Shown here: positions 1 through 45,338 of the stretch, piece after piece
How the letters are laid out: every line of letters starts with the position of its first letter
How positions within the stretch are numbered: the first letter of the stretch is position 1
Source: an uncultured Bacteroidales bacterium
Lineage (GTDB): Bacteria; Bacteroidota; Bacteroidia; Bacteroidales; FEN-979
Assembly (NCBI GenBank): GCA_903828645.1
Contig: CAIKNA010000030.1
Location: 1 to 45,338 of the forward strand
Length of the DNA: 45,338 nucleotides
Direction of reading: 5' to 3'
Made by a program: the position numbers and the translations under genes
Notes under the pieces: model-generated
The model's database searches: none
Seen by the model: only the letters and a program-made list of their open reading frames with translations
Told to the model about the DNA's origin: nothing

Positions 1-1077
1 AATGACCAGGATGCGGCAGATGCCCGATGCACTGGCCATCTCTTTCCCATAGATGATGGTCACTACGAAAGGTGCTATGCAGATCAATACCGCCCCAAGC
101 GGGATTTGCATGAACCAGGAAGTCCTGATGTAGTTTACGACGGATTGAAAATAGATATCTGCTCCATCATTGCTTTTTTTTGAAAAGTGAGGGAGCCCGG
201 CCGATGCAACGGATGAAGAGAGAACAGGAAGAATAAATGCGATCTGCCGTGCGACTCCAAGATCAGCAACTGCAGCCCATTGTTTGCCCCCTTTGGCCAG
301 GAGAAACTGCCCGCCCCAGTCTGCCCCCATCTGAACCAGTGATAACAGGATCAACGGCAGGGAAAGCCGGACCACCCTGGAAATATATTCTTTATCGGTT
401 TTTATCAGTGCGATCCCGTCACTGAAATGCCATTTGACCTGATGGTCGCTGATTCTCCACAATAAAACCAGGAAAATGAATGCGGTGAGGACATATGCTG
501 CAATGGCTCCCCACAGTCCGTAAAAAATAACAAGGCTAACGCACAAACCGATGTTTGCAAATGCTTTTCCAAGATAGGCAAAGAAAGTGCGGTCAAACAA
601 TTCATATCCCTGGATTACCGCCGAAAATACAGCTGAAAGGGTTATCAGTCCCGCCCAGGGGCCAATAATCTTTATGACATTGGCAGATATGCGATGACCC
701 GGATCGAGAAAAAGAGCAACCTGCCGGTTAAAAAAGAGGGTTGCCAGGATGATCACGAACCCGACAATCAGGCACCAGAAAATTCCGACGGCCAGCAGCC
801 CGGGGATCTTACGGCTCTCATTTTTTCTGTTCCGGGAGACCTCGCTGATGAAAATATTTGCAGGCCCGCTGATGATGGTGTTGGCCAGGAGGTTAAGGGT
901 TGTAATGATAAAGATAAACACCCCGTAGTTTTCCTTATCCATCAACCGGGCAAGTATGACAAGTGCAAGAAGGGCTGAAAAACGGTCAACCATCCCGGAC
1001 CCGAGCGACCAGAATGAATTTTTTACAAGTGAATTTGTCTTAAAAAGATTCGGAAATGCAAAAGAGCCGATTTTCAT
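1..1077 (-). CDS. Wzx-type polysaccharide flippase, C-terminus beyond the window
   Basis: From the ATG at 1077 the frame is open for 359 codons to the window edge. It encodes a very hydrophobic, multi-spanning protein with charged loops; the N-terminal part includes VDRFSALLALVILARLMDKE and later AGLITLSAVFSAVIQGYE. This is the pattern of MOP-superfamily oligosaccharide flippases (PST/Wzx), which move undecaprenyl-linked repeat units across the inner membrane. The start codon shares ATGA with the stop of the upstream polymerase/ligase gene, so the two are probably translationally coupled. The position at the end of a nucleotide-sugar operon fits this role. The substrate cannot be read from sequence. 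The missing part should be roughly 80-150 residues. Confidence 0.85.
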   Translation of the reverse strand, partial: MKIGSFAFPNLFKTNSLVKNSFWSLGSGMVDRFSALLALVILARLMDKENYGVFIFIITTLNLLANTIISGPANIFISEVSRNRKNESRKIPGLLAVGIFWCLIVGFVIILATLFFNRQVALFLDPGHRISANVIKIIGPWAGLITLSAVFSAVIQGYELFDRTFFAYLGKAFANIGLCVSLVIFYGLWGAIAAYVLTAFIFLVLLWRISDHQVKWHFSDGIALIKTDKEYISRVVRLSLPLILLSLVQMGADWGGQFLLAKGGKQWAAVADLGVARQIAFILPVLSSSVASAGLPHFSKKSNDGADIYFQSVVNYIRTSWFMQIPLGAVLICIAPFVVTIIYGKEMASASGICRILVI

Positions 1078-2489
1078 ATTTCGTTCCCATCCATGATGAC
1101 TTGCTGTTCACTCCTGAAATAGATCAGCCAGACCAGGGCCATGAAAATCCAGAAAACTTTCCAGGATTGAGCGCTGAATGACATGAATGACACAAAAATC
1201 AAAATCCCGACAAGGGTATAGGCCAGGTAATCGGGGTGGAAAAAAATCCGGTAACGTTTAGCAAAGGGATAAAAACAGAACAGGATAAACAGGATGCTTT
1301 CCGGCAACCCCGCCAGGGATCCCACTTCGATATAGGTGTTGTGGGCAACGAAATCACCAAATTTCCCTCGCCCGTAAGAAGAAAACAGCCAGGTAGCGTC
1401 CTTTGGCGAACCGGAAAGCGGGTACTCGGCAATTATCTTCATATGGCTGAGCCAGATCGAGCTTCTCCCCCCCACCATGCTTCCATTGGTACTCATGCTG
1501 CTCTCTTTGTCGCTGATTCTCTCCATCGCAATCAGGTAGCGATTGAAGTTAACGTTCGTAGTAATATACGTGATTGTCGTAATCAGCATGATTAAAATTA
1601 AAACCAGCACAGCCCGGATTCTCGATTTTATGACCAGAACGGGCTCCTTGAGAACAGAAATATATAAAAAAATAAGCATGGCTGCAAACCCAATAGATGT
1701 TGTAATGATCGCTGAACGGGATGCCGTACTTATCAGGGGAGGTATCCCAATAAAAAAAACAATAATAACCGATAATAAAGCTTTAATAAGCCCCACCCTT
1801 TGAGTTTGTGTGCCATCCCAGTTATTTTTAGCGGAAAGATAAGTGGCTGTGGCAAACATATATCCAATGACACCGATCGGCAGCATGATCCCGACCATGT
1901 TGGCATCGCCCTTTCCACTGCCGATGCGCTCCACGTTCCTAACGGCATCTCCTTCGTATTGAATAAGTTCGACAGGCAACCCCACGCGCAGGAACCAGTA
2001 GCCTACAATGCTGATGAAAGATGAAAGGCAGATGACGATCAAGTAATTGTTTAACGTGTAGCGGTCGTCATTGGCGTAAACAATGGCTATGATAAAAAAA
2101 AATGCACCTGTGAGAACAGGAATGAATTTAATCCAGGTCCCGTTAAAAATTGTCATTAAAATTCCCCAGAGAAGAAAAAGGATCAGCACCGCCGGAATCT
2201 TAAACCCCTTTTGAACAAGTGCAGGCCAGCCATTTACAGGCAATGTGACAATCCAGCAGATAACTCCGAGCTGGGCAAGCGTGAGTGAAATGCCTTTTGG
2301 ATCAGGGGCCATTTGTGATCCCACGGCAAATACAAAGAAAGCAACTGAATTAAAACAGGAAACCAGGGCAAGGAAGATAGATAAATAGACTCCATAGGTC
2401 GTTTGAACCGGTGAAAAATGCAACATGGTCAACCCTGAAAACACCACAATGGCTAAGAAATATTTCTTTAGAAAGGAAGCCTGGTTCAT
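1074..2489 (-). CDS. O-antigen polymerase/ligase family membrane protein (Wzy/WaaL-like)
   Basis: The 471-residue protein has about a dozen hydrophobic segments and a long soluble loop at about residues 325-390 that contains GGRSSIW and the VAHNTYIEVGSLAGLPE stretch. That loop is the Wzy_C/O-antigen ligase signature, with the conserved His in HNTYIE. Such proteins polymerise repeat units or attach glycan to lipid A or another acceptor in the periplasm. Sequence alone does not separate polymerase from ligase. Lying beside the flippase, it may be the polymerase. The start is 9 bp after the end of capG and its stop overlaps the flippase start by 4 bp. Confidence 0.85.
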   Translation of the reverse strand: MNQASFLKKYFLAIVVFSGLTMLHFSPVQTTYGVYLSIFLALVSCFNSVAFFVFAVGSQMAPDPKGISLTLAQLGVICWIVTLPVNGWPALVQKGFKIPAVLILFLLWGILMTIFNGTWIKFIPVLTGAFFFIIAIVYANDDRYTLNNYLIVICLSSFISIVGYWFLRVGLPVELIQYEGDAVRNVERIGSGKGDANMVGIMLPIGVIGYMFATATYLSAKNNWDGTQTQRVGLIKALLSVIIVFFIGIPPLISTASRSAIITTSIGFAAMLIFLYISVLKEPVLVIKSRIRAVLVLILIMLITTITYITTNVNFNRYLIAMERISDKESSMSTNGSMVGGRSSIWLSHMKIIAEYPLSGSPKDATWLFSSYGRGKFGDFVAHNTYIEVGSLAGLPESILFILFCFYPFAKRYRIFFHPDYLAYTLVGILIFVSFMSFSAQSWKVFWIFMALVWLIYFRSEQQVIMDGNEI

Positions 2490-2498
2490 TGAAAGTGG

Positions 2499-3632
2499 TT
2501 ATCGGATTCCATGCCACATGTTGCTGAGGCCGGTATTTCCCATGATGAGTTTCAGGGTCCGCCAGGAAGTATCGGCAATCAGGTAGTCGGGAGCGATCTG
2601 CTGATATGTTCGTAGCTGGTGTTCCTGAATGGCAAGTGATACGGCATCCAGCACCCGCAGGGGCTCAAACCCGGTGAGGATGATCGTGCCGGCGTCCTGC
2701 GCCTCAGGACGTTCCATCGACTGGCGCAGTGAAATTGCCGGGAAGGAGAGGATGGATGACTCTTCCGAAATGGTGCCGCTGTCGGACAGGGTGCAAAGGG
2801 CATGCTGCTGTAAAAATATATAATCCAGGAAACCGAACGGTTTCAGGAACCGGATCCTTGGATCGGGCTGGAAGTCAGCCAGGTTTTCCAGTTTCTTACG
2901 GGTACGCGGGTGTGTGGAAACGATCACCGGCAGGTCATAATCGGCTGCAAGCCTGTTGAGGATGTTCAAGATTTTTTCGAGGTTGCCGGGATGATCCACA
3001 TTCTCTTCCCGGTGAGTGCTGACCAGGAAATATCCACCTTTTGTAACAGACAGCCGGGAAAGGATATCCGATTTGGCAATCCCTGGCCGGTAATAATCGA
3101 GCACCTCTTTCATCGGCGAGCCGGTAAGATATATCCGTCTGTGCGGCAGCCCTTCAGAAAGCAGGTGCCGGCGGGCATGTTCAGTGTAAACCAGGTTGAA
3201 ATCGGAGATATGGTCTATGACCCGCCGGTTGATCTCTTCCGGTACATTGAAATCGAAACTCCGGTTCCCGGCCTCCATGTGGAAGATGGGGATGTGCATC
3301 CGTTTGGCCATGTATGCTGACAGGCACGAGTTCGTGTCACCAAGCACAAGCAGTGCATCTGGTTTTTCCTCCTTCATCACCGTTTCAGACTTCCGGATGA
3401 TATCCCCTACTGCCGCCCCCAGCGAAGAGGTATCAATGTTCATAAAATGATCTGGCTTTCGCAGCTCAAGCTCTGTAAAAAACACTTCATTGAGTTCATA
3501 ATCGTAGTTCTGACCGGTGTGGACGATAACCTGGTTCAGATGTTCATCAAGCAGCGACATGGTCCGCGAAAGCCTGATGATTTCGGGGCGGGTCCCGATG
3601 ACCGTCATCACTTTGAGTATCGACTTTTTCAT
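2499..3632 (-). CDS. capG: UDP-N-acetyl-L-fucosamine synthase (CapG-like 2-epimerase)
   Basis: The 377-residue protein is a non-hydrolysing UDP-HexNAc 2-epimerase of the WecB fold. Visible motifs are TVIGTRPE at the N-terminus, the acidic residue in LVLGDTNS, HMEAGNRSFD, PEEINRRVIDH and the catalytic-type His in STHREEN, followed by a SGTISEESS nucleotide-binding segment. It directly follows capE and capF, with a 2-bp gap to capF. This is the three-gene order used to make UDP-L-FucNAc in Staphylococcus aureus capsule (CapE/F/G) and E. coli FnlABC. By context it performs the last C2 epimerisation to UDP-L-FucNAc. Without that context WecB (UDP-ManNAc) would be an equal reading. Confidence 0.88.
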   Translation of the reverse strand: MKKSILKVMTVIGTRPEIIRLSRTMSLLDEHLNQVIVHTGQNYDYELNEVFFTELELRKPDHFMNIDTSSLGAAVGDIIRKSETVMKEEKPDALLVLGDTNSCLSAYMAKRMHIPIFHMEAGNRSFDFNVPEEINRRVIDHISDFNLVYTEHARRHLLSEGLPHRRIYLTGSPMKEVLDYYRPGIAKSDILSRLSVTKGGYFLVSTHREENVDHPGNLEKILNILNRLAADYDLPVIVSTHPRTRKKLENLADFQPDPRIRFLKPFGFLDYIFLQQHALCTLSDSGTISEESSILSFPAISLRQSMERPEAQDAGTIILTGFEPLRVLDAVSLAIQEHQLRTYQQIAPDYLIADTSWRTLKLIMGNTGLSNMWHGIR

Positions 3633-3634
3633 GA

Positions 3635-4807
3635 TCAGACTTTTTCAAAATAGGTGTCAGGATCACTGACATCGAAATGTTCATTGATCCAGAAAATGGT
3701 ATAAAGTTCCTCTTCACCGGTATTCCTGATGTTGTGCGTGTACCACACAGGCATATCCACAAACGATGGATGATCTCCGTCAAGTTCGAAGGATAGTATT
3801 TCGCCGGTCCCGATTCTTCTAAATTCAATCAAAGCTTTGCCTTTTATCACAGCAAACCGTTCGGCTTTACGGGTATGGAAATGGTTGCCGCGGGTAATTC
3901 CGGGGAGGGTGGTCGAAAATGAAACCTGCCCTCCGCTGTTCAGTTTCACCGTTTCCACAAAACTACCTCGCTGATCGGTATTTAATTTCAGTTTGAAAGG
4001 GAAGAAGTTTTTGTGGTCGATGTAGCAAAGGAAGGTGCTGAATAAATTCCTTTTAAAAGGATCGTCCAAGGCAGGAATTTCCCCTTTTTCGAAATAGTTT
4101 GCCTTGTACGATTCAAGGATGTTCAGGATTACACTGACTTTTGCCTGCGCAGTGTGTTGCAGTTGTATGGTTTCGATGACCAACTCGCTTTTACGGTGCC
4201 TGTTTGTCTCTTCAATCTGTTTGACAAATTGTTGCACTACTTCGGACACGTAGATCAATTTCAGTTCTCCGTCCACATCGATGCGGGGCTGCTCGTTGTG
4301 TGTAAGCTGGTGACAAAATGTTGCTACCACAGAATTGTAATAGGGGTTGCCAAAAGGACCGTATACGTTTGGAATGATGAACCCGGTGACTTGAGCTGAG
4401 TTTTCAGCCGCCCAGGCTTCCAGCAACTCCCTTCCCTTTTTCTTTGATCTTCCATAATGATTATCACGTTCTTCCTGCGTGGAGGAGGCGAACAGCACAT
4501 GGGGCCTTTTATGAGTGTTCTCCAGAGCATCGATCAGTTGTGTTACCAATCTGATGTTGGTTTGGTAGATTACTTCGGGATCGTTGTGACGGTTTAGGGC
4601 TGCCAGGTGAACAATGACATCACAGCCTGAAACCCAGTTGCGGAGGGTTTCCGCCGAATTGAAAAACTCATCGGCAAAAGGTCGGGTCTCGAACTTTTCA
4701 GGGAAGAGGTTGAGCCAGTTGAACAGGTGGCTGCCCATAAACCCGGCCTGGCCGGTAATGCCGATACGCAACCGGGAGACTGTTGGGGATGAAGGATGAC
4801 TGGTCAT
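3635..4807 (-). CDS. capF: bifunctional UDP-sugar epimerase/reductase CapF-like (SDR + cupin)
   Basis: At 390 residues it matches the CapF/FnlB architecture. An N-terminal short-chain dehydrogenase domain (GITGQAGFMGSHL at about 17-29, VHLAALNRH, YGRSKKKGREL as the YxxxK region) is joined to a C-terminal cupin (GNHFHTRKAERFAVIKGKAL at about 308-327, metal-binding His residues). In the known pathway the cupin domain epimerises C3 of the CapE product and the SDR domain reduces C4 with NADPH, giving UDP-6-deoxy-L-talNAc. It is 5 bp from capE and 2 bp from capG. The first residues, rich in Ser and Pro, are not conserved-looking, so the start could lie slightly downstream. Confidence 0.92.
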   Translation of the reverse strand: MTSHPSSPTVSRLRIGITGQAGFMGSHLFNWLNLFPEKFETRPFADEFFNSAETLRNWVSGCDVIVHLAALNRHNDPEVIYQTNIRLVTQLIDALENTHKRPHVLFASSTQEERDNHYGRSKKKGRELLEAWAAENSAQVTGFIIPNVYGPFGNPYYNSVVATFCHQLTHNEQPRIDVDGELKLIYVSEVVQQFVKQIEETNRHRKSELVIETIQLQHTAQAKVSVILNILESYKANYFEKGEIPALDDPFKRNLFSTFLCYIDHKNFFPFKLKLNTDQRGSFVETVKLNSGGQVSFSTTLPGITRGNHFHTRKAERFAVIKGKALIEFRRIGTGEILSFELDGDHPSFVDMPVWYTHNIRNTGEEELYTIFWINEHFDVSDPDTYFEKV

Positions 4808-4812
4808 GAATT

Positions 4813-5847
4813 TTAGCCGGGGATTCCGGATGACTGGTTTGTAGATATTTCGGTTCGGATCGTGTCGAGCTTAAGGAGCATTGATTTTGTCTCCTCAATA
4901 CTTAGCTGGCGGGTATTGTCAGAATGATACTCTTCCATGACTGAGACCTTCGATTCGCCCTCGGTAAAATATTTCCCGTAATTCAGGTCACGGGTATCCG
5001 CCGGGATGCGAAAATATTCTCCCAGGTCTTCTGCTTTGGCCATCTCTTCTCGGTTCACGAGGGTCTCGTATTTTTTCTCACCATGGCGGGTTCCGATGAT
5101 ACGTACCTCGTGTCCCGCTTTGTAAAGGCCGATGAGGGCATCTGCAAGGATACGGATGGTTGAAGCAGGGGCTTTCTGTACGAACATATCCCCGTTCCGG
5201 CCATATTTAAAGGCATAGATCACAAGGTCAACCGCATCCTCAAGGGTCATCATGAAACGGGTCATCCCTGGATCGGTAATCGTTAGCGGCAATCCTGCTT
5301 TTATCTGTCCGATGAAGAGGGGGATGACCGAACCGCGCGAAGCCATCACGTTGCCATAGCGTGTTCCGCAAAGTACAGTGCCTGTTCCGTCGAGGTTGCG
5401 TGATTTGGCAATCATCACCTTTTCACTCATTGCCTTGGAAATTCCCATGGCATTTACCGGGTAGACGGCCTTGTCGGTACTGAGCACAATTACCTTTGCA
5501 ACACGGTGCAGGATTGCCGAATCGATTACGTTTTCACAGCCGATCACGTTCGTACGGATCGCCTCCATGGGGAAGAATTCACAGGAGGGAACCTGTTTCA
5601 GCGCTGCTGCATGAAACACAAAATCGACTCCCTTCATGGCATTGTCCACACTGCCCCGGTCGCGCACGTCGCCGATGTAGTAGCGGATCTTCGCATCCTT
5701 GTAATGCTGCCGCATGTCATCCTGCTTTTTCTCATCCCGGCTGAAAATACGGATCTCCCGGATGCCGGTAGCAAGATACCTGTTCAGCACAGCATTGCCG
5801 AATGATCCCGTTCCACCTGTAATCAATAAAACTTTGCCCGTGAACAT
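4813..5847 (-). CDS. capE: UDP-GlcNAc 4,6-dehydratase/5-epimerase CapE-like
   Basis: The first enzyme of UDP-L-FucNAc synthesis, an extended SDR. The Rossmann motif GGTGSFGNA is near residue 10 and the catalytic stretch reads MGISKAMSEK, with Met in place of the usual Tyr of YxxxK, as is typical of the FlaA1/CapE class. A longer frame opens upstream at 5946, but the 33 extra residues lie over the end of fcl and look unlike the family. The ATG at 5847 gives 344 residues, close to the length of S. aureus CapE as I recall it, and leaves a 16-bp gap after fcl. The C-terminal part with GTRHGEKKYETLVNREE is typical of the family. Confidence 0.92.
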   Translation of the reverse strand: MFTGKVLLITGGTGSFGNAVLNRYLATGIREIRIFSRDEKKQDDMRQHYKDAKIRYYIGDVRDRGSVDNAMKGVDFVFHAAALKQVPSCEFFPMEAIRTNVIGCENVIDSAILHRVAKVIVLSTDKAVYPVNAMGISKAMSEKVMIAKSRNLDGTGTVLCGTRYGNVMASRGSVIPLFIGQIKAGLPLTITDPGMTRFMMTLEDAVDLVIYAFKYGRNGDMFVQKAPASTIRILADALIGLYKAGHEVRIIGTRHGEKKYETLVNREEMAKAEDLGEYFRIPADTRDLNYGKYFTEGESKVSVMEEYHSDNTRQLSIEETKSMLLKLDTIRTEISTNQSSGIPG

Positions 5848-5863
5848 GCTGTGATTTTTTTCG

Positions 5864-6988
5864 TTATTGGGTTTGTTGGAGATATTGGTTGTAAACCCTG
5901 CTGATTCCCTCTTCAAGGGATAAGAAAGCAGTAACTCCCAGGGCACGCAACTTGCTTACGTCCAGAAGTTTTTTCAGCGTTCCGTCCGGCTTGGTGCTGT
6001 CCCAATGGATTTCGCCTGTGAATCCGACCACTGATTTGATCAGGGCCGCAATTTCTTCAATGGTCTGGTCCTCACCGGTGCCGATGTTTAGAAATGCGGT
6101 GACAGGTGATGCGTGACGAGTAACAAGTTCTTCAACATTTAATTCCTCCAGCACTTTAACACATGCGGATGCCATGTCGTCGACGTGCATGAATTCACGA
6201 TAAACCCGGCCGGTGCCCCAGAGGGTGAGCGTGACGCTTGACGCTTGACTGGCAAGGGGGGATTCGGAATTGCTCCCGGTGTCAAGGCATATCCCGTATT
6301 TTTTCAGGATTGTCAGAAATTCATCCTTCGAAGAGTTTCCACTGACACCTTCGATGGGGCGGTTGTGAAGGTCCTTTCGGATTCCCTCCCAATTGCCTGC
6401 TTCCAGGCATTTAGCCAGGTGCATCTTCCGGATGATCGCAGGAAGGACGTGCGAGGTTTCAAGGTTGTAGTTATCGTTTGGTCCGTAAAGGTTGGTAGGC
6501 ATCACCGAGATGAAGTTGCATCCGTATTGGCGGAAATAGCTTTCACACAATTTGATCCCGGCAATCTTGGCAATGGCATAAGGCTCATTGGTCTGTTCAA
6601 GTTCACCAGTGAGCAGGTATTCCTCTTTCAGAGGCTGAGGGGCATCTTTTGGGTAAATGCAGGAGCTCCCGAGAAACAACAATTTCTTTACCCCATGCAG
6701 GTAAGCCTGGTGTATGATGTTGGCCTCGATCATCAGGTTTTCGTAAATAAACTGGGCACGGTAAATGTTGTTGGCCATGATTCCGCCGACTTTAGCCGCT
6801 GCGAGGACAATATATTCCGGATTCTCCTTTTCAAAAAAGTCTGCAACAGCCTGCTGGCTGGTAAGATCCAATTCTTCCAGCGTACGGCCGATGATATTCG
6901 CAAATCCTTTCTCACGAAGTCTCCTCGTAATTGCCGATCCGACCATCCCGGTATGCCCGGCAATGTATATTTTCGATTTTTTTTCCAT
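5864..6988 (-). CDS. fcl: GDP-L-fucose synthase, with two repeat-derived insertions
   Basis: Converts GDP-4-keto-6-deoxymannose to GDP-L-fucose by 3,5-epimerisation and NADPH reduction. Motifs: GHTGMVGSA at about 11-19, CIYPKDAPQPLKEEY, the catalytic NEPYAIAKIAG (YxxxK), and GTGRVYREFMHVDDMA. At 374 residues it is longer than most relatives. Part of the excess is the family's usual Bacteroidota insertion (RPIEGVSGNSSKDEF). Two further stretches, around residues 238-255 and 287-297, coincide with 7-bp repeat arrays at 6224-6251 and 6099-6126 and look added. The start ATG overlaps the gmd stop by one base (TAATG). It works directly after Gmd. Confidence 0.95.
   Translation of the reverse strand: MEKKSKIYIAGHTGMVGSAITRRLREKGFANIIGRTLEELDLTSQQAVADFFEKENPEYIVLAAAKVGGIMANNIYRAQFIYENLMIEANIIHQAYLHGVKKLLFLGSSCIYPKDAPQPLKEEYLLTGELEQTNEPYAIAKIAGIKLCESYFRQYGCNFISVMPTNLYGPNDNYNLETSHVLPAIIRKMHLAKCLEAGNWEGIRKDLHNRPIEGVSGNSSKDEFLTILKKYGICLDTGSNSESPLASQASSVTLTLWGTGRVYREFMHVDDMASACVKVLEELNVEELVTRHASPVTAFLNIGTGEDQTIEEIAALIKSVVGFTGEIHWDSTKPDGTLKKLLDVSKLRALGVTAFLSLEEGISRVYNQYLQQTQ
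6099..6126 (+). repeat. in-frame heptamer array inside fcl (first)
   Basis: Four 7-bp units: GTGACAG, GTGATGC, GTGACGA, GTAACAA. On the coding (minus) strand they encode about residues 288-297 of GDP-L-fucose synthase, in the stretch LVTRHASPVTAF before the conserved LNIGTGEDQT. Relatives of the enzyme as I recall them have a shorter link here, so the units look inserted without breaking the frame. Confidence 0.75.
6224..6251 (+). repeat. in-frame heptamer array inside fcl (second)
   Basis: Four 7-bp units: GGTGAGC, GTGACGC, TTGACGC, TTGACTG. They encode about residues 246-255 on the minus strand (ASQASSVTLTLW), just ahead of the conserved GTGRVYREF. Together with the adjoining Ser/Asn-rich stretch this is extra sequence beyond the usual family insertion. 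Confidence 0.72.
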
Positions 6989-8109
6989 TATTCGAAATAG
7001 TTGAGTGTGTTGAATCCGTTTTCTTTCAGGAACTTTTCCTTTTGCATCAGCCTGAAATCTGAGGCTACCATCTCGCTGATCAAGGTATCCAGGTCATATT
7101 CCGGGGTCCAGTTCAGTACGGTTCTTGCTTTAGAAGCATCACCGATGAGCAGTTCCACCTCCGTTGGTCTGAAATACCTGGGATCAATAGCCACAACTTC
7201 CTGTCCGACAAGCTTATTAAATTCTTCCCGTTCAGTGCCAATAACTATTCCCTTTTCGGCAGCATCGAACCCTGTGAATTCAACAGTCAGCCCGAGTTCC
7301 CTGAATGCTTTTCGTATAAATTCCCTTACCGCTGTAGTGATTCCGGTGGCAATAACATAATCATCGGGAGTATCATGCTGCAGAATCAGCCACATGGCCT
7401 TGATATAATCCTTTGCATGCCCCCAGTCGCGCTGGGAGGATAAATTCCCCATGTAGAGCTTGTCCTGCAGCCCCAATGCAATCCTGGCTATGGCCCTGGT
7501 TATCTTCCGGGTTACAAATGTTTCACCCCGGATGGGAGATTCATGGTTGAAGAGTATCCCATTGCATGCAAAGAGGTTGTAAGCTTCGCGGTAGTTTACC
7601 GTAATCCAGTAGGCATAGAGTTTTGCCACCCCATAGGGGCTTCTCGGATAAAAAGGGGTCTTCTCGGTTTGCGGGATTTCCTGTACTTTGCCATACAATT
7701 CCGAGGTGGAGGCCTGGTATATCCTGGTTTTTTCAATAAGTCCCAGCAGCCTTATCGCTTCCAGGATTCTCAACGTACCCGTACCGTCGGCATTGGCCGT
7801 ATATTCAGGAGTATCGAAACTGACCATCACATGGCTCATGGCAGCCAGGTTGTATATCTCATCGGGTTGCGTTTCCTGGATAACCCTGGTAACATTCAAC
7901 GAATCGGTAAGATCTCCATAATGTAAAAAAAAATTCTGATTTTTGGTATGCGGATCCTGGTATAAATGATCGATCCGGTCGGTATTAAACAATGAGGACC
8001 TTCTCTTTAAACCATGAACAATGTATCCCTTTTTAAGAAGGAATTCGGCCAGATAGGCGCCATCCTGCCCGGTGATGCCGGTGATGAGGGCTGTTTTTGG
8101 TGAAGTCAT
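6988..8109 (-). CDS. gmd: GDP-mannose 4,6-dehydratase
   Basis: The 373-residue extended SDR has [19 protein letters not shown] at the N-terminus (NADP binding), the [16 protein letters not shown] and [15 protein letters not shown] signatures, and the catalytic [10 protein letters not shown] (YxxxK). It makes GDP-4-keto-6-deoxy-D-mannose, which Fcl immediately downstream converts to GDP-L-fucose. The stop and the fcl start overlap by one base. A 96-bp gap filled by a 7-bp repeat array separates it from the dehydrogenase gene upstream in the operon. Length and motifs are normal. Confidence 0.97.
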
Positions 8110-8139
8110 AGTGGAAATATTTGTGAATGATAAGAAATT

Positions 8140-8202
8140 TTGACACTTGATGAGTGACGCGTGACAGGTGACAGGTGACGCGTGACAGGTTACGCGTTAA
8201 GG
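8140..8202 (+). repeat. heptamer array, GTGACNN family, between the dehydrogenase gene and gmd
   Basis: Nine consecutive 7-bp units fill most of the 96-bp gap: TTGACAC, TTGATGA, GTGACGC, GTGACAG, GTGACAG, GTGACGC, GTGACAG, GTTACGC, GTTAAGG. The central five are near-identical and the ends decay. The array runs up to the stop codon of the dehydrogenase gene. It is the longest of the arrays of this type in the window. Confidence 0.9.
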
Positions 8203-8205
8203 GTT

Positions 8206-9501
8206 TTAGAGGCTCCAGTAATTCAGTTCATGGATTTTATTTCTGAATATCCCTTTAACGTCAATTAAAATTCCATTTACAGAGGATAGTGATTTAAAAT
8301 AGTCCTCGGTCAGGTCCAGGTAAGTTGCATGGTTTACCGCAACAATCACTGCATCATAATCCTGCCGTATTTCATCGGTCAGTCCAAAGCCATATTCATG
8401 CACCAGTTCATCACTGCTGGCATAAGGATCGGTAATGTCAACACAAGCGCCATACTGTTTGAGTTCACTTACCACATCTGCAACGCGTGAGTTCCGGATG
8501 TCACTGACATTCTCTTTAAATGTCGCTCCCATCACCAGGACCCTGGCGTTAAGCACATTTTTTCCGACTTTGATCAATTGCTTGACACATTGTTTGGCTA
8601 CATAGAATCCCATGCTGTCATTCACATACCTTCCGGCAGTGATTACCTGTGCATGGTAGCGATACTCCGTGGCTTTATAGGTGAGATAATAGGGATCGAC
8701 CCCGATGCAATGCCCCCCGACCAGGCCGGGGTAAAATTTCAGAAAATTCCATTTGGTACCCGCAGCATCCAGCACGTCATAGATGTTGATGTTCATCCTA
8801 CCGAAGATGATGGAAAGTTCATTCATGAAGGCGATGTTGATGTCGCGTTGCGCATTTTCGATGATCTTGGCAGCTTCGGCAACCTTAATGGTGGGTGCAC
8901 GGTGGATTCCCGGCTTTACAATGAGTTCATAAACTTTTGCAATCTGATCCAGTGATTCATCGTCACAACCTGAAACAATCTTGATAATGGAAGTCAGGGA
9001 ATGCTCCTTATCGCCCGGGTTAATACGTTCGGGGGAGAAGCCTACCTTGAAGTCTTCTACAAACTTCAACCCCGACAATTGTTCCAGGATAGGGACACAA
9101 TCCTCCTCTGTGGCCCCGGGGTAGACGGTCGACTCATATACCACATAATCCCCCTTTTTCAATGCCTTGCCTACCGTGCGTGTAGCAGCCAGCAGCGGAG
9201 TGAGATCCGGCAGGTTGTGCGAATCCACCGGCGTGGGCACCGCAACGATGTGAAATGTGCACAGTTTCAAATCCTCCTGATTAGCTGTGATGAGTATATC
9301 GGTATTCATGAATGCCTCAGATGACAACTCTCCGCTCGGATCGATGCCGTTTTTCATCATTTCAACGCGGTCGGGTTTGATATCAAAGCCAACTACCTTT
9401 ATTTTCCGCGCAAATTCAAGAGCAATTGGCAGTCCAACGTACCCAAGTCCGATAACCGAGAGGGATGTTTCTTTTTGTAAGAGATTTTCGTAAATAGACA
9501 T
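8206..9501 (-). CDS. UDP-N-acetyl-hexosamine 6-dehydrogenase (VipA/TviB/WbpA-like)
   Basis: The 431-residue nucleotide-sugar dehydrogenase has the NAD motif GLGYVGLPIA at about 18-27, VPTPVD, the ESTVYPGATEE segment, KVAEAAKIIEN with the family's Lys, and the catalytic Cys in GGHCIGVDPYYL. The VGGHCIGVDPYYLT form is typical of enzymes that oxidise UDP-GlcNAc or UDP-GalNAc to the uronic acid (WecC/WbpA/TviB) rather than UDP-glucose. No dedicated 4-epimerase is seen in the window, so the final sugar is open. It is the first sugar gene after the UpxY-like antiterminator, with a 112-bp gap. Confidence 0.9.
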   Translation of the reverse strand: MSIYENLLQKETSLSVIGLGYVGLPIALEFARKIKVVGFDIKPDRVEMMKNGIDPSGELSSEAFMNTDILITANQEDLKLCTFHIVAVPTPVDSHNLPDLTPLLAATRTVGKALKKGDYVVYESTVYPGATEEDCVPILEQLSGLKFVEDFKVGFSPERINPGDKEHSLTSIIKIVSGCDDESLDQIAKVYELIVKPGIHRAPTIKVAEAAKIIENAQRDINIAFMNELSIIFGRMNINIYDVLDAAGTKWNFLKFYPGLVGGHCIGVDPYYLTYKATEYRYHAQVITAGRYVNDSMGFYVAKQCVKQLIKVGKNVLNARVLVMGATFKENVSDIRNSRVADVVSELKQYGACVDITDPYASSDELVHEYGFGLTDEIRQDYDAVIVAVNHATYLDLTEDYFKSLSSVNGILIDVKGIFRNKIHELNYWSL

Positions 9502-9613
9502 AACAATAAATATTTAGTTAGAAGTACGACAGTCCTGGATTGTTTCATGCGGATACAGCTTCGCCCTTTCGGTCACAGGAACCTTGCTTGTTTTCCACCA
9601 TTTTATGTTTTCC

Positions 9614-10156
9614 CTATTTCGCTTTTTCAATCAGCAGTGGCGAAATGGAGAGTGTGACCACCTGGTTGAGATGATCGATCCTGACGATGACCTTTTTTTT
9701 ATTCGATATATTGATCAATTCTCCTGACAAACCTTGCAAAGGACCTGCAATCACCCTGACCTTGATTCCGGGTTTAAAAGTATCCGGCAAACATTCAACG
9801 GCCACATCTGATCCGGAAATTACCTTCAATGTTTCGATCTGCCGGTCGGGAATGGTGGCAGCTTTGCCGGAAAACCAAACGTATCTTACGGCTCCGGGGG
9901 TATTCAGCACTTCGTAATAGTCATGTAAGGTGATTTTTACGAAGCAATACGACCGGATGATTGGCTCTTCAACGAGCCTTTTCCGGTCACTCCACTGTCG
10001 CATCACTTTTCGAAGCGGCACGTAGGCTTCAATTCCTTTTGCCAGTAAAAGCTCCATCAGCCGTTTTTCGAAGCGGGAACGGGTGTAAACAGCATACCAA
10101 AGCGTTGTTTTTAATTGGGTCTGCAAGGTATTTCCGCCTGGTAGTTTATCTTCCAT
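9614..10156 (-). CDS. UpxY/NusG-like transcription antiterminator of the polysaccharide operon
   Basis: The 180-residue protein has a NusG N-terminal (NGN) domain (WYAVYTRSRFEKRLMELL at about 20-37, RSYCFVKI) and a KOW-like C-terminal segment (PGIKVRVIAGPLQGLSGELINI at about 128-149). Specialised NusG paralogues of this size head capsule operons in Bacteroides (UpxY) and other Gram-negatives (RfaH-like), letting polymerase read through long operons. Here it is the first gene of the minus-strand operon. No UpxZ-like partner follows. The general NusG should sit near rplK elsewhere, so this is probably a dedicated factor. Confidence 0.9.
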   Translation of the reverse strand: MEDKLPGGNTLQTQLKTTLWYAVYTRSRFEKRLMELLLAKGIEAYVPLRKVMRQWSDRKRLVEEPIIRSYCFVKITLHDYYEVLNTPGAVRYVWFSGKAATIPDRQIETLKVISGSDVAVECLPDTFKPGIKVRVIAGPLQGLSGELINISNKKKVIVRIDHLNQVVTLSISPLLIEKAK

Positions 10157-10234
10157 AAAAAAATTGTTTCCGCATATTCAATGGTCCATCCATAAGGATC
10201 GGAAAAAAATAATTCAAAACTGGCAAGGTGATTT

Positions 10235-10255
10235 TTGAGTAGCAAAGATACTCAA
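10235..10255 (-). promoter_or_regulatory. promoter -7 box for the polysaccharide operon inside a perfect palindrome
   Basis: On the minus strand TATCTTTG at 10250-10243 matches the Bacteroidota -7 consensus TAnnTTTG, 86 bp before the start of the antiterminator gene. It is enclosed by a perfect inverted repeat, TTGAGTA-N7-TACTCAA (10235-10255), which could be an operator covering the promoter. I do not see a well-spaced TTTG -33 element. Confidence 0.5.
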
Positions 10256-10303
10256 TTTCTTTTTCGACAGCCACGCTAATCCATCAAAATATGTACAACT
10301 ATT

Positions 10304-10324
10304 TGTTATGTAAAAAACATAACA
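10304..10324. promoter_or_regulatory. AT-rich palindrome in the divergent intergenic region
   Basis: TGTTATGT-AAAAA-ACATAACA is a perfect 8-bp inverted repeat with a 5-bp centre. It lies in the 385-bp gap between the polysaccharide operon and the carboxyltransferase gene, upstream of both promoter boxes. It has the form of a transcription-factor site. Apart from this, the other palindrome and the two promoter boxes I see nothing in 10157-10541. Confidence 0.4.
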
Positions 10325-10483
10325 CATTGATAATTAATTCAAATGAAACGGGAAAACCGCCATCCTGTAAAAGCCGTATGACTGCGATTCTCTCCAACTG
10401 AATGCCAGGCTAGTTATTTCCACATTCTATGAAATTATAAATCATGTCATTACACGATTCGCGCCTTATTCATTGGCTGCATT

Positions 10484-10515
10484 TTTGTTAATTAATTTGA
10501 TTAACCTTATCTTTG
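10484..10515 (+). promoter_or_regulatory. Bacteroidota-type promoter of the carboxyltransferase gene
   Basis: TTTG at 10484-10487, a 20-bp spacer, then TATCTTTG at 10508-10515: both the -33 and -7 elements fit the phylum consensus (TTTG, 19-21 bp, TAnnTTTG). It decides the start of the following gene, because the in-frame ATG at 10473 would lie upstream of the transcript. Confidence 0.75.
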
Positions 10516-10541
10516 CACCCTTTGTAAAAAACATTCTGAAA

Positions 10542-12089
10542 ATGAGTTTAAGAGCAAAAACAACGGAATTGAAAAGGCGGATGCAGGAAGCCTTTAAAGG
10601 GGGCGGCGAACAGGCCCTTGAAAAGCAGAAAGCTTCTGGAAAGATGACCGCCAGGGAGCGTATCCTTGCATTGCTTGATCCAAATTCCTTTCATGAATAT
10701 GATCTTTTTGTAAAACATGCCGGACAGGATTTCGACATGGATAAAAAATATTTGCCGGGTGACGGGGTCATTACAGGAACAGGTTCCATCAACGCATGGC
10801 CTGTATGTATTTTTGCGCAGGATTTCACTGTTGCCGGTGGTTCACTGGGGTTGATGCATGCAAAAAAAATCACCAAGATCATGGACCACGCCATGAAGAT
10901 GAAGGTACCATTAATCGGGATCAACGACAGTGGCGGTGCCCGTATCCAGGAAGGCGTGAATTCATTGGCAGGATACGGCGAAATCTTTTACCGGAACACC
11001 CAGGCATCCGGCGTCATCCCGCAAATTTCGGTGATTCTTGGCCCCTGTGCAGGTGGCGCGGTTTACAGCCCTGCTCTTACCGACTTCGTGTTTGTGGTAG
11101 ATAAAATTTCAAAAATGTTCATCACCGGTCCTGAAGTTATCAAGACGGTCCTTGGCGAGGAGATCTCCATGGAGGATCTAGGGGGCGCCCGTGTGCATGC
11201 AGAGATTACGGGGAACGCTCATTTTTTTGCTGAAAGCGAGGCCGATTGCTTCGACCAGATCAAGCGCCTGGTAAGTTACATTCCATGGAACAATGAAAAA
11301 AAGGCTGAAGTTTTTCCAAAAAAAGCACCAAAATCCCGGCAATACAAGCTGGACTCCATTTTTCCCACAAACCCCATGCAGCCGTATGATGTGCGCGACG
11401 TAATCCGAGCCATAGCAGATGACAGCGATTTTTTCGAAGTACATGAACTGTGGGCCGCCAATATCGTGATCGGTTTTGCCCGCCTGGATGGACAGACTGT
11501 TGGCTTCGTCGCCAATCAGCCTATGGTGCTGGCCGGTGTGCTTGACTGCGATTCAAGCGACAAAGCAGCCCGTTTTATCCGTTATTGCGATGCATTCAAT
11601 GTTCCACTGGTAACCCTGGTTGATTTACCCGGTTATCTTCCGGGGGTTGACCAGGAACACGCCGGTGTCATCCGTCATGGGGCCAAAGTTTTGTATGCCT
11701 ATAGCGAGGCAAGCGTTCCAAAAATCACGGTCATCCTCCGCAAGGCTTATGGTGGAGGATACATCGCCATGTGTTCGAATCACCTGCGTGCCGACTTCGT
11801 TTTTGCCTGGCCAACTGCGGAAATTGCCGTGATGGGTCCTGAAGGGGCTGCCAACATTATTTTCCGCAGCGAGATCAAAGCGAGTGATAATCCTGAAGAA
11901 ACACGTAAACGACTCATCGAAGAATACCGGCAAAAATTCGCCAATCCATATGTAGCCGCAGCATACGGCTATGTAGATGCCGTAATCGAACCAAACGAAA
12001 CACGCAATTATCTTACCCATTCACTGACCCTTGCCCAGGGTAAAATGGAAATTACACCCAAGAAAAAGCACGGAGTTCCGCCTTTTTAA
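10542..12089 (+). CDS. mmdA: acyl-CoA carboxylase/methylmalonyl-CoA decarboxylase carboxyltransferase (beta) subunit
   Basis: The 515-residue protein has two crotonase-like carboxyltransferase halves. It shows SGGARIQEGVNSL and GPCAGGAVYSPALTDF in the first half, and RKAYGGGYIAM and AVMGPEGAANIIFR in the second, as in PccB, MmdA and the transcarboxylase 12S subunit. It moves carboxyl groups between carboxybiotin and propionyl-CoA/methylmalonyl-CoA. The frame opens at 10473, but the promoter ends at 10515, so the ATG at 10542 is chosen. The next gene encodes a biotin carrier, and a 5S-like subunit is at 30725. No biotin carboxylase gene is in the window, which favours a decarboxylase or transcarboxylase reading, but it could be elsewhere. 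Confidence 0.92.
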   Translation: MSLRAKTTELKRRMQEAFKGGGEQALEKQKASGKMTARERILALLDPNSFHEYDLFVKHAGQDFDMDKKYLPGDGVITGTGSINAWPVCIFAQDFTVAGGSLGLMHAKKITKIMDHAMKMKVPLIGINDSGGARIQEGVNSLAGYGEIFYRNTQASGVIPQISVILGPCAGGAVYSPALTDFVFVVDKISKMFITGPEVIKTVLGEEISMEDLGGARVHAEITGNAHFFAESEADCFDQIKRLVSYIPWNNEKKAEVFPKKAPKSRQYKLDSIFPTNPMQPYDVRDVIRAIADDSDFFEVHELWAANIVIGFARLDGQTVGFVANQPMVLAGVLDCDSSDKAARFIRYCDAFNVPLVTLVDLPGYLPGVDQEHAGVIRHGAKVLYAYSEASVPKITVILRKAYGGGYIAMCSNHLRADFVFAWPTAEIAVMGPEGAANIIFRSEIKASDNPEETRKRLIEEYRQKFANPYVAAAYGYVDAVIEPNETRNYLTHSLTLAQGKMEITPKKKHGVPPF

Positions 12090-12101
12090 AAACGAGATGA
12101 T

Positions 12102-12116
12102 CCTGCCTTCGGCAGG
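12102..12116. repeat. short GC hairpin between carboxyltransferase and biotin carrier genes
   Basis: CCTGCC-TTC-GGCAGG, a perfect 6-bp stem 12 bp after the stop codon. No T-run follows, so it is not a convincing terminator; it may stabilise an mRNA end or be a dispersed palindrome. Confidence 0.45.
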
Positions 12117-12119
12117 TCA

Positions 12120-12154
12120 AATTAGATTTGATTTTTGCCTTTTGAATTTTGCAT
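12120..12154 (+). repeat. heptamer array, TTTGNAT family, intergenic
   Basis: Units AATTAGA, TTTGATT, TTTGCCT, TTTGAAT, TTTGCAT in strict 7-bp register, filling the gap before the biotin carrier gene. The TTTGCAT and TTTGAAT units are the same family as one of the arrays within mutS2 at 17146-17180. Confidence 0.8.
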
Positions 12155-12166
12155 TAAACTGGCCTT

Positions 12167-12484
12167 ATGGACGAAAACATTGAATTCATCGATTTCAAAT
12201 ACGAAGAAATTTCTTACAAGACCACGCTGACAAAAAAATTTGCCAACAGAACTCCCTATACTCCCCCCGATGCACGTAAAATTGTCGCCTTTATCCCCGG
12301 AACCATCCTGAAAGTGCTTGTGAAGGAGGGACATAAGGTAAAAAAAGGTGACACCCTGCTGGTACTGCAGGCGATGAAGATGGACAACCACTTGCTCGCA
12401 ACCATCAATGGTACGGTTAAAAAGGTTTATGTCAAACAGGGCGAGGTTGTTCCCAAACGCCACCTGCTCGTTGAACTGAAATAA
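12167..12484 (+). CDS. biotin carboxyl carrier protein
   Basis: The 105-residue protein has a C-terminal biotinyl domain (about 37-105) with the biotinylation motif QAMKM, Lys71 being the predicted biotin site. The domain has the usual PGTILKVLVKEGHKVKKGD first hairpin and a second half, TINGTVKKVYVKQGEVV. The N-terminal part is short and lacks the long Pro/Ala linker of many BCCPs. The position 77 bp after the carboxyltransferase gene suggests it is the mobile carrier of that enzyme, probably shared with the 5S-like subunit at 30725. Confidence 0.93.
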   Translation: MDENIEFIDFKYEEISYKTTLTKKFANRTPYTPPDARKIVAFIPGTILKVLVKEGHKVKKGDTLLVLQAMKMDNHLLATINGTVKKVYVKQGEVVPKRHLLVELK

Positions 12485-12603
12485 TCAGTGTCCCCTCTCC
12501 CATCAGCCCGATCCGGGGTATTGTCATAGATTCAACCAGTTTTTTTTTCAAAGTACTGCAACGTTTCTGAGATTTCACCTGTCATTATAATAAATGGCAA
12601 CTT

Positions 12604-13005
12604 ATGAAATCACAAAAAATTGATCTGAGAAAGATTGCAGAGACCCTTCGTGAACAGTGTCCGTTCATCCTGTTTGCCATGCTGAACGGCCTTGACGAAG
12701 AGGGGAGACTGAAATGGCTTGGAAACCTGGAGTTGTCTGTCCTCGTCGGATCTGATACAGGTACCTGGTCCGCGCTGGAACAAATCATTCCTGCTATTTC
12801 GGCAGCAGTACCTGATGTCTTTTGCGATGTAACCCTTTTGAATCGTGTGGATGCCATCACCCGTTTTCGTGCGGTTCATGGATTATGCCTGTTCATCCGG
12901 GAGGGCAGGGAACAACATTTCCACAAGTTTGTGCTTCACGCGAACCTTGATTACCGGATTATGCGCGCTCACCAGCGAAGGAATGGGATCATTGAAAATG
13001 AGTGA
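12604..13005 (+). CDS. degenerate MntA-like nucleotidyltransferase domain protein
   Basis: The 133-residue protein follows the layout of MntA/minimal nucleotidyltransferases. A helix and strand (FILFAMLNGLDEEGR, where active relatives read LFGSxARG) are followed by GNLELSVLV where active ones read SDIDLAVL, then CDVTLLNRVDAITRFRAVHGLCLFI, which closely resembles the conserved end of the domain. Asn41 and Glu43 occupy the places of the catalytic Asp pair and the GS motif is lost, so nucleotidyl transfer is doubtful. No HEPN partner gene is next to it. It may be a regulatory or scaffold derivative. No promoter box was seen in the 119-bp gap upstream. Confidence 0.6.
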   Translation: MKSQKIDLRKIAETLREQCPFILFAMLNGLDEEGRLKWLGNLELSVLVGSDTGTWSALEQIIPAISAAVPDVFCDVTLLNRVDAITRFRAVHGLCLFIREGREQHFHKFVLHANLDYRIMRAHQRRNGIIENE

Positions 13006-13010
13006 GGCTG

Positions 13011-13628
13011 TTATTCAGCACTTTCAATCTGCCTGAGTGCATTCCCGATGGTTGACAGGACCTCATCCCTGCCAAAACCGGTCTCGGCTGAGGTAAGAAT
13101 AATTGCCGGGAGTTCGTCCCAGAAAGCAGCAAGTGCTTTCTGATAGGATGCGAGGTTATTGCTCAGTTGGATTTTGGAGAGTTTGTCAGTCTTGGTAAAG
13201 AGGATGACAAACCCAACTTCATTGTCGCCAAGCCAGTTCATGAATTCAAGGTCTATTTTCTGGGGCTCCAGGCGCGAATCGATCAAAAGAAAAGTAAGCG
13301 CCAGGTTTTCCCGGTTTTGCAGATAGGATTGAATCAAGCCTTCAAATTTTTCCCGTTGAGTTTTGGATAATTTGGCAAAGCCATACCCCGGAAGGTCGAC
13401 CAGGAACCACGATGAAACTCCGGAACCAACTTTAAAATGGTTTAGCAACCGGGTTTTACCGGGTGTACCCGACACTTTAGCCAGCGCCTTTTTAGAGGCA
13501 AGCATGTTGATCAGGGATGATTTACCCACATTTGAACGTCCGATGAAGGCAAATTCAGGGAGGTCCTCCTTTGGGCAGAATTTAAGGGAAGGACTGCTGC
13601 AAACAAATTCGATCTTGTCGATTTTCAC
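13011..13628 (-). CDS. engB: ribosome-biogenesis GTPase EngB (YsxC/YihA)
   Basis: A small GTPase needed for assembly of the large ribosomal subunit. G1 GRSNVGKSS, G3 DLPGYG, G4 TKTD and G5 SAE are all present. An ATG-initiated frame begins at 13697, but its first 23 residues overlap the end of the upstream acyltransferase gene and do not look like the family. The GTG at 13628, giving 205 residues and a 20-bp gap, is preferred. Start choice is uncertain; the protein call is not. Convergent with the nucleotidyltransferase-like gene, 5 bp apart. Confidence 0.9.
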   Translation of the reverse strand: MKIDKIEFVCSSPSLKFCPKEDLPEFAFIGRSNVGKSSLINMLASKKALAKVSGTPGKTRLLNHFKVGSGVSSWFLVDLPGYGFAKLSKTQREKFEGLIQSYLQNRENLALTFLLIDSRLEPQKIDLEFMNWLGDNEVGFVILFTKTDKLSKIQLSNNLASYQKALAAFWDELPAIILTSAETGFGRDEVLSTIGNALRQIESAE

Positions 13629-13648
13629 TATCTTGATTATTATTCCGG

Positions 13649-14536
13649 TTACTGCTTCTCCATCTGGTAAACTTTCTCCTGAACCCAGGACGCCCATTGG
13701 GTGTCTGTTTTTGATTTATCGAAGGTGGTGTATGAGATGGGATCACCAACCATGATGGTGATGGTTTTGTTAAATTGCCTGACCATTTCGTCCACAAGAT
13801 AGAGCATTTCAATATTTGCCTTGATTCCCAAACGCTTGCGCCACCTGGCAAGGTTGTAAAACCAATCCGAATTGCGTCCCTCAATGAACACCGGGATGAC
13901 ATCCCGCTGATATTTTTTTGCCTTTTTGATAAATGTATTCTTCCATTCCAGGTCCCTGACCACAAAGGATCCATTGATGCGTTGCTTTCGGGATACAAGC
14001 CCTGCCGGAAAATAAAGGATCATCTTTTCCGAAGCAAATGTATCATCGATCAGCTTTGCATTTTCCGTGTTTCGTCCATGTTTGTTGATGGGAATGAAAA
14101 GCGGTCGCAAACCGGGGATATTCATCAGGAGGTCATTTACCGGGAATACAAGATCGCTCCTCAGTTTTCCAAGGACATGCATGAGTGCCATTCCGTCAAG
14201 GCCTCCAAGGGGATGGTTGGAAGCAATGATGAACCTCCCCCGGGAAGGGATCAGCCGATCATCAGCCGTGACAGGTCCGGATGGTTGAAAACTGCGCTTG
14301 TCAATGATATTGGCCTTTACCCCGAATTCCTTTAAAATAGCCTCTACAAAAGGCAGTCCGGTTTTATCCCGGTTGCGGTATATATACTGGTTAACCTCGT
14401 CCTGGTGGGTGATCCGTTTCAGATATGACAATACAAACCCCGGAATAATCTTCAGCAGGGCGGGGTTTTTTGAAGCAAACAATGCTTCCAGGTCGATCAG
14501 CCTTTCAGGTATCTCCGCTGTTTCGGGTTGGGTCAT
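13649..14536 (-). CDS. glsA: PlsC-like O-acyltransferase, GlsA-type (glycine/ornithine lipid synthesis)
   Basis: The 295-residue protein is a glycerol-phosphate-acyltransferase-like enzyme. The catalytic motif reads NHPLGGLD (His108, Asp114), with five residues between His and Asp instead of the classical four. Downstream are the substrate motif region (FPAGLVSRK) and VIPVFIEGRNS. It is divergent from a GlsB/OlsB-like N-acyltransferase. In Bacteroides thetaiotaomicron neighbouring glsB and glsA make N-acyl-3-acyloxyacyl-glycine lipids: GlsB N-acylates glycine and GlsA adds the second fatty acid. The pairing here supports the same pathway, although the amino-acid headgroup cannot be told. Confidence 0.8.
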   Translation of the reverse strand: MTQPETAEIPERLIDLEALFASKNPALLKIIPGFVLSYLKRITHQDEVNQYIYRNRDKTGLPFVEAILKEFGVKANIIDKRSFQPSGPVTADDRLIPSRGRFIIASNHPLGGLDGMALMHVLGKLRSDLVFPVNDLLMNIPGLRPLFIPINKHGRNTENAKLIDDTFASEKMILYFPAGLVSRKQRINGSFVVRDLEWKNTFIKKAKKYQRDVIPVFIEGRNSDWFYNLARWRKRLGIKANIEMLYLVDEMVRQFNKTITIMVGDPISYTTFDKSKTDTQWASWVQEKVYQMEKQ

Positions 14537-14540
14537 GCTG

Positions 14541-14548
14541 CAAAATTA
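14541..14548 (-). promoter_or_regulatory. -7 box of glsA, nearly abutting the start codon
   Basis: TAATTTTG on the minus strand (14548-14541) matches TAnnTTTG and ends only 4 bp before the glsA ATG at 14536. Transcription would then start at or next to the start codon, giving a leaderless or near-leaderless mRNA. No clear -33 TTTG. Confidence 0.45.
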
Positions 14549-14581
14549 CAAAAAATGCCGCGGGCATTTACATTCTTGGCC

Positions 14582-14589
14582 TATCTTTG
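14582..14589 (+). promoter_or_regulatory. -7 box of glsB
   Basis: TATCTTTG, a full match to TAnnTTTG, 28 bp before the glsB ATG at 14618. It argues against the earlier in-frame ATG at 14528, which would precede the transcript. No clear -33 element. Confidence 0.55.
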
Positions 14590-14617
14590 CATCCTGATTC
14601 ATCCATTATACTGCAAC

Positions 14618-15586
14618 ATGGAACCCATCATTGCACCCGTCGACAAGCAACTGCTCGAATCGGAACTGGCAGACAGCACTTTTTTGCGAAACACCAACAA
14701 TGGACACAACAAGATTTATGTTTTCACGGCACACGAATCCCCGAATCTCATGCGGGAACTGGGGCGTTTGCGCGAAATAACATTCCGTGATGCAGGCGGA
14801 GGCACCGGGAAAAGCACGGACATCGATGAATTTGACACGATGGAGGTGCCATTTCACCAGCTCATCGTATGGGACCCGATCGAAAGCGAAATTACCGGTG
14901 GATACCGCTTTATCCATGGCCGCGACATTCAGTGTGATCACGATGGCTGCATTCATAGTGCTACCGCTGAACTCTTCAACTTCTCCAATAAATTTATCCG
15001 GGACTACCTGCCTGTAAGTATTGAACTGGGGCGATCGTTCGTTCAGCCAAACTACCAGCCGCTGGTAAACTTCCGCAAGGGGATGTACGCGCTGGATAAC
15101 CTATGGGACGGGCTTGGCGCGATGATCATTGAAAATCCTGATGTCAAATATTTTTTTGGCAAGATGACGATGTATCCCGACTACAACCGGGCCGCCCGCG
15201 ACATTGTCCTTTATTTCCTGCGTAAATATTTTCCGGATACGGAAACGCTGATGTTACCTGCAGAATCAGTGATTTGTGACACACCGGATCCGGTTTTGGC
15301 TGAATTGTTTTCTGCAAGGACTTTTGAGGAAAATTATAAGATACTGATTCAAACCGTCCGCAAAAACGGTGAGCATGTTCCGCCACTAGTCAATGCCTAC
15401 ATGAATCTTTCCCCCACCATGAGAACCTTTGGGACAGCCATTAATCATGATTTCGGGGATGTGGAGGAGACGGGAATACTGATAAATATTGAGGACATCT
15501 ATCCACGTAAGAAAGAACGTCATCTGAAGACCTATATCCAGAGACTCTCATCGCTGAAAGGGTTGCGATGGAGGAGAAAGCGGTAA
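14618..15586 (+). CDS. glsB: GNAT-like amino-acid N-acyltransferase, GlsB/OlsB-type
   Basis: The 322-residue protein shows the OlsB/GlsB-like (hemolysin-family) pattern: RELGRLREITFRDAGGGTGKSTDIDEFD, LIVWDPIESEITGGYRFIHG and ELGRSFVQPNYQP. These enzymes transfer a 3-hydroxyacyl chain from acyl-ACP to the amino group of glycine or ornithine, making the lyso-lipid that GlsA then O-acylates. The frame is open from 14528, but the promoter box at 14582 and the family N-terminus favour the ATG at 14618. It is divergent from glsA with 81 bp between the start codons, and ends 5 bp from the convergent rpsT. Confidence 0.82.
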   Translation: MEPIIAPVDKQLLESELADSTFLRNTNNGHNKIYVFTAHESPNLMRELGRLREITFRDAGGGTGKSTDIDEFDTMEVPFHQLIVWDPIESEITGGYRFIHGRDIQCDHDGCIHSATAELFNFSNKFIRDYLPVSIELGRSFVQPNYQPLVNFRKGMYALDNLWDGLGAMIIENPDVKYFFGKMTMYPDYNRAARDIVLYFLRKYFPDTETLMLPAESVICDTPDPVLAELFSARTFEENYKILIQTVRKNGEHVPPLVNAYMNLSPTMRTFGTAINHDFGDVEETGILINIEDIYPRKKERHLKTYIQRLSSLKGLRWRRKR

Positions 15587-15591
15587 GAAAA

Positions 15592-15861
15592 TTATACTGC
15601 GGCAGGCGCAGCGGCAGCATTGGCCTTGCGCATCAGTTTGCTTTTCAGGTTGGAAGCCTTGTTTTTATGGATCACATTCTTCTTGGCCAGTTTATCAATC
15701 TGCGAAACCACTTTGGAAAGGTCCTTTACAAGGGTATCCGTTTCTTCTGTTTCACGTAATCTCTTCACTGCATTACGAACGGTGCGGCCCTGGTAACGGT
15801 TCTGGGTACGTTTGGTTTTTGTGCTGCGGATGCGCTTTTCTGCGCTTTTGTGATTGGCCAT
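15592..15861 (-). CDS. rpsT: 30S ribosomal protein S20
   Basis: An 89-residue, Lys/Arg-rich protein with MANHKSAEKRIRSTKTKRTQNR at its start and RNAVKRLRETEE, NVIHKNKASNLKSKLMRKAN later, which is unambiguous S20. It binds 16S rRNA in the small-subunit body. It has its own promoter 28 bp upstream and runs convergently to glsB. The C-terminal tail AAAAPAAV is a common extension. Confidence 0.98.
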   Translation of the reverse strand: MANHKSAEKRIRSTKTKRTQNRYQGRTVRNAVKRLRETEETDTLVKDLSKVVSQIDKLAKKNVIHKNKASNLKSKLMRKANAAAAPAAV

Positions 15862-15889
15862 GATGATTATTTGTTTTCAATTTGGGGTG

Positions 15890-15920
15890 CAAAGATACAA
15901 TTTTTCGGGAAAATCCCAAA
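15890..15920 (-). promoter_or_regulatory. promoter of rpsT
   Basis: On the minus strand TTTG (15920-15917), a 19-bp spacer, then TATCTTTG (15897-15890): a complete Bacteroidota promoter, ending 28 bp before the rpsT start. Confidence 0.75.
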
Positions 15921-15947
15921 GTGTAAGAAAGAAAATATTTTCAATTG

Positions 15948-16730
15948 CTAATACGCCGTCACCGCGTACCAGATATTCGGTCGCCCGGCATCATCCAGAA
16001 CCTTTACATGGCCCTGGTATTCATTTACCACTTTAAAAGAACACTCCTCCCCGTCGCTGTCATCGTTCGTGGAAACATTTGGAACACTTTCCCGTACCAA
16101 AACCCAGGCCCAGCCATCTCTGATTTCAAACAACTCCATATGGGTGATTGCAGCCCCTTCAGTTTCATTATTTTTCAAACAGACGACAATTGCTGAATCG
16201 AGGGAAGGGTGCGTCCTTAAATTCAGGCAGGAATGCAACAGGTTGACACCGATATTCAAATGATTTCTCCTGTCTGTCTTTCCATTATAGTTGATAAAAT
16301 TTCCGTTCTTTTCCAGGAAAGCCAGGTAGGTTGTGAAAACAAAGTCGCTGGCAGCAAGTTCATCAAAATCAACCCATACTCCCCCGTCGATGGTCCTGGT
16401 GCAAATTTTAAACCTGGTGTCTTTTATCTGGTAGACTTTGAGGAGCATATAATCGTAACCGCCCATGTAGACAAAATCAAACGGATCGATCTTTGGGAAT
16501 TTTTCCCCGAAGATTCTGATCTCCCCATTAACCAAATAACACTCTTTCCCCGTTTTGGCGGTCAATCCTATTATTGATGCAACATTGTTAATGGGGATCC
16601 TGATAAACCCGATCCCCCAGCTTGTGGTATCATGAACCGGATACATGATCCCGCAGGGATTTTCCGACCTCAGGTTCAGTGAAAGGAGGACGATTGCAAG
16701 GAGCAATAGAGATATTTTCAATTTTTCCAT
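15948..16730 (-). CDS. secreted hypothetical protein with a bacterial SH3-like C-terminal domain
   Basis: The 260-residue protein has a clear signal peptide (Lys-rich start, then SLLLLAIVLLSLNL). The middle part is not recognised. From about residue 165 to 225 the pattern CLNLRTHPSLDSAIVV...MELFEIRDGWAWVLV matches SH3b (SH3_3) repeats, in which a LNVRxGPS start is followed about 40 residues later by GWxxV. SH3b domains bind peptidoglycan or other surface polymers. It follows mutS2 by 21 bp and ends the ricT-gldH-mrcA-mutS2 cluster, so a cell-envelope role is plausible. No catalytic motif was seen. Confidence 0.7.
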   Translation of the reverse strand: MEKLKISLLLLAIVLLSLNLRSENPCGIMYPVHDTTSWGIGFIRIPINNVASIIGLTAKTGKECYLVNGEIRIFGEKFPKIDPFDFVYMGGYDYMLLKVYQIKDTRFKICTRTIDGGVWVDFDELAASDFVFTTYLAFLEKNGNFINYNGKTDRRNHLNIGVNLLHSCLNLRTHPSLDSAIVVCLKNNETEGAAITHMELFEIRDGWAWVLVRESVPNVSTNDDSDGEECSFKVVNEYQGHVKVLDDAGRPNIWYAVTAY

Positions 16731-16751
16731 AGAATCGCACTTATTTGAAAA

Positions 16752-19175
16752 TCACCTGAAAGAGACGATGGTAATTCCGGCCCCGCCTGCCTCAAGTGGG
16801 GCATCGCGGGCTGATTTCACCTCCTTCTGTGAACGAAGATAATCCCGGGTAACCTGGCGTAAAACCCCGTTTCCTTTCCCATGCAAGATCTGCACTTCAT
16901 GGATAGAACATAAAATAGCATCATCAATGTAGCGTTGCAGGAGCGCAAGCGCCTCATCCACCCTGCTTCCGCGCAGATCCAGGGTGAGAGAAAAATTAGT
17001 GAGTTTGGTGTTCAGGTCGTCAAAGTACGTTTGAAAACGATGCGGTTTTGCTTCGCTCCCAATCAAACCTGGGATGATTGCCGGGGAATGTGTCTTTTCT
17101 GATTTTGGATTTTGGATTTTTGATTTCAGATCGGGCCTTTCAGCCTTTGCAAATTGCATTTTGATTTTTGCATTTTGAAATTCACCTCCCGGTTCCTGCA
17201 ACAATTTTTCCTTTAACCCGGATAGTTCAACCCTGATCTCTTTGGTTCGGTTTTTTTCAGCCTGGGATTCCCGGATTTCCTTAATGGTTTTTTCAATGAT
17301 TTTATTTGAATTATCGAGCAACTGACGGGCCTCTTCCCGAGCTTTATCAAGGATATCCTTCTTTTTTGCCCCAAGGTCGGCATTCAGTTTCTCGTATTTT
17401 GAGATCAACTCGGCCAGGAAATCATCAGCGACTTTTAATTCCGTGTTTTTTTGAGTAATCTCCTGCTTTTCGACCTCAAGATTTTGCAGCTCCCGGTCGA
17501 AATCAAGCTGGCTTTTGCCCGTTTTCAATTTTGCATTTGTCAGTACATCATTGGGAAACCCTATGGCCTGGGCGATTTCGAGCGCAAACGAACTTCCGGG
17601 TTTCCCGATTTTCAACTGGAAAAGTGGTTTCAGTTTTTTCAGGTCATAAAGCATGGCGCCATTCACGATACCCTGTTCGCGGGCAGCCAGCAACTTGAGA
17701 TTTGAATAATGTGTCGTGACAACTCCCATGGCCAACCTGGCATTAAGCGCCTCAAGGGTGGCTTCAGCAATGGCACCTCCCAGCGAAGGATCGGTACCTG
17801 TTCCCATTTCATCAATAAGAAACAGCGAATGATCATCCATGTTTTCAATGAAATATTTCAGGTGGAGGAGCTTTGAGGAATAGGTGCTCAGGTCATTGTC
17901 GATCGATTGTTCGTCGCCGATGTCGATAAATATTTTATGAAAAATGCAAAATTCAGAATCCTCACGCACGGGCGGAAGCAATCCGCTCTGGAACATCAGC
18001 TGCACCAGTCCGACGGTTTTCAGACATACCGACTTACCCCCGGCATTCGGTCCGGAAATAATTAAAATACGCTGGTCATGATTCAAAGCGATGTCGAGCG
18101 GTGTAATCTCTTTCTTTTGTTTCTGATGTGAAAGGAATAAAAGCGGGTGGATCGCCCGATGCCAGGAAAAGGATCCCGCTGGATGTTCGCTGTTCTCGCC
18201 GGAAGGCAATGATTGGAGCGGGATGGCGGATGCAGGATGGTGGATCGGGTTGGTGGCATTGATCGAAAGGGCGAACCGGGCTTTTGCACGGATGAAGTCA
18301 ATCTTTCCAAGGAAATGGTAGGCATGGATGAGCATGTCTATCTCCGGCCTGACAATTGCGGCAAATTCAATGAGGATTCGTATGATCTCGCGCCGTTCGG
18401 CATAGTCGAGTTCCCTGATCTCGTTGTTGGTCTCGAAAATTTCGGCAGGTTCAACGTAAACCGTGTGCCCGGTGGCAGATTCATCGTGAACGAATCCCTG
18501 GATCTTGCGTTTGTGGGTGCTGATCATGGGGATGACCAGCCTGCCGTTCCGGATGGTCACTTCAGCTTCATCCGGTGTCCATCCATTTTGCCGCGCCAGT
18601 TTAAAACTCTGAATGATCTTATGTTCAACTGATGACAGGAGCCGCGATTTTTCTTTCCTGATCCTGCCGAGTTCTTGTGAAGCCGAATCCCTTACCTCCG
18701 ATTTGTCATCCAGGATCCGTTCAACCTGCATGACAATCGATTTAAGCAACGAAGTCGTTGCCAGCGGAGAGTACCCGGTAATGGATTCCCCCGAATCACA
18801 CGCAAGGGAGTACAACGCGGGAAACTTCTCTTTCCTGTCGGCAAGAAATAAAAGCAGGTCATGGATGGTGGAAACCGACAATTTCAGTTCCGAGAGCTGT
18901 TCAGTCTCCATGTATGTACCTGGAATGCGGATCCTGAGCAACTCCGGAATGAGGTCATAATAATCCTGGGCCGGGAATTTCTCCTCGAATTGCAAAATGG
19001 CCTTCAGTTCAGAGGTTTGCAACAGGGAGGTGTGAATTTCTGAGGCATCGGTCGAAAACGCCATCTTCACGACCCATGCCCTCCCGAGCGTAGATAGACA
19101 ATTGTCGCTGAGCATCTGGCGGATCACATCGAATCCAAGTTTTTGCTCGAAATCGGATGGATAGTTAGAACTCAT
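16752..19175 (-). CDS. mutS2: MutS2 (Smr-domain MutS homologue), with repeat-derived segment
   Basis: The 807-residue MutS2 has a core/clamp region, then the ATPase with Walker A GPNAGGKS, Walker B LFLIDEMGTGTDP, a long coiled coil with the KOW-like region, and a C-terminal Smr nuclease domain (LDLRGSRVDEAL...EVQILHGKGNGVLR). MutS2 acts on recombination intermediates and, in Firmicutes, on collided ribosomes. It lacks the mismatch-recognition domain. Residues about 666-693 are encoded by two 7-bp repeat arrays, giving an Asn/Lys-rich stretch (KSKIQNPKSEK) between coiled coil and Smr domain. The start overlaps the end of mrcA by 11 bp. Confidence 0.95.
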   Translation of the reverse strand: MSSNYPSDFEQKLGFDVIRQMLSDNCLSTLGRAWVVKMAFSTDASEIHTSLLQTSELKAILQFEEKFPAQDYYDLIPELLRIRIPGTYMETEQLSELKLSVSTIHDLLLFLADRKEKFPALYSLACDSGESITGYSPLATTSLLKSIVMQVERILDDKSEVRDSASQELGRIRKEKSRLLSSVEHKIIQSFKLARQNGWTPDEAEVTIRNGRLVIPMISTHKRKIQGFVHDESATGHTVYVEPAEIFETNNEIRELDYAERREIIRILIEFAAIVRPEIDMLIHAYHFLGKIDFIRAKARFALSINATNPIHHPASAIPLQSLPSGENSEHPAGSFSWHRAIHPLLFLSHQKQKKEITPLDIALNHDQRILIISGPNAGGKSVCLKTVGLVQLMFQSGLLPPVREDSEFCIFHKIFIDIGDEQSIDNDLSTYSSKLLHLKYFIENMDDHSLFLIDEMGTGTDPSLGGAIAEATLEALNARLAMGVVTTHYSNLKLLAAREQGIVNGAMLYDLKKLKPLFQLKIGKPGSSFALEIAQAIGFPNDVLTNAKLKTGKSQLDFDRELQNLEVEKQEITQKNTELKVADDFLAELISKYEKLNADLGAKKKDILDKAREEARQLLDNSNKIIEKTIKEIRESQAEKNRTKEIRVELSGLKEKLLQEPGGEFQNAKIKMQFAKAERPDLKSKIQNPKSEKTHSPAIIPGLIGSEAKPHRFQTYFDDLNTKLTNFSLTLDLRGSRVDEALALLQRYIDDAILCSIHEVQILHGKGNGVLRQVTRDYLRSQKEVKSARDAPLEAGGAGITIVSFR
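17097..17131 (+). repeat. in-frame heptamer array inside mutS2 (first)
   Basis: Five units: TTCTGAT, TTTGGAT, TTTGGAT, TTTTGAT, TTCAGAT. They encode about residues 682-693 on the minus strand (LKSKIQNPKSEK), in the linker before the Smr domain. This is the class of repeat known to be read as SKIQNPKS-type peptides in many bacterial genomes. Confidence 0.82.
17146..17180 (+). repeat. in-frame heptamer array inside mutS2 (second)
   Basis: Five units: TTTGCAA, ATTGCAT, TTTGATT, TTTGCAT, TTTGAAA. They encode about residues 666-677 (FQNAKIKMQFAK). They share unit sequences with the intergenic array at 12120-12154 and lie 14 bp, two unit lengths, from the first mutS2 array, so the two are in register. 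Confidence 0.8.
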
Positions 19176-21441
19176 CGGTGTCGATTACCTGCTTTTTCTT
19201 AGTTCCTTTCACGGGACCCGGTGCATTTTCGTCGCCGCAGTCGAGGTCAACACTCAGTGGCTTTTTAGGGTAGTCGAAGTCGCGCCTGGTGTAATGAAGA
19301 GAAAGGTCGCCGTAAACACGCTGCATGTAAAGCCCCCAGATTGGCAGTGCCATGTTGGCGCCCTGTCCGAGGGTAATACTCCTGAAATGTGCCGCACGGT
19401 CTTCGCAACCCACCCATACGCCTGTAACGAGGTCGGGGGTGATACCCATGAACCATCCGTCGCTTTGGTTCTGGGTTGTGCCTGTTTTTCCGGCAATCGG
19501 GTTGTCAAAGCCATATTTATACCGAAGCCTTACACCGGTTCCTATTTCAACGACCCCTTTCATCAGCTGGATCATCAGGTAAGCTGTTTCTTCGCTGATG
19601 ACCTCCTGTGATTTGGCATTAAAAGTCTGAAGCACATTGCCGTTTTTATCTTCGATCCTGGTGATGAAACTTGGTTCGATAAATACCCCCTTGTTGGCAA
19701 AAACGCTCATTGCACCTACCATTTCGTATAAGCTTATGTCGCAGGAACCCAGTGCGATCGAATAAACCACTGGAATGTCGCTGGTTACGCCCATTTTATG
19801 AGCCATGGCTACAACCGCCTTGGGTCCGTACTTGCGGATAAGCTGTCCGGAGACCCAGTTGTTTGAATTGGCAAGCGCCCATTTGAGGGTGACCTGCTGT
19901 CCGAGTCTCTCATCACTGGCGTTTTCAGGTGCCCACACCTCCCCGTTTCCCAGATCAATCACAGGCTGAACATTTGGGTACAGAGAACAGGGAGATTCGC
20001 CCTCCTGCATCGCCAGAGTGTATAGAAAAGGTTTAAAGGTCGACCCAACCTGCCTTTTACTAAGTTTGACATGGTCATATTGAAAGAAACGGTAATTGAT
20101 TCCACCCACATAGGCTTTTACATAACCCGTTAGCGGATCCATCGACATGATCCCTGATTGGAGGTAAAATTTATAGTAACGTATCGAATCCAGCGGGGTC
20201 ATCACTGTATCGATCTCTCCCCTGTATGAAAAGACCTTCATTTTGGTCGGGACCTTAAACTCCTGAAGTATCTCCGCATCACTCTTCCCCTTGGTTTTAT
20301 AATGGAAATAACGGTCGGTCCTTCGCATGGCCGACATCATCAGGTTGTCGGTCTCTTTTTTGGCATTGCTTCCTTCAAAAGCAAACGGAGCATTCGGCAT
20401 ACCCTTCCAATGTTTGAAAAAGGCAGGCTGCAGCTCCTTGCCCAGGTACTCGAGCATGGCTGCTTCGGCATATTCCTGCATTTTATAATTGATCGTGGTA
20501 TATACCTTGAGCCCGTCACGGTAAAGGTTATAGGGGGTTCCGTCTTCCTTGGGATGTTGTGTGCACCATTCAGCCAGCACCATCCGGAGGTACTCGCGGA
20601 AATAGGTGGCAATGCCGGTGGTGTGATCCTGCAGGCGGTAGTTGGTCATATCCACCGGAAGTGATTTCAGCGAATCATATTCCGCGGCAGTGAGATAATC
20701 ATATTTCAGCATCTGGTGCATCACGGTGTTGCGCCGTTCGAATGCGCGGGCAGGATTGCGCACCGGGCTGAACCAGGTAGGCGCTTTTAAAATCCCGATG
20801 AGTACGGCAGCTTCGTCCACGCTTAACTGGGCAGGTTCCTTGTTGAAATAAGTTTTGGCTGCCGATTTAATTCCGTATGACTGACTACCAAAGTCCACCG
20901 TGTTCAGGTACATGGCCAGGATTTCATCCTTTGAATAGTTGCGCTCAAGTTTCACGGCTGTGATCCACTCTTTGAATTTGATCAGGACCGTCTCTATGAA
21001 CGACCGGTCCTGCTTGCGCGGGAAGAGGTTTTTGGCAAGCTGCTGGGTGATGGTCGAACCGCCGCCTTTTGAGGAACCGGAAGCCACACCCCAGAAAACC
21101 CGGAATATGGCGATGGCATCAATGCCTGAATGCTCTTCAAACCTGGCATCCTCCGTTGCAATCAGGGCGTTGATCACGTTTGGTGACAGCTCCTGGTAAT
21201 GGGTATTGGAACGGTTCTCAATGTAGTATTTTCCAAGCAGTTTTCCATCTGACGAGATCACCTCTGTGGCAAGGTTGCTTTTGGGGTTTTCAAGTTCCTC
21301 AAATGATGGCATTTTACCAAACACCCCGAAGGCAACCAGGATGAAAAACAACAAGATCAGGAAGACAAAAACGAGATATGAGACCCAGAATCTTTTCAGG
21401 TATTTTTTTACTTGGGCTTTGTTGACAGAAGAAGCAGCCAT
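19165..21441 (-). CDS. mrcA: penicillin-binding protein 1A (bifunctional transglycosylase/transpeptidase)
   Basis: An inner-membrane peptidoglycan polymerase of 758 residues from the chosen start. One N-terminal anchor (YLVFVFLILLFFILVAFGVF) precedes a GT51 domain with the catalytic Glu in ATEDARFEEHSGID and GGSTITQQLAKNLF. The transpeptidase domain has the active Ser in GSTFKPF (SxxK), SNN in ANSNNWVS and KTGTT. The frame is open to 21501, but its first 20 residues overlap gldH; the ATG at 21441 gives a short basic cytoplasmic tail and a 34-bp gap. It sits in a ricT-gldH-mrcA-mutS2 order. Confidence 0.95.
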   Translation of the reverse strand: MAASSVNKAQVKKYLKRFWVSYLVFVFLILLFFILVAFGVFGKMPSFEELENPKSNLATEVISSDGKLLGKYYIENRSNTHYQELSPNVINALIATEDARFEEHSGIDAIAIFRVFWGVASGSSKGGGSTITQQLAKNLFPRKQDRSFIETVLIKFKEWITAVKLERNYSKDEILAMYLNTVDFGSQSYGIKSAAKTYFNKEPAQLSVDEAAVLIGILKAPTWFSPVRNPARAFERRNTVMHQMLKYDYLTAAEYDSLKSLPVDMTNYRLQDHTTGIATYFREYLRMVLAEWCTQHPKEDGTPYNLYRDGLKVYTTINYKMQEYAEAAMLEYLGKELQPAFFKHWKGMPNAPFAFEGSNAKKETDNLMMSAMRRTDRYFHYKTKGKSDAEILQEFKVPTKMKVFSYRGEIDTVMTPLDSIRYYKFYLQSGIMSMDPLTGYVKAYVGGINYRFFQYDHVKLSKRQVGSTFKPFLYTLAMQEGESPCSLYPNVQPVIDLGNGEVWAPENASDERLGQQVTLKWALANSNNWVSGQLIRKYGPKAVVAMAHKMGVTSDIPVVYSIALGSCDISLYEMVGAMSVFANKGVFIEPSFITRIEDKNGNVLQTFNAKSQEVISEETAYLMIQLMKGVVEIGTGVRLRYKYGFDNPIAGKTGTTQNQSDGWFMGITPDLVTGVWVGCEDRAAHFRSITLGQGANMALPIWGLYMQRVYGDLSLHYTRRDFDYPKKPLSVDLDCGDENAPGPVKGTKKKQVIDTDEF

Positions 21442-21475
21442 TGGTTGAAGATCAGGAATGATAAAGTCGAACAGG

Positions 21476-21952
21476 TTATTGTTTTTCAATACGTAAACCA
21501 ATGTCGTGAATTCCGTTCAAATCATTCACGCGCATTGCTTGTTCCATGATAAACTGATAATTTCCTTTTTGGCTGAACTGAACACCCTTCTGGAATAAAA
21601 ACCGGCTGAATTTCACACTGCCCATTCCTGATCCCAGCCAACGGCCATCAAAGTCCGCGAGGGTAAGTTCGACCGTATCGCGCGCCACATGCCCGTCGGG
21701 GAAAACGGTATTCATAAACAGGAAAAGGTTGCTGTAAGGATATTCCGGGCCATTGCGTACATTCAGGTAAACGTTGTACCGTGCGACAAGGTCGGAAATT
21801 ACTGTTTTGAACTGCAACTCATTTTTTACATTCCAAATCCCTTTCTCCAGGGAAACATGCTCCTCAAAAACCCGGTTGGAATCACAGGAAACAGTTCCCG
21901 CAATCAGCAGAAGAAGCAGGAGGAGCGTTTTTTTTTCCGGGTTCACGATCAT
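21476..21952 (-). CDS. gldH: gliding-motility/type IX-associated lipoprotein GldH
   Basis: The 158-residue protein has a lipoprotein signal peptide (KKTLLLLLLLIAGTVSCDS, lipobox Cys near residue 23) and the GldH pattern: VFEEHVSLEKGIWNV, YNVYLNVRNGPEYPYSNLFLFM, TVELTLADFDGRWLGSGMGSV. GldH was defined as a gliding lipoprotein in Flavobacterium johnsoniae, but is kept in many non-gliding Bacteroidota beside RicT and PBP1A, as here, so gliding is not implied. It starts 25 bp after ricT. Confidence 0.9.
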   Translation of the reverse strand: MIVNPEKKTLLLLLLLIAGTVSCDSNRVFEEHVSLEKGIWNVKNELQFKTVISDLVARYNVYLNVRNGPEYPYSNLFLFMNTVFPDGHVARDTVELTLADFDGRWLGSGMGSVKFSRFLFQKGVQFSQKGNYQFIMEQAMRVNDLNGIHDIGLRIEKQ

Positions 21953-21977
21953 GATTCAATAGCTGGCAGCGGAACGT

Positions 21978-23174
21978 TTATAAATGGTCAAAGCGGGTGA
22001 GGTCATCCTGAACCGCACCACTTTCAAATGCGGTTTTTTTCTCAATTGCTTTTGAGAAATCTTCAAGTTTTTCAGGTAAATTGCCCTTTTTGTTCTCTTC
22101 AAGAATAAGAATCACCTGGTCCACCGGGATCGGGATAAGGTTTCCCAGATCGCTGACATAGGAGTACCAGAGGATTTTTTGAAAAATATCGGTTTTTTGG
22201 TGCACGGCATCCCCGCGCTTCAATTTCAGCCTCACATCGGTGTTCGGCATCCCTTTAATGGCATCAACATAGGTGTCGTATTCGTAGTTGAGGCAGCACT
22301 TGAGTTTCCCACACTGACCCGCAAGTTTTTGCGGGTTTAGCGAGAGTTGCTGCACCCTGGCTGAATTAGTGGTCACCGATTTGAAATCGCTCATCCAGGT
22401 GGCGCAGCATAATTCCCTGCCGCACGATCCGATTCCGCCCAGGCGACTGGCTTCCTGCCTGGCCCCGATCTGCCTCATTTCGATGCGAACCTTGAATTCC
22501 TCAGCCAGCAGTTTGATCAGCTCCCTGAAGTCAACCCGGTCCTCGGCGGTATAGTAAAAGATCGCCTTGGTGTTATCTCCCTGAATTTCAACATCATTGA
22601 TCTTCATCAACAGTCCGAGACTGTCGGCGATGGTTCGTGCCCGAAACATGGTGGATATTTCCATCTCCACCGAAGATATCCATTTTTCAATATCGGTCAG
22701 CCTGGCTTTCCGGTAAACTTTTTTAATATCCTCCGACGCAGATGAAAGGTGTTTCTTGTGTAACTGGAATCTGATCATCTCACCAACCATGCTAACAATC
22801 CCAATGTCATGGCCGGGAGAAGCCTCCACCGCCACGATATCCCCAACAACCAGTTCCAGGTCGGGGGGGGTGCGGAAATAGTCCTTGCGGCTGTTTTTAA
22901 ACCGCACTTCAACAACATCGGTGGGAACCATATGCTGTGAAACAGGAATGTCTTTCAGCCAGTCATGAGAATCGAATTTACTGCACCGGTGCTGGAATAC
23001 TGATTCGTTTTTATTGTACAGTTTAGGTGGATGGCAGCATCCACGGCTTAAAAATGGGTTATCAGGCAACTTTGACTGCCTGAACTCAAAGATATCAATA
23101 TCTTCAACAATTAATTCCTGTGGTTGTGTTTCATCGGAGTCAACCGGTATGTTTTCTATATTCTCCATATCCAT
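21978..23174 (-). CDS. ricT: PSP1-domain protein RicT (YaaT-like)
   Basis: The 398-residue protein carries a central PSP1 domain with the characteristic cysteine clusters GSCGRELCCATWMSDF and LAGQCGKLKCCLNYEYDTYV. In Bacillus RicT (YaaT) joins RicA and RicF in an Fe-S-bearing complex that guides RNase Y-dependent mRNA maturation. In Bacteroidota its partners are not established. The N-terminal 40 residues are acidic and variable, and a second ATG at codon 3 is possible. It is the first gene of the ricT-gldH-mrcA-mutS2 cluster, with a promoter box just upstream. Confidence 0.9.
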   Translation of the reverse strand: MDMENIENIPVDSDETQPQELIVEDIDIFEFRQSKLPDNPFLSRGCCHPPKLYNKNESVFQHRCSKFDSHDWLKDIPVSQHMVPTDVVEVRFKNSRKDYFRTPPDLELVVGDIVAVEASPGHDIGIVSMVGEMIRFQLHKKHLSSASEDIKKVYRKARLTDIEKWISSVEMEISTMFRARTIADSLGLLMKINDVEIQGDNTKAIFYYTAEDRVDFRELIKLLAEEFKVRIEMRQIGARQEASRLGGIGSCGRELCCATWMSDFKSVTTNSARVQQLSLNPQKLAGQCGKLKCCLNYEYDTYVDAIKGMPNTDVRLKLKRGDAVHQKTDIFQKILWYSYVSDLGNLIPIPVDQVILILEENKKGNLPEKLEDFSKAIEKKTAFESGAVQDDLTRFDHL

Positions 23175-23186
23175 TAAAAAACCTTA

Positions 23187-23194
23187 CAAAGGTA
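23187..23194 (-). promoter_or_regulatory. -7 box of the ricT-gldH-mrcA-mutS2 cluster
   Basis: TACCTTTG on the minus strand (23194-23187), 12 bp before the ricT ATG, within the 49-bp gap after alaS. It matches TAnnTTTG and would give a very short leader. It lies within CTTAC-AAAG-GTAAG, a small palindrome. Confidence 0.45.
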
Positions 23195-23223
23195 AGAAAT
23201 TCGGTTTAAACAGCCTGACTATT

Positions 23224-25926
23224 TTATGCTGTCACAAAACCCATAGCCTTCTCCAACGCAGACGGAATCCCATCCGGATATTTACCACCTGCAGTGGCGA
23301 TATGGGGTTGTCCTCCTCCTCCACCCTGGATTTCCCTTGCCAGTCCCCGGACAATATTCCCTGCGTTCAGTTTACGCTCCTTGACCAGTTTTTCACCAAG
23401 CATCACCGTGAGTGTTGCCTTTCCGTCGGCTTCTGTGGCAAGGACCAGGAAGAGATCTGCAATGGATGCATTCAATTCGTGAGCAAGATTTTTGACCGAT
23501 TCCTGGTCGAGGTCGACTTTTGCCGCCAGGAAATTGATCCCGTTGCAATGCTGCACCTGTGAGGCAAATTCCTCTTTAATTTGCCGTATCTTCAATTTGT
23601 CAAATTCTGCAACCTGCTTTTTAAGTTCGAGGTTTTCGGTGAGCAGGTTATTGACCCCCTTTAGGAGTTCCTTCGGGTTTTTTAGCAAGTCACTGATGTC
23701 GTTGAGGAGTTCTTCCCGTGAATTCCAATATTCCCCTGCTTTTTCAGCCGTAATGGCCTCGATGCGCCGGATACCGGCCGCAATGGCTCCTTCGGAAATT
23801 ATTTTAAACTGACCGATCTGCCCGGTGGCCTGTACGTGGGTGCCTCCGCACAATTCCACCGAAAAACCCGGATCAAAAGTGATAACCCGAACGTGGTCGC
23901 CATATTTTTCCCCGAACAGAGCCATGGCTCCCATGGCTTTGGCCTGGGCAATAGGGAGGAGTCTCTCCTCCTTCAGTATGATGTTTTCCCTGATCTTTGA
24001 ATTCACTATTGCCTCAACCTGTGCTATTTCCTCTTTATTCAGTTTGGCAAAGTGGGTAAAGTCAAAACGAAGCCGGTTCCCGTCGACAAGCGATCCTTTT
24101 TGTTCAACGTGGGTGCCCAGCACGTGGCGGAGCGCGGCATGCATGAGATGGGTTGCAGAGTGGTTGTTGGCAATGCGGGTACGATTCGCGTGGTCGACAC
24201 TGGCAGTCATATGTCCCGAAGGATCAGAAGGCATTTTTTTTGCAAGATGGATAATGAGGTCATTCTCTTTCACGGTATCGTTGATCACGATTTTTTCATC
24301 CCCGCACATCAGCCAGCCTGAGTCTCCCACCTGTCCGCCAGATTCGGCATAAAACGGTGTCCGGGCCAGTATAATGTGGAAAACTTCCTCTCCCTTGCTC
24401 ACCACTTTTCTGTATTTTGTGATCTCCGTGTCTACGCTGAGTACATCGTAACCGACAAATTCCGGCAGGCCCGCATCGTCAATCAGGATCACCCAGTCCG
24501 AAGTATCCACAACCGCATCCTGGCGTGAACGGGCTCTCTGAGCGGCAAGACCTTTGAAAAATCCATCCATGTCGACAGTCCAGCCAATCTCCCTGGCCAT
24601 GAGTTCGGTAAGATCGATCGGAAAACCGAAGGTGTCGTAGAGTTCAAATGCAAAGGAACCGTCAATAATACGTGACACGTGACCCGTGACACGTGACATG
24701 TCAGACGGCGTAGTCCCGTCAATGGCTATGACGCTTCCCTCTCCTTGTTTTGGGAGGGATTGGGGTGGGGTTACATAGGCATTAAATCGCTGAATTCCGG
24801 TCGACAAAGTCCTGAGAAAGGCAGACTCCTCTTCGCGGATCACGTTCGTTATCAAACTTTTTTGCGCAACAAGTTCCGGGAACACCTTTCCCATCTGATC
24901 GATCAGAACGGGGATTAATTCATTGATAAACGGTTCCCGGAATCCGAGGAAGGCATATCCGTAACGAACTGCCCGACGTAAGATTCTGCGGATCACATAG
25001 CCTGCTTTTACGTTGGAGGGAAGCTGCCCGTCTGCAACTGCAAAGGCAATGGCCCTGAGGTGGTCGGCGATGACGCGCATGGCGATGTCTGCCTTGCCTT
25101 CATCCCCGTACCGGACACCGGCTTTTTGCGCCAGCACCTGGATTATTGGTTGGAAAATATCGGTGTCGTAATTTGATTTTGTTCCCTGGAGTACCATGCA
25201 CAACCTTTCAAACCCCATCCCGGTATCCACATGCCTGGCCGGCAGTTCAACAAGCTGGCCGCCGGAGAGCCGGTTGTACTGGATGAACACAAGGTTCCAG
25301 ATTTCGATGACATGCGGGTCCCCTTTGTTTACAAGTTCTTTCCCGGGGATTCTGGATTTTTCCTCGCCGGTACGAATATCGGCATGTATTTCCGAACAGG
25401 GACCGCATGGGCCGGTGTCACCCATTTCCCAGAAGTTATCTTTTTTAGAACCCAGCAGGATCCTCTCCTCAGGGATGTGCTGCTTCCAGAAATCAAATGC
25501 CTCATGGTCCATGGTCAATCCTTCCTGATCATCACCTTCAAAAACAGTGACATAGAGACACTCCTTGTCAATTTTCAACACATCAGTGAGCAATTCCCAC
25601 CCCCACGCAATGGCCTCTTTTTTAAAATAATCCCCGAAAGACCAGTTCCCAAGCATTTCAAACATGGTGTGGTGATAGGTATCATGTCCAACTTCCTCAA
25701 GATCATTATGTTTTCCCGAAACGCGCAAACACTTTTGGGTATCGGCCACCCGTTTGTATTTCCCCTCTCTGTTGCCCAGGAAAATATCTTTGAACTGGTT
25801 CATACCGGCATTGGTAAACATCAGCGTAGGGTCATTTTTGACCACCATGGGTGCGGAAGGAACAATCGTATGTTGTTTTGACTGAAAGAAATCGAGAAAA
25901 GCCTGGCGGATATCTGTATTATTCAT
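23224..25926 (-). CDS. alaS: alanyl-tRNA synthetase, with in-frame repeat insertion
   Basis: The 900-residue AlaRS charges tRNA-Ala and proofreads Ser/Gly. The class II aminoacylation domain (FTNAGMNQFKDIFLG, YHHTMFEMLGNWSFGDYF) is followed by the editing domain with zinc-binding NNHSATHLMHAAL and CGGTHVQATGQIG, then the C-Ala domain with the Gly-rich GGGGGQPHIATAGG. It is about 30 residues longer than typical. The excess lies between FNAY and IIDGSFAFELYD (about 383-420) and is encoded by a Pro/Gly palindromic stretch and a GTGAC heptamer array. The enzyme should remain active, since both ends of the insertion join in frame and all motifs are intact. Confidence 0.97.
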   Translation of the reverse strand: MNNTDIRQAFLDFFQSKQHTIVPSAPMVVKNDPTLMFTNAGMNQFKDIFLGNREGKYKRVADTQKCLRVSGKHNDLEEVGHDTYHHTMFEMLGNWSFGDYFKKEAIAWGWELLTDVLKIDKECLYVTVFEGDDQEGLTMDHEAFDFWKQHIPEERILLGSKKDNFWEMGDTGPCGPCSEIHADIRTGEEKSRIPGKELVNKGDPHVIEIWNLVFIQYNRLSGGQLVELPARHVDTGMGFERLCMVLQGTKSNYDTDIFQPIIQVLAQKAGVRYGDEGKADIAMRVIADHLRAIAFAVADGQLPSNVKAGYVIRRILRRAVRYGYAFLGFREPFINELIPVLIDQMGKVFPELVAQKSLITNVIREEESAFLRTLSTGIQRFNAYVTPPQSLPKQGEGSVIAIDGTTPSDMSRVTGHVSRIIDGSFAFELYDTFGFPIDLTELMAREIGWTVDMDGFFKGLAAQRARSRQDAVVDTSDWVILIDDAGLPEFVGYDVLSVDTEITKYRKVVSKGEEVFHIILARTPFYAESGGQVGDSGWLMCGDEKIVINDTVKENDLIIHLAKKMPSDPSGHMTASVDHANRTRIANNHSATHLMHAALRHVLGTHVEQKGSLVDGNRLRFDFTHFAKLNKEEIAQVEAIVNSKIRENIILKEERLLPIAQAKAMGAMALFGEKYGDHVRVITFDPGFSVELCGGTHVQATGQIGQFKIISEGAIAAGIRRIEAITAEKAGEYWNSREELLNDISDLLKNPKELLKGVNNLLTENLELKKQVAEFDKLKIRQIKEEFASQVQHCNGINFLAAKVDLDQESVKNLAHELNASIADLFLVLATEADGKATLTVMLGEKLVKERKLNAGNIVRGLAREIQGGGGGQPHIATAGGKYPDGIPSALEKAMGFVTA
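24671..24705 (+). repeat. in-frame heptamer array inside alaS
   Basis: Units CGTGACA, CGTGACC, CGTGACA, CGTGACA and a decayed TGTCAGA. On the minus strand they encode part of MSRVTGHVSRI (about residues 408-419), right before the conserved IIDGSFAFELYDTFGFP. It is the same family as the arrays at 8140, 32474 and, reverse-complemented, 37572. Confidence 0.88.
24735..24772 (+). repeat. palindromic GC-rich repeat element inside alaS
   Basis: CCCTCTCC-N7-GGGAGGG followed by ATTGGGGTGGGGT. On the minus strand it is read as TPPQSLPKQGEG. Peptides of the TPxPSPxxGEG type are a known by-product of a dispersed palindromic repeat found in many bacterial genomes, so this looks like a second, unrelated element lodged next to the heptamer array. 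Confidence 0.65.
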
Positions 25927-25989
25927 TTAGCTATAAATTAAGAACCTCATTAACAATCTTTAACAAATTTTAAATCGTGAAAACGGCTG

Positions 25990-25997
25990 CAAAGTTA
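25990..25997 (-). promoter_or_regulatory. -7 box of alaS
   Basis: TAACTTTG on the minus strand (25997-25990), 63 bp before the alaS start, matching TAnnTTTG. It shares the 135-bp divergent gap with the M23 peptidase promoter. No clear -33. Confidence 0.5.
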
Positions 25998-26007
25998 ATT
26001 ATTTACT

Positions 26008-26015
26008 TAATTTTG
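26008..26015 (+). promoter_or_regulatory. -7 box of the M23 peptidase gene
   Basis: TAATTTTG, 46 bp before the ATG at 26062, matching TAnnTTTG; its boundary is only 10 bp from the divergent alaS box, so the two promoters may compete. Confidence 0.5.
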
Positions 26016-26061
26016 TAGCTGTTAGCTTGCCTCTTTTGAACAATTCTTTATTTACCTGTCG

Positions 26062-27036
26062 ATGAGTAAGGTAAAGTATAAATTCAATAAAAAGTCTTTA
26101 ACCTTCGACCGGGTGCATACAACAATGCGAAAGCGGTTGCTGTATTTTTTCTCGCACCTGTCGACGGGGGTTGTATTTGCAGCTGTCGTTCTGGTGATCG
26201 CCTATAACTTCCTCGATTCGCCCAAGGAAAAGGCCCAGAAGCGCGAAATCGACCAGATGAAGCTGCAATACCAGATTTTAAATGACCAGCTCGACAAAGT
26301 AACCAAAATCCTGGCCGACCTTCAGGACCGGGACGACAACATCTACCGGGTGATTTTTGAAGCAGAACCCATTCCCAATGCCATCCGTTCTGCCGGTATC
26401 GGAGGCATCGACCGTTATGAGGCCCTGAAAGGTTATAACAGTTCCGAACTCATCATTGAGACTGAAAAAAACATGGACCGGATCCTTGGGAAACTGTATG
26501 TTCAGTCGAAATCTTTTGACGAGGTCTTCGACATGGCCAAGAACAAAGAAAAAATGCTGGTTTCCATCCCGGCCATTCAACCTGTAAACAACAAGGATCT
26601 GAAGAGGATTGGCTCCTATTTCGGGGCCAGGATGGACCCATTCTACAAGGTCCGCAAATTTCATGAAGGGATGGACTTTTCTGCAACGGTTGGTACCGAA
26701 GTATATGCAACCGGCAATGGAACAGTGACAGATGCCGGCCGGGAAATCGAGAGCGGCTACGGAAATGAAATCAGGATCGATCACGGGTATAACTACCAGA
26801 CCGTTTATGCCCATCTTTCCAGGATATTTGTCAAGCCCGGCCAGAAGATTTTACGGGGGCAAATCATTGGCTATGTAGGAAATACAGGAAAATCGACCTC
26901 CCCTCATTTGCATTATGAGGTGAGGAAGAACCATGTGCCCGTTAACCCGATCTATTTCTTTTTCAGCGATATAACACCGGAACAGTTCCGCATGATGCTC
27001 GAACTGTCATCCCGCCCGTCACAAACCATGGATTAG
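26062..27036 (+). CDS. membrane-anchored M23 family metallopeptidase
   Basis: The 324-residue protein has a basic cytoplasmic start, one membrane span (STGVVFAAVVLVIAYNFL, about 33-50), a coiled coil (about 55-95), and a C-terminal LytM/M23 domain. The zinc and catalytic residues are in FHEGMDFSA (HxxxD), VYAHLSR and SPHLHYEVR (HxH). All are present, so it should cleave peptidoglycan cross-links, unlike the degenerate EnvC/NlpD activators. The coiled coil in front of an M23 domain suggests work with a partner in the periplasm. It probably heads a plus-strand operon with the following MerR, ATL and mrp genes (5-bp gap to the next). Confidence 0.92.
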   Translation: MSKVKYKFNKKSLTFDRVHTTMRKRLLYFFSHLSTGVVFAAVVLVIAYNFLDSPKEKAQKREIDQMKLQYQILNDQLDKVTKILADLQDRDDNIYRVIFEAEPIPNAIRSAGIGGIDRYEALKGYNSSELIIETEKNMDRILGKLYVQSKSFDEVFDMAKNKEKMLVSIPAIQPVNNKDLKRIGSYFGARMDPFYKVRKFHEGMDFSATVGTEVYATGNGTVTDAGREIESGYGNEIRIDHGYNYQTVYAHLSRIFVKPGQKILRGQIIGYVGNTGKSTSPHLHYEVRKNHVPVNPIYFFFSDITPEQFRMMLELSSRPSQTMD

Positions 27037-27041
27037 TCAAT

Positions 27042-27383
27042 TTGAAGATGTTGAAGAAAAACACAAAAATTGAGAAGATATACTATTCAATCGGCGAAGT
27101 GGCTGAATTATTTGAAGTGAATGCTTCGTTGATACGGTTTTGGGAGAAGGAATTTGAGGTACTCAAACCAATGAAAAATAAAAAGGGGAACCGTTTGTTC
27201 ACCCAAAAAGATCTTGACAATCTTCGCATCATTTACCACCTTGTGAAAGAGCGGGGGTTCACATTGCAAGGAGCCAAGGACAAACTCAGGGAAAACAAGG
27301 AAGATGTAGTGAATAAAGTTGAAGCCATCGATTCGCTGAACAGGATCAAGGGTTTTTTGCTCGAGATAAAGGCGCAGATGTAA
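27042..27383 (+). CDS. MerR family transcriptional regulator
   Basis: The 113-residue protein has the MerR winged-helix motif at about residues 14-83 (YYSIGEVAELFEVNASLIRFWEKEF, then GNRLFTQKDLDNLRIIYHLVKERGFTLQGAKDKL) and a short coiled-coil tail for dimerisation. It has no metal-binding or effector domain after it. In Bacteroidota a MerR gene beside an M23 peptidase is a recurrent order. Its stop overlaps the next start by one base (TAATG). An internal ATG at 27048 is an alternative start. Confidence 0.92.
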   Translation: MKMLKKNTKIEKIYYSIGEVAELFEVNASLIRFWEKEFEVLKPMKNKKGNRLFTQKDLDNLRIIYHLVKERGFTLQGAKDKLRENKEDVVNKVEAIDSLNRIKGFLLEIKAQM

Positions 27384-27730
27384 TGGCAGGAAACGAAAGC
27401 GACAAATCCGTATCGTTTTTTGAAAAGGTGTTCGCGGTGGTCCGCCTCATTCCTTATGGCCGGGTCACATCCTATGGGGCGATCGCAGGCTACCTTGGTA
27501 CCCGCGGATCAGCAAGGATGGTGGGCTGGGCGATGAATGCCGCCCACTCCGGCACCACCGACATTCCAGCACATCGCGTGGTAAACCGAAATGGGCTCCT
27601 TACCGGGAAACATCATTTCGGAAGTCCTGCAATCATGCAGCAATTGCTTGAAAGCGAAGGGATCAACATCATTGATGACCAGGTAGCCGGTTTTGACCAG
27701 GTGTTTTGGGATCCGGGAAAAGAACTATAA
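27383..27730 (+). CDS. alkyltransferase-like (ATL) DNA-damage recognition protein
   Basis: The 115-residue protein is an O6-alkylguanine-DNA alkyltransferase C-terminal domain. It has PYGRVTSYGAIAGYLG, the Arg-bearing helix GSARMVGWAM, and IPAHRVVNRNG at the active site. True MGMT/Ogt enzymes read PCHRV; here Ala63 replaces the methyl-accepting Cys. Such ATL proteins bind and flip alkylated guanine but do not repair it, handing the lesion to nucleotide-excision repair. Ala at this position is also found in the Thermus ATL. It is translationally coupled to the MerR gene by a TAATG overlap. Confidence 0.93.
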   Translation: MAGNESDKSVSFFEKVFAVVRLIPYGRVTSYGAIAGYLGTRGSARMVGWAMNAAHSGTTDIPAHRVVNRNGLLTGKHHFGSPAIMQQLLESEGINIIDDQVAGFDQVFWDPGKEL

Positions 27731-27777
27731 CGAAAATTGAATTACGAATATCGAATAATGAAGTCGAATAATGAAAA
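27729..27777 (+). repeat. heptamer array, NNYGAAT family, before mrp
   Basis: Units AACGAAA, ATTGAAT, TACGAAT, ATCGAAT, AATGAAG, then TCGAATAATGAAAA with one base missing from the register. The array fills the gap between the ATL gene and mrp and supplies upstream in-frame TTG and ATG codons that are probably not the true mrp start. Confidence 0.75.
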
Positions 27778-27790
27778 TCAAAAAAAGATA

Positions 27791-28876
27791 ATGAAAATAG
27801 ATAATTCCCAGATAGTTGATGCCCTGAGGCATGTGGATGACCCGGACCTGAAAAAGGACCTGGTTACCCTGAATATGATTGAAAATATTGCCATCGACGG
27901 CAACAAAGTCACATTTGATGTAGTGCTTACCACACCGGCCTGTCCGTTGAAAAACCAGATAAAACAGGCATGTGTGGAAGCAATCCATCAGTTTGTTGAT
28001 CCTGCTGTCGAAGTTACGATAAACATGACATCCCGGGTAACATCCCGGCGCAAGGAGACCGATGCCATGCTGAAAGATGTTAAAAACATCATCGCGGTGG
28101 GCTCCGGCAAAGGGGGGGTAGGCAAATCCACCGTGGCTGTAAACCTCGCCATCTCCCTGGCAAAAACCGGAGCAAAGGTTGGCCTTGTCGATGCCGATAT
28201 CTACGGCCCATCGATCCCCATGATGTTCGGGATGCTCAATGAACGCCCGACCGGGTTCGACAGGGACGGTAAAACATATGTTTATCCTTTCGAGAAATTC
28301 GGGATCAGGATACTTTCCATTGGTTTTTTTGTTGATCAGTCAAAGGCGTTGATCTGGCGCGGGCCAATGGCCTCCATGGCGCTCCGCCAGCTTTTCAGCG
28401 ATGCGGAATGGGGTGAACTCGACTATATGGTGATCGACCTTCCCCCCGGCACCGGCGACATACCCCTTACCCTGATCCAGGATTTCCCGCTTACGGGAGC
28501 CATTATTGTAAGCACGCCGCAACAGGTTGCCATTGCCGATGTGCGCAAGGCCGCCGACATGTTCCGCAACGATAAGATCAACATCCCGATTCTCGGTCTG
28601 GTTGAAAACATGTCTTATTTCTCCCCTGCTGATTCACCGGAAAAAAAATATCATATCTTTGGAGAAGGCGGATGCAAAAAATTTGCAGCTGAACTGAATA
28701 TCCCTCTCCTGGGACAAATCCCGATCGTTCCTGCCATTGCCGAATCAGGAGACGCAGGAATTCCAGTTGCTATGGACAACCAGTCGCCTGTCGCGGCCGC
28801 CTTCCTTAACCTGGCGGAAGCAGTGGCGCAACAGATTGCCATAAGCAATTCGATCAGGGAGATTTTTGGGAAATAA
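27791..28876 (+). CDS. mrp: Mrp/ApbC family Fe-S cluster carrier ATPase
   Basis: The protein has an N-terminal MIP18/DUF59 domain (about 1-85, with VDDPDLKKDLVTLNM and TTPACPLKNQI) and a C-terminal deviant Walker A P-loop ATPase: GSGKGGVGKST, DADIYGPSIPMMFG, IDLPPGTGD. It delivers Fe-S clusters to apoproteins. The frame can be extended to a TTG at 27737 or an ATG at 27758, but those residues come from the repeat array. MKIDNSQIVDAL at 27791 looks like the family N-terminus, giving 361 residues. The usual C-terminal CxxC was not seen. Confidence 0.93.
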   Translation: MKIDNSQIVDALRHVDDPDLKKDLVTLNMIENIAIDGNKVTFDVVLTTPACPLKNQIKQACVEAIHQFVDPAVEVTINMTSRVTSRRKETDAMLKDVKNIIAVGSGKGGVGKSTVAVNLAISLAKTGAKVGLVDADIYGPSIPMMFGMLNERPTGFDRDGKTYVYPFEKFGIRILSIGFFVDQSKALIWRGPMASMALRQLFSDAEWGELDYMVIDLPPGTGDIPLTLIQDFPLTGAIIVSTPQQVAIADVRKAADMFRNDKINIPILGLVENMSYFSPADSPEKKYHIFGEGGCKKFAAELNIPLLGQIPIVPAIAESGDAGIPVAMDNQSPVAAAFLNLAEAVAQQIAISNSIREIFGK

Positions 28877-28881
28877 TCTTT

Positions 28882-28889
28882 TAACTTTG
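28882..28889 (+). promoter_or_regulatory. -7 box immediately before the three-repeat protein gene
   Basis: TAACTTTG matches TAnnTTTG and ends 5 bp before the ATG at 28895, inside the 18-bp gap after mrp. If used, the mRNA would be leaderless or nearly so, as proposed for glsA. Confidence 0.4.
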
Positions 28890-28894
28890 CCTGG

Positions 28895-29890
28895 ATGGAA
28901 CCGGAAAAATGGTCGGAAGAGGAGGCGCTTCAAAATTATGACGCGCTGAAGTCAATTCTTGAAACCGGCCTGGCGAATGCAGGCCGGGCCGACAACCTTC
29001 ATGATGCCAAAGGATTCCTGATCGATGTTCAAAGTCATTTCAAAGGTTTGCGGCTTCGCCGGGAGGACCGGGAAGAACTTTACGGAAAATTGCAGGATGC
29101 CTTTGCCGTTGTGAACAGAAAAATTGAGGATGAACGTTTCAGTTTTGAATATGAGGCATTGGCAAATTATGCAGAGTTAAAGCCTGCCATTGCGGATGCG
29201 TCGGTCCTGGCAACCTCTTCAGAAGATTTAAAAGGAACCTGGGAAATGCTCGTCGGCATTCAGAACCGGATGAAAAGTTCAAAACTTTTGCGGGAACAGC
29301 GGGATGAATTGTATGCTCAGCTCCAGGATGCCTTTGAGATGATCAAAATGAGGAGGGATGAAGAGCGCCAGATATTCGACCAGGAGGCTCATCATAACTA
29401 TACCCGGCTGAAGATGTTGGTAGATAAAGGACTGGCACAGGCAGAGGAGACTCACGAATTTAAAGAGACCCGTGAATTTCTTAAAAAGATCCAATCCGAG
29501 TTCAAGGGAATTAAAATGGCACATGAACAGCGTGAGGAGCTTTACTCCCGTCTTCAGACTGCGTTTGATATTCTTGGGAAACGTCTGGATGATTTTTTCA
29601 GGCATAAAAAAAAGAACTGGGAGGTCAAAATGCAATTCACCCTTTCGCGTCTCTCGGTTGATATCTATGAACTTCAAACGGCACTCGATAAAGATCAGGC
29701 CTACCTGAAAGAACTGGAAGATCAATTGGATATCATCGTTTCGGCAGGAAAGGAAAAGGATTCCATAACCGGGCTGGAGGCCAGAATATTCTCCACCCGG
29801 CACAGCATTGAACACAAAATCCGGCAGATCGCCGACCTTGAAGTCAATAAAAACGACTTGCAAAACCGCCTCGAAGACCCTGAGCTATAA
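28895..29890 (+). CDS. protein with three 77-residue helical repeats (DUF349-like)
   Basis: The 331-residue, highly charged, soluble protein has three copies of a 77-residue unit. The copies begin with NYDALK, NYAELK and NYTRLK at residues 14, 91 and 168, and each carries ELYxxLQxAF at 61, 138 and 215, exactly one period apart. The unit (basic helix, then QREELYSRLQTAFDIL) resembles DUF349 repeats, which are helical and linked to nucleic-acid or ribosome-associated roles in Proteobacteria. The similarity is by eye only. The last 90 residues form a coiled coil. No catalytic motif. The position after mrp may be operonic or may use its own promoter. Confidence 0.6.
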   Translation: MEPEKWSEEEALQNYDALKSILETGLANAGRADNLHDAKGFLIDVQSHFKGLRLRREDREELYGKLQDAFAVVNRKIEDERFSFEYEALANYAELKPAIADASVLATSSEDLKGTWEMLVGIQNRMKSSKLLREQRDELYAQLQDAFEMIKMRRDEERQIFDQEAHHNYTRLKMLVDKGLAQAEETHEFKETREFLKKIQSEFKGIKMAHEQREELYSRLQTAFDILGKRLDDFFRHKKKNWEVKMQFTLSRLSVDIYELQTALDKDQAYLKELEDQLDIIVSAGKEKDSITGLEARIFSTRHSIEHKIRQIADLEVNKNDLQNRLEDPEL

Positions 29891-29916
29891 ATACCAACAT
29901 TAAACCAACCTGCCAG

Positions 29917-30651
29917 ATGCCCGATACCCATCCGACCTCACCTGCTCATCGAACCCACTCATCTTCTCACAGACATGAAGCCAGCCGTTACATACACACA
30001 AACTATCTGGATCCGGTATTGTATTTTTCAAGCGCCATCCTCCTGCTGCTTTTTGCGAAACTTCTCCATACGGGTATGTTATCGCCGGCTACCGGAGTGC
30101 TGGCAATCATTGTCCTGGCAATTTCGAAAATATGGAAGTTCAAACCCGGTATTCTACTTTCCATTATTTTCCTTCTTGCCATGACCATGGCGAACGTATG
30201 GGAATGGGTCGACAGTTTTTTCATTGCGACGCTCACTCCCGGTTTCACTTCAGATACCTCCGGATTCGCAAGGGTGCTCTCGGAAAGCCTGATCCTCGCC
30301 ATCCTCGCCTGGATTTACCACCGGCTGCTCAAAGCCATTTACATGCGTATGGGTTCGAAGTGGTTTGTAAAAAAATCCTATGTGATTATTTTCAAATTGC
30401 TTTTTTATTTCCAGTTATTCCTGGCTTTTTTCTGGTTAATCTCCTTTCTGGTACAAATGTCTCAGCAATTCACCCGCCTGGATACGCAGGATTCTGCCAT
30501 GATTGCAGGAGGCTTGGCCCTGCTCGCCTCCGGAATTCCTGCCATCCTTTACCTGTCAAAACACGCCCCCGATGAAAAAAAACGGCATCATCACAGGCAT
30601 CATCACAGGCCTGGCGAAAACAGTCAGCAAAAAAACGTTGATGTTGGCTGA
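29917..30651 (+). CDS. hypothetical membrane protein with His-rich ends
   Basis: The 244-residue protein is of unrecognised family. The start is Pro/His/Ser-rich (HPTSPAHRTHSSSHRHE), then about five hydrophobic segments lie between residues 35 and 215, and the C-terminus is Lys/His-rich (KKRHHHRHHHRPGE). His clusters at both ends of a small membrane protein suggest metal binding or a metal-transport accessory role, but nothing proves it. Part of the tail is encoded by two identical 12-bp units. The gene ends 73 bp before the carboxyltransferase-subunit gene. Confidence 0.6.
   Translation: MPDTHPTSPAHRTHSSSHRHEASRYIHTNYLDPVLYFSSAILLLLFAKLLHTGMLSPATGVLAIIVLAISKIWKFKPGILLSIIFLLAMTMANVWEWVDSFFIATLTPGFTSDTSGFARVLSESLILAILAWIYHRLLKAIYMRMGSKWFVKKSYVIIFKLLFYFQLFLAFFWLISFLVQMSQQFTRLDTQDSAMIAGGLALLASGIPAILYLSKHAPDEKKRHHHRHHHRPGENSQQKNVDVG
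30584..30607 (+). repeat. two tandem 12-bp units encoding the His-rich tail
   Basis: GGCATCATCACA occurs twice in a row, followed by GGC. Each unit adds four residues (RHHH read through the repeat). The unit is a multiple of three, so gain or loss changes tail length without a frameshift. Confidence 0.8.
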
Positions 30652-30680
30652 AAATAGCTCCGTATAATCATTGAATTTAC

Positions 30681-30688
30681 TAATTTTG
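30681..30688 (+). promoter_or_regulatory. -7 box of the carboxyltransferase-subunit gene
   Basis: TAATTTTG, 36 bp before the ATG at 30725, matching TAnnTTTG. No well-placed -33 TTTG. Confidence 0.5.
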
Positions 30689-30724
30689 CGTTACTGTTAA
30701 ATAATTAACAAATCTGAACGCAAA

Positions 30725-32461
30725 ATGTCGAAAAGTTCGTTGAAAATCAGGGATCTCACCCTGCGTGATGGCCAACAATCCCTCTTTGCCACAAGGATGA
30801 CCCAGGACCAGGTCGACCGGGTCTTACCCTATTTTAAAGATGCCCGTTTTTATGCCATGGAGGTATGGGGTGGAGCTGTTCCCGATTCAATTATGCGCTA
30901 CCTGGCCGAAAACCCGTGGGAACGTCTTGAAAAGATCAAGAAATCGATCGGTGATGTCTCTCTCCTCACGGCTCTTTCGCGTGGACGCAACCTGTTCGGC
31001 TATAATCCTTATCCCGAGGAGGTGATCGAAGGATTCAACCGCCTCGCAGTGAAATCGGGGATCGGCATCATGCGTATTTTTGATGCCCTCAACGATGTGG
31101 ATAATATGAAATCGACGATCAGATACGTCAAACAAAACGGGGGCATTGCCGATTGTGCCATCAGCTTCACTGTTGATCCGAAGTTTTCCACACGGCAAAA
31201 ATTCCGTTCCTGGATCCATTTTAAAGCTTTGCCGCATGATATTTTTACCATCGATTATTTCGTTGAAAAGGCGCGTCAACTGGAAGCGATGGGTGCCGAC
31301 ATGATTTCCATCAAAGACATGGCCGGCCTCATATCTCCATCCCAGACAGGGAAACTCATCAGACGGCTTAAGTCGGAGGTTCGGGTACCGATCGATTTTC
31401 ACACCCATTGCACTCCCGGGTACGGCCTTGCATCCGTATTATCGGCCATTGTAAACGGGGTTGACATCGTAGATACCAACATCTGGAATTTCGCCGGCGG
31501 ACCTGCCGCCCCTGCATATGAACTGATCCATATTTTCTGCGATAAACTGGGCATTGATACCGGTGTAAATCCCGAAGCCATCGTTGCCATAAACAAGGAG
31601 TTGAAAACCATCCGGGAAGAACTTTCAGAATACGATACCTGCAAATCATTCCCGGTTGAATTTGATTTCACGAAAGATAAACTCCCGAAGGAGATCAATA
31701 AACTTTTCGTCAAGGCCATTTACCAGGCAAAACATGACCGGGAAGAAGAACTGTTGTGTACATGTCTTGAAATTGAAGCCTATTTCAATTTCCCCGAACC
31801 TGATATCGCGGTAAAAAACGCTGAGATACCAGGTGGTATGTACACCAACATGCATGCGCAGCTCAAGCAGCTTAAACTTGATCACCTTTTGCCGAGGGTG
31901 CTAGAACTGGTACCGCTTGTACGAATCAAATCGGGCTGCCCTCCGCTGGTCACCCCTACCAGCCAGATCGTTGGCGTTCAGGCGGTAAATTGCGTCATCG
32001 ATGAAAATAAAGACCTGCCCTATTTCACAACGAAATCGATACAATTTGTGAACCTTGTGAAGGGGATTTATGGAAGAACACCAATCCCCGTGGATCCTGA
32101 TTTCAGGGAACAACTCACTGGTGTAAGGGAGGAAACCTCTTATGATACCAAAAATTACAAAAAGCAGGAAAACACCATATTTGAGGAGTACGGCGACATG
32201 AAGCTTGCCGACAACGAAAAAGATGAACTGCTGCTCGAGCTTTTTCCCACTGTTGCCCGCGAATTCCTGCAGAAATGCGTGGAAGATAAATACACCGAAA
32301 ACATCCATCACATCGAGGAGGAGAAACGGCGCAAGGCCAGGGAAGCCAGGGAAGCCTACGAAAGGCTGAGCCCTCAGGAAAAACGGGACAGGCTCATGGA
32401 GGGCCTCTATTCCTGGCACGAGGTTTCTTTTCCTGAAGAGGAAGATCTTGGGAGGTCGTAG
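30725..32461 (+). CDS. pyruvate/oxaloacetate carboxyltransferase subunit (PycB/OadA/5S-like) without biotinyl domain
   Basis: The 578-residue protein has a DRE-TIM carboxyltransferase domain: RDLTLRDGQQSLFATRM at the start, the catalytic carbamylated-Lys-type motif SIKDMAG, and metal-binding HTHCTPG. Then comes the PYC_OADA conserved domain and a charged C-terminal tail (about 525-578). Most OadA/PycB proteins end in a biotinyl domain with AMKM; this one has none, so it would need the separate carrier at 12167. The segment usually written SGGTSQP reads FAGGPAAPAYE here, a notable change near the active site. It could be the 5S part of a transcarboxylase or part of an oxaloacetate decarboxylase. 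Confidence 0.88.
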   Translation: MSKSSLKIRDLTLRDGQQSLFATRMTQDQVDRVLPYFKDARFYAMEVWGGAVPDSIMRYLAENPWERLEKIKKSIGDVSLLTALSRGRNLFGYNPYPEEVIEGFNRLAVKSGIGIMRIFDALNDVDNMKSTIRYVKQNGGIADCAISFTVDPKFSTRQKFRSWIHFKALPHDIFTIDYFVEKARQLEAMGADMISIKDMAGLISPSQTGKLIRRLKSEVRVPIDFHTHCTPGYGLASVLSAIVNGVDIVDTNIWNFAGGPAAPAYELIHIFCDKLGIDTGVNPEAIVAINKELKTIREELSEYDTCKSFPVEFDFTKDKLPKEINKLFVKAIYQAKHDREEELLCTCLEIEAYFNFPEPDIAVKNAEIPGGMYTNMHAQLKQLKLDHLLPRVLELVPLVRIKSGCPPLVTPTSQIVGVQAVNCVIDENKDLPYFTTKSIQFVNLVKGIYGRTPIPVDPDFREQLTGVREETSYDTKNYKKQENTIFEEYGDMKLADNEKDELLLELFPTVAREFLQKCVEDKYTENIHHIEEEKRRKAREAREAYERLSPQEKRDRLMEGLYSWHEVSFPEEEDLGRS

Positions 32462-32473
32462 AAATGCGTTATA

Positions 32474-32508
32474 CATGACGTTTGACCCGTGACACGTGAT
32501 ATGTGACG
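32474..32508 (+). repeat. heptamer array, GTGACNN family, intergenic
   Basis: Units CATGACG, TTTGACC, CGTGACA, CGTGATA, TGTGACG, just after the stop of the carboxyltransferase-subunit gene. Same family and orientation as the array in alaS. Confidence 0.85.
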
Positions 32509-32591
32509 CGTAGTTAACGAGGCATTACGATATGCACCATAAAACCGGTCGAACTTTTTGATTTAATGGTATTTATCTTCTGTTTTTTTAT

Positions 32592-32599
32592 TATTTTTG
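32592..32599 (+). promoter_or_regulatory. -7 box of the AOR-family gene
   Basis: TATTTTTG, 31 bp before the ATG at 32631, matching TAnnTTTG. About 40 bp upstream, at 32528-32551, CGATATGC-N8-ACCGGTCG resembles one half of the ModE-like palindrome at 39268, but its second half matches poorly. Confidence 0.45.
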
Positions 32600-32630
32600 C
32601 TTCGTTAATGCTTTCACAAAACAAACCGGT

Positions 32631-34790
32631 ATGACATTCGAAGACTTTAAGAAAACACACAAATTGCTGGCACAATACAAGTATACCTGGGCCCCCATAG
32701 ATAAAGGTTACAACAACCGTACAGTACACATCAACATCGGAAATCTCAGGGTTACTGAAAAACCGGTAACCCCGGAGATGAAAGAAAAATTCATCGGGGG
32801 TAAGGGATTCGACTTGCGGCTGCTTTGGGATGCCACAAAACCTGAGACCAGGTGGAGTGACCCCGAAAACGAGATCGTCATTTCCGGAGGCCCCTGCTGC
32901 GGTATTACGCAGTATTCCGGTTCAGGAAAAGCCATATGTTGTGCCATCAGTCCGCAAACCGATATTGTTGTCGACTCCAACGTGGGTGGTTTCTTCGGAC
33001 CTTTCCTCAAATTCTGCGGGTTCGATGCATTGGAAATCCAGGGGAAATCGGACCAGGAAATCCTGATTTTTTTCGAGGAAGAGCGTGAAGTGATTGAAAT
33101 TTACGAAGCCGCCGACCTTCCTTCCGACAGCCATGTACTCGCTGAAGAATTGCACGACATGATGGCAATTCCGGGAAATGAAAAGGATAAATACAATGTT
33201 TCGGTTGTTTCTGCCGGCACTGCTGCAGAGCACTCCCTCATCGGGATGCTCAACTTCAGCTTCTACGACATAAAACGGAAAAAAATCCGCCTGAAACAGG
33301 CCGGCCGTGGCGGAATCGGAACCGTACTCCGCGATAAAAAGGTTAAAGCCATCGTTGCCCATGTGAAAACCATCGGCGGAAACCGAAACAACGTGGTGAA
33401 TATGGAAGCCATCCAGGAAAGAGGCAGGACCTTCAACAAGGAGATGCGAGAACTCGACGACAAACAATGCGAAATGCGCTCTAAGGGAACAGCCCACCTC
33501 ACCCTCGTCATGAACGACTATGACCTCCTTCCCGTCAACAATTTCAAATTCGGAAGCCACCCCGATGCCACCAAAATCAGCGGCGATGTGTGGAAATCCT
33601 TTTTCACGCAAAATGTTCCCGACGGATGCTGGGTAGGCTGCAACATGGCCTGCGCAAAAGGGGTCGACAATTATGAACTCCGCTCCGGGCCTTACAAGGG
33701 GGATAAAGTCATCGTTGACGGACCTGAATATGAAACAACCTCTTCGCTGGGCTCCATCGCGGGAATATTCAATCCCGATTTCACCATCGAGGCCAATTTC
33801 TATTGCGATACCTATGGCATCTGTACCATCAGTTGGGGCAGTATTCTCGGTTTTTTGATGGAGTGCTACGAAAACGGCATCCTCAATGAAGAACGCACCG
33901 GCGGACTGAAACTGAATTTCGGGAATGCCGATTCGGCCATGGACCTGCTGCACCTGGTTTCAAAAGGAGAAGGCTTTGGCCTCATAGCAGGGCAGGGAGT
34001 TCATAAAATGAAAGATCTGTTTGCCAAAAACGGATGGGGCGAGGCAGCCTTCATGCAGGATATCGGGATGGAAAACAAAGGTCTTGAATATTCACAATAT
34101 GTTTCCAAGGAGTCGCTGGCACAGCAGGGCGGGTATGCCATGACAAACAAGGGCCCCCAGCATGACGAAGCATGGCTGATCTTCATGGATATGGTGAACA
34201 ACCAGATCCCGACCTTTGAAAAAAAGGCCGAAGCACTTCATTATTTCCCCATGTTCCGCACCTGGTTTGGCCTTGCAGGATTCTGCAAACTTCCGTGGAA
34301 TGACGTCGAACCTGAAGACAACGCACAAACTGCAGAACCGGCCAAAGTGCCTCAGCATGTCGACAACTATGTCACTATATTCAACGCTGTGACTGGTTCG
34401 AATATCGACAAACATGAGATCATCCGGATGTCGGAAAGGGTTTATAACTTCCAGCGCATTTTCAACATCCGCCAGGGCAAGGGTTTGCGCCTTCACGATG
34501 CACAGCCATACCGCGCCTGCGGACCTGTTACCCGCGAAGAATACGAATCACGCGAAGAACGCTATGACAAGCAACTGCTTGAACAGGTTAATTTCAATCC
34601 CGCCGGAAAAACCACCGAAGAGAAGATGAAGGTTTTGCGTGCATACCGCGAAAACCGCTACGAGCAGCTGCTTGACGCCGTTTACGAACGCCGCGGCTGG
34701 ACAAAAAACGGTGTCCCAAAGATCGAACATCTTAAAAAACTCGGCATGGATCTCCCGGAATTGCTTGAAGTGGTGACACCGTTGCAGTAA
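32631..34790 (+). CDS. aldehyde:ferredoxin oxidoreductase family tungsten enzyme
   Basis: The 719-residue protein fits the AOR family. The N-terminal pterin-binding domain (FIGGKGFDLRLLW, SGSGKAICCAISPQTDIVVDSNVGGFFGPFLKFCGFDALEIQGKSD) is followed by a [4Fe-4S] cysteine cluster and a tungstopterin C-terminal domain. The cluster reads C333-x3-C337-x3-C341 (CWVGCNMAC), where classical AOR has C-x2-C-x3-C, with a distal Cys in AGFCKLPW (about 552). It is longer than classical AORs, about 600 residues. It would oxidise an aldehyde or reduce an acid, or act as another AOR-like activity such as BamB. No ferredoxin-like partner gene adjoins. Tungstate import genes lie 6 kb downstream. Confidence 0.88.
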   Translation: MTFEDFKKTHKLLAQYKYTWAPIDKGYNNRTVHINIGNLRVTEKPVTPEMKEKFIGGKGFDLRLLWDATKPETRWSDPENEIVISGGPCCGITQYSGSGKAICCAISPQTDIVVDSNVGGFFGPFLKFCGFDALEIQGKSDQEILIFFEEEREVIEIYEAADLPSDSHVLAEELHDMMAIPGNEKDKYNVSVVSAGTAAEHSLIGMLNFSFYDIKRKKIRLKQAGRGGIGTVLRDKKVKAIVAHVKTIGGNRNNVVNMEAIQERGRTFNKEMRELDDKQCEMRSKGTAHLTLVMNDYDLLPVNNFKFGSHPDATKISGDVWKSFFTQNVPDGCWVGCNMACAKGVDNYELRSGPYKGDKVIVDGPEYETTSSLGSIAGIFNPDFTIEANFYCDTYGICTISWGSILGFLMECYENGILNEERTGGLKLNFGNADSAMDLLHLVSKGEGFGLIAGQGVHKMKDLFAKNGWGEAAFMQDIGMENKGLEYSQYVSKESLAQQGGYAMTNKGPQHDEAWLIFMDMVNNQIPTFEKKAEALHYFPMFRTWFGLAGFCKLPWNDVEPEDNAQTAEPAKVPQHVDNYVTIFNAVTGSNIDKHEIIRMSERVYNFQRIFNIRQGKGLRLHDAQPYRACGPVTREEYESREERYDKQLLEQVNFNPAGKTTEEKMKVLRAYRENRYEQLLDAVYERRGWTKNGVPKIEHLKKLGMDLPELLEVVTPLQ

Positions 34791-34828
34791 AAAAAAAATA
34801 TTTTTTTATTGTGGATGTAAAAATTGTT

Positions 34829-34836
34829 TATGTTTG
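34829..34836 (+). promoter_or_regulatory. -7 box of the trpB2 leader
   Basis: TATGTTTG matches TAnnTTTG and lies 33 bp before the leader-peptide ATG at 34870. The best -33 candidate is TTG at 34809-34811, with a short 17-bp spacer. Transcription would begin near 34843. Confidence 0.5.
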
Positions 34837-34869
34837 CATCCTGTTTAGAAAAGATATAAATAACATCCG

Positions 34870-34935
34870 ATGAACGGCAGATACAATTCAACTCTTAACT
34901 TTTTTTGGTGGCGCCCTGTAATAAACAGCGCGTAA
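34870..34935 (+). CDS. trpL: trp leader peptide with tandem Trp codons
   Basis: A 21-codon open frame, ATG at 34870 and TAA at 34933-34935. It reads MNGRYNST, then LNFFWW, then RPVINSA. Two adjacent TGG codons (34906-34911) preceded by two Phe codons are very unlikely by chance in so short a frame right upstream of a tryptophan synthase gene. It would act as the sensor of charged tRNA-Trp: a ribosome stalled on the TGG pair covers pairing segment 1, while a ribosome at the stop codon covers segment 2. Its stop codon lies immediately after segment 2, as in enteric trp attenuators. No Shine-Dalgarno is evident, as is normal for this phylum. Confidence 0.75.
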   Translation: MNGRYNSTLNFFWWRPVINSA

Positions 34936-35004
34936 ACATCAAAGTTTTCCTTATCTGAAAAAATCACTGAAAGGCTTGCTGTTTACAAACGGCAGGCCTT
35001 TTTT
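34912..35004 (+). promoter_or_regulatory. ribosome-mediated attenuator: alternative pairings in the trpB2 leader
   Basis: Segment 1 (CTGT at 34916-34919 with GCG before it) can pair with segment 2 (ACAG at 34925-34928 and CGC after it), the 1:2 hairpin. Segment 2, as TAAACAGCG (34922-34930), can instead pair with segment 3, inside TTGCTGTTTA (34977-34985): eight Watson-Crick pairs plus one G-U, the antiterminator. Segment 3 can alternatively pair with segment 4 (AACGGCAG onward, 34988-35001) in the terminator. The three pairings are mutually exclusive. With Trp scarce, stalling favours 2:3 and read-through; with Trp plentiful, 3:4 terminates. Confidence 0.7.
34970..35004 (+). terminator. intrinsic terminator 1 in the trpB2 leader
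   Basis: AAAGGCTTGCTGTT (34970-34983), loop TACA, AACGGCAGGCCTTT (34988-35001), then a T-run to 35004. The stem is 14 pairs with two G-U wobbles. It is the 3:4 hairpin of the attenuator. Confidence 0.8.
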
Positions 35005-35018
35005 CATTGTACATGGAT

Positions 35019-35050
35019 GGCTTGCCGGCAAAATGGCAGGCCTTTTTTTT
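35019..35050 (+). terminator. intrinsic terminator 2 in the trpB2 leader
   Basis: GGCTTGCC (35019-35026), 8-nt loop, GGCAGGCC (35035-35042), then eight T (35043-35050). Eight pairs with one G-U. Its arms repeat those of terminator 1, as if the terminator had been duplicated. It ends 20 bp before the trpB2 ATG. Confidence 0.75.
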
Positions 35051-35069
35051 AACCTTAAAAACAAAAACC

Positions 35070-36377
35070 ATGACAAAAAACAGAAGAATTCAATTGAGCG
35101 AATGCGACATGCCGAAACAATGGTACAATATTCAGGCAGACATGCCAAATCCTTTGCTTCCATTGCTGCACCCCGGAACCAGAGAGCCCATCCGGCCCGG
35201 TGACCTTGAACCATTGTTTCCTATGGCGCTAATCGAGCAGGAGGTATCCACCGAACGTTTTATCGACATTCCTGATGAAGTGCTCGACCTATACAGGCTA
35301 TATCGCCCCACCCCGTTGCACCGGGCCTATAATCTTGAGAAAATGCTCGACACTCCGGCAAAGATCTATTACAAGAATGAAAGCGTCAGCCCTCCCGGCT
35401 CGCATAAACCCAACACCGCAATTCCGCAGGCTTATTACAATTATAAACAGGGAGTCAAGAAAATGACGACAGAAACCGGGGCCGGACAATGGGGCAGCGC
35501 CCTGAGTTTTGCCACCAATTTTTTCGGCATCGAATGCAAGGTTTTCATGGTAAAGGTGAGCTATCACCAGAAACCATACAGGAAATCAATGATAAATTTG
35601 TGGAACGGATCGGTGATTCCATCCCCCAGCATGGAGACCAATGCCGGGCGAGCCTTCCTCGCCGAAGATCCAGATTGTCCCGGAAGCCTTGGTGTGGCAA
35701 TATCTGAAGCGATTGAAGTTGCCGCGACGAATGATGACACCAAGTATTCGCTGGGAAGCGTGCTGAACCATGTTTTACTTCATCAGACGATCATCGGACT
35801 GGAAACAGTCAGACAGCTTGAGATGACGGGCGATTTCCCCGACCTGGTGATCGGCCCTTTCGGAGGTGGCTCAAATTTCGGGGGGTTATCCTTCCCATTT
35901 CTGAGATACAATTTTACGGAAGGGAAGAAGACCCGGTGCATTGCCGTTGAATCTTCTTCATGCCCCAAACTGACCCATGGGAAATTTGAATACGATTTCG
36001 GGGATACAGCGGGCATGACCCCGCTTATTCCGATGTACACGCTGGGCCACAAGTTTATTCCTCCCGCCATACATGCCGGGGGGTTGCGGTACCACGGGGC
36101 TGGGGCCATTGTTAGCCAGCTGCTTAAAGACAACCTGATTGAAGCCCGCTCGGTCGATCAGGTCGAAAGTTTTGAAGCTGCGGTCACCTTTGCGCGTGCG
36201 GAGGGGATGATACCCGCTCCTGAAACAGCTCACGCCATTGCCCAGGCAATTAAGGAGGCAAACATTGCAAAGGAAGAAGGCGTTGCAAAGACAATCCTTT
36301 TTAATTTTTCCGGACATGGATTGCTGGACATGGGAGCCTATGATGAATATTTTGCAAAAAAATTGAAGGTGCTATAA
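35070..36377 (+). CDS. trpB: tryptophan synthase beta chain, TrpB2 type, standalone
   Basis: The 435-residue PLP enzyme makes tryptophan from indole and serine. The N-terminus and length mark it as the longer TrpB2 class: [16 protein letters not shown], the PLP Lys in [22 protein letters not shown], the phosphate-binding [11 protein letters not shown], and [15 protein letters not shown] at the end. No trpA or other trp gene is adjacent, so it may use indole from other sources. The frame opens in-phase at 35007, but that segment runs over terminator 2; the ATG at 35070 starts the family sequence [11 protein letters not shown]. Control is by the Trp-codon attenuator just upstream. Confidence 0.95.
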
Positions 36378-36412
36378 GTGCGCTTTTGTGTGCTTTTACA
36401 TGGAAATATTTG

Positions 36413-36494
36413 AACCACTAAGGCATTAAGAACACTAAGAATCACTAAGTTTGTATCCTAAGTGCAACTTGGTGTACTAAGTGCCTGAGTGGTT
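36413..36494. repeat. 82-bp imperfect inverted repeat built of CACTAAG units
   Basis: The outer arms are AACCACTAAGGCA (36413-36425) and TGCCTGAGTGGTT (36482-36494), matching at 12 of 13 positions. Inside are further CACTAAG copies at 36416, 36433 and 36443 and variant CTAAGTG/CTTGGTG on the other side. It lies downstream of trpB2 and could fold in RNA or be a miniature mobile element. The rest of the 334-bp gap (36378-36711) holds only an AT-rich stretch and the promoter box of the next gene; I see no gene in it. Confidence 0.75.
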
Positions 36495-36666
36495 TTTGTT
36501 TATGTTGAATAAATCTCTGCCGGTTATCAATTCAAGACTTTTTACCCCGGGGTTGGTGCAACACTGCCACCCCTGCCCTGGTTCACCGATCATGAGGATT
36601 CCCTGTTGTTCTTTATAGAAAAAAGTGATAAACTGAAAAATAAAACCGTTTTTATACTTTTTTTCT

Positions 36667-36674
36667 TATTTTTG
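36667..36674 (+). promoter_or_regulatory. -7 box of the outer-membrane barrel gene
   Basis: TATTTTTG, matching TAnnTTTG, 37 bp before the ATG at 36712. No -33 TTTG at the right distance. Confidence 0.45.
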
Positions 36675-36711
36675 ACATAACTTTTACAACGACCACTTAA
36701 TTCTGAAAATT

Positions 36712-37536
36712 ATGAAAACATCAGGAATTCTTCTCACGGTTCTTTTACTCTTCGGAACGGGTAGTTCCTATGCACAAAAAATCTATCTCCGCGGGGGGCT
36801 TGGGATCTCTGTCAGTACAGCAGCAGGCTACTCAACCAATTATTCAATTTCTTCTTCATCGAACAGCTACACCACGAGTGCTAAAAAGCAGGGATATGGC
36901 ACCGGTTTGCCTTTCGTGCTGGCTGCCGGGTACCATTTTAATGAACATTTTGGCATCGAATTGGGAGTTGATTATTTCTATGGTTTTACGATCAAACAAA
37001 CAATGGACAACACCAGTTCTACCTATGAAAACAAATCTCATGGTCAGATGCTGAGTATCGTTCCTGCCTTTGTAATGTCACTCCCTTTTGACAAACTTAC
37101 ACCATATGCCCGCATTGGTCTCAAACTGGGCGTTTTGAATAGTGTAAACAACCAGTCGCATTCTGTGGACAATTATCCGTCGAAATCGACTGCCTCAACG
37201 GATATAGCATCAAAAGCCAGGAATTATGGCGGGATTGCTATCGGGGTCCAGACTGCCGTTGGAACCGATTTTAAACTGAGCAACCTGCTCTCCCTGTTTG
37301 GTGAAATACAGGTTGATGGAATCAGTTACTCTCCCGTACATGGCAAATACACTGAATATTCAATGAATGGCATTGATCAGATGGGTTCAAGAACCACAAA
37401 GCAGAATAAGTGGGATTTTAAGAAAGACATCACTTATCCCAATACCATTCCGAACGATCAACCAGACCAGGTATCTAAAGCAAACTATCATTTTGGCAAT
37501 GTTGGCCTCGTAATCGGTGTGAAGATCAACCTGTAG
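36712..37536 (+). CDS. outer-membrane beta-barrel protein
   Basis: The 274-residue protein has a signal peptide (GILLTVLLLFGTGSSYAQ, cleavage after Ala near 21). It then shows alternating hydrophobic/polar strands with glycine-rich turns such as YLRGGLGISV, GLPFVLAAGYHF, FGIELGVDYFYG, TPYARIGLKLGVL and FGNVGLVIGVKINL, ending in an aromatic-free but barrel-like strand. This is the OmpA-like/PorT-type eight- to ten-strand barrel (outer membrane protein beta-barrel domain). No peptidoglycan-binding domain. The function is unknown and the surface loops are rich in Ser, Thr and Asn. It is flanked by long gaps and probably monocistronic. Confidence 0.8.
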   Translation: MKTSGILLTVLLLFGTGSSYAQKIYLRGGLGISVSTAAGYSTNYSISSSSNSYTTSAKKQGYGTGLPFVLAAGYHFNEHFGIELGVDYFYGFTIKQTMDNTSSTYENKSHGQMLSIVPAFVMSLPFDKLTPYARIGLKLGVLNSVNNQSHSVDNYPSKSTASTDIASKARNYGGIAIGVQTAVGTDFKLSNLLSLFGEIQVDGISYSPVHGKYTEYSMNGIDQMGSRTTKQNKWDFKKDITYPNTIPNDQPDQVSKANYHFGNVGLVIGVKINL

Positions 37537-37571
37537 AAGGTCGGATGACAGCCAGTACATCACCCCGACAT

Positions 37572-37592
37572 TTGTCAATTGTCAGTTGTCAC
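37572..37592 (+). repeat. heptamer array, reverse orientation of the GTGACNN family
   Basis: TTGTCAA, TTGTCAG, TTGTCAC: three 7-bp units whose reverse complement is TTGACAA/CTGACAA/GTGACAA, the same family as the alaS and 8140 arrays. It ends 2 bp before the pruA stop, between two convergent genes. Confidence 0.75.
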
Positions 37593-37594
37593 TA

Positions 37595-39235
37595 TTAATG
37601 GCATTTATCCACCTTCATATAGGGGTAGGTAAACTCTGTTGATGGGATCAGTGTCTCCTTGATAGTGCGGGGATTGGTCCACCGCAGCAGGTTCAGGTGA
37701 CTTCCCGACTTATCATTTGTTCCCGATCCGCGGGCACCACCGAAAGGTTGTTGCCCGACCACCGCACCCGACGGCTTGTCGTTGAAGTAGAAATTACCGG
37801 CGGCATAACGCAGGATGCGGCAGGCCTTGTTGATTGCTTCGCGGTCCTTTGAAAACACGGAACCGGTAAGACCGTACGGCGAAGTCTGATCGCAGATATG
37901 GAGTGTCTCTTCAAATTCATTGTCCTTGTAAACGTAAATTGTCATCACCGGGCCAAAGATCTCCTCTTCCATGGTCTTGAAATGGGGGTTTGTCGTTTTA
38001 ATCACGGTTGGCTGAACAAAATAACCTATTGACTTATCCCCAGTTCCTCCGAAAACAACTTCGGCATCGCTCGCTTTCCTTGCATAATCAATATAACCCA
38101 TGATGTTGTCGAACGAAGCTTCATCGATCACTGCATTCATAAAATGGCTGAATTCGCGGACATCACCAACCGTAATTTGTCCGATCATCCCTCCGATGCG
38201 TGATTTGACCTCCGGCCACATCGATTCAGGCACATAGGCACGGGAGGCAGCTGAACATTTCTGTCCCTGGTATTCAAAGGCACCTCGCACAATGGCAACC
38301 GATACCTCCTGCGGATCGGAAGAAGGGTGGACAAAGATGAAATCCTTACCGCCCGTTTCGCCTACGATGCGGGGATAAGAACGATAGCCGGCCATGTTCT
38401 GAGCAGCCATCTGCCAGAGACTGTTGAAGGTGTTATTGGACCCCGTGAAATGGATTCCCGTCATGTCGCGGTGTGTGAGTGCGGTTCTGCCGATCATGCT
38501 GCCCGGTCCGGGAATGAAATTGATAACCCCGTCGGGAAGCCCGGCTTCCTGGAATATCTTCATCAGGAAATAATTTGAAAGCAGAGATGTCGTGGCGGGT
38601 TTCCATACCGATGTGTTCCCCATGAGTGCAGGAGCCATGTTGAGGTTTGAAGCAATGGCGGTAAAGTTAAACGGTGTAACAGTAAACACAAATCCTTCCA
38701 GCGGCCGGTACTCAATGCGGTTGATGATGCCGGGCTGGGAATGGGGTTGCTCCTTGTAAATCTCAGTGATGAAATAAGCGTTGAAGTTGAGGAAGTCGAT
38801 GGTCTCGCATGCTGCATCAATCTCAGCCTGGTAGGCGCTTTTCCCCTGACCCAGCATGGTGGATGCATTGACCAGCGAACGATATTTTTTTGAAATCAGT
38901 TCGGCTGCTTTCAGGGTGATGGAGACCCGGTCGACCCAGGGGAAGGACTCCCACTCTTTGTGCGCCTTCAGGGCTGCATCTATCGCCATTTTTACTTCCG
39001 CTTCGCCGGCCATGTGATAGTTGGCCAACACGTGCTGGTGGTCGTGCGGCATCACAACTTTCCCGGTTTTCCCGGTGCGAACCTCCTTGCCCCCAATGAT
39101 CAGCGGGATATCCTGTACTTCTGAACTAAGCCGGTCAAGTTCGGCATTCAAGGCTTTCCTTTCTTTGCACCCGGGAGCATAACTCAGGGTATGCTCATTC
39201 TGCGGACGTTCCAGGTTAAATATGGCATTATTCAT
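37595..39235 (-). CDS. pruA: L-glutamate gamma-semialdehyde (P5C) dehydrogenase
   Basis: The 546-residue aldehyde dehydrogenase oxidises glutamate semialdehyde, from proline or arginine breakdown, to glutamate with NAD. Catalytic Glu is in IVGETGGKDF and catalytic Cys in YQGQKCSAASRAYVP. VTPFNFTAIASNL and the C-terminal PFGGARGSGTNDKSG are PruA-typical. It is the stand-alone class without a fused proline dehydrogenase, and no PutA-like gene is nearby. Two -7 boxes and a strong palindrome lie upstream. Confidence 0.95.
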   Translation of the reverse strand: MNNAIFNLERPQNEHTLSYAPGCKERKALNAELDRLSSEVQDIPLIIGGKEVRTGKTGKVVMPHDHQHVLANYHMAGEAEVKMAIDAALKAHKEWESFPWVDRVSITLKAAELISKKYRSLVNASTMLGQGKSAYQAEIDAACETIDFLNFNAYFITEIYKEQPHSQPGIINRIEYRPLEGFVFTVTPFNFTAIASNLNMAPALMGNTSVWKPATTSLLSNYFLMKIFQEAGLPDGVINFIPGPGSMIGRTALTHRDMTGIHFTGSNNTFNSLWQMAAQNMAGYRSYPRIVGETGGKDFIFVHPSSDPQEVSVAIVRGAFEYQGQKCSAASRAYVPESMWPEVKSRIGGMIGQITVGDVREFSHFMNAVIDEASFDNIMGYIDYARKASDAEVVFGGTGDKSIGYFVQPTVIKTTNPHFKTMEEEIFGPVMTIYVYKDNEFEETLHICDQTSPYGLTGSVFSKDREAINKACRILRYAAGNFYFNDKPSGAVVGQQPFGGARGSGTNDKSGSHLNLLRWTNPRTIKETLIPSTEFTYPYMKVDKCH

Positions 39236-39251
39236 ATAGCGTGTTTTAAGG

Positions 39252-39259
39252 CAAAATTA
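39252..39259 (-). promoter_or_regulatory. -7 box proximal to pruA
   Basis: TAATTTTG on the minus strand (39259-39252), 16 bp before the pruA ATG. A second match, TACCTTTG, lies at 39320-39313. The palindrome at 39268-39297 lies between them, over the expected -33 region of the proximal box. Confidence 0.45.
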
Positions 39260-39267
39260 AAGATTTT

Positions 39268-39297
39268 TACCGATATGTAAAAATACACATATCGGTA
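39268..39297. promoter_or_regulatory. perfect 11-bp palindrome with ModE-box-like form
   Basis: TACCGATATGT, 8-bp centre, ACATATCGGTA, with no mismatch. The inner 24 bp (CGATATGT-N8-ACATATCG) resembles the enterobacterial ModE site (as I recall it, CGnTATnT, spacer, ACATAnCG) in both length and sequence. A ModE-like HTH gene lies 1.5 kb away. There is no U-run in either direction, so it is not an intrinsic terminator. An operator in the pruA promoter is the simplest reading; the identity of the binding protein is inference. Confidence 0.6.
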
Positions 39298-39340
39298 TTC
39301 GTTTTCAGGCTGCAAAGGTAATGATTTATTTGCAATTATT

Positions 39341-40714
39341 CTAAATTAGTTGCTTCCCGGCAAGTTCCTGTTTCCTGTTTTTCAGAAAAAGTGCCAGGAT
39401 GACGAGGGATGTCGAGAGTGAAGCCATCACGAGGAATGCAATGCCAAATCCGGTCGGTCGGCCTGGTGTTGATGCCGCTATCGCCCCAATCAGCGCTGCG
39501 CCGGTAAGCTGACCAATCGAAATGAATATTAAAAGGATACCTTGTGTCGAAGCCCGTTCGATCACAGGAACCTCGTTGAGCATGATGTAACTGAGGGAAG
39601 CCCGCATGGCGAGTCCAAAGCCAAGGCATGCTTCGGCGGAATAATAGAGCCACAGGTTTTTTGTAAGCAAACTGAGTAAAAACAGGGCGACCGATGCAAT
39701 GATGAGCCCGGAGACAATAATGATTTTTGAACCGATTTTATCAACCATGCGCCCCCCCAGCGGAGAGCCCAACGCGGTAGCTACTACCACCGGCAATAGC
39801 ATGAAACTGGCCTTCGATGGTACGACGCCAAACAGGTCAACAGCCAGTTTTGGCAGGAAAACAATGGTCGACTGAAAAAGACCCAGCCCGAAGGCAATAA
39901 ATCCAACGATCCGAACTTGCCTCGCCTTGAATAGTTTTACATTGAGTACCGGCTCACGCGCGGCCCCTTCGACCATCAGCAGGATCGGTGCAAGCAGGAG
40001 GGTCAGCAGAACATATGGCAAAACAGACCATGAACCCAGGCTTTCCAGGATATTTTTTGTATCAATGTTGTTCAGGGCAAGAGTGAAACTTGTCAGAACA
40101 ACGGCCATCATAATGATTCCGGTCCAGTCAATGTCCGGTTTTTTTTCAAGCCTGACTGACGGCAACATCCTCACGGCAAAGAAGATGATAAGAATTGCGA
40201 TCGGGATGTTGATCAGGAACAAAACATTCCATTCAAAGTAAAGCAGCATAAATCCGGCAATGAACGGACCCAGGATAAAGGCGATGCCAAATACCGCGCC
40301 AATCAGGCCGAGCGCCCTTCCACGTTTTTCAACGGGGAAAACATCGCCGATCACGGCACTGGCCACCGGGAAAATACCGCTTGATCCAAATCCCTGGATA
40401 GCCCTGCCGACAAGGAGCAATGTAATGTCATGCGATATGGAGACCACCAGCGACCCAACTCCGAATATGGCAACAGCGATAACATAGATCCAGCGCCTGC
40501 CAAAAGTATCTGACATCTTGGCCATGAGCGAAATCCCGACAAGGTTGAAAAGGATATAGATCGAATACATCCAGCTCAGGTCTCTCGCAGCAACATGCAG
40601 GGCTTTTTCAATGGAGGGAATGGCCGGCCCCACGATCGAAATATCCAATGCGCCCATGAGCACTCCGACAAAGAGTAAAATAAGGATGCGGGTGTTTTTT
40701 TTAGGTGCGGCCAT
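39341..40714 (-). CDS. MFS drug/solute exporter (DHA2-like)
   Basis: From the ATG at 40714 the protein has 457 residues and about 14 hydrophobic segments. The major-facilitator motif A appears as SLMAKMSDTFGRRWIYVI and motif C as GAVFGIAFILGPFIAGF, as in the EmrB/QacA (DHA2) proton-driven exporters. The LDISIVGPAIPSIE start of helix 1 is also typical of that group. A longer frame from a TTG at 40753 begins inside the promoter box, so it is rejected. Substrate unknown. It is divergent from the ModE-like gene, and might export something related to that regulon, but this is not shown. Confidence 0.9.
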   Translation of the reverse strand: MAAPKKNTRILILLFVGVLMGALDISIVGPAIPSIEKALHVAARDLSWMYSIYILFNLVGISLMAKMSDTFGRRWIYVIAVAIFGVGSLVVSISHDITLLLVGRAIQGFGSSGIFPVASAVIGDVFPVEKRGRALGLIGAVFGIAFILGPFIAGFMLLYFEWNVLFLINIPIAILIIFFAVRMLPSVRLEKKPDIDWTGIIMMAVVLTSFTLALNNIDTKNILESLGSWSVLPYVLLTLLLAPILLMVEGAAREPVLNVKLFKARQVRIVGFIAFGLGLFQSTIVFLPKLAVDLFGVVPSKASFMLLPVVVATALGSPLGGRMVDKIGSKIIIVSGLIIASVALFLLSLLTKNLWLYYSAEACLGFGLAMRASLSYIMLNEVPVIERASTQGILLIFISIGQLTGAALIGAIAASTPGRPTGFGIAFLVMASLSTSLVILALFLKNRKQELAGKQLI

Positions 40715-40750
40715 TGGTTGTATGTGTTGAGAAGCAAATTGTTTGGTCTG

Positions 40751-40758
40751 CAAAAGTA
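40751..40758 (-). promoter_or_regulatory. -7 box of the MFS gene
   Basis: TACTTTTG on the minus strand (40758-40751), 36 bp before the ATG at 40714. It decides against the upstream TTG start at 40753. Confidence 0.5.
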
Positions 40759-40822
40759 ACCATATTGGCCGGTTTTGAAAATTTTTCCGGACAGGTCACC
40801 TGGTGCATGTCGCCTAAATCCC

Positions 40823-40830
40823 TACTTTTG
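40823..40830 (+). promoter_or_regulatory. -7 box of the modE-like/wtpABC operon
   Basis: TACTTTTG, 16 bp before the ATG at 40847, matching TAnnTTTG. It would drive the regulator, the transporter and possibly the cofactor genes. The in-frame ATG at 40775 lies upstream and is therefore rejected. Confidence 0.5.
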
Positions 40831-40846
40831 TAAAAATTACAACATC

Positions 40847-41224
40847 ATGGAATCAAAATTCAGCGACAAGTTATCAAATATCCATCTTCATTATAAAATC
40901 TGGCTGTCGGATGAGCAGGAAGCCGGAATCCTTGGGGATGGCAAATGGCAGATGCTCAAACTGATCGAGGAGAAGGGATCTATGAAGGCTGCCTGTGATG
41001 AGTTGGGTTACACCTATCGCCGGACCTGGGGAAATTTGATGAAGATCGAGAAGTTTTTCGGATTCCCGTTGCTTGAAAAACAACGCGGCGGAAGTGATGG
41101 CGGGCACACATCGCTTACCGCGGAGGGAAAACGACTGGTAAGGGCTTTCGATGCTTTCCACAATAACGTCGATAATCATATCCAACAAGGCTTTGAAAAA
41201 TTTATCCAGGAATTAAACAAATAA
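40847..41224 (+). CDS. modE: ModE-like winged-helix regulator, DNA-binding domain only
   Basis: The 125-residue protein matches the N-terminal domain of ModE and related LysR-type HTH proteins: KIWLSDEQEAGILGDGKWQMLKLIEEKGSMKAACDELGYTYRRTW, then a wing GGSDGGHTSLTAEGKRLV. It lacks the two C-terminal molybdate-binding (MOP/TOBE) domains of E. coli ModE, so it either senses oxyanion otherwise or works with a partner. It begins a cluster with tungstate/molybdate transport genes, 13 bp ahead of wtpA, which supports a role in molybdate/tungstate-dependent control. Confidence 0.85.
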   Translation: MESKFSDKLSNIHLHYKIWLSDEQEAGILGDGKWQMLKLIEEKGSMKAACDELGYTYRRTWGNLMKIEKFFGFPLLEKQRGGSDGGHTSLTAEGKRLVRAFDAFHNNVDNHIQQGFEKFIQELNK

Positions 41225-41237
41225 ATTTACCATTAAA

Positions 41238-42206
41238 ATGAAGATCATGAAAAAAACACTGTTTACCTTATGTCTCGGACTTTTGGCCCTTGGCTTTACA
41301 CATGCTCAAGTGCCACAGCAGACGCTGAAAGGCGACCTCATCATTTTTCATGCAGGCAGCCTTTCGGTGCCTATGAAGGAAATTTCAGCTGCATTTAAAA
41401 AAATTCACCCTGATGTCAACATCCTTCTGGAATCTGCCGGCAGTGTTGAATGTGCCCGGAAAATCACGGATCTCGACAAACCCTGCGACATTCTTGCATC
41501 ATCCGACTATAAGGTGATCGACAACATGCTGATCCCAAGATATTCCGACTGGAACATCAAGTTTGTTTCCAACGAGATGTGCATTGTGTACACGGAAAAG
41601 TCGAAATATGCAGACCAGATCAATGACAAAAACTGGTACGACATACTGCAGAAAAAGGATGTCGCATACGGACGCGCCGATCCCAATGCTGATCCCTGCG
41701 GCTATCGTACGGTCATGACCATGCAACTTGCTGAAAAATTCTACCAGAAACCAGGCCTGTCAAACCTTCTCACTGCCAAGGATGAGAACTATATGCGCCC
41801 GAAAGAGGTTGATCTGCTGGCAGTCCTTGAATCCCAATCGGTCGATTATATTTTTCTTTATAAATCTGTTGCCATCCAGCACAACCTGAAATACCTTGTG
41901 CTTCCCGACGAGGTGAACCTGAAGGAACCGAAATTTGCCGATCTTTACAGCACTGCCACAGTCTCAGTAAATGGCAAGGAGCCGGGGCAAAAAACGATGA
42001 TGAAAGGCGAACCCATGATCTATGGCGTTACCATGCTCAATACGACACATAACAAGCCGGTTGTACTCGCCTTCCTCCAGTTTATGCTTTCAAAGGAAGA
42101 GGGGATCAAAATCCTTGAAAAGGATGGTCAGCCCTCGATGATTCCCCAAAAAAACCCAAGATACGATCTCCTGCCGGATGAACTGAAACCTTTCGCTAAA
42201 AAATAA
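41238..42206 (+). CDS. wtpA: tungstate/molybdate ABC transporter substrate-binding protein WtpA-like
   Basis: The 322-residue exported protein has a signal peptide ending near ALGFTHAQ, then LIIFHAGSLSVPMKEISAAF. Later comes the strongly WtpA-like YGRADPNADPCGYRT, then SQSVDYIFLYKSVA. WtpA proteins bind tungstate or molybdate in the periplasm with very high affinity and are distinct from classical ModA. The metal cannot be told from sequence; the tungsten enzyme at 32631 makes tungstate likely. A second ATG at codon 4 (41247) is an equally good start. The permease gene follows after 19 bp. Confidence 0.9.
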   Translation: MKIMKKTLFTLCLGLLALGFTHAQVPQQTLKGDLIIFHAGSLSVPMKEISAAFKKIHPDVNILLESAGSVECARKITDLDKPCDILASSDYKVIDNMLIPRYSDWNIKFVSNEMCIVYTEKSKYADQINDKNWYDILQKKDVAYGRADPNADPCGYRTVMTMQLAEKFYQKPGLSNLLTAKDENYMRPKEVDLLAVLESQSVDYIFLYKSVAIQHNLKYLVLPDEVNLKEPKFADLYSTATVSVNGKEPGQKTMMKGEPMIYGVTMLNTTHNKPVVLAFLQFMLSKEEGIKILEKDGQPSMIPQKNPRYDLLPDELKPFAKK

Positions 42207-42225
42207 CCTACGGTTACGAATTAAT

Positions 42226-43005
42226 TTGTCAACCCGCTTCACCTCCATACAACTAACCTTCATCCTCCTTGGTTCGCTGGTGCTGCTTTTTATTGTAGCA
42301 CCGCTGGCCGGGATGTTCCTGAACACAACTCCCGCACAGGTGTTTGAAACAGCCCGCGAGGCGGAAGTCAGGGATAGCATCTGGCTTACTATTTACACAT
42401 CCCTGGCCGGAACCCTGATTTTTTCGGTTGCGGCAATCCCCCTGGCCTACCTTCTGGCCAGGAAAAATTTCCCGTTGAAAAAGCTGGTTACCGGTATCAT
42501 CGACCTGCCGGTTGTAATTCCCCATTCGGCGGCAGGAATTGCCCTGTTGGGTTTTGTTTCCCGCGAATCGGCCCTCGGGAAGATGGGGTCAGCCTTCGGC
42601 CTCAATTTTGTCGGGCATCCTTCCGGGATTGCCATTGCAATGGCCTTTGTCAGCATCCCCTACCTCATTAATGCTGCCAGGGATGGATTTTCCGGTGTTC
42701 CGGTACGGCTTGAAAAGGCTGCACTGACCCTTGGAGCATCCCCTCGCCGTGTGTTTTTCACTATCTCCCTCCCGCTGGCATGGCGAAACATTTTATCCGG
42801 GCTTATCCTGATGTTTGCCCGCGGGATGAGTGAATTCGGTGCGGTGATCGTTGTGGCTTACCATCCGATGGTAACCCCGGTGCTGATCTATGAACGGTTC
42901 GGCTCTTTCGGGCTGAAATATGCAAGGCCTGTGTCAGTACTCTTCATCATGATATCCCTGGGACTGTTTATTGTTTTGCGATGGCTGGCGAAAGAAAAAA
43001 AATGA
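42226..43005 (+). CDS. wtpB: tungstate/molybdate ABC transporter permease WtpB/ModB-like
   Basis: The 259-residue permease has about six spans and the cytoplasmic EAA-type loop EKAALTLGASPRRVFFTISLPLA, which docks on the ATPase, followed by FARGMSEFGAVIVVAYHPMVTPVLIYERFG, a WtpB hallmark. The only reasonable start is the TTG at 42226, because the next in-frame ATG would remove the first membrane span. Its stop overlaps the ATPase start by 4 bp (ATGA). Confidence 0.92.
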   Translation: MSTRFTSIQLTFILLGSLVLLFIVAPLAGMFLNTTPAQVFETAREAEVRDSIWLTIYTSLAGTLIFSVAAIPLAYLLARKNFPLKKLVTGIIDLPVVIPHSAAGIALLGFVSRESALGKMGSAFGLNFVGHPSGIAIAMAFVSIPYLINAARDGFSGVPVRLEKAALTLGASPRRVFFTISLPLAWRNILSGLILMFARGMSEFGAVIVVAYHPMVTPVLIYERFGSFGLKYARPVSVLFIMISLGLFIVLRWLAKEKK

Positions 43006-44057
43006 TGTTGGAACTGCGGAACATCTCCAGGCGATTTGCTGATTTTTCCTTACAGGATGTATCATTCCTCGTCGAGCGGGGAGACTATTTCATCCTGCTT
43101 GGCGAGTCGGGAGCAGGCAAGTCCATGGTACTGGAGACCATTGCAGGGCTTACAGCTCCTGATTCCGGGTATATGTTTCTCGATGGCAGGGATATTACCT
43201 GTGAAAAAATCCAGAACCGCAGAATCGGACTCGTTTTTCAGGATCATGCCGTATTTCCCCATCTCACAGTCGGGGAGAATATTGGCTATTCACTTCACAG
43301 CGCTCGCCTTTCAAGAGAGAAAAAACATGCAAAAGTAAAAGCCATCGCAAATGAACTCGGGATTGGGGAATTGCTTGCGCGGAGACCTGGAACGCTGTCG
43401 GGCGGGGAACTTCAGCGGGTGGCCCTGGGCCGCACGCTTATACAGGAACCTTCGATCCTCCTGCTTGACGAGCCACTTTCATCTCTCGACACCAGGCTGA
43501 AGGGTGACCTGCGCAGGTTGCTCCGGGCCATTCACCGAAAGGGGCAAACCATCCTGCATGTTACCCACGATTACGAAGAGGCGCTTTCATTGGGAACAAA
43601 GATCGCTGTCATTCACAAAGGCATGATCATACAATCCGGAACTCCTGCCGACGTGTTCCACCATCCGAAATCTGAATTTGTGGCCAATTTCATCGGAGTT
43701 AAAAATTTTTTCCCGGCAAATCTGGTGACGGAAGATCAGGTTGTTTTTGCTTATATATGCAACAATATCCGGGTTCGCATCGTTACAGATGTACCCGGCG
43801 GGGAGGGTTTTATCCTTATCCGCGGGGAGGATATCCTGTTGTCGACCCTGCCGGTTGAGACCAGCGCCACCAATAATTTCAAAGGGATAATCGAAGAAAT
43901 AGTACCAAACGCAGGGGGCATTGACGTTACCATCAATACCGGAATTGAATTGCACGCACTCATCACCCGCGATTCACTTGAAAAACTCGGCCTCAGGGCG
44001 GGCAACACCTGCTGGGTGCATTTTAAAGCAACAGCAGTAAGATTTATCATTAATTAA
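43002..44057 (+). CDS. wtpC: tungstate/molybdate ABC transporter ATPase WtpC/ModC-like
   Basis: The protein has Walker A GESGAGKS, Q-loop VFQDHAVFP, ABC signature LSGGELQRVALGR, Walker B ILLLDEPLSSLD and H-loop VTHDYEEAL, then a C-terminal TOBE-type domain (about 225-350) that in ModC/WtpC senses the oxyanion. The frame opens at 42981, but the ATG at 43002 makes an ATGA overlap with wtpB and gives 351 residues; the ATG at 43005 is also possible. It powers WtpB. Confidence 0.93.
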   Translation: MMLELRNISRRFADFSLQDVSFLVERGDYFILLGESGAGKSMVLETIAGLTAPDSGYMFLDGRDITCEKIQNRRIGLVFQDHAVFPHLTVGENIGYSLHSARLSREKKHAKVKAIANELGIGELLARRPGTLSGGELQRVALGRTLIQEPSILLLDEPLSSLDTRLKGDLRRLLRAIHRKGQTILHVTHDYEEALSLGTKIAVIHKGMIIQSGTPADVFHHPKSEFVANFIGVKNFFPANLVTEDQVVFAYICNNIRVRIVTDVPGGEGFILIRGEDILLSTLPVETSATNNFKGIIEEIVPNAGGIDVTINTGIELHALITRDSLEKLGLRAGNTCWVHFKATAVRFIIN

Positions 44058-44070
44058 CGAAGTACAATAA

Positions 44071-44098
44071 TCGTAAATCGTAAATCGTAAATCGAAAT
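44071..44098 (+). repeat. heptamer array, TCGTAAA family, abutting the moeA start
   Basis: TCGTAAA three times in a row plus TCGAAAT, whose last two bases are the first two of the moeA ATG (44097). The array fills most of the 39-bp gap after wtpC. Unit length is again 7. Confidence 0.88.
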
Positions 44099-45293
44099 GA
44101 TATTATTTGAAGATGCCCTGAAAATCGTACTATCCCAGCCATTAACAATGGAGGGGGAACAGGTTCCGATATCTGATTCTTCAGGCAGGATTCTTGCAGA
44201 AGACCTCTTTTCCGACATGGACATGCCTCCGTTTGACAAGTCGGCCGTGGATGGATATGCCTGCCGGTTGTCTGAAATTTTCCAAAAAACAGGTTTACAG
44301 GATGTTGCACTGCTACAACTGATCGAGACCATCCCGGCCGGGGCAGTTCCAAAAAAAAACATCCTTTCCGGCCAGTGTTCCAAAATTATGACCGGGGCTA
44401 TGGTTCCGGCAGGAGCCGATGGAGTGATCATGGTTGAAGAGACCGAAATGGCCGGTGAAAAGCTGGTCAGGGTAAGCTGTGAAAACACAGGAACAAATAT
44501 CTGTTACCGGGGAGAGGACATCCGGATGGGAGACGTTGTATTGCAAAAAGGTATTCAGATTACCCCGGCCCATGTGGCTGTAATGGCTGCAGTCGGAGTC
44601 ATCAACCCTTTGGTGGCGAGGTTTCCCAGGGTCGGCATCATCTCTACCGGTGATGAACTTGTTGAACCAGGGGTAGTTCCCGGGATGGCACAAATCAGGA
44701 ATTCCAATGCCCTGCAACTGGAAGCCCAGGTAAAGGCAGTTCCTGCATTGCCTTCATATTACGGTATTGTGCCTGATGAAGGTTCCTCATTGCGCGAAAT
44801 CATAGACCTTGCCCTTGCAGATAACGAGGTGGTACTGCTTACAGGTGGGGTTTCAATGGGTGATTTTGATTTTGTCCCGGCAATCATGCAGGAGGCCGGT
44901 ATTGAAATTTTGTTTAAAAGTGTCGCCATCCAGCCGGGTAAGCCAACTGTGTTTGGCCGCAGGGATAACCGTTTCGTTTTCGGGTTGCCCGGGAATCCTG
45001 TCTCATCGTTTGTTTTATTTGAGATGATGGTCAGGCCTTTTCTTCGCCGGATGATGGGTTGCAACACGGCACCCCTGGTATTGACTCTTCCGATGGGGGT
45101 CGATTTCAGCCGCAGGAAATCGATCCGGAAATCGATGATCCCGGTGATCCTGAGAGATGGAGCTGTTTTTCCCATTGAATACCACGGATCGGCGCACATC
45201 AATGCCTACACCATTGCCAACGGGATCATGCAGGTGGAGATCGGAATTACAACCATACACAAGGGGGAACTGGTATATGTACGACCGCTATAA
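44097..45293 (+). CDS. moeA: molybdopterin molybdenumtransferase MoeA
   Basis: The 398-residue MoeA inserts molybdate (or tungstate) into adenylated molybdopterin. It has MPPFDKSAVDGYACR near the N-terminus, PAGAVPKKNILSGQCSKIMTGAMVPAGADGVIMVEE, the GISTGDEL catalytic-domain motif (here IISTGDELVEPG), LLTGGVSMGDFDFV and GLPGNPVS, all classical. It follows the transporter genes and is overlapped by moaA, so uptake and insertion of the metal are in one transcript. Gene order transporter-moeA-moaA points to coordinated cofactor supply. Confidence 0.95.
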   Translation: MILFEDALKIVLSQPLTMEGEQVPISDSSGRILAEDLFSDMDMPPFDKSAVDGYACRLSEIFQKTGLQDVALLQLIETIPAGAVPKKNILSGQCSKIMTGAMVPAGADGVIMVEETEMAGEKLVRVSCENTGTNICYRGEDIRMGDVVLQKGIQITPAHVAVMAAVGVINPLVARFPRVGIISTGDELVEPGVVPGMAQIRNSNALQLEAQVKAVPALPSYYGIVPDEGSSLREIIDLALADNEVVLLTGGVSMGDFDFVPAIMQEAGIEILFKSVAIQPGKPTVFGRRDNRFVFGLPGNPVSSFVLFEMMVRPFLRRMMGCNTAPLVLTLPMGVDFSRRKSIRKSMIPVILRDGAVFPIEYHGSAHINAYTIANGIMQVEIGITTIHKGELVYVRPL

Positions 45294-45338
45294 CAGAAAG
45301 ATCAATTACCTGCGTGTTTCCATCACCGACCGCTGCAA
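45277..45338 (+). CDS. moaA: GTP 3',8-cyclase MoaA, N-terminal fragment at window edge
   Basis: Twenty full codons, MYDRYNRK then INYLRVSITDRC, match the start of MoaA, the radical-SAM enzyme of the first molybdopterin step; the Cys at the end is the first of its CxxxCxxC cluster motif. It overlaps moeA by 17 bp in another frame. The rest is outside the window. Confidence 0.85.
   Translation, partial: MYDRYNRKINYLRVSITDRC

Follow-up and report, generated by a model that had tools for sequence, protein, structure and literature searches.

The window analysed here (the whole stretch of 45,338 nucleotides from an uncultured Bacteroidales bacterium) carries on its + strand trpB2 (35070-36377), which by its profile scores encodes a stand-alone TrpB-like PLP enzyme of 435 amino acids: against a cut-off of 518.85 for TIGR01415, a model that is only a "hypothetical equivalog", the product reaches 641.5 bits, and against one of 366 for NF009057 it reaches 709.9 bits. 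The solved chains nearest to it in sequence, 6hul_B, 4qys_B and 6hte_B, carry the name tryptophan synthase beta chain 1 or 2. The gene stands outside any trp operon, its neighbours being genes for an aldehyde ferredoxin oxidoreductase, which lies upstream and ends at 34790, and for an outer-membrane protein. Direct reading of the intervening + strand reveals a box, TATGTTTG (34829-34836), of the form TAnnTTTG, which we take to be the Bacteroidota -7 consensus. It is followed by an open reading frame for a leader peptide of 21 residues, MNGRYNSTLNFFWWRPVINSA* (34870-34935), recognised from the sequence and from a genus alignment, with regulatory tandem TGG TGG tryptophan codons at 34906-34911 (three consecutive TGG in four of seven relatives), and by an intrinsic terminator, T1 (34969-35004 with its U-run), the 15-pair stem of which occupies 34969-35002. 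The first-pass annotation of this DNA had correctly placed the -7 box, the leader frame, the TGG pair and T1, and did not contain the second intrinsic terminator, T2, that lies at 35018-35050 including its U-run. T2 would by itself block trpB2 unless it is passed as well.

The region folds with a z-score of -5.4, none of 200 shuffles being equally stable, and it can adopt alternative stems. Segment 1 (34904-34919) includes the tryptophan codons and forms the 5' arm of a protector hairpin; the 3' arm (34925-34943) buries segment 2. Both arms are supported by folds, genus pairing and a compensatory change. In folds of the window this 1:2 hairpin (34904-34943) consists of the helices UUUGGUG/CAUCAAA, GCGC/GCGU and CUGU/ACAG, the UUUGGUG strand at its base including bases of the tryptophan codons. 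The 1:2 hairpin CTGT/ACAG described at first does pair, but it is merely the tip of this larger structure. Segment 2 in its conserved register, GTAAACA (34932-34938), pairs invariantly in the genus with segment 3, TGTTTAC (34980-34986), which belongs to the T1 5' arm near the loop. The leader stop codon (34933-34935), previously thought to follow exactly upon segment 2, is contained in the conserved segment, so a ribosome finishing the leader would cover segment 2. Another segment 2, TAAACAGCG (34922-34930, partner 34977-34985), had been put forward for the 2:3 antiterminator; this register is the best one in folds of the window only, but it is not conserved in the genus, where 59 of 72 cells are paired as against 56 of 56 for GTAAACA/TGTTTAC, and we retain it as a window-specific alternative. 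Finally, segment 4, CGGCAGGCC (34990-34998), defined by genus pairing and forced folds, has an alternative partner in segment 5, GGCTTGCCG (35019-35027), which is the 5' arm of T2 and is identified from folds and genus pairing; T2 itself, in which segment 5 pairs with segment 6, was recognised from sequence and genus pairing.

The genome to which the window belongs is rated 100% complete and 4.57% contaminated. Searches of it gave no match to TrpA and none to IGPS/TrpC, the latter being absent from all 43 family genomes. The window gene is its sole TIGR01415 match, so that the genome shows no canonical TrpB, which should have given a second one; for each of the seven other PALP-family matches the best-scoring model is one for cysteine synthase, threonine synthase or hydroxyaspartate/threonine dehydratase, and for none of them is it a TrpB model. 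The one chorismate-binding enzyme scores 397.5 bits with NF005486, the model for aminodeoxychorismate synthase (cut-off 275), and is not TrpE. The earlier description of a lone TrpB2 with no other trp gene consequently holds for TrpA, TrpC, TrpE and canonical TrpB, the four that the search covered.

Among the 43 genomes of the family examined, 19 belong to the genus of the window, and the eight that bear TrpB2 are all in the genus (the window genome and those of loci L001-L007, matched by contig number and coordinates and each counted once). TrpB2 is hence found in only 8 of 19 genus genomes; a tryptophanase-like gene occurs in 19 of 19, none of these genes reaching the cut-off set for the E. 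coli-type model with which they were scored. The leader is present in all eight as a gapless frame of 22 codons including the stop, which starts with ATG or GTG, ends with TAA and contains two or three consecutive TGG codons; L006 and L007 have a further in-frame start upstream, in place of which the aligned one was taken. The comparison of orthologues, proposed earlier as a check, came out in favour of the attenuator within the genus: the seven other genomes keep the frame, the tandem TGG, T1 and the antiterminator. Over the eight genomes, pairing is found in 56/56 cells of the conserved antiterminator (34932-34938 with 34980-34986; all invariant), 103/120 of the 1:2 hairpin, 118/120 of T1 and 71/72 of T2, where the remaining cell is a gap. 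T2 shows one compensatory change, from C-G to U-A in L005, and the tip of 1:2 another, a GC/UA change at alignment columns 49:57 with two rows unpaired. Taken jointly, 1:2, T1 and T2 have a covariation score of 0.108, above 500/500 shuffles and every slid control, and their count of paired cells exceeds that of 499/500 shuffles; two of the five covariation measures are unremarkable, since changes on both sides of a pair were reached by 26/500 shuffles and further pair types by 126/500. The leader alignment that had been suggested accordingly bears out the conservation of the TGG pair, but the conserved 2:3 pairing is invariant and T1 nearly so, which leaves neither with covariation support within the genus. 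GTAAACA-like segments are found again in several other families.

Computed folds indicate how the leader may switch. In nascent RNA free of a ribosome, 1:2 forms first and T1 afterwards. With the RNA masked to 34921, as by a ribosome on the tryptophan codons, 2:3 (in the register of the first-pass annotation) is the best structure until the RNA has grown to about 34996, after which T1 takes over, and in the full-length equilibrium fold T1 is the most stable structure even with a stalled ribosome. Folding with masked segments, recommended earlier as a check, thus gives a divided answer: nascent-chain folds pass from 1:2 to 2:3, but T1 wins at equilibrium. Equilibrium folding with a masked ribosome was rejected as a model of antitermination, the nascent-chain folds alone reproducing the switch. 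As T1 wins at equilibrium despite the stall, the predicted switch would have to be kinetic. Known attenuators, too, switch kinetically.

With a leader containing tryptophan codons, a 1:2 hairpin, an antiterminator and a terminator, the locus possesses the parts of a classical attenuator, as the suggestion of an enteric-type logic had anticipated, and comparative sequence analysis confirms the predicted attenuator as real and conserved. We consider it highly probable, judging from sequence, that this is a classical ribosome-mediated tryptophan attenuator acting on a lone trpB2, which would activate the salvage of indole as charged tRNA-Trp runs low. Transcription would start just 3' of the -7 box and a ribosome would enter the leader. 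When charged tRNA-Trp is available, the ribosome would reach the stop codon and cover segment 2, allowing 3:4 (T1) and 5:6 (T2) to form and transcription to stop before trpB2; should no ribosome be on the leader, 1:2 would bury segment 2 with the same outcome of termination. When tRNA-Trp is uncharged, stalling at TGG TGG would open 1:2 and free segment 2 to pair with the emerging segment 3; T1 would fail and trpB2 would be made. TrpB2 would then condense indole with serine or phosphoserine to give tryptophan. This indole would be either external or a product of the cell's own tryptophanase, and it would be recaptured only when tryptophan is short.

In the enteric trpL leader, a peptide frame with tandem tryptophan codons is combined with 1:2, 2:3 and 3:4 stems, a U-tailed terminator and a stop codon positioned for the covering of segment 2. 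The present leader shares with E. coli trpL (RF00513) the tandem-Trp frame, the alternative stems, the U-tailed terminator and the placement of the stop codon. It differs in preceding a lone trpB2 and not a trp operon, in its Bacteroidota-type promoter box, in the pairing of the tryptophan codons within 1:2, in the second, tandem terminator, and in falling below the Rfam threshold: the Trp_leader model RF00513 aligns with 34900-35005 at 14.5 bits (E 2.4), against a cut-off of 41.

The second terminator invites an extension of this mechanism, in which 2:3, once formed, frees segment 4 to pair with segment 5, and 4:5 in turn disarms T2, so that one decision would govern both terminators. Such a two-terminator disarming chain is possible, and we give it a substantial chance, though somewhat short of an even one; T2 may otherwise be a plain back-up terminator. 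T2 is kept in eight of eight genomes with its one compensatory change, and eight of the nine 4:5 pairs are kept in all eight (66/72 cells paired). Forcing 2:3 in the window, in either register, yields 4:5 and abolishes 5:6; moreover, segment 5 is made before segment 6, which would favour 4:5 kinetically. Against this, with 2:3 forced, 4:5 is best in two of the eight genomes, the window included, about equal in one and inferior to 5:6 in five, so that 4:5 as a general thermodynamic state was rejected. The match between segments 4 and 5 may also simply reflect that T1 and T2 are near copies with near-identical 3' parts, and the other families looked at seem to have one terminator.

The arrangement reaches well beyond the genus, to culturable relatives such as Butyricimonas (L012) and Odoribacter (L017), which show a similar layout. 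A TrpB2 protein scan of titled genome contigs gave 78 loci, sorted by record title into 32 of Bacteroidota, 45 Desulfobacterota-like and one other; one Bacteroidota locus was dropped for having too little upstream DNA, leaving 31. A short frame with WW and a terminator lie within 350 nt upstream of trpB2 in 24 of these 31, as compared with 1/45 Desulfobacterota-like loci, 0/1 other, 0/640 shuffles (made with our own approximate dinucleotide shuffler) and 2/327 upstream regions of other frames, taken from the window and from the non-Desulfobacterota loci. Of 295 genomes sampled evenly across the order, 104 had TrpB2 over the cut-off, and 103 upstream regions were read, one partial gene being skipped. 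By the strict rule for a cluster of W residues, leader and terminator occur together in 31/103 and a leader with no detected terminator in seven more. The strict rule misses WxW leaders; a relaxed rule (two W within four residues), devised after the tryptophanase result described below was known and applied to all 103 and to the controls, finds leader and terminator in 39/103 as compared with 13/578 controls. Extended to the whole order, the comparison of orthologues therefore has two sides: the layout recurs in many families, but leader and terminator are missing from most TrpB2 genes (72/103 by the strict rule, 64/103 by the relaxed one).

For 59 such leaders (33 from the order sample and 26 titled loci, chosen for having leader and terminator, with L017 and L138 identical), pairing between the stretch from the tryptophan codons to the terminator and the terminator 5' arm is stronger than in the leaders' own dinucleotide shuffles, with a mean z of -2.18 and 36/59 leaders below p 0.05. 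Grouped into 31 sequence clusters, they give a mean z of -1.66 (Wilcoxon p 1e-7), 14/31 being below p 0.05, and in the reversed-arm control the mean difference from shuffles is just -0.27 kcal/mol. Taken as single sequences, the window reaches p 0.07 and L001 p 0.20. The TAnnTTTG box precedes the leader start by at most 70 nt in 46/59 leaders, where mononucleotide shuffles lead one to expect 2.8.

Nor are such leaders confined to trpB2. Of 30 trpE-like genes examined in the order, 18 have a W-cluster leader in front of them, 15 of the 18 with a detected terminator; the 30 are the best-scoring ones of a 119-genome sample and reach 408-441 bits with TIGR00564, below its curated cut-off of 517.7. 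They share the W-cluster leader with the window and differ in standing before a de novo pathway gene of which the window genome shows no copy. Tryptophan attenuation in the order looks like a general habit in which trpB2 shares. Within the family, an RNA model of the attenuator itself (R1), searched against the 43 genomes, gave eight strong matches (95-103 bits), all preceding trpB2. Some match at E <=1 exists in 24/43 genomes, and the two weaker ones inspected (35 bits in G319 and 25 bits in G314) are both terminators following other genes. The idea of other genes under the same attenuator was thus set aside for strong matches in these 43 genomes, the filters being strict enough for weaker attenuators elsewhere to escape them.

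The window genome encodes, furthermore, the tryptophanase TnaA: L233 scores 865.2 bits with the NF053783 equivalog model (cut-off 750), and a second tnaA copy, L234, truncated where its contig ends, scores 638 bits. Visual inspection of 231 bases in front of the genome's own tnaA showed no Trp leader of the TnaC type. Tryptophanases were searched for in 80 of the 103 TrpB2 genomes, namely all 38 without TrpA and the first 42 of the 65 with it. Calling TnaA by NF009709 score alone was abandoned, since tyrosine phenol-lyases and another clade overlap in score range; instead, identity, tree and NCBIfam served to classify the matches above about 650 bits, a single 423-bit fragment and four lower matches. 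Removed from the TnaA set ahead of the count were G072 (ambiguous), G230 (a tyrosine phenol-lyase) and a group at about 570-594 bits, of which four (G268, G064, G247 and G142) were checked and the rest judged by score only. Two fragments, G162 and G137, both from leaderless genomes, were left unclassified and counted as having no TnaA, and the G013 fragment was counted as TnaA by identity. On this basis TnaA is present in 36/80 TrpB2 genomes; the equivalog model was applied to 22 of these and accepted every one, the other 14 assignments resting on 65-80% identity and the tree.

TnaA and the leader go together. Genomes with leader and terminator have TnaA in 23/29 cases and the others in 13/51 (p 5e-6), by leader calls that preceded the TnaA search. 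The pooling of all leaders, with a terminator or none, gives 30/36 versus 6/44 (p 2e-10) but was decided afterwards, so that the first count is the cleanest. Kinship was handled solely by family majority, which gives 14/18 versus 8/27 (p 0.002) for leader with terminator and 18/22 versus 4/23 (p 2e-5) for any leader. The association of TnaA with any leader is seen among genomes without TrpA (18/21 versus 3/17) and among those with it (12/15 versus 3/27). Absence of TrpA, considered as the main correlate of the leader, was rejected as weaker than TnaA (17/38 without versus 14/65 with TrpA, p 0.016). Exceptions exist on both sides: a leader with no TnaA occurs in G006, G041, G255, G268, G072 and G228 and, by the relaxed rule, also in G068 and G176, and TnaA with no leader of any kind in G252 and G139 only. 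Indole, named as the substrate of TrpB2 already in the first-pass annotation, is suggested by the tryptophanase encoded in the genome and by this co-occurrence in the order, and the control of TrpB2 most likely serves the salvage of indole to tryptophan.

The attenuator could be real and respond to tRNA-Trp while TrpB2 is not a salvage enzyme at all and acts, for instance, as a serine deaminase or as a synthase of an indole derivative, its control simply coinciding with tryptophan shortage. The hypothetical-equivalog status of TIGR01415 leaves room for this, and in the available text of PMC1854888 a serine deaminase role is hypothesised and the function of the lone trpB2o of P. horikoshii is given as not identified as of 2007. 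The same text, however, attributes poor serine deaminase activity to the TrpB2o of S. solfataricus and T. maritima, and TrpB1 and TrpB2 of T. kodakarensis are cited for indole salvage in the portion of PMC11085991 available. Control by tryptophan codons in many families, together with the co-occurrence with TnaA, fits a tryptophan-making role best, and we regard a different function as unlikely.

Much less probable still is that T1 and T2 are the ordinary ends of the aldehyde ferredoxin oxidoreductase transcript and that the Trp-rich frame arose by chance. That gene does end only 179 nt before T1 and lies directly upstream in four of the seven relatives, with a fifth (L004) having it about 2.1 kb upstream; but a conserved promoter box separates it from the leader, L006 and L007 keep the leader, T1 and T2 though the gene is missing from their 5 kb flank, and the breadth, antiterminator and relaxed-rule controls contradict a chance frame. 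As a functional partner of trpB2 the oxidoreductase was likewise discarded, being the direct upstream neighbour in only four of seven relatives. Direct sensing of tryptophan by a riboswitch, T-box or TRAP-type element deserves scarcely any credence: tryptophan genes of Firmicutes are under T-box or TRAP control, but such elements need no conserved leader frame with tryptophan codons, and no Rfam family reaches its gathering score anywhere in the window, the best sub-threshold match being PyrR (27.7 bits against 54).

Salvage of indole under attenuator control, which we prefer, has partial parallels in systems already described. According to the available text of PMC1854888, P. horikoshii has one trpB2o, outside a trp operon, as its sole trp gene, much as here; what the present locus adds is a tryptophan-codon attenuator, which on the regulatory side speaks for a role connected with tryptophan, and a tryptophanase in the genome. 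In Bifidobacterium and Thermococcus, a TrpB-type enzyme converts exogenous indole to tryptophan (PMC11085991), a capacity that we infer here from sequence; the Bifidobacterium TrpB is fused to TrpC, and the sections available of that article mention no lone TrpB2 under a Trp leader. The tryptophan-codon attenuator would be an independent and evolutionarily tested sign that the cell treats TrpB2 as a source of tryptophan. Moreover, indole is usually viewed as an end product, and the tryptophanase link implies that the bacterium releasing it may also recover it.

In a 2010 survey (PMC2965389, as far as its text is available), leader-peptide systems are, to the authors' knowledge, demonstrated only in Proteobacteria and Actinobacteria until then, to which they add a Firmicutes case of their own. 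PMC7366714 reports leader-like small ORFs in B. thetaiotaomicron, its accessible text containing neither "tryptophan" nor "trp"; PMC9026213, in the portion available, lists variants of the tryptophan pathway and no TrpB2-only type; and PMC4833913, also available in part, is a survey of leader genes. In the literature searched, which was mainly non-subscription and partly in excerpt, we found no Trp attenuator described for Bacteroidota, trpE-like leaders included, or in front of trpB2. The view that such leaders are little described in this phylum agrees with that literature, but, as the trpE-like genes illustrate, the arrangement itself is common there. The leader-peptide mechanism as such is known, and it is the gene, the phylum, the link to tryptophanase and the tandem terminator that look new. 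Our findings imply that classical leader-peptide attenuation is common in Bacteroidales, and they add a possible two-terminator design.

In its most far-reaching form, which we offer tentatively and think more apt to fail than to hold in full, the proposal is that in Bacteroidales TnaA and an attenuated lone TrpB2 work as a reversible pair, with indole as a tryptophan store outside the cell, in bacteria that have lost the pathway: TnaA would release indole in times of plenty, TrpB2 would recover it when tRNA-Trp is empty, and in the six-segment leader of the genus a single stall would disarm both terminators. Several regulatory units within one leader are also found in Salmonella mgtCBR, where, according to the available text of PMC3641672, there are two short ORFs, whereas here one ORF is followed by two terminators.

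TrpB2 is present in 8 of the 19 genomes of the window's genus and absent from the rest, although a match to IGPS (TrpC), an enzyme of the tryptophan pathway, was found in none of the 43 genomes of the family; trpB2 and its attenuator have thus been gained or lost inside the genus. Leaders with clustered Trp codons also occur in the order upstream of other genes: among 30 trpE-like genes from 30 Bacteroidales genomes (loci L199-L228), 18 are preceded by a leader open reading frame of this kind, and a terminator was detected for 15 of these 18. A literature search did not find a trp attenuator described in Bacteroidota.

Directly upstream of the trpB2 leader region lies a gene for an aldehyde ferredoxin oxidoreductase (32631-34790), an enzyme of a kind that can use aldehydes derived from amino acid degradation as substrates, and such a gene is also found immediately 5′ of trpB2 in four of the seven relatives. 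The protein encoded at 30725-32461 is 578 residues long and contains HMGL-like and PYC_OADA domains; it scores 399.6 against the pyruvate carboxylase subunit B model NF006761, slightly under the cut-off of 402, and far under the cut-offs of the remaining models. The window genome carries two tryptophanase genes, at loci L233 (1548-2921) and L234, the latter being incomplete and ending at a contig edge. No Trp-codon leader was seen in the 231 bases read by eye upstream of the former.

At two further loci, L008 and L011, trpB2 is preceded (upstream of position 5001) by a distinct Trp-rich leader type, NWRGWRRW or NWRGWHR, behind which no terminator was detectable; control may be translational or Rho-dependent here. 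The Trp pattern also varies among families, comprising WW, WWW, WWWW, WRWRW, WCW and WHW (loci L092, L095, L124, L129, L132, L133, L150, L152 and L155), a variation that looks like tuning of, or drift in, Trp codon number and spacing.
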